A stretch of DNA of 64,000 nt from Arenimonas composti TR7-09 = DSM 18010 (GTDB lineage Bacteria; Pseudomonadota; Gammaproteobacteria; Xanthomonadales; Xanthomonadaceae): contig NZ_AUFF01000001.1 of the NCBI RefSeq assembly GCF_000426365.1, positions 682,001 to 746,000 of the forward strand, read 5' to 3'. Under the pieces are notes generated by a model, which had not been told where the DNA came from, ran no database searches, and saw only the letters and a list, made by a program, of their open reading frames with translations. The position numbers and the translations under genes were made by a program. Every line of letters begins with the position of its first letter. The first letter of the stretch is position 1. Below, piece by piece: positions 1 to 64,000 of this stretch.

Positions 1-1159
1 AGCCGCCGGTGATCAGCACGACCTTGCCGGCGACGTGGCCGCGCAGGGTGCGGTCGACGAACAGGTCGGGATCGAGATGGCGCTCCCAGTAGTCCCAGAC
101 CCGCCAGGCGTAGGTCTCCAGGTCCGGCAGCGCGATCTTCGATCCCTTCAGCGCCCGCTCGGCATTGCGGGTGTCGAAGCGGGTCGGATAGGTGATGAAG
201 CTCAGCGTCTGCGGCGGCAGCTTCAGGTCGCGCAGCACCATGTTGGTGAAGCGCTTGACCGGCGGCAGGTTGGCCACCGCCCCGCGCACCGCCGGCGGCA
301 CCACCGCCAGCATGCGGGCGTCGATGCGCATCGTCATCTCGGGCGCATGGGCGGCGCGGCAGAAGGTGTTCATCAGCTCGCCGAAGCGCATCGGCTGCGG
401 ATCGACCAGGTGGAAGGTCTGGCCGTCGAGCCCGCGCTTGTGGGCGATGTGGTCCATCGCGTCGGCGACGAAGTCGACCGGCACGCAGTTGATGCGGCCG
501 CCCTCGATGCCGAGCGTCGGCATCCATTGCGGCAGCGCCTTGCGCATCTTCTTGATCAGGGTGAACAGGAAGTACGGACCGTCGGTCTTGTCCATCTCGC
601 CGGTTTTCGAATGGCCGATGACCATCGAAGGGCGATAGATGCGGAACGGCACCTTGCATTCCTTGCGCACGATCCCCTCGGATTCGTGCTTGGTCCGCAG
701 GTAGGGATCCTTGAGGCCCTCGGCCTCCTCGAACATGTCCTCGCGGAACACGCCCGGGTACAGCCCGGCGGCGGCGATCGAACTGGTGTGGTGGAAGCAG
801 CCGGCCTTCATCGCCGCGGCCGCCTCGATCGCGTGCCGGGTGCCGTCGATGTTCGCCAGTTGCTGGGTCGCCGCGTCCGCGGTCAGGTCGTAGATCGCCG
901 CCAGGTGGAAAAAATGCTTCACCTTGCCGGTCAGCGTCTTCATCTGCGCCGCGCCGATGCCGAGTTTCGGCTTGCCGAGGTCGCCGTGGACCGGAACGAT
1001 CCGCTTGCGGTCCCAGCCCATCTTCGCGGCGATCGCCTCGAGCTTGGCTTCCGAGCCCTTGCGCACGAGCACGTACACCTGACCCTTGCGCTTGTCGAGC
1101 AGGTTGGCCACCAGGAAGCGGCCGATGAATCCGGTCGCGCCGGTCACGAAATAGCTCAT
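1..1159 (-). CDS. Fatty acyl-CoA reductase, SDR family (N-terminal part, cut by window edge)
   Basis: This is the first 386 or so residues of a two-domain reductase. The N-terminus has a Rossmann motif GATGFIGR at residues 7-14 and a YxxxK pair (YLRTK) near residue 160, as in extended SDR enzymes. The last visible residues, GKVVLITGG, begin a second, classical SDR domain. The layout and local motifs (FREDMFEEAE, IYRPSMVIGHS, GEMDK, PTRFDTR) strongly resemble the roughly 660-residue fatty acyl-CoA reductases of Marinobacter, which reduce acyl-CoA to aldehyde and alcohol. That resemblance is from memory, not a search. A GGGGA ribosome site precedes the ATG. The acyl-CoA-binding protein gene is divergent 138 bp away, which supports an acyl-CoA substrate. 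The C-terminal half is outside the window. Confidence 0.82.
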   Translation of the reverse strand, partial: MSYFVTGATGFIGRFLVANLLDKRKGQVYVLVRKGSEAKLEAIAAKMGWDRKRIVPVHGDLGKPKLGIGAAQMKTLTGKVKHFFHLAAIYDLTADAATQQLANIDGTRHAIEAAAAMKAGCFHHTSSIAAAGLYPGVFREDMFEEAEGLKDPYLRTKHESEGIVRKECKVPFRIYRPSMVIGHSKTGEMDKTDGPYFLFTLIKKMRKALPQWMPTLGIEGGRINCVPVDFVADAMDHIAHKRGLDGQTFHLVDPQPMRFGELMNTFCRAAHAPEMTMRIDARMLAVVPPAVRGAVANLPPVKRFTNMVLRDLKLPPQTLSFITYPTRFDTRNAERALKGSKIALPDLETYAWRVWDYWERHLDPDLFVDRTLRGHVAGKVVLITGG

Positions 1160-1297
1160 CACGTCCCCCATGCCGGACCGGCCATTGCCGGTCGCCCCGG
1201 TGTACGTTGCCAGAGCGCGCGAACGCTGACAAACACCGCGTTGACCACCCCGGTGACGCGTGCTATCACCGCTGCTTCGCAACAGGGGAATCAGCCG

Positions 1298-1558
1298 ATG
1301 GCCGACGATCTCAAGGCCCGCTTCCAGCAGGCCGCGCAGGATGTCATGAACCTGTCCGAACGCCCGGACAACGACACGATGCTGCGGCTGTACGCGCTCT
1401 ACAAGCAGGGTTCGGAAGGTGACGTGTCGGGCCCGAAACCGGGGTTCTTCGACTTCGTCGGCACCGCCAAGTACGACGCCTGGGCCAAGCTGGCCGGCAC
1501 GGGTTCCGAGGAAGCGATGCGCCGGTACATCGACCTCGTCGCCAAGCTGCGGGGTTGA
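1298..1558 (+). CDS. Acyl-CoA-binding protein (ACBP)
   Basis: An 86-residue protein with the full four-helix ACBP pattern. DLKARFQQAAQDV opens it, the ligand-loop region YALYKQGSEGDV is near residues 28-39, and KYDAWAKLAG with the ending EEAMRRYIDLVAKL is typical. ACBPs bind long-chain acyl-CoA esters in the cytosol and pass them to acyl-CoA-using enzymes. The ATG is preceded by AGGGGAA 8-9 bases upstream, so the longer reading frame upstream is not used. It stands between the divergent acyl-CoA reductase and a TetR gene 10 bp downstream, with which it is probably co-transcribed. Confidence 0.93.
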   Translation: MADDLKARFQQAAQDVMNLSERPDNDTMLRLYALYKQGSEGDVSGPKPGFFDFVGTAKYDAWAKLAGTGSEEAMRRYIDLVAKLRG

Positions 1559-1568
1559 GCCGCGGGGA

Positions 1569-2195
1569 ATGGCCAGGGACACACGCCAGCGCATCCTCGA
1601 CTGCGCCCTGACGATGTTCAACTCGCAGGGCGAGCCGAACGTCACGACCAACCACATCGCCGACGAGCTGGAGATCAGCCCGGGCAACCTGTACTACCAC
1701 TTCCGCAACAAGGACGACATCATCGAGCAGCTGTTCCAGCGCTACGAGGAGCGCATGGATGCGGCGCTGTCGTCGCCGGAAGGCCGGCTGCGCGACCTCG
1801 AGGACATCTGGCTGCAGCTGCACCTGGTGTTCGAGTGCATCTGGGACTACCGCTTCCTGTATCGCGACCTCGTCGACATCCTCAGCCGCAACCGCCGGCT
1901 GCGCCTGCGTTTCGCCCGGATCCTGCGCCGGGCCACCGAAACCTGCACCGGCGGCATCCGCGGCCTGGTCCAGGCCGGGGTCATGCGTGCCTCGGCGGCG
2001 GAGGTCGAAGCGACCTCGACCAACATCCTGGTCCTGGCCACGTTCTGGCTGAACTACGCCAGCGTGCGCGGCGACCGCGACGAGGCCTCGGCGATCCGCC
2101 AGGGCATCGTGCAGGTGATGATGCTGCTCTCGCCGCTGCTGCGGGACGCCGAGCGTGTCCACCTGAACAACCTGACGAAGGCCTACGAGGCCTGA
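1569..2195 (+). CDS. TetR family transcriptional regulator
   Basis: A 208-residue protein with an N-terminal TetR helix-turn-helix: the recognition region TTNHIADELEISPGNLYYHF lies around residues 25-44, followed by NKDDIIEQLFQRYEER. The C-terminal part is alpha-helical and would hold the ligand pocket and dimer face. The ATG is 10 bp after the ACBP stop, with CGGGGA as ribosome site. By position it may control the acyl-CoA reductase/ACBP pair and respond to an acyl-CoA or fatty acid, which is inference only. Confidence 0.88.
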   Translation: MARDTRQRILDCALTMFNSQGEPNVTTNHIADELEISPGNLYYHFRNKDDIIEQLFQRYEERMDAALSSPEGRLRDLEDIWLQLHLVFECIWDYRFLYRDLVDILSRNRRLRLRFARILRRATETCTGGIRGLVQAGVMRASAAEVEATSTNILVLATFWLNYASVRGDRDEASAIRQGIVQVMMLLSPLLRDAERVHLNNLTKAYEA

Positions 2196-2220
2196 GTCGC
2201 GGGTACGGCAAGGGCTTGTA

Positions 2221-2249
2221 TTGCAAGCCAATTCGGGACGGTGTATAGT
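2221..2249 (+). promoter_or_regulatory. Sigma-70 promoter of rpmJ
   Basis: TTGCAA (2221-2226) and TATAGT (2244-2249) are separated by exactly 17 bp. It lies in the gap between the TetR stop and rpmJ, giving a start site near 2256 and a leader of about 40 nt. Confidence 0.7.
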
Positions 2250-2294
2250 CCCGCGTCTTTCCGCCCCACCCTTCACCCATTCCAAGGATCCGCC

Positions 2295-2420
2295 ATGAAA
2301 GTGCTCTCGTCCCTGAAGTCGGCGAAGACCCGCCATCGCGACTGCAAGGTCGTTCGCCGTCGCGGCAAGGTCTTCGTGATCTGCAAGTCCAATCCGCGTT
2401 TCAAGGCCCGCCAGCGCTGA
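2295..2420 (+). CDS. rpmJ: 50S ribosomal protein bL36
   Basis: A 41-residue basic protein starting [17 protein letters not shown] and ending with the L36 signature [14 protein letters not shown]. It is a component of the large ribosomal subunit. The form is the YkgO-like C-minus type: only two cysteines (residues 17 and 30) remain, so the four-ligand zinc site of classical L36 is missing. It is transcribed alone from its own promoter and ends at a strong terminator. It is far from any other ribosomal protein gene here. Confidence 0.95.
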
Positions 2421-2443
2421 GCGCCGGCCCATCGCAGGATCCC

Positions 2444-2476
2444 CGAAACGCCGGCCAATGCCGGCGTTTCGCTTTT
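2444..2476 (+). terminator. Rho-independent terminator of rpmJ
   Basis: A perfect 12-bp stem (2444-2455 with 2460-2471), a CAAT loop and a following CTTTT lie 23 bp after the rpmJ stop. Confidence 0.9.
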
Positions 2477-2615
2477 CCGGAGCCGGCGATCGCGCTTCCG
2501 CGCACGCCGCCTTCGCGGTTCCCGCAGCAGCATGGCGGACGGGTCGCAGCCGGCGCCGGGTTTTGCGATGATGCCCGGCCAAACCCGTCAACCCGATGAA
2601 GCGAGGAGGTGGAGC

Positions 2616-2957
2616 ATGAAGGTGCAGACCCTTTCCCTGGCGTTCGCCAGCGTCCTGCTGCTGCAGGCGGCACCGGTCGCCGCGTCCGGCGATACCCTGC
2701 TCGTCGAACGCGTCCAGGCCGAACCGGCATTCACCCTGCCGACGCGCGGCACCACCATGGCCCAGGTCGAGGCCCGCTTCGGCGCCCCGGCGCGCAAGCA
2801 CGCCCCGGTCGCCGGCCCGAATTCGACGCGCTTCAATCCGCCGATCACCCGCTGGGACTACGCCGACTTCTCGGTGTACTTCGAGCACAGCCACGTCGTC
2901 GACGCCGTGCTGCGCAAGGCCAGCCCCGAAGAGGTCGGGCCGCGCCCCGTCCAGTAG
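2616..2957 (+). CDS. Small secreted protein of unknown function
   Basis: A 113-residue protein with a signal peptide: MKVQTLSLAFASVLLLQAAPVAASG, with probable cleavage after AAS/ASG. The mature part contains TTMAQVEARFGAP followed by a WDYADFSVYFE strand region, reminiscent of the short outer-membrane biogenesis repeats that start with a M..V...FG.P turn, as in SmpA/OmlA-like proteins. I do not recognise the family with certainty. A strong GGAGG site fixes this ATG rather than the upstream one at 2532. The stop codon overlaps the ribosome site of aguA 7 bp downstream. Confidence 0.75.
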   Translation: MKVQTLSLAFASVLLLQAAPVAASGDTLLVERVQAEPAFTLPTRGTTMAQVEARFGAPARKHAPVAGPNSTRFNPPITRWDYADFSVYFEHSHVVDAVLRKASPEEVGPRPVQ

Positions 2958-2964
2958 GAACACG

Positions 2965-3993
2965 ATGTCCGCAAGCCCTCGCTTCCCGGCGGAATGGGAA
3001 TCCCAGTCCGCCGTTCTGATCGCTTGGCCGCACGAAGGCACCGACTGGGCCGACGACCTGGCCGCAGTCGAATCGACGTATGTCGCCCTCGCCGCGGCGA
3101 TCGCCCGCTTCCAGACGGTACTGGTCTGCGTCGCGGATGCGGCCCTGCGCCGTCGCGCCGCCGACCTGCTCGCCGCTGCCGGCGTCGATCCGGCGCGCGT
3201 GCGCTGGTTCGAGGTCGCGTACGACGACACCTGGCTGCGCGACTCCGGCCCGATCACCTTGCGCGAAGGTGAAGGCTTCCGCGTGCTGGACTTCGAGTTC
3301 ACCGCCTGGGGCGGCAAGTTCGCGGCCGGCGAGGACGACCAGCTGGTCGCCCGCCTGCACGCCGCCGGCCTGCTGCGCGGCGAACGCGAGCGGGTCGACT
3401 TCGCGCTCGAAGGCGGCGGCATCGAAACCGACGGCGCCGGCACCCTGCTGAGCACCTGGCGCTGCCTGCACGAGCGCCATCCGGACCTGGATCGCGCCAC
3501 CGTCACCGCGACCCTGCGCGACTCCCTTCGTCAGCAGCGTGTGCTCTGGCTCGAACACGGCTACCTCGAAGGCGACGACACCGACGCCCACATCGACACC
3601 CTCGCCCGGTTCGCCGCGCCCGACGCGATCGTCTTCCAGGCCTGCGACGACCCGCAGGATCCGCATCACGCCGAGCTGCAGGCGATGGCCGCCGAAATCG
3701 CCGCGCTGCGCACGGCCGACGGCAGGCCCTACCGCCTGTTCCCGCTGCCGTGGGCGCAGCCGATCCGCGAAGGCGGCCGCCGGCTCGCCGCGTCCTACGC
3801 CAATTTCCTGATCGTCAACGGCGCCGTGCTGATGCCGGCCTACGGCGACGCCGCCGATGCCGCAGCCGCCGCCGTGATTGCTGCCGCCTTTCCCGGGCGC
3901 GAGGTGGTCGCGATCGACTGCCGGGCCCTGATCCGCCAGAACGGCAGCCTGCACTGCGTGACGATGCAACTTCCCGAAGGCGCACTGGCATGA
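2965..3993 (+). CDS. aguA: Agmatine deiminase
   Basis: A 342-residue enzyme of the peptidylarginine/agmatine deiminase family, which converts agmatine to N-carbamoylputrescine and ammonia in the cytosol. WPHEGTDW near residues 20-27, DDTWLRDSGP around 92, EGGGIETDG around 152 and the histidine-containing HIDTLARF are the family motifs. The nucleophilic cysteine is C331 in the end motif SLHCVTMQLP. Length matches the family. Its stop overlaps the next start as ATGA, so it is translationally coupled to aguB, which performs the next step of the same pathway. Confidence 0.95.
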   Translation: MSASPRFPAEWESQSAVLIAWPHEGTDWADDLAAVESTYVALAAAIARFQTVLVCVADAALRRRAADLLAAAGVDPARVRWFEVAYDDTWLRDSGPITLREGEGFRVLDFEFTAWGGKFAAGEDDQLVARLHAAGLLRGERERVDFALEGGGIETDGAGTLLSTWRCLHERHPDLDRATVTATLRDSLRQQRVLWLEHGYLEGDDTDAHIDTLARFAAPDAIVFQACDDPQDPHHAELQAMAAEIAALRTADGRPYRLFPLPWAQPIREGGRRLAASYANFLIVNGAVLMPAYGDAADAAAAAVIAAAFPGREVVAIDCRALIRQNGSLHCVTMQLPEGALA

Positions 3994-4877
3994 GCGAACG
4001 AATCCTCCGCGTGGCCCTGGTCCAGGACCGCGACCACGGCGATACCGGGGCGAACCTGGCGAACATCGAGACCCGGGTCGCCGAAGCCGCCGCACGCGGC
4101 GCGAAGCTCGTCCTGCTGCAGGAGCTGCACAACGGCGCCTACTTCTGCCAGCACGAGCACTGCGACGAGTTCGACCGCGCCGAGCCGATCCCCGGCCCGA
4201 GCACCGAACGCCTCGGCGCGCTGGCGAAGAAGCACGGCGTCGTCCTCGTGTCGTCGCTGTTCGAGCGCCGCGCCGCCGGCCTGTACCACAACACCGCCGT
4301 GGTCTTCGAAACCGACGGCTCGATCGCCGGCAAGTACCGCAAGATGCACATCCCGGATGATCCGGGCTTCTACGAGAAGTTCTATTTCACGCCCGGCGAT
4401 CTCGGCTTCGAGCCGATCGACACCAGCGTCGGCCGCCTCGGCGTGCTCGTGTGCTGGGACCAGTGGTATCCGGAAGGCGCACGCCTGATGGCGCTGGCCG
4501 GCGCCGAACTGCTGCTCTATCCCACCGCGATCGGCTGGGATCCCGACGACGCCGACGACGAGAAGCGCCGCCAGCGCGATGCCTGGATCCTCAGCCACCG
4601 CGGGCACGCGGTCGCCAACGGCCTGCCGGTGCTCAGCTGCAACCGCATCGGCCACGAGCCCTCGCCGCTGGGCGCGTCCGGCATCGACTTCTGGGGCAGC
4701 AGCCACGTGCTCGGTCCGCAGGGCGAGTTCCTCGCCGAGGCCGGCACCGACGCCGCGGAAGTACTGGTCGTCGACGTCGACCTGCGGCGCAGCGAGCGCG
4801 TGCGCCGCATCTGGCCGTTCCTGCGCGACCGCCGCATCGACGCCTACCAGGACCTGCTGCGGCGGTATCGCGATTGA
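3990..4877 (+). CDS. aguB: N-carbamoylputrescine amidase
   Basis: A 295-residue nitrilase-superfamily amidohydrolase that turns N-carbamoylputrescine into putrescine, CO2 and ammonia. The Glu-Lys-Cys triad is visible: E45 in LLQELHNG, K118 in KYRKMHIPDD and C155 in VCWDQWYPEGAR. HIPDDPGFYEKFYFTPGD is characteristic of the carbamoylputrescine branch. The gene overlaps aguA by four bases (ATGA) and its own end overlaps the TTG start of the next gene, so all three are probably one mRNA. Together with aguA it gives an arginine-derived route to putrescine. Confidence 0.95.
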   Translation: MSERILRVALVQDRDHGDTGANLANIETRVAEAAARGAKLVLLQELHNGAYFCQHEHCDEFDRAEPIPGPSTERLGALAKKHGVVLVSSLFERRAAGLYHNTAVVFETDGSIAGKYRKMHIPDDPGFYEKFYFTPGDLGFEPIDTSVGRLGVLVCWDQWYPEGARLMALAGAELLLYPTAIGWDPDDADDEKRRQRDAWILSHRGHAVANGLPVLSCNRIGHEPSPLGASGIDFWGSSHVLGPQGEFLAEAGTDAAEVLVVDVDLRRSERVRRIWPFLRDRRIDAYQDLLRRYRD

Positions 4878-6088
4878 ACACGCCCGTCCCCGCCGGTTCG
4901 CCCGGCCTGCACGACCAGCCCCACCTGATCGTCGAGCGCGACGGCGTCCGCTACACCCTGCTCGGCACCGCGCACGTGTCGAAGGCCAGTGTCGACGCGG
5001 TCGAGGCCGAGGTCGCCAGCGGCCGTTACGACACGGTAGCGGTTGAACTCGATGCCCAGCGCCACCGGGCGATGACCGACCCGGATGCGCTGGCCAGGCT
5101 CGACATCGTCCAGGTGCTGCGCGAGGGCAAGGTTGCCCTGGTAGCGGCCAACCTCGCCCTCGCCGCCTACCAGCGCCGGCTCGCCGAGCAGCTCGGCGTC
5201 GAGCCCGGCGCCGAACTGCGTGCAGCCGCCGTCGGTGCCGGTGAACACGGCCTGCACATGGCGCTGATCGACCGTGACGTCGGCATCACCTTCAAGCGCG
5301 CATCCGCGAAGCTCGGCTGGTGGGGCCGCTCGAAACTGATGGCCGGCCTGGCGATGAGCCTGATCGACAGCGAAGAAGTCGCCGACGACGAGATCGAGAA
5401 GCTCAAGCAGGGCGACGTGCTCGAGTCGAGCTTCGGGGAATTCGCCTCCGGCAGCCCGCAGCTGTACGAGACGATCATCGCCGAGCGCGACCGCTACATG
5501 GCCGCGCGCCTGCGCGAAGTCGGTGCCGGCGGCGCCCGCGAGGTGCTGGCGGTCGTCGGTGCCGGCCATCTGAAGGGCCTCGCCGGCTACCTGCGCGATG
5601 GCGACGAGGCGCCGGCCGAGCTGCTGCACGCGCTGCGGCACGTGCCCGAGGGCTCGAAGGTGCCGTGGTTCACGCTGGTGCTGGTGGCCTTCCTCGTCGG
5701 CGGTTTCGCCTGGGGCTGGCACCAGGGAGGCATCGAGGTCGCCGGTGAACTGGTGGCGCTCTGGGCGGCGATCACCGCGGTCGGCGGCGCCCTCGGCTGC
5801 CTCGCGGCCGGCGGGCACCCGCTGAGCATTCTCGCCGCCGCGGTGTCGTCGCCGCTGACGCCGCTGCATCCGGCGCTGGCCTCGGGCACCGTGAGCGCCC
5901 TGGTCGAGGCCTGGCTGCGGCGCCCGACCTATGCCGACTTCCTGCAGCTGCGCGACGACACGACGCGCTGGACCGGCTGGTGGCGCAATCGGGTCGCGAG
6001 GATCCTGGTGAACTTCTTCCTGACCAGCCTGGGCACCGCGATCGGCGTCTGGACCGCCGGCGCCCTGCTCGTCGGCCGGCTCGGCTGA
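4874..6088 (+). CDS. TraB/GumN family membrane protein
   Basis: A 404-residue protein of the TraB (pheromone shutdown) family. The N-terminal domain contains the hallmark TLLGTAHVSKASVDAV near residues 31-46, AVELDAQRH, and a later GAGHLKGLAGYL motif, thought to be metallopeptidase-like sites. After about residue 255 come four hydrophobic stretches (PWFTLVLVAFLVGGFAW, the WAAITAVGGALGCLAA region, the SILAAAVSS region and a final VNFFLTSLGTAIGVWTAGALLV), so the C-terminal half is membrane-embedded. The only start that does not cut the domain is TTG at 4874, overlapping the aguB stop (TTGA). Its substrate is unknown. Confidence 0.85.
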   Translation: MNTPVPAGSPGLHDQPHLIVERDGVRYTLLGTAHVSKASVDAVEAEVASGRYDTVAVELDAQRHRAMTDPDALARLDIVQVLREGKVALVAANLALAAYQRRLAEQLGVEPGAELRAAAVGAGEHGLHMALIDRDVGITFKRASAKLGWWGRSKLMAGLAMSLIDSEEVADDEIEKLKQGDVLESSFGEFASGSPQLYETIIAERDRYMAARLREVGAGGAREVLAVVGAGHLKGLAGYLRDGDEAPAELLHALRHVPEGSKVPWFTLVLVAFLVGGFAWGWHQGGIEVAGELVALWAAITAVGGALGCLAAGGHPLSILAAAVSSPLTPLHPALASGTVSALVEAWLRRPTYADFLQLRDDTTRWTGWWRNRVARILVNFFLTSLGTAIGVWTAGALLVGRLG

Positions 6089-6101
6089 GCCGGCCGGGAC
6101 C

Positions 6102-9100
6102 TCATTCGCGGGTCGCGGGCGCGGTTCCACCCGCGCGGATCACCCCGGAAGCCAGCGAACGCGCGACCGCGAGCCGCTCGCTCACCCACAGGTTCAGGTC
6201 GTCGAGCACCGCATAGATCGTCGGCAGGAACAGCAGGCTGACCAGGGTCGAGAACGCCAGGCCGCCGGCGATCGCGCGCGCCATCGGGTAGTACGGCGGT
6301 CCCTCGCCGGCCATCTGCGTCGTGCTCAGCGCGATCGGCACCATGCCCAGTATCGCCGTTCCCATCGTCATCAGGATCGGCCGCAGGCGGTCCCGGCTGC
6401 CCTGCACCAGCGCGGCGGTGCGGTCCAGCCCCGAGCGGCGCAGCGCATTGATGTGCTCGACCATCACGATGCCGTTGTTCACCACCACGCCCATCAGCAC
6501 CAGGATGCCGATGAAGGCCATGATCGTGAACACCGTGCCGGTCATCCAGAACAGCCAGAACACGCCGAAGATCGAGAACACGATGCTCGACATGATCGCC
6601 GCCGGGAACAGCAGGGACTCGAACACCGCGGCCATCACCACGTAGATCATCACCAGCGCCAGCAGCGTCTTGAACATCATGTCGGCGCCGGCTTCGTCAT
6701 TCTGGCGGAAGGCGCCGTCGAAGGCGTAGCGGTAGCCCGGCGGCAGCGTCGCCACCGACAGCACCTCCTCCATCGCCTTGCGCGCATCCGGCAGCGTCGC
6801 GCCTTCGGCGAGGTTGGCCTGGATGTTCAGCGCGGTCTGCCGGTTCTGGCGGAACACCTGGGTCGCCGACGGCCGCACGTCGACGCGGACCACCGACAGC
6901 AGCGGAATGTTCTCGCCGGCCGGCGTGCGCAGGCTGAGCGCCGACAGGTCCTCGATGCCGAACCGCTCGGCACCGTCGAAGCGCACCCATACCGGAACCT
7001 CGGTCTCGCCGCGGCGGAACTCGCGCAGCGGCGTGCCGCGCAGGGCGATGCCGACGTAACGCGCGACTTCCTGGGCGCTGAAGCCGTAGGCGAGCGCGCG
7101 CTCGCGGTCCACGCTGATCGCCAGCTCGGAGTTGGCGTCGCCGGTGTCGACGCGTACGTCGCGCAGCACCGACTGTCGCGCCAGCTGCGGGATCAGCGCC
7201 TCGGCGAGTTCCTTCAGCTGCTCCGAGGAATCGCCGATCAGCGACACCTGGATCACGTCGTTGCCGCCGCCCTGCTGCTGACCGCCGCCCCGGAAGCCGA
7301 CCTTGGCCCGCGCCGACCGCGGCATGCCCTTGCGGATCTCCTCCTGCACCCAGGCCGGATCGTGCAGACCCGAGCCCTCGTTCCGCAGCGTGACGCGGGT
7401 ACCGGCCCAGCCCTGCTCGCTGAACCAGGAATAGACCTGGGTGATCTGCAGGCGCTCGCGGTTCTCGTCCAGCCAGTTCTCGACCCGGCGCACCTCGTCC
7501 GACACCTGGTCGAGCGAGTAGGCGCCGTTCCACTGGTAGTACATCTCCAGCTCGCGGGTGGGTTCCTGGTAGAACATGTCCTTCTGGGTCATCGACATCG
7601 GAACGAAGCTCACCGCGACGATGACCGCGATGCCGGCCAGGCTGGTTCCGCGGTGGCGCAGCGTCCATTCAAGCAACCGCGCGTAGCCGGACTGGATCCG
7701 CGCGATCAGGCCGGTGTGCGCGGTCGCCGCCGGCGGCGTCTTCATCCGCGCCGACAGCATCGGGATCAGGCTGATCGCGACCAGCCACGAGGCCAGCAGC
7801 GACACCGTGATCGTCACCGCGATCTGCAGCATGAAGATCGAGATCTGGTTGGTCTCGCCGAAGATGTTCGGCAGGAACACGATGCAGTGGCAGAGCGTGC
7901 CCGCCGACAGCGCGATCGCGACGTTGCGGGTGCCGACCACCGACGCCCACGTGGGATTGCCGGGGTGTTTCTCGCGCTCCTGGTAGATGCTCTCGACGAC
8001 CACGACCGCGTTGTCGACCAGCATGCCCACCGCCAGCAGCAGGCCCATCATCGTCAGCACGTTCAGTGTGATGCCCAGAAAGTGCATGAAGCCGAGGGTC
8101 ATCACGAAGCAGATCGGAATCGCCAGGCTGACCATCAGCGTCGACGGCCAGTGGCGCAGGAAGAAGAACAGCACCGCGATCGACAGCACCAGGCCGATGA
8201 TGCCGGCCTCCGTCAGCTCCCACAGCGAGCTCGTGACGTTCTCGCCCTGGTTGCCGATGAGAATCAGTTCGATGCCCTCGAACTCCGGCTCCTGGACGAT
8301 CCGGTACATCTCCGCCATCGTCACCTTCGCCGCTTCGACGAGGTTGGCGTTGCGCTCGCGGTAGACGTCCAGGCCGACCGCGGGCTGGCCGTCGAGGCGG
8401 CGGCCGTAATCGACGCGGGCCGGCTTGAAGCGCACGTCGGCGATCTGGCCGAGGCGCAGACCGCCACCGCCGATGACCAGGTCGCGCAGTTCCTGCACGT
8501 CGCGCAGCTCGCCGATCGGCTGCACGCGCAGGCGCCGCCCCGCTTCCTCGATCGTGCCGGCGGACACGGAGAAATTCACCGCCTGCAGGCGGTTCGCGAG
8601 CTCGTTCAGGCTGATGCCGTGCGCGGCGAGGCGGTCGGGATCGATCGCGATCTCGATCTCGTTGGGCGGCGCCCCCGAAATGTCGACGCGGGCGACGCCG
8701 GGAACGCGCTCGAGCCGGCGCGCCATCTGCGACTCGATCAGGTCGTAGGAGCCGACCAGGTTACGGCTGCCGCCCAGGCGCACGCGCAGCATCGGTTCGT
8801 CGGCGGTGGAGAACTTCAGCACCTGGAAGCGCTGGAAGTCGTCGGGCAGCTCGCCGCGGATCGCCTCGATGCGCTCGCGCGCCTCGGAGGCCAGCACCTC
8901 GACGTCGCGGTCCCAGTCGGAGAACTCGATGAAAACGCCGCCGCCGTCGGCACGCGCCGAGGCTTCCATGCGCTTGATGCCCTCGAGCGTCGCCAAGGCC
9001 TCCTCGACCGGCCGCAGGATCCCGCGTTCGACTTCCTGCGGCGTCGAACCCGGATAAGGCAGGTCGACGTAGATGCCGGGAAAGTTCAGCGCCGGGAACT

Positions 9101-9206
9101 GCTCGAGTGGCAGCCGGAACGAGGCGATCAGGCCGATCACGAGCAGCGACACGAAGAACATGATCACCGTCACCGGACGGCGCAGCGACAGCTCGACGAT
9201 GCTCAT
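6102..9206 (-). CDS. RND efflux transporter permease (second of a pair)
   Basis: A 1034-residue inner-membrane proton-driven exporter of the HAE-type RND superfamily. The N-terminal MSIVELSLRRPVTVIMFF segment, LPLEQFPALNFP, PGSTPQEVE and the two repeats of six membrane helices separated by large periplasmic loops are all visible. Length is normal for the family. Its ATG overlaps the stop of the preceding permease gene (ATGA), so the two are made together and may form a heteromeric pump, as MdtB/MdtC do. It is last in the operon with the membrane-fusion protein. It ends 13 bp from the convergent TraB gene with no obvious terminator between. Confidence 0.93.
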   Translation of the reverse strand: MSIVELSLRRPVTVIMFFVSLLVIGLIASFRLPLEQFPALNFPGIYVDLPYPGSTPQEVERGILRPVEEALATLEGIKRMEASARADGGGVFIEFSDWDRDVEVLASEARERIEAIRGELPDDFQRFQVLKFSTADEPMLRVRLGGSRNLVGSYDLIESQMARRLERVPGVARVDISGAPPNEIEIAIDPDRLAAHGISLNELANRLQAVNFSVSAGTIEEAGRRLRVQPIGELRDVQELRDLVIGGGGLRLGQIADVRFKPARVDYGRRLDGQPAVGLDVYRERNANLVEAAKVTMAEMYRIVQEPEFEGIELILIGNQGENVTSSLWELTEAGIIGLVLSIAVLFFFLRHWPSTLMVSLAIPICFVMTLGFMHFLGITLNVLTMMGLLLAVGMLVDNAVVVVESIYQEREKHPGNPTWASVVGTRNVAIALSAGTLCHCIVFLPNIFGETNQISIFMLQIAVTITVSLLASWLVAISLIPMLSARMKTPPAATAHTGLIARIQSGYARLLEWTLRHRGTSLAGIAVIVAVSFVPMSMTQKDMFYQEPTRELEMYYQWNGAYSLDQVSDEVRRVENWLDENRERLQITQVYSWFSEQGWAGTRVTLRNEGSGLHDPAWVQEEIRKGMPRSARAKVGFRGGGQQQGGGNDVIQVSLIGDSSEQLKELAEALIPQLARQSVLRDVRVDTGDANSELAISVDRERALAYGFSAQEVARYVGIALRGTPLREFRRGETEVPVWVRFDGAERFGIEDLSALSLRTPAGENIPLLSVVRVDVRPSATQVFRQNRQTALNIQANLAEGATLPDARKAMEEVLSVATLPPGYRYAFDGAFRQNDEAGADMMFKTLLALVMIYVVMAAVFESLLFPAAIMSSIVFSIFGVFWLFWMTGTVFTIMAFIGILVLMGVVVNNGIVMVEHINALRRSGLDRTAALVQGSRDRLRPILMTMGTAILGMVPIALSTTQMAGEGPPYYPMARAIAGGLAFSTLVSLLFLPTIYAVLDDLNLWVSERLAVARSLASGVIRAGGTAPATRE

Positions 9207-12200
9207 GCGTGCGCGCCCTCCGCGGCGACGTCGTCACCCGGGCTCAAGTCGAGCGGCTTGCGGCGCGCGACGTAGGCTTCGTCCGGACGGCGGTCGAGGA
9301 GGTTGTAGACCACCGGGATCACGAACAGGGTCAGCAGCGTCGACACCGCCAGGCCGCCGATCACGGTGATCGCCATCGGCTGTCGGACCTCGGCGCCTTC
9401 GCCGCCGAAGAAGGCCAGCGGGGCGAAGCCGAGCAGCGCGGTCAGCGTCGTCATCACGATCGGCCGCAGGCGGGACTGGGCGCCGTGCACGAGCGCGTCG
9501 AACTTCGATTCGCCCTCTTCGCGCAGCTGGTTCACCTTGTCGATCAGGATGATCGCGTTCTTCACCACGATGCCGACCATCAGGATCAGGCCGATGAAGA
9601 CGACGACCGATATCGAGGAATTGGACAGCTTCAGCGCCAGCACCGCACCGACCATCGCCAGCGGGACCGTGAACAGGATCACGAACGGGTGCAGCAGCGA
9701 CTCGAACTGCGAGGCCATCACCAGGTAGACCAGGAAGATCGCCAGCCCGAACGCGAACAGCAGCGACATCACCGACTCCTGCAGTTCCTCGCCCTGGCCG
9801 CCGATGCGCATGCGCACGCCGGCACCCAGCGGGTGCCCGGCGACCAGCGCCCGCACTTCATCGACCGCGGTACCGAGGTCACCGTAGGCCAGGTTCGCCG
9901 ACACCACCGCGACGCGGCTCTGGTTGGCGTGGTGGATCTCGCCGGGACCGGTGGTGGCGATCACCTCCGCGACCGAGGCCAGGGTCACCGGCGTCGCGCT
10001 GCCGGGATTGACGATCAGCCTGCGGATGTCCTCGACCGAGGCGCGGTCGGTTTCCTGTGCACGCACGAGCACGTCGATCTTGCGGTCGCGGAAGCTGTAG
10101 CGTGTCGCCACCTCGCCGCGCACCTTGCGGACGATCTGGTCGGCGATCTGCCGGGTGGTCAGGCCGAGCGCCGCGGCGCGCTCCTGGTCGAAGCGGATCT
10201 GGATCTCCGGGAAACCGTCCTCGACGGTGGACTTCACGTCGACGAAGCGGTCGGAACCGCGCAGCAGCTCGACCAGGACGCGGCCGGCGCCCTCGAGTTC
10301 ACCGAGGTCCTGGCCGTGCAGCTCGATCTCCAGCGGCGTCGAGAAGCTGAAGATGTCCGGGCGGCCGAACTTGACCTCGGCGCCGGGGAAACGCGTCTCC
10401 ATCGTCTGGCGCAGGCGCGCGGTCTCCGCGGCCTCGATCTCGGAAGCATTGCCGCCGCTCATCACGACGGTGATCTTGCCGATGTTCTCGCCGGACTCGG
10501 TCGGATCGGCGTCCAGCCGCGTGCCGCTGCCGCTGACCGCGTACAGCGCATGCACGCCGGGATCGCCGGCATGGGTTTCCTGGATCGCGCGCACCACCGC
10601 ATCGGTGTCGCGCAGATGCGTGCCGGGCGGCAGCTTCACCGTCATCTCGAAGCGGTCCTGCGCCAGCTGCGGGATCAGGTCCAGGCCGAGCGTCGGCAGC
10701 ACCGCCATCGCCGCGGCGAACGCCAGCGCCGCGGTACCGAGGACAAGGCCCGGGCGGCGCAGCGCGCCCGGCAGCAAGCGGCCGTAGGCCGCCGCCGCGT
10801 GGTCGTAGGGCAGCATCACCACGTGGCCGACGCGGTTCATCACCGACGACACCACGCGGCTGATCGCCCGGAACGGCAACACGACGAGCAGGCCGATCAG
10901 GCTCACCACCGCACCGATCACCCGTTGCAGCAGGCGCAGGGAACCGACCCAGAGGCGCAGCGGCAACCAGCGCGGCTGCCAGCGCTCGCGCGGCGGTTCC
11001 ACCGGGAACGCGAGCGGCGCCCTCGCCTTCAGCGAGGCGAGCATGGGAATCAGGGTCATCGCCACGACCAGGGACATGATGATCGCGATCGAGATCGCCA
11101 GCGCCTGGTCGCGGAACAGCTGGCCAGCGACACCCTCGACGAACACCAGCGGCAGGAACACCGCGACGATCGTCAGCGTCGACGCGACCACCGCCATGCT
11201 GACCTCGCGGGTACCGGCGATCGCCGCTTCGATCACACCGAGACCGCGTTCCCGCGCCTTGGCGATCGACTCGAGCACGACGATGGAATCGTCGACGACC
11301 AGACCCGTCGCCAGCGCGAGGCCGCCGAGCGACATCACGTTGAGGCTCAGGTCGAACTGGTCCATGAAGAAGAACGTGGCGATCAGCGAGATCGGCAGCG
11401 ACAGCGACACCACGAAGGTGCTCCAGCCGTCGCGCAGGAAGAAGAAGATGATCAGGATCGCCAGGCCGCCTCCCCACAGGGCGTCGATCTTGACGTCGGA
11501 GATCGCCGAGGCGATGAACACGGACTGGTCGTCCACCGTGGTCATCTCGACGCCCGGGGGCAGCTGCGATTCGAGCTGGGCCAGCATCGCCTTGACCGCT
11601 TCGGCGACTTCGACCGTGTTGGCGTCGCCTTCCTTGTAGATCGCCAGCTCGACCGCCTCGCGGCCGTCGAGGCGGATGATCGCCTCGCGCTCGCGGAAGC
11701 CCTGCACGACGGTGGCGATGTCGCGCAGCCGGATCGACTGGCCGCCACCCGGGCCACCGCTGCCGCCGGCGGCCGCATTCGCCGCCGAGGCCGAGGCCGC
11801 GAGCGCTTCGGCCGAACCGGTCAGCGCGGCGACCCGTGCGGCGGCAGCCGCCGCTTCCTGCGCCGCGGCATTGCCGCCGCCGGCGCTGCGTGCGGTGACC
11901 AGCAGGTCACGGATCTGCTCGACGTCGTCGAACTGGTTGATCGTGCGCACGAGGTAACGCTGGGAGCCGTCCTCGATGCGGCCACCGGAGATGTTGACGT
12001 TCTCCGCGGACAGGCGGCTGATCACGGTGCCGATGTCGAGGTTGAGCTGGGCCAGGCGCTGCTGGTCGATCAGCACCTGGATCTCGTCCTCCAGGCCGCC
12101 CGACACCTTCACCGCGGCGACGCCTTCCACCGGCTCCAGGCGCTTCTTCAGCTCTTCCTCGGCGTAGCGGCGCAGGCGCACCAGGGCGGCCGCGGCTTCC

Positions 12201-12649
12201 TCGCCCGTGTTCCCCTCGGCGGTCGCCAGGGTGAGGCGCATGACCGGTTCGGTGGAAGGATTGAAGCGCAGCAGCACCGGCTGCTCCGCCTCGAGCGGCA
12301 GGCGCAGGGTCTCGAGCTTGTCGCGAACCTCCAGGCTCGCGCGGTCCATGTCGGTGCCCCAGGCGAACTCGAGCACGACGTCGCTCTGGCCGGTACGCGA
12401 CACGGAGCCCAGCCGGCGCAGGCCCTTGACCACACCGACGGCCTCCTCGACCGGCTCGGTGATCAGCGTCTCGATCTCCGACGGCGCGGCACCGGTGTAT
12501 TCGGTGCGCACCGTCAGGGTCGGGTAGCTCAGGTCGGGCAGCAGGTTCACCGGCAGGCCGAACAGGCCGATGAGTCCGAACAGCACGAACGTCACCGTCA
12601 CCATGCTGATGGTGACGCGGCGACGGACCGAGAATTCGACGAGGTTCAT
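9203..12649 (-). CDS. RND efflux transporter permease (first of a pair)
   Basis: A 1148-residue RND permease beginning MNLVEFSVRRRVTISM. This ATG, one base after the upstream gene's stop, is preferred to a start 48 bp further up inside that gene. Core RND motifs are present (LPVNLLPDLSYP, GAAPSEIETLI and a TM4 region with GLALATGLVVDDSIVVLES). It is about 110 residues longer than usual: an Ala/Gly-rich insert at roughly residues 250-303 of the first periplasmic loop, and an extra segment with hydrophobic stretches in the cytoplasmic loop between TM6 and TM7. It would work with the adjacent permease and adaptor; no TolC-type gene is nearby. Confidence 0.93.
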   Translation of the reverse strand: MNLVEFSVRRRVTISMVTVTFVLFGLIGLFGLPVNLLPDLSYPTLTVRTEYTGAAPSEIETLITEPVEEAVGVVKGLRRLGSVSRTGQSDVVLEFAWGTDMDRASLEVRDKLETLRLPLEAEQPVLLRFNPSTEPVMRLTLATAEGNTGEEAAAALVRLRRYAEEELKKRLEPVEGVAAVKVSGGLEDEIQVLIDQQRLAQLNLDIGTVISRLSAENVNISGGRIEDGSQRYLVRTINQFDDVEQIRDLLVTARSAGGGNAAAQEAAAAAARVAALTGSAEALAASASAANAAAGGSGGPGGGQSIRLRDIATVVQGFREREAIIRLDGREAVELAIYKEGDANTVEVAEAVKAMLAQLESQLPPGVEMTTVDDQSVFIASAISDVKIDALWGGGLAILIIFFFLRDGWSTFVVSLSLPISLIATFFFMDQFDLSLNVMSLGGLALATGLVVDDSIVVLESIAKARERGLGVIEAAIAGTREVSMAVVASTLTIVAVFLPLVFVEGVAGQLFRDQALAISIAIIMSLVVAMTLIPMLASLKARAPLAFPVEPPRERWQPRWLPLRLWVGSLRLLQRVIGAVVSLIGLLVVLPFRAISRVVSSVMNRVGHVVMLPYDHAAAAYGRLLPGALRRPGLVLGTAALAFAAAMAVLPTLGLDLIPQLAQDRFEMTVKLPPGTHLRDTDAVVRAIQETHAGDPGVHALYAVSGSGTRLDADPTESGENIGKITVVMSGGNASEIEAAETARLRQTMETRFPGAEVKFGRPDIFSFSTPLEIELHGQDLGELEGAGRVLVELLRGSDRFVDVKSTVEDGFPEIQIRFDQERAAALGLTTRQIADQIVRKVRGEVATRYSFRDRKIDVLVRAQETDRASVEDIRRLIVNPGSATPVTLASVAEVIATTGPGEIHHANQSRVAVVSANLAYGDLGTAVDEVRALVAGHPLGAGVRMRIGGQGEELQESVMSLLFAFGLAIFLVYLVMASQFESLLHPFVILFTVPLAMVGAVLALKLSNSSISVVVFIGLILMVGIVVKNAIILIDKVNQLREEGESKFDALVHGAQSRLRPIVMTTLTALLGFAPLAFFGGEGAEVRQPMAITVIGGLAVSTLLTLFVIPVVYNLLDRRPDEAYVARRKPLDLSPGDDVAAEGAHA

Positions 12650-12650
12650 G

Positions 12651-13826
12651 TCAGCGCGAGGCTCCGGCGTCGGCGACGGCGTCAGTGGCGGCGACACGTG
12701 CGACTTCGACGCCGTCGCCGCCCACCTGCGGGTTGAGCACTTCGACCGACGCGCCGTCGCGCAGCGTGACCTTGCCGGCGGTCACGACCTGCTCGCCTTC
12801 GTTCAGGCCCTCGCGCACTTCCGCGAGTTCGCCGCTCAGGTGGCCGACCTGGATCGGCACGCGCACGGCCTTGCCTTCGCGCACGGCGAACACGGCCGTT
12901 TCACCGGCGTCCTCGAGCAATGCCGCGCGCGGCACGGTCAGGGCGTCGGCGCGCTGGTCGTAGACGACCTCGATGCGGCCGAACATGCCCGGGCGCAGGC
13001 CCTGGCCGCCCTGGAACGCGGTGACGACGCGGAAGGTGCCGCTGCCGGCGTCGACCACCGGGCTGACGCGATCGATCACGCCGGCGAAAGCCTGGCCGGG
13101 CACCGCGTCGACGCTCATGCGCACCGCGAGTCCGGCGCGCATCGTCGCCATCACCCGCTCCGGCACGTTCAGCACGGCTTCGAGCCGCGAGTCGTCGACG
13201 ATGCGGAAGAGCGAGGAGTTCAGCTGGATCAGGTTGCCGGGCTTGGCATTGCGCTGGGCGATGACGCCGTCGATCGGCGCGACGATGTTGGTGTACGACA
13301 GTTCCAGTTGCGCCATCTGATAGGCGGCGCGCGCGGCTTCGAGGTCGTAGCGGATCTGGTCGGCCTGCTCGACGCTGACGAGGCGCGAGGCGGCCAGTTC
13401 CTCGGCGCGGCGCAGGTTGTTCTCGAGCTTGCGCACGAGGGCGCGCGTGCGCTCGACCTCCAGCCGCGGCCGGTCGGGATCGATGCGCGCGAGCACCTGG
13501 CCGGCGCGCACGACGTCGCCTTCCTCGGCCAGCAGCTCGAGCAGCACGCCGGAGGTCTTGGCGACGACCTGGGCTTCGCCCGGCGCTTCGAGGTTCGCGG
13601 TGCCGGCGTAGCTCGCCGCGATCGGGCGGCGGGCGACGGCCGCGACCTCCACCGGGACGGCCTCGGTCTTCGGCTTGGCGGCAGCCTCGGCGGCGCCGCC
13701 ATCGGCGGGGGCCGCGGCGGCGGCCTCGGCCTCCGGGGCACCGCCGCCACAACCGCCAAGCGCCAGGGCGATCGCGAGGGCCAGCAGGGAAGCGGAACGG
13801 GTCAGGGACGCGCGGTTCGTGGTCAT
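12651..13826 (-). CDS. RND efflux periplasmic adaptor (membrane-fusion) lipoprotein
   Basis: A 391-residue adaptor with a lipobox (ALALGGCG) at residues 22-28, so it should be lipid-anchored in the periplasm. An Ala/Glu/Pro-rich tether follows. The lipoyl half-motifs GEAQVVAKTSGVL and the YTNIVAPIDGVIAQR strand flank a coiled-coil hairpin (RALVRKLENNLRRAEELAASR), then the beta-barrel domain. It bridges the two downstream RND permeases to an outer-membrane channel encoded elsewhere. It is the first gene of the operon, divergent from the cytochrome genes. Confidence 0.93.
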   Translation of the reverse strand: MTTNRASLTRSASLLALAIALALGGCGGGAPEAEAAAAAPADGGAAEAAAKPKTEAVPVEVAAVARRPIAASYAGTANLEAPGEAQVVAKTSGVLLELLAEEGDVVRAGQVLARIDPDRPRLEVERTRALVRKLENNLRRAEELAASRLVSVEQADQIRYDLEAARAAYQMAQLELSYTNIVAPIDGVIAQRNAKPGNLIQLNSSLFRIVDDSRLEAVLNVPERVMATMRAGLAVRMSVDAVPGQAFAGVIDRVSPVVDAGSGTFRVVTAFQGGQGLRPGMFGRIEVVYDQRADALTVPRAALLEDAGETAVFAVREGKAVRVPIQVGHLSGELAEVREGLNEGEQVVTAGKVTLRDGASVEVLNPQVGGDGVEVARVAATDAVADAGASR

Positions 13827-14026
13827 GGGGAGGACTTCTGGCGGGGGTGTTGTAGTTGAATAGAACAGTACATCGCGGGGTCCGGAACCCGCATATGCCG
13901 GAAGTCCGGCCAGCGTTTCCCGGGTGCGCCGGCTTTGCGGACACGGTCCCCCTGTCCGGGCTTCCGATGCTCCGGCTATACTTTCGGTTTAATGCGTATC
14001 CACTTCCTCGAGCGGAAAGAAATCCG

Positions 14027-14356
14027 ATGAAGCGAACCGTTTTGCTCGCCGCCGGCATCGCGCTGGCCCTGTCCGCCCTGCCGGTCGCCGCCGCCGCCGG
14101 CGACGCCGACAACGGCAAGAGCCTGTTCTATACGTGCACCGGCTGCCACGGCATCGAGGACTACAAGAACGCCTACCCGGCCTACCGCGTCCCCAAGATC
14201 GGTGGCCAGAACGAGCAGTACCTGATCGCGGCGCTGACCGCCTACCAGCGCGGCGAGCGCAGCCATCCGACGATGCGCGCCCAGGCGGAAAGCTTCACCG
14301 AGCAGGAAATCGCCGACATCGCCGCCTACCTGTCCAGCCTGAAGCCGGCCAACTGA
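14027..14356 (+). CDS. Small c-type cytochrome (c553-like)
   Basis: A 109-residue exported monohaem cytochrome. The signal peptide (MKRTVLLAAGIALALSALPVAAAAG) is followed by the haem motif CTGCH, a likely axial methionine in THPTM/HPTMRAQ, and the terminal helix EQEIADIAAYLSSLK. It would carry electrons in the periplasm. GGAAAGAAAT precedes the ATG, and a TATACT box at 13977-13982 is a probable -10. It is followed 15 bp later by a second, related cytochrome gene, so the two resemble a split version of a dihaem c4-type cytochrome. Confidence 0.9.
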   Translation: MKRTVLLAAGIALALSALPVAAAAGDADNGKSLFYTCTGCHGIEDYKNAYPAYRVPKIGGQNEQYLIAALTAYQRGERSHPTMRAQAESFTEQEIADIAAYLSSLKPAN

Positions 14357-14371
14357 GGAATACCGACGACC

Positions 14372-14719
14372 ATGCTGCGTACCGCCGCCCTTCTCTCCGT
14401 CCTCCTGCTGGCCCTGCCGGCGCATGCTGCCGCTCCGGTCGGCGACCCCGCCGCCGGCGCGCAGACCGCCAAGACCTGCGCGTCCTGCCATGGCGCCACC
14501 GGCAATGAAAGCCTCGACGGCACCTACCCGCTGCTGGCCGGCCAGCACGCCGACTACCTCGCCAAGGCGCTGCGCGACTACCGCTCCGGTGCCCGCAGCA
14601 ATGCGGTGATGGCCGGTTTCGCGCAGGCGCTCAGCGACGAGGACATCGACAATGTCGCCGCGTACTTCGCGAGCCAGCCCGGCGCGCTGCACGATCTGAG
14701 CCGCATCGACCAGCGCTGA
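14372..14719 (+). CDS. Small c-type cytochrome
   Basis: A 115-residue exported monohaem cytochrome: signal peptide MLRTAALLSVLLLALPAHA, haem motif CASCH, a YPLLAGQHADYLAKAL stretch typical of the c553/c4 class, and methionine in NAVMAGFAQ as probable sixth ligand. It is probably co-transcribed with the preceding cytochrome and ends at a strong hairpin terminator. Partners are not identifiable from the neighbourhood. Confidence 0.9.
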   Translation: MLRTAALLSVLLLALPAHAAAPVGDPAAGAQTAKTCASCHGATGNESLDGTYPLLAGQHADYLAKALRDYRSGARSNAVMAGFAQALSDEDIDNVAAYFASQPGALHDLSRIDQR

Positions 14720-14738
14720 GGCACCCGCCCGGCGCCCC

Positions 14739-14773
14739 ACGAAGCCCCGCCCTGCGCGGGGCTTCGTCGTTTC
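14739..14773. terminator. Hairpin terminator between cytochrome gene and convergent gene
   Basis: A perfect 12-bp stem (14739-14750 with 14756-14767) with a CCTGC loop is followed by CGTTT. It lies 19 bp after the cytochrome stop and next to the end of the convergent gene, so it may work in both directions. Confidence 0.8.
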
Positions 14774-15761
14774 AGGGCCGGCGCCACGGCGCCGCGTCAT
14801 CCGGGCCCGGTGGCATCGGGTCGGCCGCGGGCGGCTTGCGGCAGCTGAAGTCGTAGAGCGCCCGGGTCTGCTGCCAGGCGTCCTGGGTCGTCGCCGCGAC
14901 GATCTGCTCCCACCACGCCGCGCATTGCGCCTGCTCTTCCGGCGTCAGGGTGTCGGGATCGTCGAGCACTGGTACGTAGCCGTCGTTGTTGTTGCGGATG
15001 CCGCAGCCACCGCCGAGTGCCAGCAGGGACACGCTGCAGACCAGCTTCGAACCGGGACTGCCGGGAACCGGGATCTCGACCGTCTTGACGCTGCGCCGCA
15101 CGGCTTCCTCGAGGATGGCGGTCAGCACGTCCTTCTCCGGCTTCCAGTAGGCATCGAATATCGTGGGCTCGTAGGCCAGCGCCGGCGGCCGCTGCATGAA
15201 ACTGCCGGCCTCCAGCAACCCGGGTTGCTGGAAGTCGAAGTCGCGGCGGCCCGTGTCGACGTCCTCGAGGCGCGCGACGACGTCGTCGGGCAGCGACAGC
15301 GAGCCATCTGCGTCGTAGAGCTGGAGCCTCGGCGCGGCCGGCACCTCCACCGCCAGCATCGGCCGGGACTCCGGCGGCGCCGGATCCGCGGACGAAGGCG
15401 GCGGAGCGTCGACGGACGCCGACGGAGGCCGCACAGCCGGGGTCGGCGGTGGACGCGGACGTGGCTGCGCCGGCGCTGCGACCGGCACTGCATCGACTGG
15501 CGGTGGAAGCTCCGGTTCGGGACGCGGATCGGTGATGAATACGAGCATGGTCGTGACGTCGCGCATTTCCGCGGATCGCGGTTCGTCGGCGAGCAGTGCC
15601 CAGACCGCCAGCGCGTGCACGGCGAGCACGAGGGCGGCGACACCGCGCCGCTGCTCGGGCGACAGCGGCGCCTGCATGCGTGGCAGCGCGCGTGGCTGCC
15701 ATGGGCCGACGACCTCAGCGAAGTCATCCAGTAGACGAAGACGTTCCGTGTCCGGGCTCAC
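14772..15761 (-). CDS. Proline-rich single-pass membrane protein, unknown function
   Basis: A protein of about 329 residues with a short cytoplasmic N-terminus, one membrane helix (GVAALVLAVHALAVWALLA), then a proline/alanine-rich stretch of about 70 residues and a periplasmic domain of about 180 residues holding four cysteines near the end (LVCSVSLLALGGGC, EEQAQCAAWW, YDFSCRKP). The TM-plus-proline layout recalls TonB-type energy transducers, but no TonB C-terminal motif is recognisable. GTG at 15761 is the assumed start; ATG at 15677 is an alternative that keeps the helix. Neither has a good ribosome site. Confidence 0.6.
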   Translation of the reverse strand: MSPDTERLRLLDDFAEVVGPWQPRALPRMQAPLSPEQRRGVAALVLAVHALAVWALLADEPRSAEMRDVTTMLVFITDPRPEPELPPPVDAVPVAAPAQPRPRPPPTPAVRPPSASVDAPPPSSADPAPPESRPMLAVEVPAAPRLQLYDADGSLSLPDDVVARLEDVDTGRRDFDFQQPGLLEAGSFMQRPPALAYEPTIFDAYWKPEKDVLTAILEEAVRRSVKTVEIPVPGSPGSKLVCSVSLLALGGGCGIRNNNDGYVPVLDDPDTLTPEEQAQCAAWWEQIVAATTQDAWQQTRALYDFSCRKPPAADPMPPGPDDAAPWRRP

Positions 15762-15850
15762 GCAGGTCCAGGCGCTGTGAAGGCCGCCGGAGCGTAGCCA
15801 GCGCCCCCCGGAAAAATCGGTTAAAGCCCGGCCCGCCCGCGGACGCGGAT

Positions 15851-16438
15851 TCAGCCGCGGGACATGTACGGCGCCGTGCCCGTGCTGTGGTCGGTGGCGT
15901 CCCGCACCGCGGTAACGCCGGCCACGCGCGCGATCAGTGTCTTCTCGATGCCCTGCTTCAGGGTGACGTCGGCCATGCCGCAGCCGTGACAGCCGCCACC
16001 GAAGCGCAACCAGACGACGCCGTCGGCATCGACCGACTCCAGCGCGACGCGGCCGCGGTGCGCGGCGAGCTGCGGATTGATTTCGCTGTCGATCAGCCAC
16101 TGCACCTGTTCGACCAGCGATGAGGCCACGCCCGGCACCTCACCCTTGATCTTCGGCGCGCGGATCGTCAGTTGGCCGCCGGTGGCATTGCTGGCGAAGT
16201 CGATCTCGGCGGCATCGAGCCAACGCGTGCTGTCGGCGTCGACGAACAGCGTGAAGCCTTCGCAATCGATCGCCCATTCGTCGCCACGCAGATCGTCCCG
16301 GTCGCAGAATTCCAGTCGCGCATCGGCGCGCGGCGTGCCCGGGTTCACCGCCGCCAGGCGGATGCCGGCGGCATCGTCGCCCTGGCTGGCGAGCAGCTTG
16401 CGGAAGTAAGCCTGTGCCGAATCGGAGATGCTGATCAT
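15851..16438 (-). CDS. nfuA: Fe/S biogenesis protein NfuA
   Basis: A 195-residue Fe-S carrier. The N-terminal degenerate A-type domain starts [20 protein letters not shown] and has [15 protein letters not shown]. The C-terminal Nfu domain has the cluster-binding CHGC motif in [20 protein letters not shown]. It assembles and delivers 4Fe-4S clusters, especially under oxidative or iron stress. ATG at 16438 matches the E. coli NfuA start; another at 16447 would add three residues. It is divergent from phhB. Confidence 0.95.
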
Positions 16439-16496
16439 GGCGCGCATTGTAGACCCGCGCCCTATACTCCCGGCCCAACGCCGACGGAACACTGCC

Positions 16497-16865
16497 ATGC
16501 CGACCCTCGCCGACCTCGCCGCCCGCCACTGCCGCCCGCTGAAGGGCCCGGAACACCGGCTCGACGAGGCGACGATCGCCGAGATGCTGGCCGTGCTTCC
16601 CGGCTGGGAACGCATCGAGGACGGCGCCGCGATCGGCAAGACGTTCCGCTTTCCCGATTACCACCGCACGATGGCCTTCGTGAACGCGCTGGCCTGGATC
16701 GCCCACGCCGAAGACCACCATCCCGACCTCGGCGTGCATTACGACCGCGCGGTGGTCCGGTACTCGACCCACGACGTCGGCGGGCTGAGCGCGAACGACT
16801 TCGTGTGCGCGGCGCGGGTGGAGGCGCTTTTGAGTAACGAGTGGAGAGTAACGAGCAACGAGTAG
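16497..16865 (+). CDS. phhB: Pterin-4a-carbinolamine dehydratase
   Basis: A 122-residue enzyme that dehydrates 4a-hydroxytetrahydrobiopterin in pterin recycling for aromatic amino acid hydroxylation. The active-site motif is seen in [25 protein letters not shown], quoted here only by its core [12 protein letters not shown]. The last dozen residues ([12 protein letters not shown]) do not belong to the fold: they are translated from a repeat that begins at 16831. A TATACT box at 16463-16468 is a probable -10. No phenylalanine hydroxylase gene is in the window. Confidence 0.92.
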
Positions 16866-16923
16866 GGGCCCGCGCGCAGCGCGAGCATTTACTCTCCACT
16901 CGTTACTCTCGACTCGTTGCTCG
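16831..16923. repeat. Imperfect inverted repeat (GAGTAACGAGTGGAGAGTAA type) overlapping the phhB end
   Basis: The left arm (about 16832-16864) and right arm (about 16887-16922) share GAGTAACGAGTGGAGAGTAA and GAGCAACGAG blocks in inverted orientation, around a GC-rich centre. The left arm encodes the final residues and stop of phhB. The right arm ends 5 bp before the stop of convergent rluC. A large hairpin is possible and may end transcription from both sides. Confidence 0.8.
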
Positions 16924-16927
16924 GACG

Positions 16928-17884
16928 TCAAAGCGCGTTCAGCACCGCCGTCAGCTCGTCGGGCAACGGCGCATTGATCAGATACGGCCGCTCGCCCTGC
17001 TCCAGCGCGAACTCGATCGAGGCGGCGTGCAGGAACAACCGCTTCAGGCCGGCTTGCTGGGACAACCGGCGGTTGGCCTCGCGGTCGCCGTATTTCTCGT
17101 CGCCGGCGACCGGGTGGCCGAGGTGGGCGGCGTGCACACGGATCTGGTGGGTGCGGCCGGTCTCGATGCGGACCTCGCAGAAGCTGTGGCCGCCGCGCCG
17201 CTCGAGCACGCTGAAGTGGCTGGTCGAGGCCTTGCCGGCCGGGTCGACCCGGACCATGCGCTCACCGCCCTGCAGCACCGACTTCTGCAGCGGCGCGTCG
17301 ACGGTCATCGTGCCGCCGGGCAGCCGACCGACCAGCATCGTCAGATAGCGCTTGCCGGGGCCCTCGTCGTCCTCGCCGGCGCGCATCAGCGCCTGCAGCT
17401 CGAGCAGGGCCGAGCGCTTCTTCGCGAGGATCAGCACTCCTGAGGTATCGCGGTCGAGCCGGTGCACGAGTTCCAGCGGCTCGCCGGGGCGCAGCGCCCG
17501 CAGTGCCTCGATCACCCCGAAGCTGATACCGCTGCCGCCGTGCGTGGCGATGCCGCTGGGCTTGTTGATGGCCAGGATCGCCTTGTCCTCGAAGACGATG
17601 CTGGCGGCCAGCCGCTCGAGCATCGCCTTCGGCGGCGGCTTCACCTCGCCCGGGGCCTCCAGCCGCACCGGCGGGATGCGCACCTCGTCGCCACCGGCCA
17701 GGCGGGTATCGGCCTTGGCCCGCTTGCCGTTCACGCGGACCTGGCCGCTGCGTACGATCTTGTAGACCAGGCTGCGCGGGGCCCCCTTGAGCTGGCCGAG
17801 CAGGAAATTGTCCAGGCGCTGGCCGTCGCGGTCGTCCGCGACGCGGACCATCCGGACGCCGCCGGGACTGTCATTTGCCGCCAT
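16928..17884 (-). CDS. rluC: 23S rRNA pseudouridine synthase RluC
   Basis: A 318-residue enzyme with an N-terminal S4 RNA-binding domain (RLDNFLLGQLKGAPRSLVYKIVRSGQVRVNG core at about residues 23-53) and a RluA-type catalytic domain with the active aspartate in HRLDRDTSG (near residue 142) and RTHQIRVHAAHLGHPVAGDEKYG. It makes pseudouridines at positions 955, 2504 and 2580 in E. coli 23S rRNA. It is divergent from rne, as in E. coli, and rne's promoter lies across its first codons. Confidence 0.94.
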   Translation of the reverse strand: MAANDSPGGVRMVRVADDRDGQRLDNFLLGQLKGAPRSLVYKIVRSGQVRVNGKRAKADTRLAGGDEVRIPPVRLEAPGEVKPPPKAMLERLAASIVFEDKAILAINKPSGIATHGGSGISFGVIEALRALRPGEPLELVHRLDRDTSGVLILAKKRSALLELQALMRAGEDDEGPGKRYLTMLVGRLPGGTMTVDAPLQKSVLQGGERMVRVDPAGKASTSHFSVLERRGGHSFCEVRIETGRTHQIRVHAAHLGHPVAGDEKYGDREANRRLSQQAGLKRLFLHAASIEFALEQGERPYLINAPLPDELTAVLNAL

Positions 17885-17902
17885 GGGGATTGTCCCTATA
17901 CA
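17875..17902 (+). promoter_or_regulatory. Probable rne promoter
   Basis: TTGCCG (17875-17880) and TATACA (17897-17902) are 16 bp apart. The -35 lies within the first codons of rluC. Transcription would start near 17909, giving a leader of about 335 nt before rne. Confidence 0.5.
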
Positions 17903-18243
17903 ATCGGTTCGCGAGATAACGTCCTGATTTCGCTGGAGCTTGGCCGAAAACCAACCCCGCGAATCCCGAGGAACCGCTACCACACCCCACGGGGGTGACC
18001 ATGTTAGCCGGTGCCGGAGGCGGTCGGATATCGCCGCGCACCCGCGGGTGGCGCGAACACCGGAACCCGCCAGGCGTGTTCCGGGCCCCCAGACCGACTT
18101 ACAAGCAAGCGCTCCCGCGGGTACGCCCGAGGTACTGAAGCGCTGGAAGTTCCTGCCAGGCCCGGCTGCGCGTGCGCACCGGGTCGGAAACACCGGTGCG
18201 GACCCCGGCGTTCCTCGCGGTAAGAGCGCGTGAGGAATCCACA
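17885..18243. promoter_or_regulatory. Non-coding rluC-rne divergent region and rne 5' leader
   Basis: This is the only stretch over 300 bases without a gene. It separates the divergent rluC and rne. On the plus strand it is a GC-rich leader of about 335 nt that contains the CCCCACGGGGG hairpin near 17985-17996 and ends GAGGAATCCACA just before the rne ATG. In E. coli the equivalent rne leader is about 361 nt and carries the hairpins by which RNase E limits its own mRNA; similar autoregulation is plausible here. No conserved reading frame was seen in it. Confidence 0.6.
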
Positions 18244-21200
18244 ATGAAGCGCATGCTGATCAATGCCACGCAGGCCGAAGAACTGCGCGTGGCGATCGTC
18301 GATGGCCAGAACCTCTACGACATCGACATCGAGCAGCCCTCGAAGGAACAGAAGAAGTCCAACATCTACAAGGGCCGCATCGTCCGGCTCGAGCCGTCCC
18401 TCGAGGCGGCCTTCGTGGACTACGGCGGCGAGCGCCACGGCTTCCTGCCGCTGAAGGAAATCTCCCGCGACTACTTCGTCCCCGGCGTCGACCCGAACAA
18501 GGCCGGCCTGAAGGAGTACCTGCGCGAAGGCCAGGAAGTCGTGGTCCAGGTCGACAAGGAGGAGCGCGGCAACAAGGGCGCCGCCCTGACCACCTTCATC
18601 TCGCTGGCCGGCCGCTACATGGTGCTGATGCCGAATTCGCCGACCGCCGGCGGCGTCTCGCGCCGGGTCGAGGGCGACGACCGCGCCGCCCTCAAGGAGG
18701 CGATGGACGCGCTGACGATCCCGGAGGACATGGGCGTCATCATCCGCACCGCCGGCGTCGGCCGCGACGCCGAAGAGCTGCAGTGGGACCTCGACAACCT
18801 GCTGAACATCTGGCGCGCGATCACCGAGAAGGCCCTCGCCCGCCCCGCCCCGTTCCTGATCTACCAGGAATCGCGGCTGATCATCCGCGCCCTGCGCGAC
18901 TACCTGCGCAACGACATCGGCGAGATCCTGGTCGACACCCAGGCGATGTACGACGAGGCCCGCGAGTACATGCAGGCCTTCGTGCCGCAGCACCTGCGCA
19001 AGCTCAAGCACTACACCGACGACGTTCCGCTGTTCAACCGCTACCAGATCGAATCGCAGATCGAGGCGGCCTACGAGCGCCAGGTCCGCCTGCCGTCCGG
19101 CGGCAGCATCGTCATCGACCAGACCGAGGCGCTGACCGCCATCGACGTGAACTCCTCGCGCGCCACCAAGGGCAGCGACATCGAGGAGACCGCGTTCAAC
19201 ACCAACGTCGAGGCCGCCGAAGAGGTGGCCCGGCAGATGCGCCTGCGCGACCTCGGCGGCCTGGTGGTCATCGACTTCATCGACATGTCCTCGGGCAAGC
19301 ACCAGCGCCAGGTCGAGGAGCGGCTGGCGCAGGCCCTGAAGCAGGACCGCGCCCGCGTGCAGCAGGGCCGCATCTCCCGCTTCGGCCTGCTCGAGATGAG
19401 CCGCCAGCGCCTGCGCCCCAGCCTCGGCGAGTCCAGCCAGATCGTCTGCCCGCGCTGCGAGGGCCACGGCCGCATGCGCAGCGTCGAATCGCTGTCGCTG
19501 TCGATCCTGCGCCTGGCCGAAGAGCACGCGATGAAGGAGAACACCGGGCAGGTGCTGGTGCAGGCGCCGCCGGAGATCGCCAACTTCCTGCTCAACGAGA
19601 AGCGCCGCGCGCTGGTCGAGATCGAGCAGCGCCACGACGCCCCGGTGATCGTGGTGGCCGACGACCAGCTCGAGTCGCCGCACTTCAACATTTCCCGGGT
19701 GCGCGGCAACGAGCTGGGCGAAGAGACCAGCAAGCCCAGCTACCACCGCACCACCCCCCGCAAGCTGGCGGTGCACGCGCTGACCAAGGCGCACATCAAC
19801 GTGCCCGAGCTGCCGGCGGTGACCGCGGTGAAACCGCCGAATCCGGCACCGGTCCGCGAGGAACCGGTCGTCGTCGAGGCGCCGGCGCCCGCGCCGGTCG
19901 TGGTGGCGGCGCCGTTCGTGAAGCGCGGCTTCTGGGATCGCCTGAAGGCGCTGTTCCTCGGCGACCAGGAGCCGGTCGCGGTGGCGGCGCCGGCTGGCGG
20001 CAACCGCAACGCCCAGGGCGAGCGCGGCGAACGCGGTGAGCGCGGCAACAACCGCCGCGACCGTGGCCGCGACCGCGACGAGCGCGGTGCCCGCCGCGAC
20101 CGTGGCGACCGTGGCGGCCGCGACGAGCGCGGCAACCGCGGCAACGGCAATGCCGCGTCCGCCGCCGCGAACGCCGGCAACAACACCGGCAAGAATGCGC
20201 AGAAGCAGGCGCAGGCGCCGAAACCGGAGCGCAGCGAGGAGCAGCGCAAGCTCGACGAGGTCCGCCGGCTCGAAGCGCAGGTGCGGCGCGAGGAACAGCA
20301 GCGCAAGGAAGCCGAGCGTCGCGAACAGCAGCGCCTCGAGAACCAGAAGCGCGAAGCCGAACGCCGCGAGGCGCGGGCTGCCCGCCAGGCCGCCGCGGCG
20401 GCTGCGGGTGCCGCCGGCGACGCCGTGGCGACGTCCGCCGATGAGGCGAGCCCGGTCGTTGCCGCCGACATCCCGGTCGCCGCGCCGGTGGGCGCCGACG
20501 CCGCCGCCGAGGGCATGGCCGCCGCACCGGTCACCGATGCCGCCGGCGAGACGCCGGCCGCGGGTGCCGAGGGCGAAGGCAGCGGCCGTCGCCGCCGCGG
20601 GCGTCGCGGTGGTCGCCGCCGTCGTCGTGGCGAAGCCGGTGCTGCCGAGGGCAATGCCGAGGGCGGCGCCAGCCACGACGTCGACGACGAGGACGCGGAG
20701 CCGGTCGACAACGAACCCCGCAGCGCGGTGCCGACCGTGACCGCCGCCGAGTCCGATTTCGACGACCTGCCCGCGCCGACGCCGGTCCCGGCGGCCGCGC
20801 CGGTGGTGCTGCCTGCGGCGACGGCATTCGCCGCCGAAGCGGTCCAGCCGGAAGCGCTGAAGGCCGAAAGCGCTGCGGCCGTGACTGCGGCAGCCGAGAT
20901 CCCGACAGTCGAGACCCCGGCGGTCGAGGCCCCCGCGGTCGAAGCGGCGACCGTCGCCGCGAGCACGGCGGTCGAAACGCCGGTCGCGGAAGCGACGCCG
21001 AGCCCCGCGATCGAGCCCGCGCTCGAGCCCACGGCCGCGGCCCCGGCTCAGACGCCGGTCGCCGAAACCCCGGCGCCGGCCTTCCAGCTGACCCCGCCCG
21101 GACCGAGCGCGCCGGTGCAGCCGAGCCTGATTCCGGAAGAGGCCGCGAGCCCGGGCCGCATCGCCGCGATCCCGACTGGTGCCGCCAATCCGTTCGCCGA

Positions 21201-21369
21201 CCACACCCCGGACCAGCTCGAACTGCCGCCACCGGCGGAAGCGGCGCAGCTGGAAGCGGTCGCCGACCTGGTGGAAGAACTGCCGGCGCAGACGCTGGCG
21301 GCGATCGCCGCCGAGCCGGTCGACCCGGCGCCGGAAGGCGGCGACGAGGCCGCCAACCGCAGCGCCTGA
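18244..21369 (+). CDS. rne: Ribonuclease E
   Basis: A 1041-residue endoribonuclease and degradosome scaffold. The catalytic half begins MKRMLINATQAEELRVAIVDG, carries the S1 domain (IYKGRIVRLEPSLEAAFVDYG core) and has the two metal-binding aspartates at D301 (ALTAIDVNSS) and D344 (VVIDFID), offset by two from E. coli D303 and D346. The zinc-link cysteines are C402 and C405 (CPRCEGHG). From about residue 520 the tail is disordered: an RG/RDRG-rich block, a Glu/Arg coiled-coil-like block (RREEQQRKEAERREQQ), a second arginine block and a long Ala/Pro/Glu end. GAGG precedes the ATG. Confidence 0.97.
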   Translation: MKRMLINATQAEELRVAIVDGQNLYDIDIEQPSKEQKKSNIYKGRIVRLEPSLEAAFVDYGGERHGFLPLKEISRDYFVPGVDPNKAGLKEYLREGQEVVVQVDKEERGNKGAALTTFISLAGRYMVLMPNSPTAGGVSRRVEGDDRAALKEAMDALTIPEDMGVIIRTAGVGRDAEELQWDLDNLLNIWRAITEKALARPAPFLIYQESRLIIRALRDYLRNDIGEILVDTQAMYDEAREYMQAFVPQHLRKLKHYTDDVPLFNRYQIESQIEAAYERQVRLPSGGSIVIDQTEALTAIDVNSSRATKGSDIEETAFNTNVEAAEEVARQMRLRDLGGLVVIDFIDMSSGKHQRQVEERLAQALKQDRARVQQGRISRFGLLEMSRQRLRPSLGESSQIVCPRCEGHGRMRSVESLSLSILRLAEEHAMKENTGQVLVQAPPEIANFLLNEKRRALVEIEQRHDAPVIVVADDQLESPHFNISRVRGNELGEETSKPSYHRTTPRKLAVHALTKAHINVPELPAVTAVKPPNPAPVREEPVVVEAPAPAPVVVAAPFVKRGFWDRLKALFLGDQEPVAVAAPAGGNRNAQGERGERGERGNNRRDRGRDRDERGARRDRGDRGGRDERGNRGNGNAASAAANAGNNTGKNAQKQAQAPKPERSEEQRKLDEVRRLEAQVRREEQQRKEAERREQQRLENQKREAERREARAARQAAAAAAGAAGDAVATSADEASPVVAADIPVAAPVGADAAAEGMAAAPVTDAAGETPAAGAEGEGSGRRRRGRRGGRRRRRGEAGAAEGNAEGGASHDVDDEDAEPVDNEPRSAVPTVTAAESDFDDLPAPTPVPAAAPVVLPAATAFAAEAVQPEALKAESAAAVTAAAEIPTVETPAVEAPAVEAATVAASTAVETPVAEATPSPAIEPALEPTAAAPAQTPVAETPAPAFQLTPPGPSAPVQPSLIPEEAASPGRIAAIPTGAANPFADHTPDQLELPPPAEAAQLEAVADLVEELPAQTLAAIAAEPVDPAPEGGDEAANRSA

Positions 21370-21390
21370 TCCACCGGCGCAGGCAGGCCG

Positions 21391-21414
21391 AAGGGGCGCC
21401 GCGAGGCGCCCCTT
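21391..21414. terminator. Hairpin after rne
   Basis: A 10-bp stem, AAGGGGCGCC with GGCGCCCCTT, and a GCGA loop, followed by CCGCTTTC. It lies between the rne stop and the end of the convergent response-regulator gene and could serve both. Confidence 0.75.
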
Positions 21415-21420
21415 CCGCTT

Positions 21421-22065
21421 TCAGATCGTGTACGCCGGCTCCGAGACGCCGTGCATCTGCGCGAGCCGCGCCAGCGCGACGTTGTCGCGGATGCCGAGCT
21501 TCTCGTAGAGCCGGTACTTGTGGGTGGCGACCGTCTTGCCGCTGAGACTCAGGCGCTTGCCGATCTCTTCCATGCGCATGCCGGTGCACAACAGGCGCGC
21601 GACCTCGAGTTCGCGCGGCGACAACCGGTCGAACGGCGAGCCGTCCCCGTCCAGCCGCGCCAGTGCCAGCTTCTGCGCGACGTGGCTGGCGAGGTAGCGA
21701 CGGCCCCGTGCGACCTCGCGCACCGCGATCACCAGCTCCTGCGCGTCGCAGCCCTTGCCGACGTAACCGCCGGCACCGGCCTCGAGCAGGCGTCGCGGCA
21801 GCGGCCCCTCCTCCTGCACCGACACGATCAGCACGCGCGGGCCATCGGCGGCACGCACGAGGCGTTCGGTGACGTCCAGCCCGCTGATGCCCGGCAGGTG
21901 CAGGTCGCAGATGACGACGTCCGGCTTGAGCCGGCGTATCGCCACCAGGCCGTCCTCGCCGGAGCCGGCCTCACCGATCACGTCGAAGCCGGGTTCCTTC
22001 TGCAGGATGAGCCGATACCCGGCGCGGACGAGCGCGTGGTCGTCGACGATGAAGATGCGGATCAT
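21421..22065 (-). CDS. Two-component response regulator, NarL/LuxR type
   Basis: A 214-residue regulator. The receiver domain has the acidic pair in IVDDHALVRAG, the phosphoacceptor aspartate in VVICDLHLPG (D54) and the lysine in GYVGKGCD. The C-terminal LuxR-type helix-turn-helix is LSPRELEVARLL then EIGKRLSLSGKTVATHKYRLYEKLGI. It resembles UvrY/GacA-type regulators, but no histidine kinase gene is adjacent, so the partner is unknown. A very strong ribosome site (GGGGAGGTGA) precedes the ATG. Confidence 0.9.
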   Translation of the reverse strand: MIRIFIVDDHALVRAGYRLILQKEPGFDVIGEAGSGEDGLVAIRRLKPDVVICDLHLPGISGLDVTERLVRAADGPRVLIVSVQEEGPLPRRLLEAGAGGYVGKGCDAQELVIAVREVARGRRYLASHVAQKLALARLDGDGSPFDRLSPRELEVARLLCTGMRMEEIGKRLSLSGKTVATHKYRLYEKLGIRDNVALARLAQMHGVSEPAYTI

Positions 22066-22273
22066 GCGTCACCTCCCCTGGTGTGCCCCATGCTGCGTGC
22101 CCGCGGGGACGGCGAAAAGCCGATCCGGGGACGCGCGAACGTAGGAAAACAGAGTAGCCGCGGGTCCTCGCTCCCACTCGCCGCACGCGTGGAAATGGCC
22201 GTATCCGCCTGCTGTTCCTAACCACGTCAGCGCTGCTGAGGAAATGCGCCGCTGCGGCGCCGGAGGCACGCCG

Positions 22274-23287
22274 ATGGCGGCAAGATTCCGGGCCCAGCCC
22301 CCGGAGCCCGCCGTGGCCGACGCCGACATCCGCAGCCTCTCCGCGACGCCATCGGCGACCTGGCGTGCGCTCGTGCGGGCGCTGGCGCTGCCGGTTCTGC
22401 TGGCGATCGCGGTGTGGCTGCCGATACACGCGGTGACGGCGCTCGACGGCGACCACCATGCGCTGGTCTGGATCGACGGCCCGCCCGACGTGCTCGCGCA
22501 GGCGGCGGAACACGCCGCGAGCGACCGCCACTTCAGCGGTGGCCCCGCCACCCACGGCGCCGATACCCTGCCGGCCGGCTGCACCGACACCGCGATCGCC
22601 CTGCACTTCGAGGCCCGCCGCGACGACCTGTCGCAGGCCACCCTGCGCGCGCTCGAGGAACTGGCGGTGGCCTCCGGCGCGCAGGTGTGCGCGAGCCAGC
22701 GCTTCGTGCTGAACGTGCCGGCGCGGCCGCAGCACGAGACCGAACGCTGGCTGTTCGGCGAACTCTGGCAGGTGCTCGTGCTACTGGTGCTGCCGGCGGG
22801 TCTCGTCGTGCTCGCCTACGCCGCGCCCTTCGGCGCCCCGGCGCTGGCGCGGCTGCGCGCGGAAATGCCCTCGCCCTGGCTGCAGCCGCTGTGGCTGGCG
22901 GGTGCCGGGGCAGTGCTGGTCGCGACCCTCGCCGCGTGGGCGAGCTCGGGCCTGATCCCGGTGCTCGAACGGCCGGCCGTCAGCGGCCTGTCGCCGGCGT
23001 TCGCGCTGGCCGAGCTGGCCCTGCTGCCGCTCCTGCAGCAACTGGTATTCCGTACCTGGCTGTTCGCGCAGCTGCGCCCGCACCTGTCGCCGGCGGCGGT
23101 CGCCGCGATCGCGATCGCTGCGCAGCTGCTCGCCGCGCAGCCCTTCGACCTCGAGAGCGCGCTGTTCGCGACCGGGCTGACGCTGGCCTGCACCGGACTC
23201 TACCTGCGCAGCCGCGAATGGCTGCCGCCGGTGCTGCTGCACGCGCTCGCCGTCGCCCTGCTCGACGCACGCCTGATCGCCGGCTGA
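22274..23287 (+). CDS. CPBP/Abi-like membrane protein with lost catalytic residues
   Basis: A 337-residue protein with one N-terminal membrane helix, a periplasmic domain of roughly 120 residues with two cysteines, then about six membrane helices. The last part has the outline of a CPBP (Abi) intramembrane protease, but the EExxxR motif is QQLVFR and HxxxN is HALAV, so two glutamates, the second histidine region and the asparagine are gone. It is probably not a protease. GGAGG seven bases ahead supports ATG 22274 over 22244. It is divergent from the response regulator. Confidence 0.65.
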   Translation: MAARFRAQPPEPAVADADIRSLSATPSATWRALVRALALPVLLAIAVWLPIHAVTALDGDHHALVWIDGPPDVLAQAAEHAASDRHFSGGPATHGADTLPAGCTDTAIALHFEARRDDLSQATLRALEELAVASGAQVCASQRFVLNVPARPQHETERWLFGELWQVLVLLVLPAGLVVLAYAAPFGAPALARLRAEMPSPWLQPLWLAGAGAVLVATLAAWASSGLIPVLERPAVSGLSPAFALAELALLPLLQQLVFRTWLFAQLRPHLSPAAVAAIAIAAQLLAAQPFDLESALFATGLTLACTGLYLRSREWLPPVLLHALAVALLDARLIAG

Positions 23288-23366
23288 CCGGGCCCGGGGC
23301 GCGGCTCCACCTCACGTCCACCTCGCGCCGCCCAGACTCCCGCCATTCCGCAGCGAGGCTGGGCCC

Positions 23367-24134
23367 ATGGACTTCACCGGCAAGGTGGTGATCGCGACCG
23401 GCGCTGCGTCCGGCATCGGCGAGGCGACCGCGCGGCTCTTCTCCCGCCACGGCGCCACGGTGGTGCTGGTCGACAAGGCCGGCGAGCGGCTGCAGCAGGT
23501 CGCGTCGTCGTTTCCGCCCGAGCGCACGCGCTGGCGCGTGCTCGACGTCGCCGACCGGCGCGCGGTCGAACGTCTGGTCGCCGACACCAGCCGCCGGCTC
23601 GGTGGCCTGGACGTGCTGTTCAACAACGCCGGCGAATACGCCGAGGGGGATGCCGAGGACGTCGGTTTCGACGAATGGGAGCGCCTGTTCGCGGTCGACG
23701 TGTCCGCGGTGCTCTACGCCTGCCGCGCCGCCCTGCCGCACCTGAAGAAGCGCCGCGGCAACATCGTCAACACCGCCTCGATGAGCGGCCTCGGCGGCGA
23801 CCGCGGCCAGGTCGCCTACTCCGCGGCCAAGGGCGCGCTGGTCAACCTGACCCGCTGCCTGGCGATCGACCACGCCCGCGACGGCGTCCGCGTCAATGCG
23901 GTCTGTCCATCCTTCACCCGCACCCGCATGACCACGAAGGACGAGCGTAACCCGAGGATGGTGCGCGCCTTCCTCGACCGCATGCCGATGGGCCGGCTCG
24001 GCGAAGCCGAGGACGTCGCGAAGGTCGTGCTGTTCCTCGCCAGCGACTGGGCCGGCTTCGTGACCGGGGTGAACCTGCCGGTCGACGGCGGCCTGAGCGC
24101 CTCGAACGGCCACCCGCTGTTCGAACTGCCATGA
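23367..24134 (+). CDS. SDR family oxidoreductase
   Basis: A 255-residue classical short-chain dehydrogenase. The nucleotide motif TGAASGIGEA is at residues 11-20, NNAG near 90, the catalytic serine in NTASMSG, and YSAAK gives the Tyr/Lys pair. The PVDGGLSASNGHP ending is normal for the family. Substrate unknown. Its stop overlaps the next start (ATGA), tying it to a cysteine hydrolase and then to the oxidase genes, so a link to quinone or respiratory metabolism is possible but unproven. Confidence 0.92.
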   Translation: MDFTGKVVIATGAASGIGEATARLFSRHGATVVLVDKAGERLQQVASSFPPERTRWRVLDVADRRAVERLVADTSRRLGGLDVLFNNAGEYAEGDAEDVGFDEWERLFAVDVSAVLYACRAALPHLKKRRGNIVNTASMSGLGGDRGQVAYSAAKGALVNLTRCLAIDHARDGVRVNAVCPSFTRTRMTTKDERNPRMVRAFLDRMPMGRLGEAEDVAKVVLFLASDWAGFVTGVNLPVDGGLSASNGHPLFELP

Positions 24135-24706
24135 CTGCGCCGCCGCGCAGCGCCCTGCTGCTGATCGACCTGATCAACCTGTTCGATTTCGAGGGTGGCA
24201 CCGCGCTGGCACGTGCGGCGGAGGCGACGCTGCCGGCGCTGCAGCGCCTGGTCCAGCGATTTCGCGCGGGCGGCGCGCCGGTGATCTACGCCAACGACAA
24301 TTTCGCGCACTGGCAGATGGACTTCCGCGAACTCGTCGCGACGTGCTGCCATCCGCAGGCGCGCGGCGCTGCGATCGCCACCGCGCTGGCGCCGATGCCC
24401 GGCGACTACTTCATCCTCAAGCCCAAGCACTCCGCGTTCCTGGCGACGCCACTGCCGGTGCTGCTGGCGAAGCTGGACGTGCGCCGTCTGGTGCTGGCCG
24501 GCGTCGCAGCCGATGCCTGCGTGCTCGCCACCGCCGTCGACGCCAATGCCCGCGAGTTCGAGGTCGTGGTGCCGCGCGACGCGGTCGCCTCGCGCACGCC
24601 GGCGCTGCGCGACACCGCGCTCGACCTGCTGCAGCGCTCGCGCGCGGCGAAGGTCACGACGGCCGCGCGCATCCGCCTTCCCGCCGGTAGCGGAGCGGGC
24701 AGCTGA
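24131..24706 (+). CDS. Isochorismatase-like cysteine hydrolase
   Basis: A 191-residue member of the isochorismatase/nicotinamidase superfamily. The triad is visible: D in LLLIDLINLF (residue 12), K in FILKPKHSAF and C in GVAADACVLAT. It overlaps the SDR gene by four bases and the oxidase subunit II start by one (TGATG), so it is part of that operon. The substrate, an amide or a vinyl ether, cannot be told from sequence. Confidence 0.9.
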   Translation: MTAPPRSALLLIDLINLFDFEGGTALARAAEATLPALQRLVQRFRAGGAPVIYANDNFAHWQMDFRELVATCCHPQARGAAIATALAPMPGDYFILKPKHSAFLATPLPVLLAKLDVRRLVLAGVAADACVLATAVDANAREFEVVVPRDAVASRTPALRDTALDLLQRSRAAKVTTAARIRLPAGSGAGS

Positions 24707-25401
24707 TGCGGCGGCGGCCGGCGGCCATCGCCTGCGGGGTCGCGGCCCTGTTCGCGGGCGCCTGTGCCGGCCCGCAGTCGAGCCTCGATCCCGCCGGTCC
24801 ATCGGCGGCGACGATCGCCGATCTCTGGTGGCTGATGGCGGTCGGCGCCATCGGCGTCTGGCTGCTGGTGATGGCCTTGCTGCTGATCGCACTGCGCCGC
24901 AGTGGCGACGAGGCGGCGGCGCGACCGAAGCTCTTCATCCTCGGCGGCGGCGTGGTGTTGCCGACGGTGGTGCTGGCGGCGCTGCTGGTGCACGGCGCGC
25001 TCGCTGCCGACCGCATCACCGGCCGTGGCAGCGAGGTCGCGCAGGTGATCGAGGTCGTCGCACGGCAGTGGCAATGGGAATTCCGCCATCTCGACACCGA
25101 CGGCCACGTGCGCGCCATCCGCGTCGACGAGCTGCACCTGCCCCGCGGCCGCCTGGTCGAATTCCGGGTGCGCAGCGAGGACGTGATCCACTCGTTCTGG
25201 ATCCCGCGCCTGGGCGGCAAGATCGACGCGATCCCCGGGGTCGTCAACACGATCCGCCTGCGCGCCGACGGCGACGGCGCGGTCCGCGGCCAGTGCGCCG
25301 AGTTCTGCGGCCGCGAGCACGCGACGATGGCCTTCCCGGTGCGCGTGCTCGCCGCCGACGAGTACGCGGCCTGGCTCGCCGCCGGCGGGGACGCCCGGTG
25401 A
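24706..25401 (+). CDS. coxB: Cytochrome c oxidase subunit II
   Basis: A 231-residue subunit II with a probable lipobox (ALFAGACAG, Cys near residue 20), two membrane helices and a cupredoxin domain. The binuclear CuA ligands are seen in VIHSFWIP and in GQCAEFCGREHATM (C197, C201, H205, M208). ARQWQWEF is the aromatic electron-entry patch. There is no fused cytochrome c domain. It receives electrons from cytochrome c for the fused subunit I-III encoded next, whose GTG start overlaps its stop (GTGA). Confidence 0.95.
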   Translation: MRRRPAAIACGVAALFAGACAGPQSSLDPAGPSAATIADLWWLMAVGAIGVWLLVMALLLIALRRSGDEAAARPKLFILGGGVVLPTVVLAALLVHGALAADRITGRGSEVAQVIEVVARQWQWEFRHLDTDGHVRAIRVDELHLPRGRLVEFRVRSEDVIHSFWIPRLGGKIDAIPGVVNTIRLRADGDGAVRGQCAEFCGREHATMAFPVRVLAADEYAAWLAAGGDAR

Positions 25402-27902
25402 ACGCCGCACCGCCCGCCGACGATCCGCGCCTGGCCGAGCTGCACCGGGTCTGGGCCAACGCCCCCGGCCTGCGCGGCCAGCTCACCGCGGTGAACCACT
25501 CGACGATCGCGATGCGCTACATCGTCACCGGCTTCGCCTTCCTGCTGGTCGGCGGCCTGCTGTCGATGTTCATCCGCCTGCAGCTGGCGTGGTTCGGCAA
25601 TGAGGTGCTGGATCCGGACCGCTACAACCAGTTCGTGACGATGCACGGCACCACGATGATGTTCCTGTTCGCGGTGCCGATCATGGAAGGCTTCGCGATG
25701 TACCTGCTGCCGAAGATGCTCGGCGCGCGCGACCTGCCCTACCCGCGCCTCTCGGCCTTCGGCTACTGGTGCTATTTGTTCGGCGGCCTGTTCCTGTACG
25801 CCAGTTTCCTGTTCGGCGGCGCCCCCGATGGCGGCTGGTTCATGTACGTGCCGCTGACCGATACCGCGTATTCGCCGGGCCCGGGCACCGACTTCTGGCT
25901 GCTCGGCGTCACCTTCGCCGAGATCGCCGCGGTGGCCGCAGCGGTCGAACTCATCGTCGCGGTGCTGATCACCCGTGCGCCGGGTATGGACATCGCGCGG
26001 CTGCCGCTGTTCGCCTGGGCGGTGCTGGTCACCGCCTTCATGATCGCCTTCGGCTTCCCGCCGCTGATCCTCGCCAGCGTGCTGCTGGAGCTGCAGCGGG
26101 CCTTCGACTTCGTGTTCTTCCGGCCGGAACTCGGCGGCGACCCCCTGCTGTGGCAGCACCTGTTCTGGCTGTTCGGCCATCCCGAGGTCTACATCATCTT
26201 CCTGCCGGCGGCGGGGGTGGTGTCGATGGTAGTGCCGGCCTTCGCGCGCCGGCCGGTGGTCGGCTACACCTGGATCGTGCTGGCGCTGATCTCGGTCGGC
26301 TTCCTGAGTTTCGGGCTGTGGGTGCACCACATGTTCACCGTCGGCATCCCGCTGCTGGCGCTGAGCTTCTTCAGCGCCGCCAGCATGATGGTCGCGGTAC
26401 CCACGGGCATCCAGGTCTTCGCATGGCTGGCGACGCTGTGGGCCGGCCGGCCGTGGCTGAAGCTGCCGCTGCTGTACATCACCGGTTTCTTCGGCGTGTT
26501 CGTGATCGGCGGCCTGACCGGGGTGATGCTCGCCTTCGTGCCGTTCGACTGGCAGGCGCACGACACCCATTTCGTCGTCGCGCACCTGCATTACGTGCTG
26601 ATCGGCGGGCTGATGTTCCCGCTGCTGGCCGGGCTGTACTACTGGCTGCCGCTGGTGAGCGGACGCCTGCCTTCGGAATCACTGGGGCGCACCGGCTTCT
26701 GGCTGCTGCTGATCGGCTTCAACCTGACCTTCCTGCCGATGCACTTCACCGGCCTGGCGGGCATGCCGCGGCGGGCCTACACGTATTCCGAAGCCCTCGG
26801 CGTGCACTGGCTCAACCTGCTGTCGACGGCGGCGGGTTTCGTGATGGCGGTGGCCTTCGTGGCGATCGCGCTCGATGTCGCGCTGGCCTTTCGCCATGGG
26901 CGCCGCACCGGGCGCGACCCCTGGAACGGCGGCACCCTGGAATGGGCGTTGCCGACGCCGGTGCCGATGTTCAACTTCGCCTCGATCCCGGACGTCGGGG
27001 ATCGTTATCCGCTGTGGCACCGGCCCGGACTCGCCGGGGAATCGATGCGGCCCGGCGGACTGCTCGGCGAAGTCCACGACGGCCGCCGCGAGATCCTCGG
27101 CAGCAGCCTTCTCGATGCCAGACCCGAGCAGGTGATCCGGGTTTCGGGGTCGAGCTGGCTGCCGCTGCTGGCGGCGCTGACGATCGCGGTGCTGCTGTCG
27201 GCCTTCATCGCGAAGGCCTACGTGCTTGCGGCGCTGGTCCTGTTGCCGCTGGTGGCGCTGTTCGTGGCCTGGGCCTGGACGACCGGCGACCGCACGGCGC
27301 CGGTGTCGCTGCGCGCCGGGCCGGGCCTCGAACTGCCGAGCCAGTACGCGGCGCGCAACGCGCCGGGCTGGTGGGCGCTGGTGATCGTGCTGCTGTTCGA
27401 CGGCGCGCTGTTCGCGGCGCTGGTCTTCGCCTATTTCTACCTGTGGCTGGGCAGCCCGGTGTGGCCGCCGGACGGCGCCGTCCCGGGCGCGACGATGCCC
27501 CTGCTCGCCGCCGGGCTGCTCGCGCTCGGTTGGCCGGTATCGGCCTGGGCGCAGCGGCGCCTCGACGAAGCGCGCAATCCCTCGATGCGGCATGCGTTGC
27601 TGGGCGCGACGGTCGCCGGCGTTGCCGCGACCGCGCTGCACCTGCTGACGCTGGCGACCTCGCTGCAGGCGCCACAGGTGCACGCCTATCCGGCCGTCGT
27701 CTGGACGCTCGCCGGCTTCAACGCGCTGCACGTCGCGATCGGCGCCCTGATGCTGCTGTTCGTGGTAGCACGTTCGTGGTCCGGCTACGTCGCCGCGACG
27801 CGTCCGCTGGAGTTGCGGGTCGCCGCCGGCTTCTGGCGCTACACGATCGTGCAGGGCCTGGTGATGCTGGCGGTGATCCATCTGTTCCCGAGGGCGCTGT
27901 GA
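25398..27902 (+). CDS. Cytochrome c oxidase subunits I and III fused
   Basis: An 834-residue fusion. Residues 1 to about 580 are subunit I: low-spin haem ligand H83 (TMHGTTMMF), CuB ligand H261 with the cross-linking Y265 (GHPEVY), H310 and H311 (VHHMF), and H396 and H398 (VAHLHYV). A linker with two membrane helices follows near residues 590-630. From about 650 (NAPGWWALVIVLLFDGALFAA) to the end is subunit III, with five or so helices and FWRYTIVQGLVMLAVIHLFP as last helix. GTG at 25398 overlaps the subunit II stop. Such fusions are known in caa3-type oxidases. Its end lies inside a 38-bp tandem duplication. Confidence 0.93.
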   Translation: MNAAPPADDPRLAELHRVWANAPGLRGQLTAVNHSTIAMRYIVTGFAFLLVGGLLSMFIRLQLAWFGNEVLDPDRYNQFVTMHGTTMMFLFAVPIMEGFAMYLLPKMLGARDLPYPRLSAFGYWCYLFGGLFLYASFLFGGAPDGGWFMYVPLTDTAYSPGPGTDFWLLGVTFAEIAAVAAAVELIVAVLITRAPGMDIARLPLFAWAVLVTAFMIAFGFPPLILASVLLELQRAFDFVFFRPELGGDPLLWQHLFWLFGHPEVYIIFLPAAGVVSMVVPAFARRPVVGYTWIVLALISVGFLSFGLWVHHMFTVGIPLLALSFFSAASMMVAVPTGIQVFAWLATLWAGRPWLKLPLLYITGFFGVFVIGGLTGVMLAFVPFDWQAHDTHFVVAHLHYVLIGGLMFPLLAGLYYWLPLVSGRLPSESLGRTGFWLLLIGFNLTFLPMHFTGLAGMPRRAYTYSEALGVHWLNLLSTAAGFVMAVAFVAIALDVALAFRHGRRTGRDPWNGGTLEWALPTPVPMFNFASIPDVGDRYPLWHRPGLAGESMRPGGLLGEVHDGRREILGSSLLDARPEQVIRVSGSSWLPLLAALTIAVLLSAFIAKAYVLAALVLLPLVALFVAWAWTTGDRTAPVSLRAGPGLELPSQYAARNAPGWWALVIVLLFDGALFAALVFAYFYLWLGSPVWPPDGAVPGATMPLLAAGLLALGWPVSAWAQRRLDEARNPSMRHALLGATVAGVAATALHLLTLATSLQAPQVHAYPAVVWTLAGFNALHVAIGALMLLFVVARSWSGYVAATRPLELRVAAGFWRYTIVQGLVMLAVIHLFPRAL

Positions 27903-27947
27903 TGCTGGCGGTGATCCATCTGTTCCCGAGGGCGCTGTGATGCTGGC
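27861..27947 (+). repeat. Exact 38-bp tandem duplication at the end of the fused oxidase gene
   Basis: The unit from 27861 to 27898 is repeated exactly at 27899-27936, and its first 11 bases occur again at 27937-27947. Copy one encodes the last residues and, at the junction, the TGA stop of the fused oxidase gene. Copy two is untranslated in that frame and separates the stop from the next start. Confidence 0.95.
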
Positions 27948-28344
27948 CGCGATCGGTCCGCGCCGGCTGCTCGGCATCGCCGCGCCGATGGCGCTGTGGG
28001 CGCTGCATTTCGTCACCGTCTATTCGCTGGCCGGGCTCGCCTGCGCGCGCGGCTGGGACCGGCGCGCCGCACTCGGGTTGCCACTGGTGTCGTGGTGGAT
28101 GCTGCTGGCGACGGTGCTCGCCCTGTTGTTGATCGCGCTGCTCGGTCTGCGCGCGCATCGCCGCTGGCGTCGGGCGATCGCGGCGGCACCGGCCGCCAGC
28201 TCCGTCGACGCGGACGCGGATGTCGCCCGCCGCCATCGCTTCAGCGCCGCCGCGACTGCTCTGGTGGCCTTGCTTGCCGCAGTCGCCGTGCTGTTCACAG
28301 CGGTGCCGGTGGCGCTGCTGCCGCTGTGCGCGGGGCCGGGCTGA
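27940..28344 (+). CDS. Small membrane protein in oxidase cluster, unknown function
   Basis: A 134-residue protein with three to four hydrophobic segments (LLGIAAPMALWALHFVTVYSLAG, WWMLLATVLALLLIALLGL, ATALVALLAAVAVLFTAVPVALL) and an arginine-rich middle. I do not recognise a family. ATG at 27940 or GTG at 27937 are both possible. Its stop overlaps the next start (TGATG). Its place between the oxidase and DUF2231-like genes suggests an accessory or assembly role for the oxidase. Confidence 0.7.
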   Translation: MLAAIGPRRLLGIAAPMALWALHFVTVYSLAGLACARGWDRRAALGLPLVSWWMLLATVLALLLIALLGLRAHRRWRRAIAAAPAASSVDADADVARRHRFSAAATALVALLAAVAVLFTAVPVALLPLCAGPG

Positions 28345-28877
28345 TGCGCCGCGAACTGCGCCAGCCACGCTCGGGCCAGACCGCGCACACGGTCGCCAGC
28401 AGGGTGGCCGTGTTCAAGCACCCGATCCACCCAATGCTGGTGGTGTTCCCGGTCGCCTTCCTGAGCACGCCGCTGCTGACCGATCTGCTCTTCCTGTGGC
28501 TGCAACAGCCGTACTGGGCGGTCACGTCCTACTGGCTGGTCGTCGGTGGTCTGGCGATGGGCCTGTTCGCGGCGTGTTTCGGCATCGCCGACATGTTCCT
28601 GCTGCGCAGCGTGCGCCGGCACGTGTCGGCGTGGAATCACTTCATCGCCGGGGTGATGCTGCTGGCGCTGGCGGCTGCCGGTGTCTGGTGGCGGCACGGC
28701 GATCCGCTCGCGGCGGTCTGGCCCTTCGGCCTGCTGCTGGCGGCGGTGACCGCGGGTATGACCTTCGTGACCGGCTGGCTGGGCGGCACGCTCAGCTTCC
28801 GTCACGGCGTCGGCGTCTACGGCGAGGGCGATCCGGCCGAGGACGCCGGCGACGATTCGGAGCCGGCCGGCGAATGA
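28344..28877 (+). CDS. DUF2231-like membrane protein
   Basis: A 177-residue protein with four membrane helices and the DUF2231 opening KHPIHPMLVVFPVAF. GIADMF and the WLGGTLSFRHGVGVY region near the end are also typical. Function is unknown; the family often lies next to haem-copper oxidase or cytochrome genes. The acidic tail (EGDPAEDAGDDSEPAGE) is encoded in a 61-bp stretch that overlaps, antisense, the end of the next gene. Confidence 0.85.
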   Translation: MRRELRQPRSGQTAHTVASRVAVFKHPIHPMLVVFPVAFLSTPLLTDLLFLWLQQPYWAVTSYWLVVGGLAMGLFAACFGIADMFLLRSVRRHVSAWNHFIAGVMLLALAAAGVWWRHGDPLAAVWPFGLLLAAVTAGMTFVTGWLGGTLSFRHGVGVYGEGDPAEDAGDDSEPAGE

Positions 28878-29341
28878 AGCGCGAACGCATCCTCCAGCAC
28901 CGGCTTCGCGCCCGTGAGCGCCGCGAGCGCGAGCAGCAGCACGAGCGGCGCCGCGCCGAGCAGGCGGTGCATCCACGCATGCCGGCGGCGGCCACCGTGG
29001 CCGAGCGCGTACAGGGTGAGGCCGAACTGCAGGTGCACCAGCACGGCCGCCGCGACCAGCACCAGCTTCAGCACCAGCCAGGCACCACCCGGCGGGCCGA
29101 GCGCGATCAGGGCGATCCCGGCGGCGATCGTCGCCACCGCCGCCGGCGTCATCAGCCGGAAGTAGAGCGTGTTCGCGGCGATGTTGAAGAAGGCCGCGTC
29201 GCTGTCGGCCTCGTCGCGGTCGCGGGCGATGAACAGCCGCGGCAGCAGGAACAGCCCGGCGAACCAGACCGTCATCGCGGCGATGTGGAAGCTGACCAGC
29301 CAGAAACCCACGGTGCTCTCCCGCAGCGTCGTCGCCGGCAT
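28817..29341 (-). CDS. CopD/HemJ-like membrane protein
   Basis: A 174-residue protein with four hydrophobic helices. FHIAAMTVWFAGLFLLPRLF near the start matches the HemJ/CopD pattern (histidine in the first helix, then AGLFxLPRLF), and RLMTPAAVATIAAGIALIA and LVLKLVLVAAAVLVHLQFG follow it. It may bind haem or be an assembly factor; true protoporphyrinogen oxidase activity is not shown. It is on the opposite strand within an otherwise plus-strand oxidase cluster. Its end overlaps the DUF2231 gene and its start is only 15 bp from the ctaG start. Confidence 0.75.
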   Translation of the reverse strand: MPATTLRESTVGFWLVSFHIAAMTVWFAGLFLLPRLFIARDRDEADSDAAFFNIAANTLYFRLMTPAAVATIAAGIALIALGPPGGAWLVLKLVLVAAAVLVHLQFGLTLYALGHGGRRRHAWMHRLLGAAPLVLLLALAALTGAKPVLEDAFALHSPAGSESSPASSAGSPSP

Positions 29342-29356
29342 GCTGCGCGGCCGGGC

Positions 29357-30268
29357 GTGCGCGCGGTGTCGTGGCCGGTGCTGCTGGCCGCCTTCGGCAG
29401 CGGCCACGAAGCCACGGCGCATTCGGCGGAGGGCCATGTGCATCCGCCGGCCGGGCTCGAGGATGCATGGTCGCTGTCTCCGTGGCTGCTCGTGCCGATG
29501 GCGGCCTTCGTGCTGCTGTGGCTGCTCGGACGCTGGCGCGGGCCGCGGCGGCCGTCGGGCGCCGGGACGAGGCTCGGCGGTGACCTCGCCTTCGCGGCCG
29601 CGGTCGCGACCTTGTTCGCGGCGACCCTCTGGCCGCTCGACGCCTACGGCGAATGGTCGCTTGCCGCGCACATGGGCCAGCACATGCTGCTGCTGGCGCT
29701 GGCGCCGCCGCTGCTGCTGGCGGCGCGGCCGCTGGCGACGGTCGCGCAGGCGCTGCCGGCGCATGTTGCGCAGCGCCTCACCGCTACCCTCGGACGCCCG
29801 CTCGAGGCCGCGGCCCGCGCGCTGCCGGCGGCGACGGCGGCCCATCTCGGCGTGATGCTGGTCTGGCATGCGCCGCTCGCGTTGCGCGCCGCCCTGGCCA
29901 GCGATCCGGTGCACTGGGCGATGCATGCCAGCTTCCTGCTCGCCGGCCTGTGGTTCTGGGCCGCCGTCGCGCACATCGTGCGCGCCCGTGGCAGCGGCCT
30001 CGCCGGCGCGCTCGCGGCACTGGTCACGGTGATGATGGTGATGGGACTGATGGGTGGCGTGTTCGTGTTCGCCAACCGGGTGCTGTACCCGGTCTACGTT
30101 GACCGGGCGCCTCAGCTCGGCCTCGATCCGCTGTGGGACCAGGCGCTGGCGGGGCTGATCATGTGGGTGCCGGCGTGCCTGCCGTACCTCGTCGGGGCGC
30201 TGTGGCTGGCGGCACTCGGCATCCGGCGCACCGGCCGCCGTCGCCCGCGCCGAATCGTCCTGCCTTGA
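29357..30268 (+). CDS. ctaG: Cytochrome c oxidase assembly factor, CtaG-like
   Basis: A protein of about 303 residues: N-terminal hydrophobic stretch, then a histidine-containing periplasmic part (GHEATAHSAEGHVHPP), then about seven membrane helices. The caa3-CtaG motifs are visible: SLAAHMGQHMLLLALAPPLLLAARP and VHWAMHASFLLAGLWFWAA in part, then MGGVFVFANRVLYPVY. The family helps insert copper into alternative oxidases. No ATG precedes the domain, so GTG 29357 (or 29366) is assumed. It is the last oxidase-linked gene of this cluster. Confidence 0.85.
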   Translation: MRAVSWPVLLAAFGSGHEATAHSAEGHVHPPAGLEDAWSLSPWLLVPMAAFVLLWLLGRWRGPRRPSGAGTRLGGDLAFAAAVATLFAATLWPLDAYGEWSLAAHMGQHMLLLALAPPLLLAARPLATVAQALPAHVAQRLTATLGRPLEAAARALPAATAAHLGVMLVWHAPLALRAALASDPVHWAMHASFLLAGLWFWAAVAHIVRARGSGLAGALAALVTVMMVMGLMGGVFVFANRVLYPVYVDRAPQLGLDPLWDQALAGLIMWVPACLPYLVGALWLAALGIRRTGRRRPRRIVLP

Positions 30269-30284
30269 CCAGACACCGGTGGGA

Positions 30285-31481
30285 TCAGGACGCGTCTGGA
30301 GCCGGAAGGACCGGTTCCAGCATTTCCTGTTCGAGCAGCATCGGCTGTCGCCGGAGTGAGGTGCTGACCTCTTCCCACCCGGCGCGGGCTGCCCAGCGGC
30401 AGAGCCGTTCCAGCTCCGCCGGATTCGGCGTGGCGGCGTCCGAACGGACGGCGGGCGGCAGCTGGTCCGGAGACATCAGCCACGGGCGCAGCCCGTACCC
30501 GGCCTCGGCGGCGGTCGCCGCCAGCGTCGCCGCGATGCGGAAGCCGCCCTCGTCGATGTCGCCCCAGTGGAAGACGCGGGCCGTCGGATCGATCCCTGCG
30601 AGTACCCGCCTGTAGGCGGCACGCCATGCCGGCGACGGCATGCCGCCGGTGTAAAGCAGCAGCACATTTCCCGCATCGGCGGACTGCGCGGCGTCGTGGA
30701 AGCTCGCCAGATTCTCGATGCTGAGCACGCAGCGCACCCCGGTCGCGAGTCCGCGCAGCTGCTCCACCGGAAGGCCGATGAAGGGCCTAACCAGGGGCAG
30801 GGCCATCCCCGCCACGTCGGCCTCGCCCGTGCCGGCGACGAGGAAGGGCTGTGGCTCGCGCCTGAGCCCGAGCATCGCCCACACCTCGACATCCGGCAGC
30901 GGCCCCGCAGCGAGTTCGCCGGTCGCGATCAGCTCGAGCCAGCGGGTCAGCTTCTCCAGGCGCTTGCTGTCGCCGAACAGGCGGGTACTTTCGCGCCGCA
31001 ACACCCGTTCGTAGGCGTGGTCTTCCCGGCGCGCGGCCACCGCCTTCGCTGCATCGCGCAGATCCGCCGCGGCCTCGGGTCCAGCGCCGCGGACCTTGCC
31101 GCCGTCACGCCAGCGCGAGAGCACCTCCTCCACTACCGGAAACCGATCCCGCCAGTCCACGAGCAGGGCTTGCGCCGCGGCGATCCGGTCTTCCAGCAGT
31201 TCGACGCCGACGGCGGCGGCCAGCGCCGCCGCATCGACCACCATCAGGCGCACCAGCCGCGAGCCGTCTCCGGCATTCACGTCACGCTCGGCACGCAAGG
31301 CACCCATGCGCTCGGCGAGCGCGATCCGGGCGTGGAAGTGTTCGAGCGCGGCGAGCGTCCGCAGGCCGGTGTATTCCTCGACCTTGGCCATGTTCATCGA
31401 CACCGGCCGCGGATCGCCACGCCGCCGTGCGCTCTCGGCGCGGCGAAGCAGGCGGCGGAGCACGGCGTCGACGCCGCTCAC
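30285..31481 (-). CDS. jetD: Wadjet protein JetD (TOPRIM-fold nuclease subunit)
   Basis: A 398-residue protein with an N-terminal helical DUF3322-like part and a C-terminal DUF2220/TOPRIM part. The metal-binding glutamate is E256 (LSIENLASF) and the DxD pair is D308/D310 (HWGDIDEGG). In studied Wadjet systems JetD cuts small circular DNA after the JetABC SMC complex has extruded it. GTG at 31481 overlaps the jetC stop (GTGA), so it is coupled to jetC. All key TOPRIM residues are present, so it should be active. It ends 16 bp from the convergent ctaG gene. Confidence 0.92.
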   Translation of the reverse strand: MSGVDAVLRRLLRRAESARRRGDPRPVSMNMAKVEEYTGLRTLAALEHFHARIALAERMGALRAERDVNAGDGSRLVRLMVVDAAALAAAVGVELLEDRIAAAQALLVDWRDRFPVVEEVLSRWRDGGKVRGAGPEAAADLRDAAKAVAARREDHAYERVLRRESTRLFGDSKRLEKLTRWLELIATGELAAGPLPDVEVWAMLGLRREPQPFLVAGTGEADVAGMALPLVRPFIGLPVEQLRGLATGVRCVLSIENLASFHDAAQSADAGNVLLLYTGGMPSPAWRAAYRRVLAGIDPTARVFHWGDIDEGGFRIAATLAATAAEAGYGLRPWLMSPDQLPPAVRSDAATPNPAELERLCRWAARAGWEEVSTSLRRQPMLLEQEMLEPVLPAPDAS

Positions 31482-34400
31482 ACCTGCGCCTCTCCCGCCG
31501 TGATGCGCGCGACCTCCGCCTCCAGCAACTCCGGATGCAGGTCGAACTGGTCGGACAGCAGCAGCGCCCGCGCCGCCGCGCCGACCTCGATGTGCTCGAC
31601 CTGCAGCAGGTCGCCGTCGCGGAACAGCTCGATGTAGCTGTCGAGAACGCCGGACAGCGTGCCCTGGGCGGTATCGGGCGCGGCCAGCAGCAGCTGCAGG
31701 CCGAGCGAGCGCAGGTAGTCGACGGTGGCACGGGCGTTCTGGGCGTCGATCTTGTCGCCGAACTCGTCGAGCAGGATCAGGCCGAGGCCGCCGCCGTTGG
31801 CCGCGGTCTTGCCGTAGGCCGCGGCGAGCGCGGCGCCGGCGATCACGTACAGCGGCGCACGATGCTCGCCACCGGAGCCGGAGCGCATGCGTTCGGACAG
31901 CGAGCCGATCACGCGATCGTCCTGGCGGATCTGCACCTCGAAATGGAAGAAGCGGCGGTAGTCGTCGAGCGCCGACACCGCGCCATGTTTCGCGGCGTCG
32001 TCCTCGATCAGTTCGCGGAAGGCGGCCGGGACCTCGCCGGCACTGCCGAACAGGCCGTCCTCGCCGTCGATCTCGGCGACGCGCCTGATGAAGCGGTAGA
32101 GCTCGGCGTATTCCGACGCGACCTCGAAGTGGAACTGGTAGCGCTCGTTGTTCGAGAACGCCGGGCTCGCCCGCAGCGTGCGGTTGAGCGTGGCGATCTG
32201 GTGCTTCAGGCGGCTGAAGTTGTCGAACAGCGCCGAGGCGACGCTGCTGCGGAAGGTTTCGGTCGCGGTCGCGTAGGCCTCGTCGGCCTCGCGCTGGTAG
32301 TTGGCCAGCTCGGACTCGCGCAGCTGCGCCAGCTCCTTCGCCAGCAGGCGGCGCGCCGCGCGCCAGTCGCCGGGGGCGAGATCGAGCTCGAGCACGTGAT
32401 CCCTGGCGTATTGCGCCAGCGCGCCCCAGGCCTGCGGCTTGAGGTTGTCGAGCTGGCGGTCGCTGTCCTTCGCACGCTCCTCGCAGCGCTCGGCGCGTTC
32501 CTTCAGCGTCGGCCACTTCGCATCCAGTTCCTCGCGCACGCGCTCGACCAGGTTGGGGTCGACGTCGGGATCGCGGAAGGCGTCCACCGCGTCGCGGGTG
32601 ACCCGTTCCTCCTGCTCGCGCAGGCCGGCCAGCAGTCGCTGCGCGTCGGCTTCCGCGCGTTCGTCCATCGCCACCTTGCCGATCAGCGCATCGCGGCGGG
32701 AGTCGCAGGTGGCCAGCTGTCCGGCGAGTTCGCGGACCTGCTCCGACGCGCGCAGCAGATCCGGGTCCTGCGCCGCCGCGCGGCTGTCGATCGCGTCCTG
32801 CCAGCGCCGCTGTACCTGGCGGTGGTCGACGATCCGGTCGTGCAGGTCCTGCGCGAGCTTCCCCGGTTCGGCGAGCAGGGCCAGGCCGCGGCGGCAGTTC
32901 TCGAGCTCGCGCAGTGCGGGTTCGAGGCGACGCAGCTCGTTCTCGGCAGCGGCGGCTTCCTCGTGCAGCACGCGCAGACGGGCACGGTTGTCGCTGGCGC
33001 CGATCTTCAGTTCGCTCGCCGCCGGCAGGCGCAGGCGCTCGATGCCGCCACCGCGGGCGAGCAGGCCGTCGCGGGTCAGGCCCTGGCGGCTGGCGATCAG
33101 CTCGGCCTCGGTGTCGACGCAGCGCAGCTCGCCGAGGCTGCGGCGCAGGAAGCCCAGCGCGTCGGCGTTCTCACCCTCGAGCAGGGCCGCGGCCGTGCCC
33201 GGCCGCGCCTCATCCGGTCCGCGGCGCGCCGCGCTCGCCAGCGCCAGCTTCACCCCATAGACGCTGCGGGCGCCGCCGAGCGAACGGTAGAGGCGCACCG
33301 CGCGCTCCTCGTCGGCCGGCGCGATCAGCAGGGCTTCGACATTGCTGCGCAGATAGGCCTCGATCGCGCCCTGCCAGGCGGCGTCGCGGACGCGCACGAG
33401 GTCGCAGACCGGCGTCGCCGCGATGCCCTCGTCGGCGAGGTAGGACGCCAGCCGCATCACGTCCGGATGCAGCTCCGCCTTGCCGGCGGCGATGCGCTTC
33501 TGGTTTTGCTGGGCGGCGGCGCGGCGGCGCTTCGCGTCCTCCACCTGGGTGTGCAGCGCACGCGCCTGCGCCTCGACCGCGGCGAGCAGCGGCTGCACCG
33601 CCGCGAGTTCGCGCTGCGCCTCGTCGAAGAGCGCGGCCGCTGGCCACGGCAGCGGCGCCTCGGCCGGCAGCGCCGCCAGCGTCTCGTGCCAGTGCTGCCA
33701 GGGCGCCATCGCCTGCGCGACGGCCGCCGCATCGATCGACGGCAGACCGAGTTTCGCCACCGCCGCGAGCTGTTCGCGCACCAGGCCGATGCCGCGCGTG
33801 AGCTCCCGGCGCAGACGCGCCAGTTCGCCGCGGTCGCGGCCGGCGAGTTCATCGATCTGCGCCTGCTCCCCGTAGCCGGCACTGCCCTGCAGTCGCGCCA
33901 GTGCCTGCGCATGCGCCTCGGCGAGCATCGTCCGTTCGCTGCTCGCTTCGACCAGCGCGCGGCGCGTCTCGCCGAGGCGGCGGCTCGCGGCCGCGCTTTC
34001 GTTCTCGGCCTGCTCGACCTGCTCCGACAGCAGGTCCCGCTGGTATTCCGCCGCCAGCGCCCGGCAACTGGCCGCACGCGCCGCCTGCTGGGCGATCTTG
34101 CCGTATTGCCCGTCGACGTCTTCGGCGGCGGCGATGCGCGCGACGACCTGCTCGATGCGCTCCTTCAGGCTGCGGAAGGTCTGCAGCAGGCCACGGAAAC
34201 GCGCGATGTCGGTCGGCCGGTCCTCGGCGACCAGGGTGCGCACGAACAGGTCGACATCCTCGACCCGCTGCAGGTTCAGCGCGTTCTGGAAAGCCTTGCG
34301 GTAGGCCGCGACATCCGGCTGGCCCGCCGGCGCGGCGCGCAGGCGCAGCAGCAGGTCCTTGAGGAAGCGTTCGCTGCCGGCATGCAGTTCCGGACCGCTG

Positions 34401-34909
34401 CCGCTGCCGGCCTCGCGGCAGCGCTGGGTCAGCAGCTCGCGGAAACCCGCCCAGGCCAGCGGCAGTTCGCGGCCGCCGGCGCGCTCGAGATGATCGTCGA
34501 GCGTCAGCGCGACGCCGGGCACGAGGTACATGCCGTAGACGCGGTGCTCCGGCTCGTCGACGCTGGCGCCGAGGGCGATGCCGGCAGTGAGCGCCTCGCC
34601 GGTCTCCTGGTCGCGGAAGACCAGGCTGATGTAGGTGGTCGCGGTGCGCCGCTTGCGGCCCTCGTCGCCGCTGCGCCAGACGCCGAGGCAGTAGTCGCGG
34701 ATCGAGCGCGCGCGGACGCTGCCGCCGGCCTGGGCATTGAAGCGGATGCGCGTGCGGTCGGCGCCGAGCAGCACGATCTGCAGCGCGTCGAGCAGCGCGC
34801 TCTTGCCGGCGCCGTTGGGGGCGATGACCGCGCTGGTCGGCGACAGCTCGAGGGTCTGTGCCTCGAACAGGAAGAACTGGACCAGGTGGACCCGCTCAAG
34901 CAGCTGCAT
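31478..34909 (-). CDS. jetC: Wadjet protein JetC (SMC-like ATPase)
   Basis: A 1143-residue SMC/MukB-like ATPase. Walker A (PNGAGKS) is at residues 31-37, followed by a long coiled coil of more than 600 residues in two arms around a hinge near residues 480-560. The C-terminal head holds the ABC signature (SGSGGEH, near residue 1010) and Walker B (LGLILLDEFGDKID, near 1049). It is the motor of the JetABC loop-extrusion complex that recognises closed circular plasmids. Its start lies 14 bp inside the end of jetB. Confidence 0.93.
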   Translation of the reverse strand: MQLLERVHLVQFFLFEAQTLELSPTSAVIAPNGAGKSALLDALQIVLLGADRTRIRFNAQAGGSVRARSIRDYCLGVWRSGDEGRKRRTATTYISLVFRDQETGEALTAGIALGASVDEPEHRVYGMYLVPGVALTLDDHLERAGGRELPLAWAGFRELLTQRCREAGSGSGPELHAGSERFLKDLLLRLRAAPAGQPDVAAYRKAFQNALNLQRVEDVDLFVRTLVAEDRPTDIARFRGLLQTFRSLKERIEQVVARIAAAEDVDGQYGKIAQQAARAASCRALAAEYQRDLLSEQVEQAENESAAASRRLGETRRALVEASSERTMLAEAHAQALARLQGSAGYGEQAQIDELAGRDRGELARLRRELTRGIGLVREQLAAVAKLGLPSIDAAAVAQAMAPWQHWHETLAALPAEAPLPWPAAALFDEAQRELAAVQPLLAAVEAQARALHTQVEDAKRRRAAAQQNQKRIAAGKAELHPDVMRLASYLADEGIAATPVCDLVRVRDAAWQGAIEAYLRSNVEALLIAPADEERAVRLYRSLGGARSVYGVKLALASAARRGPDEARPGTAAALLEGENADALGFLRRSLGELRCVDTEAELIASRQGLTRDGLLARGGGIERLRLPAASELKIGASDNRARLRVLHEEAAAAENELRRLEPALRELENCRRGLALLAEPGKLAQDLHDRIVDHRQVQRRWQDAIDSRAAAQDPDLLRASEQVRELAGQLATCDSRRDALIGKVAMDERAEADAQRLLAGLREQEERVTRDAVDAFRDPDVDPNLVERVREELDAKWPTLKERAERCEERAKDSDRQLDNLKPQAWGALAQYARDHVLELDLAPGDWRAARRLLAKELAQLRESELANYQREADEAYATATETFRSSVASALFDNFSRLKHQIATLNRTLRASPAFSNNERYQFHFEVASEYAELYRFIRRVAEIDGEDGLFGSAGEVPAAFRELIEDDAAKHGAVSALDDYRRFFHFEVQIRQDDRVIGSLSERMRSGSGGEHRAPLYVIAGAALAAAYGKTAANGGGLGLILLDEFGDKIDAQNARATVDYLRSLGLQLLLAAPDTAQGTLSGVLDSYIELFRDGDLLQVEHIEVGAAARALLLSDQFDLHPELLEAEVARITAGEAQV

Positions 34910-35525
34910 CGTCGTCCTCCGTGACGGCTTCTTCGGCGACGTCGTCGCGGTTGTGCTGGTCCAGGCGCTGCAGCCAGGTCTCGCCGACGATGTCGACGAT
35001 CGCCGGGCGTACGCGCAGGTGGAAGGGCTGCGGGTCGTCCGCATCGGATTCGACCAGGCGGGCGACGCCCCAGCGCCGCGCGGTGCGCGCCAGCGTGCGC
35101 AGCGTGCCGACCTCGGGCATCGGCCGGCCGACCAGCCGCCGGTAGGCCTCCTGCAGTTCCGGCAGTTCGACCACGACTTCGCCGAACTCCTCGATGTCGC
35201 CGCGGCGCGCCGCCTCGTCGTAGCGTTGGCGCAGCACCAGCAGCAGCAGGGTCTCGTCGAGCGTCACCGGCACGCCCTCGGCACGCGCCGGCAGCGCGAC
35301 CACGTAGCGGTAATGCGCATTGCGCTCCAGGCGGACGCCGAGCGGCGCCAGCACCGCGGCGAATTCGGCGAAGTAGGCTTCGACCAGGTGATAGGCCGAA
35401 CGGCTGCCGCGGTCACTGGCATAGAGCACCTGTTCGGTGACCAGGCGATAGGCGGCGCGCTCGAAATCGGCCGGTGCGTACAGGCCATTCGAGTGTTGCG
35501 AAAGGACGTTCCAGCTGCGGCTCAT
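34896..35525 (-). CDS. jetB: Wadjet protein JetB (MukE/MksE-like, DUF4194)
   Basis: A 209-residue tandem winged-helix protein of the MksE/DUF4194 kind, with FERAAYRLVTEQVLYASD, VEAYFAEFAAVLAPLGVRLERNAHYRYVVAL in part, then LDETLLLLVLRQRYDEA. It would bind the JetA kleisin in the SMC complex. It overlaps jetA upstream by four bases (ATGA) and jetC downstream by 14. The end is acidic (EEAVTEDDDAAA). Confidence 0.88.
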   Translation of the reverse strand: MSRSWNVLSQHSNGLYAPADFERAAYRLVTEQVLYASDRGSRSAYHLVEAYFAEFAAVLAPLGVRLERNAHYRYVVALPARAEGVPVTLDETLLLLVLRQRYDEAARRGDIEEFGEVVVELPELQEAYRRLVGRPMPEVGTLRTLARTARRWGVARLVESDADDPQPFHLRVRPAIVDIVGETWLQRLDQHNRDDVAEEAVTEDDDAAA

Positions 35526-36955
35526 GCGGACTTCCGGAGGCGGTGGATGACGAAGCGCGGGGCGCGCAGCCAGCCGTTGTCGGCGCGCTCGCCGGCATCG
35601 GTGAGTTCGACGCGGAAGCCGCGCGCGAGACGGCTCAGCGGATCGTCGCGACGCAGGCCGCCGATGCGCCGGCTGCGCAGCGCCAGGGTCAGCAGGGTCT
35701 GGTAGGCGCGCAGGTCGGCGATGCCGGTGATCGACAGCGCGATCGAATCGACCTGCCCTTCCGCCGGCAAATGGCGGCCGACGTAGCGCGCCATGTCCTC
35801 GGCGGTGACCAGGCGGGCGCGGTTGATCCGCCGCAGCAGCGCCAGACGCGCCTGTTGCTCCGGCGTCGGGCGCACCACCGCGTTGGCGCTGCGCTCGATC
35901 GCGCCGGGGCGGCGGCGCGCCGGTCGCAGCTGTTCCTCGTCCATCAGCGGGCCGGGCGCCACCTGCACGCGCAGCGCGTCCTCCGGTGCGGCCAGCGCGC
36001 CGCGGACGGCACGCGCGATCAGCACGTCCAGGCGTGCCGGCGCGCGCAGGCGGTAGTCGAGGAAGGCCAGCGCGCGCCGGTTGGCGTGGCGGATGTCCTC
36101 GTCGAGGCGGGCCAGGTACTCGTCGATGCGGTCGAGCTCGTGCAGGCGGCGCAGGCTGCGCGCCATGCGCGACTCGGCGCGGGTGGCGTCGCCGCCGGTG
36201 GCGTGTTCGCGGTACCAGGCCAGCAGCCCGGTGCGGCGTTCGCCCTCGTCCAGCGAACGCGCCATCGCCAGGATCGCGCTGCGGCGGGCGAGCGGATGGT
36301 CGACCTTGTGCAGGTCGGCGTAGTCGCCGATGAAGAAGCCGGCGATGTAGCGCTCGAACCAGATCCGGGCGAACTGCGCGGTGCTGTCGGCGCGGGCGAT
36401 CTCCGGCAGCAGGTCGCGCACGCGCAGGCTCATCGAACTCAGCGAGACCAGCAGGCGGCGGGCCTGGTCGGCGGCTTCGTCGAGGGCGTCGCCGGCGGCC
36501 TTGCCGTCGACGACCTGCTGCAGCTGAAGCTCGATCGAGCGCACCTTCGCCGACACATAGGTCGGTCCGTGTTCGGCGAACTCGACGAGCGTGGCGAGGA
36601 ACTGCGCGACCAGCGGCGGCATCGTCACCATCTCGCGGGCGCCGAAACGTTCCTGGCGCAACCAGCCGGAGGCACGGAAGCGCTCGTAGATGGCGTTCGC
36701 GCGCACCGGCAGCGGGGTATCGGGCGCCTGCCCGTCCTCGTCTTCCCAGGGATCGTCGCCGAGCAGCCAGCGCTCGATCGCGGCGGTGATTTCGCGCCGC
36801 GGCAGACCGACCGGTGGCGCCAGCGGCGCGTCGGGACCGAAGAACTCGTCGTAGAGCCGGCACAGCAGCGCCCAGTGATGGCGGCGGTTCGGCGAGGCGA
36901 GCGGGCCGAAGATGCCGCCGGGGAGCACTTCGAACAGCGGGGCGGGTTCCTGCAT
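35522..36955 (-). CDS. jetA: Wadjet protein JetA (kleisin, MukF/MksF-like)
   Basis: A 477-residue, mostly helical protein opening with LFEVLPGGIFGPLASPNRRHH in part, a form found in JetA proteins of the DUF5716 sort, and unlike the DUF3375 JetA of the type I systems as I recall them. It would be the kleisin that bridges the JetC heads and recruits JetB. It is first in the operon and ATG 36955 is 48 bp beyond the CCA end of tRNA-Ser, with no clear promoter of its own, so read-through from the tRNA is possible. Confidence 0.85.
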   Translation of the reverse strand: MQEPAPLFEVLPGGIFGPLASPNRRHHWALLCRLYDEFFGPDAPLAPPVGLPRREITAAIERWLLGDDPWEDEDGQAPDTPLPVRANAIYERFRASGWLRQERFGAREMVTMPPLVAQFLATLVEFAEHGPTYVSAKVRSIELQLQQVVDGKAAGDALDEAADQARRLLVSLSSMSLRVRDLLPEIARADSTAQFARIWFERYIAGFFIGDYADLHKVDHPLARRSAILAMARSLDEGERRTGLLAWYREHATGGDATRAESRMARSLRRLHELDRIDEYLARLDEDIRHANRRALAFLDYRLRAPARLDVLIARAVRGALAAPEDALRVQVAPGPLMDEEQLRPARRRPGAIERSANAVVRPTPEQQARLALLRRINRARLVTAEDMARYVGRHLPAEGQVDSIALSITGIADLRAYQTLLTLALRSRRIGGLRRDDPLSRLARGFRVELTDAGERADNGWLRAPRFVIHRLRKSA

Positions 36956-37002
36956 GGCGTGTCCGGATCGACGTTGGTGCCTGCCGAGGCGGAGGCCAGG
37001 GG

Positions 37003-37092
37003 TGGCGGAGAGAGTGGGATTCGAACCCACGGAAGGGGTTAGCCTTCGGCGGTTTTCAAGACCGCTGCCTTAAACCACTCGGCCATCTCTCC
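37003..37092 (-). tRNA. tRNA-Ser (anticodon UGA)
   Basis: A 90-nt type II tRNA with a GGAGAGA/TCTCTCC acceptor stem, a long variable arm, the T-loop GTTCGAATC and the anticodon loop CTTGAAA giving UGA. The CCA end is encoded (TGG at 37003-37005 on the plus strand). It is downstream of serS and the LysR gene on the same strand, and its 3' end faces the jet operon. Confidence 0.96.
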
Positions 37093-37100
37093 GGATTGGT

Positions 37101-37187
37101 ATCGCGCCTGAAGGCGCTCCTACGGTGAAGCATCGCGCCTGAAGGCGCTCCTACGGGGTGGGGCATCGCGCCTGAAGGCGCTCCTAC
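37101..37187. repeat. Three direct copies of a 23-bp REP-type palindrome
   Basis: The unit ATCGCGCCTGAAGGCGCTCCTAC occurs at 37101-37123, 37132-37154 and 37165-37187, all in the same orientation. Each holds the small palindrome GCGCCTGAAGGCGC. They fill the gap between the LysR stop and tRNA-Ser. Confidence 0.92.
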
Positions 37188-37196
37188 AGGGGTGGG

Positions 37197-40751
<3,555 letters not shown>

Positions 40752-40855
40752 GGCGCGAGTCTAGCGCGGCCGCCGGGCGGCGCCGCGTGAGCACACGGGA
40801 AGCGTCGCCGGCGCGCTGCACCTACACTGGGCGCCGTCTTCCTGCGGCGCCTGCC

Positions 40856-41578
40856 ATGAGCGATGTTCCCCAACCGACGCGGCGCCTCGACCGTTGCGTG
40901 ATCGAACTCACCGGCTGTTCGCGCCGCGAGGCGGAGAACTTCATCGCCGGCGGCTGGGTGCGGGTCGACGGCGAGGTCGTCGAACAACCGCAGTTCCCGG
41001 TCACCGGCCAGGCGGTGACGCTCGACCCCGGCGCCAGCGCCGCGCCCGCCGAGGCCGCGACGATGCTGCTGCACCAGCCGGCCGGGCTCGATGCCGCGGC
41101 GGCGCTCGCGGTGGTGACGCCGGAATCGCGCTGGGACGAGGATCCAAGCGGCTGGCGGCTGCTGCACCGGCACTTCCACCGGCTGCAGGCGGCGATGCCG
41201 CTACCGCCCGGCGCCAGCGGCCTGGCGGTGTTCAGCCAGGACCACCGCGTGCTGCGCCATCTCGCCGACGCCGGCTCGCGGCTCGAGCAGGAGTGGCTGG
41301 TCGACGTCGAGGGCGAGCTGTCGCCCTACGGCTGGAAGCGGCTCAGCGGCGGCACGACGTTCGCCGGCTGGCCGGTGGCACCGTTCAAGGTCAGCTGGCA
41401 GAGCGAGCAGCGCCTGCGCTTCGCGATCAAGGGCGTGCGCCCCGGCCTGCTCGACTGGCTGTGCGCCGAGGTCGGGCTGCGCGCGACCGCGTCGCGCCGG
41501 CTGCGCATCGGCCGCATCGCGCTGGCGAAGATGCCGCCGGCGACCTGGCGCTACCTACCCCCTTCCGACCGCTTCTGA
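40856..41578 (+). CDS. RsuA/RluF-like S4-domain protein lacking the catalytic aspartate
   Basis: A 240-residue protein. The N-terminal S4 RNA-binding domain is intact (RRLDRCVIELTGCSRREAENFI core at about residues 9-30). The C-terminal part follows the RsuA/RluF outline (LLHQPAG for the LNKP motif, ASGLAVFSQD for the SGLLLFTxD motif), but the GRLD segment with the catalytic aspartate is replaced by LPPG, and the R-Q-I-R-R-M motif is GLLDWL. It therefore probably binds rRNA without making pseudouridine. It is not truncated. The M14 peptidase follows directly. Confidence 0.75.
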   Translation: MSDVPQPTRRLDRCVIELTGCSRREAENFIAGGWVRVDGEVVEQPQFPVTGQAVTLDPGASAAPAEAATMLLHQPAGLDAAAALAVVTPESRWDEDPSGWRLLHRHFHRLQAAMPLPPGASGLAVFSQDHRVLRHLADAGSRLEQEWLVDVEGELSPYGWKRLSGGTTFAGWPVAPFKVSWQSEQRLRFAIKGVRPGLLDWLCAEVGLRATASRRLRIGRIALAKMPPATWRYLPPSDRF

Positions 41579-41585
41579 GGTGAGC

Positions 41586-43364
41586 ATGAGCCGTCCGTTC
41601 CGCTTCGCCGCCGCGACCCTCGTCGCGATGACCCTGGCCACGCCGCTGGCGGCGAACCCGCCGGCCTCGCCGACCACCGCGTCGGAGCGCAGCGGCTTCG
41701 AGCGCACCGGGCGCTACGACGAAGTGATCGCGCTGTGCGATCAGTTCGCCCGCGGCTGGCCGACGGCGGTGCGTTGCGAGGATTTCGGCACCACGCCGGA
41801 AGGCCGGCCGATGAAGGTGCTCGTCGTCTCGCGCAGCGGCGCGCTGACGCCGGACGCGGTGCGCGCGCGCGGCATTCCGGTGGTGCTGATGCAGGGCGGC
41901 ATCCACGCCGGCGAGATCGACGGCAAGGACGCCGGCTTCCTCGCCCTGCGCGAGGTGCTGCGCGGCGAAGCCGCGAAAGGCGCGCTCGACGACCTGGTCT
42001 GGCTGTTCGTGCCGGTGTTCAACGTCGACGGCCACGAGCGCTTCGGCGCCTGGAACCGCCCGAACCAGCGTGGCCCCGTCGAGATGGGCTGGCGTTCGAC
42101 CGCGCAGAACTACAACCTCAACCGCGATTACCTGAAGGCCGACACGCCGGAGATGCGGGCGATGCTCGCCCTGGTCGAGCGCTGGGATCCGCTGCTGGTG
42201 GTCGATCTGCACGCGACGGACGGCGCCCAGTTCGAACACGACATCTCGATCACCGGCGAACCGGTGAACGCCGGTGATCCGGCGCTGCGCGCCATCGGGC
42301 GGGCCTTGCGCGACGGCGTCGTCGCCGATCTGGCCGAGGCCGGCCACCTGCCGGTGCCGTTCTACCCCTCGTTCGTCGAATACGAGGACCCGGCGAGTGG
42401 CATCGACGACGGCGTCGCGCCGCCGCGCTTCTCGACCGGCTATTTCTGGCTGCGCAACCGGCTCGCGCTGCTGGTGGAGACGCATTCGTGGCGGCCCTAT
42501 CCGCAGCGCGTGCGTTCGACCCGCAACACCATCGTTTCGATCCTCGAACGCGTGGCGCGGGACGGCGCCGCCTGGCGGCGCGAGGCCGATGCGGCGGATG
42601 CGCGCGCCGGCGCCCTCGCCGGCGGCGAACTGCCAGTGGTCTGGGCGCCGGTCGGCGACGGCCGGCTGATCGATTTCCGTGGCTACGCCTATACGCGCAC
42701 GCCGTCGGAAGTCAGCGGCGCGCTGATGACGCGCTACGACGAGACGACACCGCAGGTCTGGCGCATCCCGCTGCGCGACACCCTGGCGCCGAGCGTGACC
42801 GTCGACGTGCCTGGCGCCGGCTATCTGGTGCCGGCGGCGCATGCGGCCTGGGTGGCGATGGTGCTCGACCTGCACGGCGTCGATTACCGCCGCCTCGACA
42901 CCGCCCTGCCGGCGCAGCCGCTGGAGGTGTTCCGCGCCGAATCGGTCGGGTACTCGCCGGCGACCGTCGAGGGCCACACGCGGATGACGCCGACGGGCGC
43001 GTGGGCGGTCGAGCCGCAGGCGCTGCCCGCCGGCTCGCTGTTCGTGCCGGTGGCGCAGGCGAAGGCCCGGGTGGTGGTGTCGCTGTTCGAGCCGATGGCG
43101 CCGGATTCGCTGCTGGCCTGGGGGATGTTCGCGACCGCCTTCGAGGCCAAGGAATACCTGGAGGACTATGTCGCCGAGGCCGTGGCCCGCGAGATGCTCG
43201 CGGCCGATCCGGCGCTGCGCGGGGAATTCGCCGCGAAGCTGCGCGACGACCCCGCCTTCGCCGCCGACCCGGCGAAGCGGCTGGAATTCTTCGCGCGCCG
43301 GCATGCCTCGTGGGACGAGCGCTACATGCTCTACCCGGTGTTCCGGACGGACGTGGCGCCCTGA
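41586..43364 (+). CDS. Secreted M14 family zinc carboxypeptidase-like protein
   Basis: A 592-residue exported protein with signal peptide MSRPFRFAAATLVAMTLATPLAA. The zinc site HxxE is seen in MQGGIHAGEIDGKD (near residues 99-112), the third ligand histidine in VVDLHATDG, and the catalytic glutamate probably in LLVETHSWRPYP. GAWNRPNQRG and YNLNRDYLK are typical of M14 proteins. The C-terminal 250 residues are a separate domain of unknown role. ATG 41586 has GAGGTG before it; GTG 41580 is the alternative. A long REP hairpin follows. Confidence 0.88.
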   Translation: MSRPFRFAAATLVAMTLATPLAANPPASPTTASERSGFERTGRYDEVIALCDQFARGWPTAVRCEDFGTTPEGRPMKVLVVSRSGALTPDAVRARGIPVVLMQGGIHAGEIDGKDAGFLALREVLRGEAAKGALDDLVWLFVPVFNVDGHERFGAWNRPNQRGPVEMGWRSTAQNYNLNRDYLKADTPEMRAMLALVERWDPLLVVDLHATDGAQFEHDISITGEPVNAGDPALRAIGRALRDGVVADLAEAGHLPVPFYPSFVEYEDPASGIDDGVAPPRFSTGYFWLRNRLALLVETHSWRPYPQRVRSTRNTIVSILERVARDGAAWRREADAADARAGALAGGELPVVWAPVGDGRLIDFRGYAYTRTPSEVSGALMTRYDETTPQVWRIPLRDTLAPSVTVDVPGAGYLVPAAHAAWVAMVLDLHGVDYRRLDTALPAQPLEVFRAESVGYSPATVEGHTRMTPTGAWAVEPQALPAGSLFVPVAQAKARVVVSLFEPMAPDSLLAWGMFATAFEAKEYLEDYVAEAVAREMLAADPALRGEFAAKLRDDPAFAADPAKRLEFFARRHASWDERYMLYPVFRTDVAP

Positions 43365-43380
43365 GCGCACCCTGCATTTC

Positions 43381-43443
43381 GTAGGAGCGGCTTCAGCCGC
43401 GATGCTTTACGCACAAAAGCATCGCGGCTGAAGTCGCTCCTAC
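43381..43443. repeat. Inverted REP pair forming a long hairpin
   Basis: GTAGGAGCGGCTTCAGCCGC begins the left arm and its inverse ends the right arm at 43443. The arms (43381-43408 and 43416-43443) pair over 28 bp with one mismatch around a short loop. It sits between convergent genes and supplies the stop codon of rarA (TAG at 43440-43442 on the minus strand). It could act as a terminator for both. Confidence 0.92.
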
Positions 43444-44780
43444 GGCAGGTCGGGCTTGCGGGCGGCGCGGAGGCGGTCGAGTTTTTCGCGCAGCTTGATC
43501 TCGAGGCCGCGGTCGACGGGTTCGTAATAGACCTTCTCGCCGATGACGTCGGGGAAGCCGGTCTGGTCGAGGGCGACGCCGCCTTCGGCATCGTGGTCGT
43601 ACTGGTAGCCCTTGCCGTAGCCGAGCGACTTCATCAGCTTCGTCGGGGCGTTGCGCAGGTGCATCGGCACCTCGGCGGTGCCGAAGGTGCGCACGTCGTC
43701 CTTCGCGCGCTTGAAGGCGACGTAACCGGCGTTCGATTTCGCGGTCGAGGCCAGGTAGAGCACGACCTGCGCCAGCGCGAGGTCGCCTTCCGGGCTGCCG
43801 AGGCGGTCGTAGGCCTCCCAGGCTTCGATCGACATCTGCAGCGCGCGCGGATCGGCCAAGCCGATGTCCTCGACCGCCATGCGGGTGATGCGACGGGCGA
43901 GATAGGCCGGGTCGGCGCCGCCGTCGAGCATGCGCGCGAACCAGTACAGCGCCGCGTCGGGATTGGAGCTGCGCACCGACTTGTGCAGGGCCGAGATCTG
44001 GTCGTAGAACTGCTCGCCCTGGCGGCCGAAGCGGCGCGTCCGGTCGGCCAGCACCTGCGCCAGCGTCGCCGCGGTGATTTCGCCGCCCTCGCCTTCCGCG
44101 AGGTCCGCGGCGATCTCGAGCAGGGTCAGCGCACGGCGGACATCGCCGTCGGCGGCTTCGGCGATGTCGCGCAGGCGTTCCGGCGCCGCCTGCAGGCCGC
44201 GCCCGCCGAGCCCACGTTCGCCGTCGTCGAGCGCACGCTGCAGCGCGGCGACGATGTCGTCGGCCGACACCGCTTCCAGCACGTGCACGCGGCAGCGCGA
44301 CAGCAGCGCCGAGTTCAGCTCGAACGACGGGTTCTCGGTGGTGGCGCCGACGAACAGGATCGAGCCGCGCTCGATATGCGGCAGGAAGGCGTCCTGCTGC
44401 ACCTTGTTGAAGCGGTGTACCTCGTCGACGAACAGCACGGTGCGGCGGCCGGCGTCGAAACGCCGCTGCGCCTCGGCGAGCACTTCGCGCACCTGCGGCA
44501 GCCCGGACAGCACCGCCGAGATCGCCACGAACTCGGCATCGGCGTACTGCGCGAGCAGCAGCGCCAGCGTCGTCTTGCCGCAGCCCGGCGGCCCCCAGAG
44601 CACCATCGAATGCACGTTGCCGGACTCGACCGCGCGGCGCAGCGCGGTGCCCGGCGCCAGCAACCGGCGCTGGCCGACCATCTCGTCGAGCGTGCGCGGA
44701 CGCATGCGTTCGGCGAGCGGTGCCCGCGCGCCCTCGCCCGGATGCGGATCGGGGAACATCCCGGTATCGCGGCTCGCCAT
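43440..44780 (-). CDS. rarA: Replication-associated recombination protein A (AAA+ ATPase)
   Basis: A 446-residue AAA+ ATPase related to clamp loaders and to eukaryotic WRNIP1. Motifs: Walker A GPPGCGKTT near residue 63, Walker B VLFVDEVHRFN near 115, sensor region GATTENPSFELN, then the oligomerisation part SALHKSVRSSNPDAALYW. It acts at stalled replication forks. It follows lolA by four bases on the same strand. Its last codons run into a REP element that provides its TAG stop. ATG 44759 is an alternative start. Confidence 0.95.
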   Translation of the reverse strand: MASRDTGMFPDPHPGEGARAPLAERMRPRTLDEMVGQRRLLAPGTALRRAVESGNVHSMVLWGPPGCGKTTLALLLAQYADAEFVAISAVLSGLPQVREVLAEAQRRFDAGRRTVLFVDEVHRFNKVQQDAFLPHIERGSILFVGATTENPSFELNSALLSRCRVHVLEAVSADDIVAALQRALDDGERGLGGRGLQAAPERLRDIAEAADGDVRRALTLLEIAADLAEGEGGEITAATLAQVLADRTRRFGRQGEQFYDQISALHKSVRSSNPDAALYWFARMLDGGADPAYLARRITRMAVEDIGLADPRALQMSIEAWEAYDRLGSPEGDLALAQVVLYLASTAKSNAGYVAFKRAKDDVRTFGTAEVPMHLRNAPTKLMKSLGYGKGYQYDHDAEGGVALDQTGFPDVIGEKVYYEPVDRGLEIKLREKLDRLRAARKPDLP

Positions 44781-44784
44781 CGCC

Positions 44785-45453
44785 TCAGTCGCCGAGCGGC
44801 AGCACTTCCGCCGGCTGCGCCATGTCGCCGACCACGTCGGTGCCCGGCGGCGGATCGAAGCGGAACACGTCGGCGGCGAAACGCGGGTTGCGCTGCCAGG
44901 TGCCGAACACCATCAGGGTGCGCTGGCCGAGGCCGTCGAACAGTTCGAGGCGGCGCAGGCCCGCTTCGTCGAGGCCCATGCGCGCGCGTTCGAACGGCGC
45001 GTCGTCGGGCTTGCGCGGCAGCAGCTCCAGCCACATCAGGCCGTCGGCGGCGCCGGCTTCCTTCACGGTGAACTGGCGGTCGAGCTCGCCCGGGTCGATC
45101 AGTGCGGCGAGCGGGCTGTTCTGCTCTTCCAGGCTCTGCCGGCGCACCGTCACCTGCTCGAGGTCAGGGTCGTGGATCCAGATGTGGTCGCCATCGGCGA
45201 CGATCAGGTTCGGGAACGGCTGCAGGTATTCCCAGCGGAACTGCCGCGGCACCTGCATCTGCACGGTGCCGGACGACTCCTCGGCGAGCTGGCCGGCGGG
45301 CGAGTGGACCTGCTGTTCGAAGCTCGCCGACAGGCCCTGCACCCCGCGGGTGAAGGCGTCGAGGCGGGCGCGCGCGTCCTGCGCCTGCACCGGCAGCGCA
45401 AAGGCGGCGGCCAGCAGGGCCAGCAGCGTGGAACGGATCATGGCGGTGGACAT
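44785..45453 (-). CDS. lolA: Outer-membrane lipoprotein carrier protein LolA
   Basis: A 222-residue periplasmic chaperone that carries lipoproteins from LolCDE to LolB. A signal peptide (STLLALLAAAFALPVQAQ) is followed by the LolA opening ARARLDAFTRGVQGLSASFEQQV (in part) and strands FRWEYLQPFPNLIVADGDHIWIHDPDLEQVTV, quoted by its core FRWEYLQPFPNLIV. ATG 45453 has GAGGA nine bases upstream. The gene lies in the ftsK-lolA-rarA block usual in gammaproteobacteria. Confidence 0.94.
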   Translation of the reverse strand: MSTAMIRSTLLALLAAAFALPVQAQDARARLDAFTRGVQGLSASFEQQVHSPAGQLAEESSGTVQMQVPRQFRWEYLQPFPNLIVADGDHIWIHDPDLEQVTVRRQSLEEQNSPLAALIDPGELDRQFTVKEAGAADGLMWLELLPRKPDDAPFERARMGLDEAGLRRLELFDGLGQRTLMVFGTWQRNPRFAADVFRFDPPPGTDVVGDMAQPAEVLPLGD

Positions 45454-45513
45454 GGACGGGATCCTCGTGGACTGCGCGCAGCTTGGCGGCGCGCGCCTGA
45501 ATGCGGGGCGAAA

Positions 45514-46131
45514 TCAGCCGGAGAAGCGCCGCCAGAGCAGATGCAGCAACCAGCCCGGAATCAGGAACAGGGCGGCGCCGACGAGGCCGGCCCGGATCAC
45601 CCGCCAGGCGTACTGCTCGCTGGAATCGGCGAGGGTCCACAGGGGCTCGCCGCGCACGGTCAGGGCCAGCAGGCGCGGGAAGGCCGGGCCGTCGCCGCCG
45701 GCCAGGTCGTAACGGGCGTGCACGTCGTTGCCCTGCGCCACCGCGAACAGTCGCTCCGCATGCCGCCCGCATTCCAGCACCGGCGCATGCAGCACCCGCC
45801 AGCCGAAACGGCCACGGCGGCCGCACTCGAAACGCGGGCCGTCGTCGCCGATCCGCAGCGCCGACATGCCGCCGTCCTCACCGCGTTCGATGCGGGCGAT
45901 GCCGGCGGCGATCCGCACCTCGTCGCCGCCGCGCGGCCAGCCGCTGGCGGCCATCCAGGCGAGCAGCACGCACCAGGCCAGCGCCAGCAGTCCGGCGATC
46001 AGCAGCGGCGACGTCAGCGGCTCGTCCTGGTGCGCGGCGAGGAAGGCCGCGGCACGTTCGAGGCGGGCGGCCTCGGCGGCGACCGCCTCGTCGTCCGTCG
46101 GGTCCGGTCCGTCATGGGGCGCGCCAGCCAT
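45514..46131 (-). CDS. Two-pass membrane protein of unknown function
   Basis: A 205-residue protein: an acidic cytoplasmic N-terminus (about 40 residues), one membrane helix (PLLIAGLLALAWCVLLAWMA), a periplasmic domain with two cysteines (FECGRRG, LECGRHAERL), and a second helix near the end (VIRAGLVGAALFLIPGWLLHLL). No family recognised. Its ATG overlaps the ftsK stop (TGATG), so it is made with ftsK; lolA follows after 60 bp. Confidence 0.7.
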   Translation of the reverse strand: MAGAPHDGPDPTDDEAVAAEAARLERAAAFLAAHQDEPLTSPLLIAGLLALAWCVLLAWMAASGWPRGGDEVRIAAGIARIERGEDGGMSALRIGDDGPRFECGRRGRFGWRVLHAPVLECGRHAERLFAVAQGNDVHARYDLAGGDGPAFPRLLALTVRGEPLWTLADSSEQYAWRVIRAGLVGAALFLIPGWLLHLLWRRFSG

Positions 46132-48449
46132 CAGCGCGGCGGCGGCGGCGCCAGCACGGTGCGGTCGCCGTTGTGTTCGGGCGCCGAGACGACGCCGGCG
46201 GCTTCCATCGCCTCGACCAGGCGGGCGGCGCGGTTGTAGCCGATCTTCAGCCGCCGCTGGACGCCGGAGATCGAGGCGCGGCGGGTCTCGGTGACGACCT
46301 TCACCGCCTCGTCGTACAGCGGATCGGATTCGTCGCCGCTGCCGCCGGCCTCGGGCAGGCCGGTCGGGCCGATCACGGTGCCGTCGCCCATCGACTGCAC
46401 TTCCTCCAGCACGCCCTCGATGTAGTCCGGCCCCGCGCTGTTCTGGCGCAGGTGGGCGACGACGCGGTGCACCTCGTCGTCGCTGACGAAGGCGCCGTGC
46501 ACGCGCTCCGGCATCGCCGTGCCCGGCGGAAGGTAGAGCATGTCGCCGTTGCCGAGCAGGGTCTCGGCGCCGGACTGGTCGAGGATCGTGCGCGAGTCGA
46601 TCTTCGAGCTGACCTGGAAGGCGATGCGGGTCGGGATGTTGGCCTTGATCAGGCCGGTGATCACGTCGACCGAGGGCCGCTGCGTCGCCAGGATCAGGTG
46701 GATGCCGGCGGCGCGTGCCTTCTGCGCCAGGCGGGCGATCAGCTCTTCGACCTTCTTGCCGACGATCATCATCATGTCGGCGAACTCGTCGATGATCACG
46801 ACGATGTAGGGCAGCTCCTCGAGCTCGCGCGGGGTCTCGGCGAGATCGGGATTGGGCTTGAACAGCGGGTCCATCAGCGGCTGGCCGGCGTCGCGCGCGT
46901 CCTTCACCTTGCGGTTGAAGCCGGCGAGGTTGCGCACGCCGACCGCGCTCATCAGCTTGTAGCGCCGCTCCATCTCGGCGACGCACCAGCGCAGGCCGTT
47001 CGCGGCCTCCTTCATGTCGGTGACGACCGGCGCCAGCAGGTGCGGGATGTTCTGGTAGACCGACAGTTCCAGCATCTTCGGGTCGATCATCAGCATCCGC
47101 ACGTCCTTGGCGGTGCTCTTGTAGAGCAGGCTCAGGACCATCGCGTTGACGCCGACCGACTTGCCGGAGCCGGTCGTGCCGGCGACCAGCAGGTGCGGCA
47201 TGCGCGCCAGGTCGACGACGACCGGGCGGCCGCCGATGTCCTTGCCCAGCGCCATCGCCAGCGGCGAGGCGACCTTGTCGTATTCCTTCGAGCGCAGGAT
47301 CTCGCTGAGGTAGATCGTCTCGCGGTGGGCGTTCGGGATCTCCAGGCCGACCACCGACTTGCCGGGGATGACGTCGACGACGCGCACCGACTTCACGCTG
47401 AGGCCGCGGGCGATGTCCTTGTCGAGCGAACTGATCTGGCTGCCCTTCACGCCCGGCGCCGGCTCCATCTCGAAGCGGGTGATCACCGGGCCCGGATAGG
47501 CGCCGACCACCTGCACCTCCACGCGGAAGTCGCGCAGCTTGAATTCGATCTGTCGCGACAGCGCTTCCAGGGTTTCCTCGGAATAGCCGCGCGGCTGTTC
47601 CTTCGGCTCGTCGAGCAGGGACAGCGGCGGCAGGCCTTCCCCGCCGGCGGCATTGAACAGCGGGATCTGCTGCTCGCGCTGGGCGCGATCGGACTTCTCC
47701 AGCACCGGCTGCACGCGCGGCTCGATCTTCACCGGCTCGCGCCGGGCGCGCTTGACGGTCTCGACCTTGCGGACCTCCTCGCGCTCCTCGCGCATCGCCC
47801 GTGCCCGCTGCCATTCGGCGGCGTCACGGGCGCCCTTGCCGAAGCGGCCGACCAGGGCCAGCACCTTGCCGCCGATCCAGTCCATCAGCGCGAACCAGCT
47901 CAGGCCGGTCGCCAGCGTCACCGCCATCAGCAGCACGGCGAACAGGAACAGGTTGCCGCCGAGGCCGCCGAACACGGTGTGCATCGAGCGCCCGACCAGC
48001 TGGCCGAGGATGCCACCGGCGCCGCCGGGCAGGTCCTGCACCGGCCCGAGCTGCTGGTGCAGCAGGCCGCAGGCGGACACGAGGAAACCGACGATGCCGA
48101 TCAGGCGCAGCGCCGGGCCGAAGTCGACCCGGCCGTCGCCGTCGGAATCCAGTCCGAACAGGGCGATCCAGGCGATGCCGCCGAGCACCAGCGGCGCGGT
48201 ATACGCGACCAGCCCGAACAGCCAGAACACGAGGTCGGCGGTATAGGCACCGACGAGGCCGCCGACGTTGTGCAGCGGGCCGGCGACGCTGCCGGTGCCG
48301 AAGAAGCCCGGATCATCCGGGTGGTACCAGACCAGGGCGGCCAGCAGGTACAGCAGCAGCGGCGAAATGGCGACCAGCGCCAGTTCGCGCCAGAGTTTCT
48401 GGCGCCGGTCCAGGCCGGTGCTGGAGGTTCGATCGGTCGAGCGGGCCAC
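46131..48449 (-). CDS. ftsK: DNA translocase FtsK
   Basis: A 772-residue translocase: four N-terminal membrane helices (about residues 20-185), a short charged linker of around 100 residues, then the motor. Walker A is GTTGSGKSV, Walker [12 protein letters not shown], and [25 protein letters not shown] (core [12 protein letters not shown]) is the family signature. The C-terminal gamma winged helix ([23 protein letters not shown] in part) would read KOPS sites. It moves DNA at the septum and activates XerCD at dif. A TATAAA box lies at 48487-48492 on the minus strand. Confidence 0.97.
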
Positions 48450-48579
48450 CGCAGGTCGAGTCTCAGGAAAACGTCATAGGCGTTTGTTTATACAGCAAAT
48501 CGGCGGGTGGCGCAGGGGTCGAAGGATGGGCCGGCGACGGGGTTCGGCGAAGAACGCAGTGGACGATCACTCGCCTTGA

Positions 48580-49584
<1,005 letters not shown>

Positions 49585-49600
49585 GCCCGCCCCTCCCCCT

Positions 49601-49692
49601 GTAGGAGCGCCTTCAGGCGCGATCCCGATCCGCCTTCAGGCGCGACCCCGTCCCTCACCTTCAAGCGGAATCGCGCCTGAAGGCGCTCCTAC
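49601..49692. repeat. REP cluster: two inverted units and a partial central copy
   Basis: GTAGGAGCGCCTTCAGGCGC starts the left unit (49601-49623) and the exact inverse unit is at 49670-49692. A partial copy CGCCTTCAGGCGCGA is at 49631-49645. The arms can pair over 23 bp. It fills the gap between trxB and the next gene, whose start lies 10 bp beyond it. Confidence 0.93.
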
Positions 49693-49701
49693 AATGCATG
49701 C

Positions 49702-50847
49702 ATGGCGACATTCCGCGTCCACGCCCGGCTCGACGAGATTCCCGCCACCGCGTGGGACGGGCTGCACGAGGGCACGAACCCGTTCGTCGCGCACGCCTTC
49801 CTCGCCGGGCTGGAGCGGCACGGCTGCCTGCGCCCGGCCTGGGGCTGGACACCGCGGCATCCGGCCCTGTGGGAGGGCGACACCCTGCTCGCCGCCGCGC
49901 CCGGCTACCTGAAGGACAACTCGCACGGCGAATTCGTGTTCGACCACGCCTGGGCGCATGCCTACGAGCAGGCCGGCGGCGAGTACTTCCCGAAGTGGCT
50001 GCTGGCGGTGCCCTACTCGCCGGTGCCGGGACCGCGCCTGCTCGCCCGCGGCGAGGGCGAGCGGCGGACGCTGCTGGCGGCGGTCGAGGCGCAGGCGCGC
50101 GCCGACGGGCTGTCGTCGGTGCACGTGAATTTCGTCGAGGCCGGCGAACTCGACGCTTTCGCTGGCGACTGGCTGGCGCGCGAGGACGTGCAGTTCCACT
50201 GGCGCAATCGCGGCTGGCCGGATTTCGCCGCCTTCCTCGCCGACCTGCAGCCGAAGAAGCGCAAGAACATCCGCCAGGAGCGCGCCCGGGTCGTCGCCGC
50301 CGGGGTCCGCTTCCGGATCGAGCACGGTGATACCGCCAGCGCCGCCGACCTCGCGGCGATGCACGGCTTCTACACGCGCACCTTCGCCGAGTACGGCAAC
50401 CACCCGGCGCTGAGCGCGGAGTTCTTCGCCCACCTCGCGCGAACGATGCCGCGGCAGCTGGTGCTGGTGCTGGCCGAACACGGCGACGACATCGTTGCCG
50501 GTGCGCTCTGCCTGCGCGGCGGCGACCGCCTCTACGGCCGTTACTGGGGCTGCGACGTCGACCTGCCCGGCCTGCATTTCGAGACCTGCTACTACCAGGG
50601 CATCGACTACTGCCTGCGCGAAGGGCTGGCGGTGTTCGAGCCCGGCGCCCAGGGCGAGCACAAGATCGCCCGCGGCTTCCTGCCGGTCGCCACGCACAGC
50701 CGGCACCGGGTCTTCGCCCCGGGCTTCGCCGCCGCGCTGGCCGACTGGTGCCGCCGCGAACGCGAGCACACCCGCGCCTACCGGCGCACGGCCGCCCTGC
50801 ACGGGCCCTATCGCGATGCCGATCCGGCTGCCGCTGCTGTCGCCTGA
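49702..50847 (+). CDS. FemAB/GNAT-like protein (PF04339 type)
   Basis: A 381-residue cytosolic protein of the peptidogalycan/FemAB-like acyltransferase family: NPFVAHAFLAGLERHGC near the start, YLKDNSHGEFVFDHAWAHAYEQ (core HGEFVFDHAWA), LQPKKRKNIRQERARV in the middle, and GRYWGCDVDLPGLHFETCYYQGI (core LHFETCYYQGI) near residue 290. It has the two-lobe GNAT layout, but the true reaction is unknown. Upstream are REP repeats; its end overlaps aat by 32 bp, so the two are co-transcribed. Confidence 0.85.
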   Translation: MATFRVHARLDEIPATAWDGLHEGTNPFVAHAFLAGLERHGCLRPAWGWTPRHPALWEGDTLLAAAPGYLKDNSHGEFVFDHAWAHAYEQAGGEYFPKWLLAVPYSPVPGPRLLARGEGERRTLLAAVEAQARADGLSSVHVNFVEAGELDAFAGDWLAREDVQFHWRNRGWPDFAAFLADLQPKKRKNIRQERARVVAAGVRFRIEHGDTASAADLAAMHGFYTRTFAEYGNHPALSAEFFAHLARTMPRQLVLVLAEHGDDIVAGALCLRGGDRLYGRYWGCDVDLPGLHFETCYYQGIDYCLREGLAVFEPGAQGEHKIARGFLPVATHSRHRVFAPGFAAALADWCRREREHTRAYRRTAALHGPYRDADPAAAAVA

Positions 50848-51571
50848 TCCGCAGGCGCCGTTTCCGCCCGCGGAATCGGCGCTGCGCGAGCCCGACGGCC
50901 TGCTGGCGATGGGCGGCGACCTGAGCCCGTCGCGGCTGCTGAACGCCTACCGGCACGGCATCTTCCCGTGGTTCTCCGAGGGCGAGCCGATCCTCTGGTG
51001 GTCGCCGGATCCGCGGATGGTGTTCCGCACCGACGCGGTGCACCTGTCGACGCGCTTTCGCCGCGACCTGCGACGCAGCGACTGGACCGTTTCGGCCGAT
51101 CGCGACTTCGCCGCGGTCATCGCCGCCTGCGCGACGACGCCGCGCCCCGGCCAGGACGGCACCTGGATCACCCCGGAGATGAGCGCCGCCTACCTGGCCC
51201 TGCACCGGCTCGGCCACGCGCATTGCGTCGAGGTGTGCGATGCCGGCGGCCGGCTGGTCGGCGGCATCTACGGGGTGGCCATCGGCCGGATGTTCTTCGG
51301 CGAAAGCATGTTCAGCGGCGAGAGCGGCGGCTCCAAGGTCGCGCTCGCCGCGCTGGCGCGGGTGCTTCGCGAAGCCGGCTGCCCGCTGATCGACGCCCAG
51401 GTCGAGAACCCGCACCTTCGCCGGCTGGGGGGCCGGCGCATGCCGCGGGACATTTTCCTGGCCGAAGCAGGAAGGCTGGCGGCTGCACCGGAGCCGGCGG
51501 CGCTGTGGGATTTCGCCACGTTTCCGGCCTCGCAACTGGCCGGAGAGCGCCTCGACCCACCCCGCGCTTAA
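50816..51571 (+). CDS. aat: Leucyl/phenylalanyl-tRNA-protein transferase
   Basis: A 251-residue enzyme of the N-end rule pathway. It adds Leu or Phe from tRNA to proteins with N-terminal Arg or Lys, marking them for ClpS-ClpAP. Motifs: [25 protein letters not shown] (core YRHGIFPWF), [28 protein letters not shown] (core GESMFS), and [17 protein letters not shown]. Finding it a few hundred bases from clpA and clpS places the tagging and degrading parts of one pathway together. The ATG is inside the end of the preceding gene. Confidence 0.95.
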
Positions 51572-51579
51572 CCAAAATT

Positions 51580-51608
51580 TTGCAAGCCGGACAAGGGTCT
51601 GGCAGAAT
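51580..51608 (+). promoter_or_regulatory. Sigma-70 promoter of infA
   Basis: TTGCAA (51580-51585) and CAGAAT (51603-51608) are 17 bp apart, directly after the aat stop and about 40 bp before the infA ATG. The -35 is the same as that of rpmJ. Confidence 0.65.
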
Positions 51609-51648
51609 GCGCCGCTTCCACGCGGGCTTCCGCACACTCCGACGACGA

Positions 51649-51867
51649 ATGTCCAAAGACGATTCCATCGAATTCGAAGGCTCGGTCCTCGAAACCCTCC
51701 CGAACACCATGTTCCGGGTGAAGCTCGAGAACGGCCACGTGATCACCGCCCATATTTCCGGCCGCATGCGCAAGAACTACATCCGCATCCTCACCGGCGA
51801 CAAGGTCAAGGTCGAGATGACCCCGTACGACCTCACGAAGGGCCGGATCACCTACCGCATGAAGTAG
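51649..51867 (+). CDS. infA: Translation initiation factor IF-1
   Basis: A 72-residue OB-fold protein, [19 protein letters not shown] at the start and [19 protein letters not shown] in the middle, the IF-1 signature. It binds the ribosomal A site during initiation. It has its own promoter after aat and a strong terminator downstream. No good Shine-Dalgarno is seen before its ATG. Confidence 0.97.
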
Positions 51868-51887
51868 GCACCGCTGCAGGAACGGCT

Positions 51888-52012
51888 GTAGGAGCGGCTT
51901 CAGCCGCGATGCCCTGCCCGCAGCATCCGCGTAGGTACCAGGCATGAAAAAGGCGACCCTCGGGTCGCCTTTTTCGTATCGCGGCTGAAGCCGCTCCTAC
52001 AGGCGCTCCTAC
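51888..52012. repeat. Inverted REP units flanking the infA terminator
   Basis: GTAGGAGCGGCTTCAGCCGC starts the left unit (51888-51910), and its exact inverse is at 51978-52000, followed by a partial AGGCGCTCCTAC at 52001-52012. The infA terminator hairpin lies between the arms, so the arms and terminator could form nested hairpins. Confidence 0.92.
51946..51975 (+). terminator. Rho-independent terminator after infA
   Basis: A 13-bp stem (51946-51958 with 51963-51975), loop CTCG, ending in CTTTTT. The A-rich side makes it work also for the convergent clpA. Confidence 0.9.
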
Positions 52013-52030
52013 AGACGTCGGGGAAGCGGG

Positions 52031-54307
52031 TCAGACGGTGGCGGGGAGCAGCCGCTCGGGTTCGGCCTGGGCCTCGACGACCAGCTGACCGTCGCGGACC
52101 TCGACCGTGACCCGGCCACCCTCGGACAGCTTGCCGAACAGCAGTTCGTCGGCCAGCGGGCGCTTGATCCGGTCCTGGAGCAGACGCGCCATCGGCCGCG
52201 CACCCATCTGCGGGTCGAAACCGTGCTCGGCCAGCCACTGCCGCGCCTCGGGCGTCGCGCTCAGCGTCACGTGCTTCTCGTGCAGCTGCGCCTCGAGTTC
52301 GATCAGGAACTTGTCGACCACGCGCAGGATGTGCTCGATGCCCAGCGAACCGAACTGCACGACCGCATCGAGGCGGTTGCGGAACTCCGGCGTGAACGCC
52401 TTGCGGATCGTCTCCATCGCGTCGGTCGTGTGGTTCTGCTCGACGAAGCCCATCGTCCGCCGCGAGGCCATCGCGGCGCCGGCATTGGTCGTCATCACCA
52501 GCACGACGTTGCGGAAGTTCGCCTCACGGCCGTTGGTGTCGGTCAGCACGCCGCGGTCCATGACCTGCAGCAGGATGTTGAACACGTCCGGATGCGCCTT
52601 CTCGATCTCGTCGAGCAGCAGCACGCAGTGCGGCGTCTTGACGATCTTCTCGGTCAGCAGGCCGCCCTGGTCGAAACCGACGTAACCCGGGGGCGCACCG
52701 ATCAGGCGCGACACCGAATGCGGTTCCATGTACTCGGACATGTCGAAGCGCACCAGCTCGATGCCGAGCTGCAGCGCCAGCTGCCGCGTGACCTCGGTCT
52801 TGCCGACGCCGGTGGGGCCGGCGAACAGGAAGTTGCCGATCGGCTTGTCCGGATTCGCGAGGCCGGAGCGGGCGAGCTTGATCGCCGACACCAGGGTTTC
52901 GATCGCCGGATCCTGGCCGAAGATCACCATCTTCAGGTTGCGCTCGAGGTTCTTCAGCACGTCCTTGTCCGAGGCGCTGACCTGCTTCGGCGGGATGCGC
53001 GCCATCTTCGCGACGATCAGCTCGATCTCCTCGACGTCGACCACCTTCTTGCGCTTGTCGGCCTCGAGCAGGCGCTGGCGGGCGCCGGCCTCGTCGATCA
53101 CGTCGATGGCCTTGTCCGGCAGCAGGCGGTCGTTGATGTGCTTCACCGACAGGTCGACCGCGGCCTGGATCGCATCGGTCGCGTACTCGACGTCGTGGTG
53201 CGCCTCGAAACGGGTCTTCAGGCCGGTCAGGATCGCCACCGCCTCGGCCACCGTCGGCTCGACGACGTCGATCTTCTGGAAGCGGCGGGCCAGCGCGCGG
53301 TCCTTTTCGAACACGCCGCGGTATTCCTGGAACGTGGTCGACCCGATGCAGCGCAGCTCGCCGCTCTGCAGCACCGGCTTGATCAGGTTCGACGCGTCCA
53401 TCGTGCCGCCCGACGCCGAGCCGGCGCCGATGATCGTGTGGATCTCGTCGACGAAAAGGATCGCCCCCGGCTCCTTGCGGATCTGCTGGATGACGGCCTT
53501 CAGGCGCTTCTCGAAGTCGCCGCGGTACTTGGTGCCCGCGACCAGCGCACCGAGGTCGAGCGAATAGATGGTCGCGTCCTTCAGCACCGCCGGCACGCGG
53601 CCCTCGACGATGCGCCAGGCCAGGCCCTCGGCGAGCGCGGTCTTGCCGACGCCGGCCTCGCCGACGAACAGCGGGTTGTTCTTGCGCCGGCGGCAGAGCA
53701 CCTGGATCGTGCGCTCGACCTCTTCCTCGCGGCCGATCAGCGGATCGATCTTGCCCTCGCGGGCGAGTTCGTTGAGGTTGCTGGCGAACTCCTGCAGCGG
53801 ATTGCCCTTCGACTCACCGCCCTCCTCGCCCTCGCCGCGCGACTCCTGCGCCGGCTTCTCCTCGTTGCCGTCGCCGATCTTGGCGATGCCGTGCGAGAGG
53901 TAGTTGACGACGTCGAGACGGGTGATCTCCTGCTGGTTGAGGAAATAGACCGCGTGCGAATCCTTCTCGCCGAAGATCGCGACCAGCACGTTGGCGCCGG
54001 TGACTTCCTTCTTGCCCGACGACTGCACGTGGTAGACGGCCCGCTGCAGCACGCGCTGGAAGCCGAGCGTCGGCTGGGTGTCGCGCGGATCGTCGGCCGG
54101 CAGTACCGGCACGGTGTCGGCGATGATCTGGCGCAGGCCGCTCGCGAGCTTCGGCTGGTCGGCGCCGCAGGCCTTGAGCACGCTGGCGGCCGAGGGATTG
54201 TCGAGCAGGGCCAGCAGCAGGTGCTCGACGGTCATGAACTCGTGCCGGGATTCCCGTGCCTGCTTGTAGCACTGGCCGATCGTGTACTCGAGATCCTTGC
54301 TGAACAT
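52031..54307 (-). CDS. clpA: ATP-dependent Clp protease ATPase subunit ClpA
   Basis: A 758-residue AAA+ unfoldase. The N domain (residues 1-150) has two Clp repeats and binds ClpS. The linker to the first AAA domain is Glu/Gly/Lys-rich. Walker A motifs are GEAGVGKT in D1 and GPTGVGKT in D2, with [11 protein letters not shown] and [12 protein letters not shown] as Walker B regions. The ClpP-binding loop is the IGF/L-type region in the D2 part. It unfolds substrates for ClpP. It follows clpS on the same strand after 38 bp. Confidence 0.96.
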
Positions 54308-54345
54308 GGGGTACTCCGGAAGGTTTGCCCCTTCATGGAGTCAGC

Positions 54346-54672
54346 CTAGGCTTTTTCCATGGTGCACAACAGGGGGTGCTGGTGCTGTCGCGAAAAGGTG
54401 TTGACCTGGGTCACTTTCGATTCAGCCACCTCGCGCGTGTAGACGCCGCAAACCCCCTTGCCGCGGGTATGCACGTGCAGCATGACCTGGGTCGCCTTCT
54501 CGCGGTTCATCGCGAAGAACACCTGCAGCACCTCCACGACGAAATCCATCGGCGTGAAGTCGTCGTTCAGCAGCACCACCTGGTACAGGGGGGGACGGAT
54601 GACTTCCGGCCTGGCCGTCTCGACGACGACGCCGTGTTCGTGCCCGGGTTCGTGGCGGGGTTGGTTGGCCAT
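54346..54672 (-). CDS. clpS: ClpA adaptor protein ClpS
   Basis: A 108-residue adaptor that presents N-degron proteins to ClpA. The binding-pocket motif [20 protein letters not shown] (positions about 30-49) and [24 protein letters not shown] (core [12 protein letters not shown]) are intact; the N-terminal tail is free and histidine-rich. A TATAAT box ends seven bases upstream of the ATG and no ribosome site is evident, which suggests a very short or absent leader. The order clpS-clpA is standard. Confidence 0.96.
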
Positions 54673-54678
54673 GCCGCC

Positions 54679-54684
54679 ATTATA
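54679..54684 (-). promoter_or_regulatory. Perfect -10 box close to the clpS start
   Basis: TATAAT on the minus strand ends six bases before the start codon region, so transcription would begin at or within a few bases of the clpS ATG. No -35 consensus is visible at 16-18 bp. Confidence 0.4.
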
Positions 54685-54787
54685 AGTCGCGGCCACCGGA
54701 CGGCGCCGGGACGCGTGGACGGGGCACACGGTTTGTGCCGACAATGAACCGCCGAATTCCGGCCTCAACAGATTCCAGGGGATTCCG

Positions 54788-55258
54788 ATGAAGTCACTTT
54801 CCGCTCTGCTCGCCCTCGCCGTGCTGGCGCTGCCGCTCTCCGCCGCCGCCGCCGAACCGGATGCCGTCGTCGAGGCGCAGCTGAGGAAGATGGGCACGCC
54901 GTACACGATCGACGACGACGGCGACTTCAAGATCGTCGTACGCGTCAGCGAGGACCGCACCCAGCTGGTCTGGGTCCGCAGCGTCGTCGAGGAAACCGAG
55001 CACCTGCGCATCCGCGAGATCTGGTCGCCCGGCTACCACACCGACCAGCGCAACTTCCCGGCCGCGATCGCCAACGACCTGCTGGCGCGCAGCAACCTGC
55101 TCAAGCTCGGCTCGTGGGTGAAGCAGGAAGGCACCGCGATGCTGGTCGTCAAGATCGACGCCGCCGCCTCCGCCGAGGAGCTGGACGAGGCGATCGACCT
55201 GGCCGCCATCGCCGCCGACGCGGTCGAGCTGGACCTGACCGGCAAGGACGACCTTTGA
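54788..55258 (+). CDS. Secreted YbjN-like protein
   Basis: A 156-residue protein with signal peptide [23 protein letters not shown]. The mature part ([36 protein letters not shown]) resembles the YbjN/type III chaperone-like fold, but here it is exported. Function unknown. Its stop overlaps the TTG start of nudJ (TTGA), so it begins the nudJ-mnmA-hflD operon. Confidence 0.75.
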
Positions 55259-55719
55259 GCCACCCCGGCGGGCGGACCTGGCAACCCGATGTCACGGTCG
55301 CCACCGTCGTCGTCCGCGACGGCCGCCTGCTGGTGGTCGAGGAACAGGTGCAGGGCCGGCTGGTGATCAACCAGCCGGCCGGCCACCTGGAGCCCGATGA
55401 GAGCCTGATCGAGGCGGCCTGCCGGGAAACCCTCGAGGAGACCGGCTGGGAAGTCGAGCCGGGCGAGTTCATCGGCGCCTATCAGTGGCGCTCGCCGGCG
55501 GACGGCCGCCATTTCCTGCGCATGGCCCTCGCCGCCCGGCCGCTGCGCTTCCAGCCGGATCGCAGCCTCGACGACGGCATCGTCCGCGCGCTCTGGCTCA
55601 CTCCCGACGAACTGGCGGCCGAATCGCAACGCCACCGCAGCCCGCTGGTCTGGCGGGTCGTCGAGGACTTCCTCGCCGGCCGCCGCTTTCCGCTGCAGGC
55701 GCTGACCCTGGTCGAATGA
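55255..55719 (+). CDS. nudJ: Nudix phosphatase NudJ
   Basis: A 154-residue Nudix hydrolase. The Nudix box is complete: [20 protein letters not shown] then TGW. HVTVA-like start ([24 protein letters not shown], core [10 protein letters not shown]) and [11 protein letters not shown] match E. coli NudJ, which removes phosphate from thiamine pyrophosphate and nucleotides. The TTG start overlaps the upstream stop by four bases; no ATG precedes the domain. Its stop overlaps mnmA (ATGA). The order nudJ-mnmA-hflD is as in E. coli. Confidence 0.92.
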
Positions 55720-56825
55720 GCGTCGCCCGCACCATCGTCGGCCTGTCCGGCGGCGTCGATTCCTCGGTCGCGGCCCTGGTCCTGAAGCGGGCCGGCGAGC
55801 CGCTGGCCGGCCTGTTCATGCAGAACTGGAACGACGACGGCAGCGGCGACTGCCGCGCCGACGACGACCGCCGCGATGCCTTGCGTGTCGCCGCCCTGCT
55901 CGGCATCCCCTTCCACGCCCGCAACTTCGCCGGCGAATACTGGGACGGCGTGTTCCGGCATTTCCTCGACGAATACCGCGCCGGCCGCACGCCGAACCCG
56001 GACGTGCTGTGCAACCGCGAGATCAAGTTCCGCACCTTCCTCGACGAGGCGCGCCGGCTCGGCGCCGAGCGCATCGCCACCGGCCACTACGCCCGGGTCG
56101 CGCACGAAGGCGGCCGTTGGCGCCTGCTGCGCGGCGCCGACGCCGGCAAGGAACAGAGCTATTTCCTGCACCAGCTCGGCCAGGAACAGCTGGCGGCGAC
56201 GCTGTTCCCGATCGGTGGCCTGGCGAAGGCCGAAGTCCGCCGCATGGCCAGCGAAGCCGGGCTGCCGACCGCGGCGAAGAAGGATTCGACCGGCATCTGC
56301 TTCATCGGCGAGCGCGACTTCCGCGAGTTCCTGTCGCGCTGGCTGCCGGCGCAACCCGGCGAGATCCGCGATCCGCAGGGCCGGGTGGTCGGCCGCCATT
56401 CCGGCGTCTGGTACTACACCCTCGGCCAGCGCGAGGGCCTGAACATCGGCGGCGTACGCGGCCGCGCGCAGGCCCCGTGGTTCGTGGTCGGCAAGGACGT
56501 CGCCGGCAACCTGCTCTACGTCGACCAGGGTGACAGCGAATGGCTGCTCGCCAGGCAGGCCCGCACCGAACCCGCGCACTGGGTCGCCGGAGCGCCGCCG
56601 GCGGCGGTCTTCGCCTGCACCGCCAAGCACCGCTATCGCCAGCCCGACCAGGCCTGCGAGGTCCGGGTGGACGCCGACGGCGGGCTTTCCGTAGCCTTCG
56701 CGCTCCCGCAGCGGGCGGTCACGCCCGGGCAATCGCTGGTGCTCTACGATGGCGACGAATGCCTCGGCGGCGCCGTGATCGCCGGCACCGACTCTCCCGG
56801 CGAGCGCCTCGCGCGCTCGTCCTGA
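55716..56825 (+). CDS. mnmA: tRNA-specific 2-thiouridylase MnmA
   Basis: A 369-residue enzyme that thiolates U34 of tRNA-Glu, -Gln and -Lys. The PP-loop [12 protein letters not shown] is at residues 9-20; the catalytic cysteines are in [13 protein letters not shown] and [18 protein letters not shown] and [11 protein letters not shown] are family motifs. It overlaps nudJ by four bases and is followed after 19 bp by hflD. Confidence 0.96.
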
Positions 56826-56844
56826 TGCAGGACCCGCCCGTTTC

Positions 56845-57456
56845 ATGAAGGACCGCGCCCTCGCCCTCGCCGGCCTGCTGCAGGCCGTGCACCTCGTACA
56901 GCAGATGGCCCGCAGCGGCGAAAGCGAAGCGCGGCCGCTGGCGGCCAGCATCGACAGCCTGTTCCGCTTCGACGCCCCGGACGCGGAAGCGGTGTTCGGT
57001 GGCGCCGGCAATCTCCAGCTCGGCCTGCGCCGGCTGCTCGCCCAGCTCGAGGGCGGCGCCGGCCGGGACGCCGCGCAGACCCGGATGGCGATGACCGTGC
57101 TGCACCTCGAGCGCCGCTTCGTCGCACATCCGGGCGCCGCCGACGCGGTTCGCCGCGGGCTCGAGGACATCGGCCGCCAGCGCGAACTGACCTCGGCGAC
57201 GCATCCGGGGGTGCTCGCCCGCCTCGGCGAGCTGTACGCGAAGGAGATCAGTCCGGTCGGCCCGCGCGTGCTGGTCCAGGGCAATCCGGTCTACCTGTCG
57301 CGGCAGGACCTGGTCGCCGATGTGCGCGCGACCCTGCTGGCGGCGGTGCGTGCCGCCGTGCTCTGGCGCCAGCTCGGCGGCACCTACTGGGATTTCCTGC
57401 TGCGCCGCCGCCTGCTCGCCGAAGCCGCGCGCGAGCTGCTCGGCGACCGCGACTGA
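56845..57456 (+). CDS. hflD: High frequency lysogenization protein HflD homologue
   Basis: A 203-residue helical protein of the HflD/YcfC family: LAGLLQAVHLVQQMARSG near the start, LGLRRLLAQLEG, and SPVGPRVLVQGNPVYLSRQD (core GPRVLVQGNP). In E. coli it is membrane-associated and modulates lambda CII. It is the third gene of the nudJ-mnmA-hflD group. In E. coli purB comes next; here acnA does. Confidence 0.93.
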   Translation: MKDRALALAGLLQAVHLVQQMARSGESEARPLAASIDSLFRFDAPDAEAVFGGAGNLQLGLRRLLAQLEGGAGRDAAQTRMAMTVLHLERRFVAHPGAADAVRRGLEDIGRQRELTSATHPGVLARLGELYAKEISPVGPRVLVQGNPVYLSRQDLVADVRATLLAAVRAAVLWRQLGGTYWDFLLRRRLLAEAARELLGDRD

Positions 57457-57594
57457 GGCGCATCGGCCCTTCGTCCAGCGGACGGCAGCGTACGGAATCG
57501 GGCATAATTGCGGGGCTGACGCCGGCGCGGACGAGTTCGCGCCTCCTGCGCGTCGTCGCCCCCACCGTCCGCCCCAGACCGGAGCCCCGATTCC

Positions 57595-60348
<2,754 letters not shown>

Positions 60349-60390
60349 GCCGCGTCACCGGTTCCCGCCGCCGGACGGGATCGCATCGAG

Positions 60391-60421
60391 GAACGCCCGC
60401 CCTTCCGGCGGGCGTTCTTCA
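60391..60421 (+). terminator. Rho-independent terminator after acnA
   Basis: An 11-bp stem (60391-60401 with 60407-60417), loop CTTCC, then TTCATTT. It ends just before the stop of the convergent lipoprotein gene. Confidence 0.85.
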
Positions 60422-60814
60422 TTTCCAGTCGGCGGAGATCAGCCGCCAGTCGTCGCCCTCGCGGCGCCAGGCCGTGTGCACCTGCCAGGCCTGTGCGCGT
60501 TCCGGGATGACGCCCTGGCCGCCGGTCACGACCGCGCTGAACGCCACCGTCGCATGCGGCTCGCGCATCTCGACGTCGAGCGGCCCCAGGGTGACCCCGA
60601 CCTCCCGGTGGCGCAGCCACAGCACCGCTGCATAACGGCGCAGGCCGTCGCGGTCCATGTCCCCCGGCCCGACGAAATCCACGGCGACGAACTCCGCCAG
60701 CGCGGCGGCGTCGCGTGCCTCGGCCGCTTCCTGCATCGCCGCGATCGTCTCGCGCAGCGCTTCCTCCGGCGGTGGCCGCGAACAGCCGGCCGCGAGCGCC
60801 AGCAGCAGCGTCAC
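60419..60814 (-). CDS. Small lipoprotein with SnoaL/DUF4440-like domain
   Basis: A protein of at least 131 residues with a lipobox (LALAAGCSR) and an NTF2-like fold: ETIAAMQEAAEARDAAALAEFV (core AAEARDAAALAEFV), then DRDGLRRYAAVLWL and a final WRREGDDWRLISADWK. Such domains often form small pockets with unknown ligands. GTG 60814 gives a very short signal without positive residues, so the true start is probably further up; ATG 60988 is the next in frame but overlaps the fadD start. It lies between acnA and fadD, where X. campestris has rpfD. Confidence 0.6.
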   Translation of the reverse strand: MTLLLALAAGCSRPPPEEALRETIAAMQEAAEARDAAALAEFVAVDFVGPGDMDRDGLRRYAAVLWLRHREVGVTLGPLDVEMREPHATVAFSAVVTGGQGVIPERAQAWQVHTAWRREGDDWRLISADWK

Positions 60815-60986
60815 CGCCGACCCGCGAAGGACACGCGCGGAAAGTGGCGGAACAAGCCCGTTCCGTGTCGCGGATGCCTTGCTCCAATCGGGGGCGTATG
60901 CTCCAATCGAGTGAAAGCTCGAATGGCTGGAAACGCGCAACGGCGCGGCTTGCAGCAGGTTGCGCGCACACGGAGGGGAGTTCGGC

Positions 60987-62669
60987 ATGGGTTCGGAGCG
61001 TCCTTGGCTGTCCAGCTATCCGCAGGGTATCCCGGCGGAGGTCGACGTCGACAAATATCCCTCGATCGTCGCGGTGCTGGAGGAAGCCTGCGCCACCTAC
61101 GGCGGCAACCCCGCCTACGAGAACCTCGGCCGCGAGATCTCCTACGCCGACGTCGACCGGCTCAGCGCGCAGTTCGCCAACTACCTGCTGCACGAGATGA
61201 AGCTCAAGAAAGGCGACCGCGTCGCCCTCATGATGCCTAACCTCCTGCAGTACCCGATCGCGATCTTCGGCGTGCTGCGCGCCGGCATGACCGTCGTCAA
61301 CACCAACCCGCTGTACACCGCGCGCGAGCTCAAGCACCAGCTCACCGATTCCGGGGCCAGCGTGATCGTGGTGCTCGAGAACTTCGCGCACGTCGTCGCC
61401 GAAGTCGTCGGCCAGACCGCGGTGAAGCAGGTGGTCACCACCGGCGTCGGCGACATGCTCGGCTTCCCCAAGGGCGCGGTCGTCAACTTCCTGCTGCGGC
61501 ACGTCAGGAAGCAGGTGCCCGATTACGACCTGCCCGGCGCCATCGGTTTCCGCGATGCGCTCGACCTCGGCAGCCGGCACGCGCTGCCGCCGATCGACAT
61601 CCGCGGCCACGACATCGCCTTCCTGCAGTACACCGGCGGCACCACCGGGGTCGCCAAGGGCGCGATGCTGACGCACCGCAACCTCGTCGCGAACATGCAG
61701 CAGTCCTCGGCCTGGCTGGGCACCAACTGCAAGCCCGGCAAGGAACAGATCATCACCGCGCTGCCGCTGTACCACATCTTCGCGCTGACGGCGAACTGCC
61801 TGGTCTTCATGAAGTTCGGTGGCCTCAACCACCTGATCACGAACCCGCGCGACATGAAGGGTTTCGTCAAGACCCTCGGCAAGATCCCGTTCACCGCGAT
61901 CACCGGCGTCAACACGCTGTTCAACGGCCTGCTGAACACGCCGGGCTTCGCCGACGTCGATTTCTCGCACATGCACCTGTCGCTCGGCGGCGGCATGGCC
62001 GTGCAGCGGGCGGTCGCCGACCGCTGGAAGAAGGTCACCGGCGTCACCCTCGTCGAGGCCTACGGTCTGACCGAAACCTCGCCGGCGGCGTGCATGAACC
62101 CGCTCGACCTGGCCGATTACAACGGCGCGATCGGCCTGCCGATCCCGTCGACCGACGCCTGCGTCAAGGACGACGACGGCAGGGCCCTGCCGGTCGGCGA
62201 AGTCGGCGAGCTGTGCATCCGCGGTCCGCAGGTGATGGCCGGCTACTGGAACCGCCCGGAAGAAACCGCGAAGGTCCTGGATGCCGAAGGCTGGCTGCAC
62301 ACCGGCGACATGGCGAAGATGGACGAGCAGGGCTTCTTCTACATCGTCGACCGCAAGAAGGACATGATCCTGGTCTCGGGCTTCAACGTGTACCCGAACG
62401 AGATCGAGGACGTGATCGCGCTGATGCCCGGCGTGCTCGAGGTCGCCGCGGTCGGTGTGCCCGACGAGAAGTCCGGCGAATCGGTCAAGGTCGTCATCGT
62501 GCGCAAGGATCCGGCGCTGACGCCCGAACAGGTCAAGGCCTTCTGCCGCGAGAACCTGACCGCCTACAAGCAGCCGCGCCTCGTGGAGTTCCGCGACGAG
62601 CTGCCGAAGTCGAACGTCGGCAAGATCCTCCGCCGCGAGCTGCGGGATACGCCGCGCGTCACCGCCTGA
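60987..62669 (+). CDS. rpfB: Long-chain acyl-CoA synthetase FadD (RpfB)
   Basis: A 560-residue adenylate-forming enzyme that activates long-chain fatty acids to acyl-CoA. The P-loop is [18 protein letters not shown] (near residue 214), the A5 motif [17 protein letters not shown], and [16 protein letters not shown] and [13 protein letters not shown] follow; the lysine near the end is in GKILRREL. In the rpf cluster this gene, RpfB, recycles or turns over DSF signals and free fatty acids. GGAGGGG before ATG 60987 supports the start. rpfF follows after 184 bp. Confidence 0.93.
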
Positions 62670-62853
62670 GGCGGCACTCGGAGCAGGGAGCATTACGTCG
62701 CCGGCGGGCAACCGCCGTCGCGACGCATCATGGCGGCAGGAATGCGACTCAGGTCCCGGACCCGCGGTTCACGCGGTGTAGACTCGACGGGCCCTCTTGC
62801 GTTCCTCCTCAGGAACGTGTAGGGCGCCCATCCCTTGCCTCGGAGAACCCGCC

Positions 62854-63750
62854 ATGTCCGTCGTCGAAAGCATCAGCCGCGAGCCCCTCCCCACCTTCAG
62901 CACGATCGAGCACGTTTCCGAGGCCGATTCCGGCATCGAGTGGTGCTTCATGCACCGCAGCCCGCGCCCCGGCTATCGCCCCTGTTTCTCCGAGACCCTG
63001 CTGGCGGAACTGCGCGAATGCCAGCGCCAGGTCGCGTCCCGCCTCGCGAACGACGGCAGCCACGGCGGCGAGATGCGCCACCTGGTGCTCGCCTCGAAGG
63101 CCGACGTGTTCAACCTCGGTGGTGACCTCGACCTGTTCGTGCGCCTGATCCGCAGCGGCGACCGCGCCCGCCTGCTCAACTACGCCCAGCTGTGCGTGTC
63201 GGTCGCCTTCCATTTCGCGCGGCTCGCCGAGGACCGGGTGAACAGCATCGCCGTCGTCCAGGGCGATGCGCTCGGCGGCGGCTTCGAGGCGGCGCTGTGC
63301 TGCCACACGATCATCGCCGAGGAAGGCACCGGCATGGGTTTCCCGGAGGTGCTGTTCGACCTGTTCCCGGGCATGGGTGCCTACACGTTCCTGTCGCGCC
63401 GGGTCACCCCGATCCAGGCCGAGCGGATGATGCTCGACGGCAACGTCTATCCGGCCGAGGAACTGCAGCGCATGGGCGTCGTCGACCTGCTGGTGCCACG
63501 CGGCGAAGGCCTCGCAGCCGCCCGTGAACTGGTCCGGCGCCGCCGGCGCATGAGCAATTCGCTGCGCGCGATGAACGCCGTCCGCGCGACCGTCGCTCCG
63601 GTCAGCCTCGACGAGCTGATGCGCGTGACCAATACCTGGGTCGATGCGGCGATGCGCCTGAGCGAGAAGGGCCTGTCGACGATGGAGCGCCTCGTGCGGG
63701 CACAGAAACGCCGCGCCGGCGATGCCCCTGCGCTGCGCCAGGTCGTCTGA
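62854..63750 (+). CDS. rpfF: DSF synthase RpfF
   Basis: A 298-residue crotonase-fold enzyme. It makes diffusible signal factor (cis-2-unsaturated fatty acid) by acting on 3-hydroxyacyl-ACP as both dehydratase and thioesterase. The two catalytic glutamates are E145 (GGGFEAALCC) and E165 (GFPEVLFDLFPGMGAY), 20 apart as E141 and E161 in X. campestris RpfF. RHLVLASKADVFNLGGDLDLF (core FNLGGDLDLF) is also typical. CGGAGA precedes the ATG. The leader contains GTTCCTCCTCAGGAAC, a small hairpin at about 62800-62815. Confidence 0.94.
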   Translation: MSVVESISREPLPTFSTIEHVSEADSGIEWCFMHRSPRPGYRPCFSETLLAELRECQRQVASRLANDGSHGGEMRHLVLASKADVFNLGGDLDLFVRLIRSGDRARLLNYAQLCVSVAFHFARLAEDRVNSIAVVQGDALGGGFEAALCCHTIIAEEGTGMGFPEVLFDLFPGMGAYTFLSRRVTPIQAERMMLDGNVYPAEELQRMGVVDLLVPRGEGLAAARELVRRRRRMSNSLRAMNAVRATVAPVSLDELMRVTNTWVDAAMRLSEKGLSTMERLVRAQKRRAGDAPALRQVV

Positions 63751-63757
63751 GACGGGC

Positions 63758-63787
63758 GACGGCCGCCGTGCAAGGGCGGCGGCCGTC
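63758..63787. terminator. Hairpin between rpfF and convergent rpfC
   Basis: A 10-bp stem, GACGGCCGCC with GGCGGCCGTC, and a 10-nt loop lie between the two convergent stops. There is no T run, so termination strength is uncertain. Confidence 0.45.
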
Positions 63788-63804
63788 CACTTCCTGCAGG
63801 CTGC

Positions 63805-64000
63805 TCAGCCCGGTTCGCCGTCGCCTGGACGCGAGGCGCCACCGGGCTTGCCGCCGATCCGTGCCAGCTCGCGGCGCACCTGTTCCGCGGTCGCTTCCAG
63901 CAGCGTGCCGAGCAGGCCGATGTTGCGCCGCCACTCGCGCGCCAGCACCGCGTCCCCCGACCGCATGATCCCGGTGCAGCGTTCGATCAGGGCGGACGCG
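63805..64000 (-). CDS. rpfC: C-terminal end of a probable RpfC hybrid sensor kinase (cut by window edge)
   Basis: The last 64 residues of a minus-strand gene: helical, with MRSGDAVLAREWRRNI and LLEATAEQVRRELARIG, like the last two helices of an Hpt phosphotransfer domain, then a Gly/Pro/Asp tail. It is convergent with rpfF, which is the place and direction of rpfC, whose product ends in an Hpt domain and senses DSF. The fold call is weak on 64 residues; context carries most of the assignment. Confidence 0.6.
   Translation of the reverse strand, partial: ASALIERCTGIMRSGDAVLAREWRRNIGLLGTLLEATAEQVRRELARIGGKPGGASRPGDGEPG

Follow-up and report, generated by a model that had tools for sequence, protein, structure and literature searches.

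Four adjacent genes in the analysed stretch of 64,000 nucleotides from Arenimonas composti (the window) constitute, in our view with high confidence, a complete and probably functional type I Wadjet system. The first-pass annotation of this DNA had described four minus-strand genes for a kleisin, an MksE-like protein, an SMC ATPase and a TOPRIM nuclease, with neighbouring genes overlapping by 4, 14 and 4 bases. Re-reading of the window sequence returned exactly the same coordinates, strand, order, starts, stops and overlaps.

35522..36955, minus strand: jetA, kleisin subunit, 477 amino acids, ATG start at 36955
34896..35525, minus strand: jetB, MukE-like (KITE) subunit, 209 amino acids, ATG start at 35525
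31478..34909, minus strand: jetC, SMC ATPase, 1143 amino acids, ATG start at 34909
30285..31481, minus strand: jetD, nuclease, 398 amino acids, GTG start at 31481, with a putative CAP-like N-terminal part and a C-terminal TOPRIM domain

All four genes lie on one strand in the order jetA-jetB-jetC-jetD, with overlaps of 4 bases between jetA and jetB, 14 between jetB and jetC, and 4 between jetC and jetD, and the GC content is 72.4% for the operon and 70.4% for the window.

Subunits match type I Wadjet models

When the four proteins were compared with PADLOC models by hmmscan, the best match of each was a type I model covered over nearly the full length of the protein: JetA1 for JetA (PDLC00456, 753.2 bits, E 2.6e-227), JetB1 for JetB (PDLC00498, 321 bits, E 7.9e-97), JetC1 for JetC (PDLC00513, 1600.5 bits, E 0) and JetD1 for JetD (PDLC00529, 516.2 bits, E 1.4e-155). 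With E-values of this order, the weakest being 7.9e-97, chance similarity is excluded. The best scores obtained with type II or III models were far lower, 33.6 bits for JetC2 (among the matches listed for JetC, the best 25 of 30 families) and 23.5 bits for JetD3, and the PADLOC matches listed for JetA and JetB include no type II or III model. As each subunit has a type I model as its best match and type II and III models score far lower, the operon was classified as type I Wadjet. Pfam domains were also found above their cut-offs, namely JetA (PF18982, 162.8 bits with a cut-off of 26.2) in JetA, DUF4194 (PF13835, 84.7 bits) in JetB, SbcC_Walker_B and AAA_29 in JetC, and JetD_C (PF09983, 49.4 bits) in JetD; none of the four proteins gave an NCBIfam match above the curated cut-offs. 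The earlier assignment of the four subunits is thus borne out by PADLOC and Pfam and, for JetD, also by the predicted fold described below; in the profile search with JetA-D models that had been suggested as a check, done here with PADLOC, all four proteins matched and the outcome of no Jet match was not seen.

Related loci share gene order and overlaps

Genome contigs were scanned for related loci with the patterns HWGDIDE and GGMPSP[AV]W, and 69 jet loci were obtained, the relatives that share order and overlaps being mostly Lysobacterales. Of the 69 loci, 60 have a detectable match to every subunit, always in the order A-B-C-D, although seven of them include one or more short frames (a contig end or a possible break); the other nine loci are without one or more detectable subunits. 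For the Cardiobacterium hominis locus L104 (4991-8968), the best-match frames are short, with 130 amino acids for jetB and 250 for jetC, and this operon may be broken.

In the close set, defined as the 28 loci with a JetD identity of at least 48%, jetA and jetB overlap by 4 bases in 24 of 27 loci, jetB and jetC by 14 bases in 27 of 27, and jetC and jetD by 4 bases in 23 of 28. Locus L083, with a JetD identity of 47.7%, falls outside this set and shows gaps of -4, -14 and -8. Since starts were inferred from tblastn, some of the exceptions are artefacts; at the Pseudofulvimonas locus L014, an apparent exception, direct reading gives a jetC/jetD overlap of 4 bases. As the overlaps recur in relatives, it may fairly be inferred that translation of the four subunits is coupled. 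The locus of Rhodanobacter sp. DHB23 (L064) encodes proteins 76% (JetA), 79% (JetB), 74% (JetC) and 62% (JetD) identical to those of the window and has the same jetB/jetC and jetC/jetD overlaps, whereas its jetA and jetB are separated by 10 bases and its 19.2 kb contain no tRNA gene.

In a JetC tree of 62 rows, built by a quick method with no bootstrap, the window falls inside a set of 29 rows (support 100) that are nearly all from Lysobacterales. By path, two Rhodanobacter rows are nearest to the window, the fork at the window being open. Arenimonas caeni is placed in a group of 25 rows (support 99) that excludes the window and those Rhodanobacter rows, while a further four Arenimonas rows group apart in a clade of their own. 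The program warns that long branches may be drawn together, including those of the window's group and of the six-row group holding these four. The genus thus appears to carry at least three jet lineages, a pattern suggestive of horizontal gain on more than one occasion.

Conserved motifs in JetC and JetD and the predicted fold of JetD

The first-pass annotation had reported intact Walker A, signature and Walker B motifs in JetC and the residues E256, D308 and D310 in JetD. All three JetC motifs are present (APNGAGKS as Walker A, with GAGKS from residue 33, SGGE from residue 1012 and LLDEF as Walker B from residue 1046), and the JetD residues and their numbering are correct. Across the 61 loci with a JetC frame of at least 1100 amino acids, simple patterns detected Walker A in 58, SGGE in 59 and LDE in 56, and the eight loci missing at least one motif all have a JetD identity below 38%.

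In an alignment of 60 JetD sequences, from which 10 of the 69 loci were left out as partial or distant, E256, D308, D310, E384 and E386 show no variation (60 of 60 sequences), E384 and E386 forming a C-terminal EQE, and E311 is identical in 51 of 60. Because D308 and D310 lie in a search pattern, their conservation is partly built into the collection of loci, whereas E256, E384 and E386 are outside both patterns.

The confidently predicted model of JetD (pLDDT 94.9) was compared with the PDB by Foldseek, and ten chains were found at E ≤0.001, all of them MksG, JetD, topoisomerase VI-A or Spo11. MksG of Corynebacterium glutamicum (8b7f) is the best fold match, with 18% identity over the Foldseek match, followed by JetD 7til. 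Whole-chain TM-scores of the model to 8b7f and to 7til_B are only 0.30 each (rmsd 11.4 and 13.6), so the placement of the two domains relative to each other is unmatched. From residue 2 onwards only 8b7f and 7til align, with an rmsd of 9; the comparison barely probes residues before 160. According to the Pfam match and the model, the C-terminal part of JetD is a TOPRIM domain with conserved acidic residues, and when residues are paired by position the metal-binding acidic residues of MksG find counterparts in JetD of the window. For MksG it is reported that the mutants E236A and D279A are drastically impaired, that E349 and E351 correspond to glutamates proposed as JetD nucleophiles, and that Y258 is not conserved in JetD (PMC10123090).

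For one system, a review describes an N-terminal IFDR motif of JetB that contacts JetD (PMC10586767); the motif is no criterion for the family. The N-terminus of JetB in the window contains no IFDR. Near the N-terminus of JetA, LFDR occurs at two other Arenimonas loci (L015 and L017), and JetA of the window has LFEV there.

Sequence distance from solved systems

The type I Wadjet systems of E. coli GF4-3 and P. aeruginosa PA14 have been characterised. The window operon resembles such systems in having the same four subunits, the SMC motifs and a JetD fold with the acidic residues, but its sequences are so distant that the searches used here did not arrive at any solved JetA, JetB or JetD chain. 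No PDB chain was found by phmmer with JetD or JetC at E 0.001. Profiles of 5 and 60 JetD sequences retrieved no JetD from the PDB, the larger one giving only topoisomerase VI-A at a non-significant E of 0.66, and 5-sequence profiles of JetA and JetB gave no Jet chain and just weak unrelated matches. With a 5-sequence JetC profile, three JetC sequences were matched over about 60 residues around the P-loop only (best 8as8, E 4e-4), and an OLD-family endonuclease ranked first, ahead of the Jet chains. By these searches, the Jet proteins of the window appear far from solved type I systems.

The operon lies in a variable interval beside tRNA-Ser

JetA is present in 6 of 27 genomes of the genus and in 27 of 198 genomes of the family, and the genome of the window has one JetD; as only 6 of 27 genomes have JetA, the operon is accessory in the genus. 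It is located at one end of an interval bounded by a tRNA gene:

37003..37092, minus strand: tRNA-Ser (TGA), found by ARAGORN and Rfam, located upstream of jetA at a distance of 47 bases from its start; it anchors the variable interval
22066..37002, no strand assigned: variable interval from a response regulator gene to tRNA-Ser, 14.9 kb in the window

By Pfam names, the interval contains CAAX-protease-like, SDR, isochorismatase, COX2, COX1, DUF2231 and CtaG genes and then jetDCBA. The oxidase block adjoining jetABCD (22274-30268) comprises COX2, DUF2231, CtaG and a protein of 834 amino acids whose first 482 residues match COX1; in a search of 19 genomes of the genus, that of the window included, CtaG was found only in the window's.

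A serS match was present in 25 other genomes of the genus, and the serS neighbourhoods of 16 of these were compared, some of the stretches ending at contig ends. Of these 16 relatives, 12 keep the gene order (response regulator, then the interval, tRNA-Ser (TGA), LysR and serS), and in them the interval measures 1.2-5.1 kb and has no jet match. In three more distant members of the genus (L058, L062 and L063) the tRNA-Ser is reversed, and the neighbourhood of the remaining one yielded no tRNA-Ser; jet genes had no match in any of the 16 serS neighbourhoods. In the five other genus genomes with JetA, jet genes are never beside serS: in four of them the two are on different contigs, and in the fifth (G041) both are on contig C12, about 118 kb apart. 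Different cargo occupies the tRNA-Ser interval in five Arenimonas loci (L052, L053, L054, L055 and L057), where inspection by eye indicated sugar-nucleotide and glycosyltransferase genes, a TauE-like permease and a carbonic-anhydrase-like gene.

The operon was probably gained horizontally into the variable interval beside tRNA-Ser. Site-specific integration at this tRNA gene is not supported, as no copy of tRNA-Ser of at least 12 bases was found elsewhere in the window and a Pfam scan of ten neighbouring proteins revealed no integrase. In the whole genome this tRNA-Ser is the only full-length identical copy, the three weaker matches probably being other tRNA genes. The idea that jetA generally has a tRNA gene as its neighbour was also rejected, since a tRNA gene of any kind occurs in only 5 of the 69 related loci and adjoins jetA in none of them.

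The sequence GTAGGAGCGNCTTNAGNCGCGA has nine exact matches, at 37102-37187, 43381-43443, 49601-49692 and 51888-52000, and none in 100 shuffles. Three tandem copies sit immediately upstream of tRNA-Ser, the other six form three inverted pairs farther along, and together they have the look of a small family of interspersed palindromic repeats.

Expression and activity

The jetA start lies 47 bases past the 3' end of tRNA-Ser on the same strand, and read-through transcription of the jet genes from tRNA-Ser is possible. No promoter- or terminator-like sites were found on either strand in 36800-37300 by a scan that is insensitive in DNA of 70% GC, and because the DNA is GC-rich this result carries little weight. 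We regard as improbable the joint proposal that the operon is promoterless and read through from the upstream tRNA-Ser (UGA), tying an accessory defence to a core tRNA unit, and that its Lysobacterales clade, sequence-distant from solved systems, holds and releases JetD differently.

The first-pass annotation expected this copy to be active; activity of the operon is plausible, as its frames and motifs are intact. A silent or decaying Wadjet, with genes that are intact yet unexpressed or unable to assemble, would agree with the lack of promoter- or terminator-like sites in 36800-37300 and with Stenotrophomonas maltophilia, of the same family, in which Wadjet I has already been reported and its commonest variant is without jetD and judged probably inactive (PMC11680222); the window copy has jetD. 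However, the four frames of the window copy are open, its motifs are present and its overlaps are like those of relatives, and the third-codon-position GC of the four jet genes (85-92%) is close to that of adjacent genes, which makes this alternative quite unlikely. That the genes encode a condensin of the Mks type together with its nuclease, serving chromosome organisation rather than plasmid defence, is very improbable: Wadjet and MksBEFG form one superfamily and MksG is the top Foldseek match of JetD, but MksBEFG of C. glutamicum has been described as defending against plasmids in its own right (PMC10123090), and the patchy occurrence of JetA in genus and family is unlike that of a housekeeping condensin.

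As a type I Wadjet, the operon would be expected to act as its characterised counterparts do. Type I Wadjet is an SMC motor dimer that extrudes DNA, with JetD being activated once extrusion of a circle completes, and it cuts small circular and not linear DNA (PMC10586767, PMC12647877). By analogy, JetABC of the window, once expressed, would assemble into a dimer of SMC motors extruding DNA; on a small circle, extrusion would run to completion and the motors would meet, the autoinhibited JetD TOPRIM dimer would then be released and cut the DNA, and small plasmids would be lost whereas linear DNA and the chromosome would be spared. In Clostridium cellulovorans, a native Wadjet limits plasmid transfer (PMC12287153).

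Literature on Wadjet in Arenimonas was searched for and none was found. The operon is an ordinary type I Wadjet of known kind and changes nothing that is known of Wadjet. It adds a complete copy from a Lysobacterales clade of type I systems, with no close solved relative in the searches made here, and places this copy in a variable interval adjoining tRNA-Ser. If the operon is active, its host would accept small plasmids less, and deletion of the operon could ease the genetics of this host.
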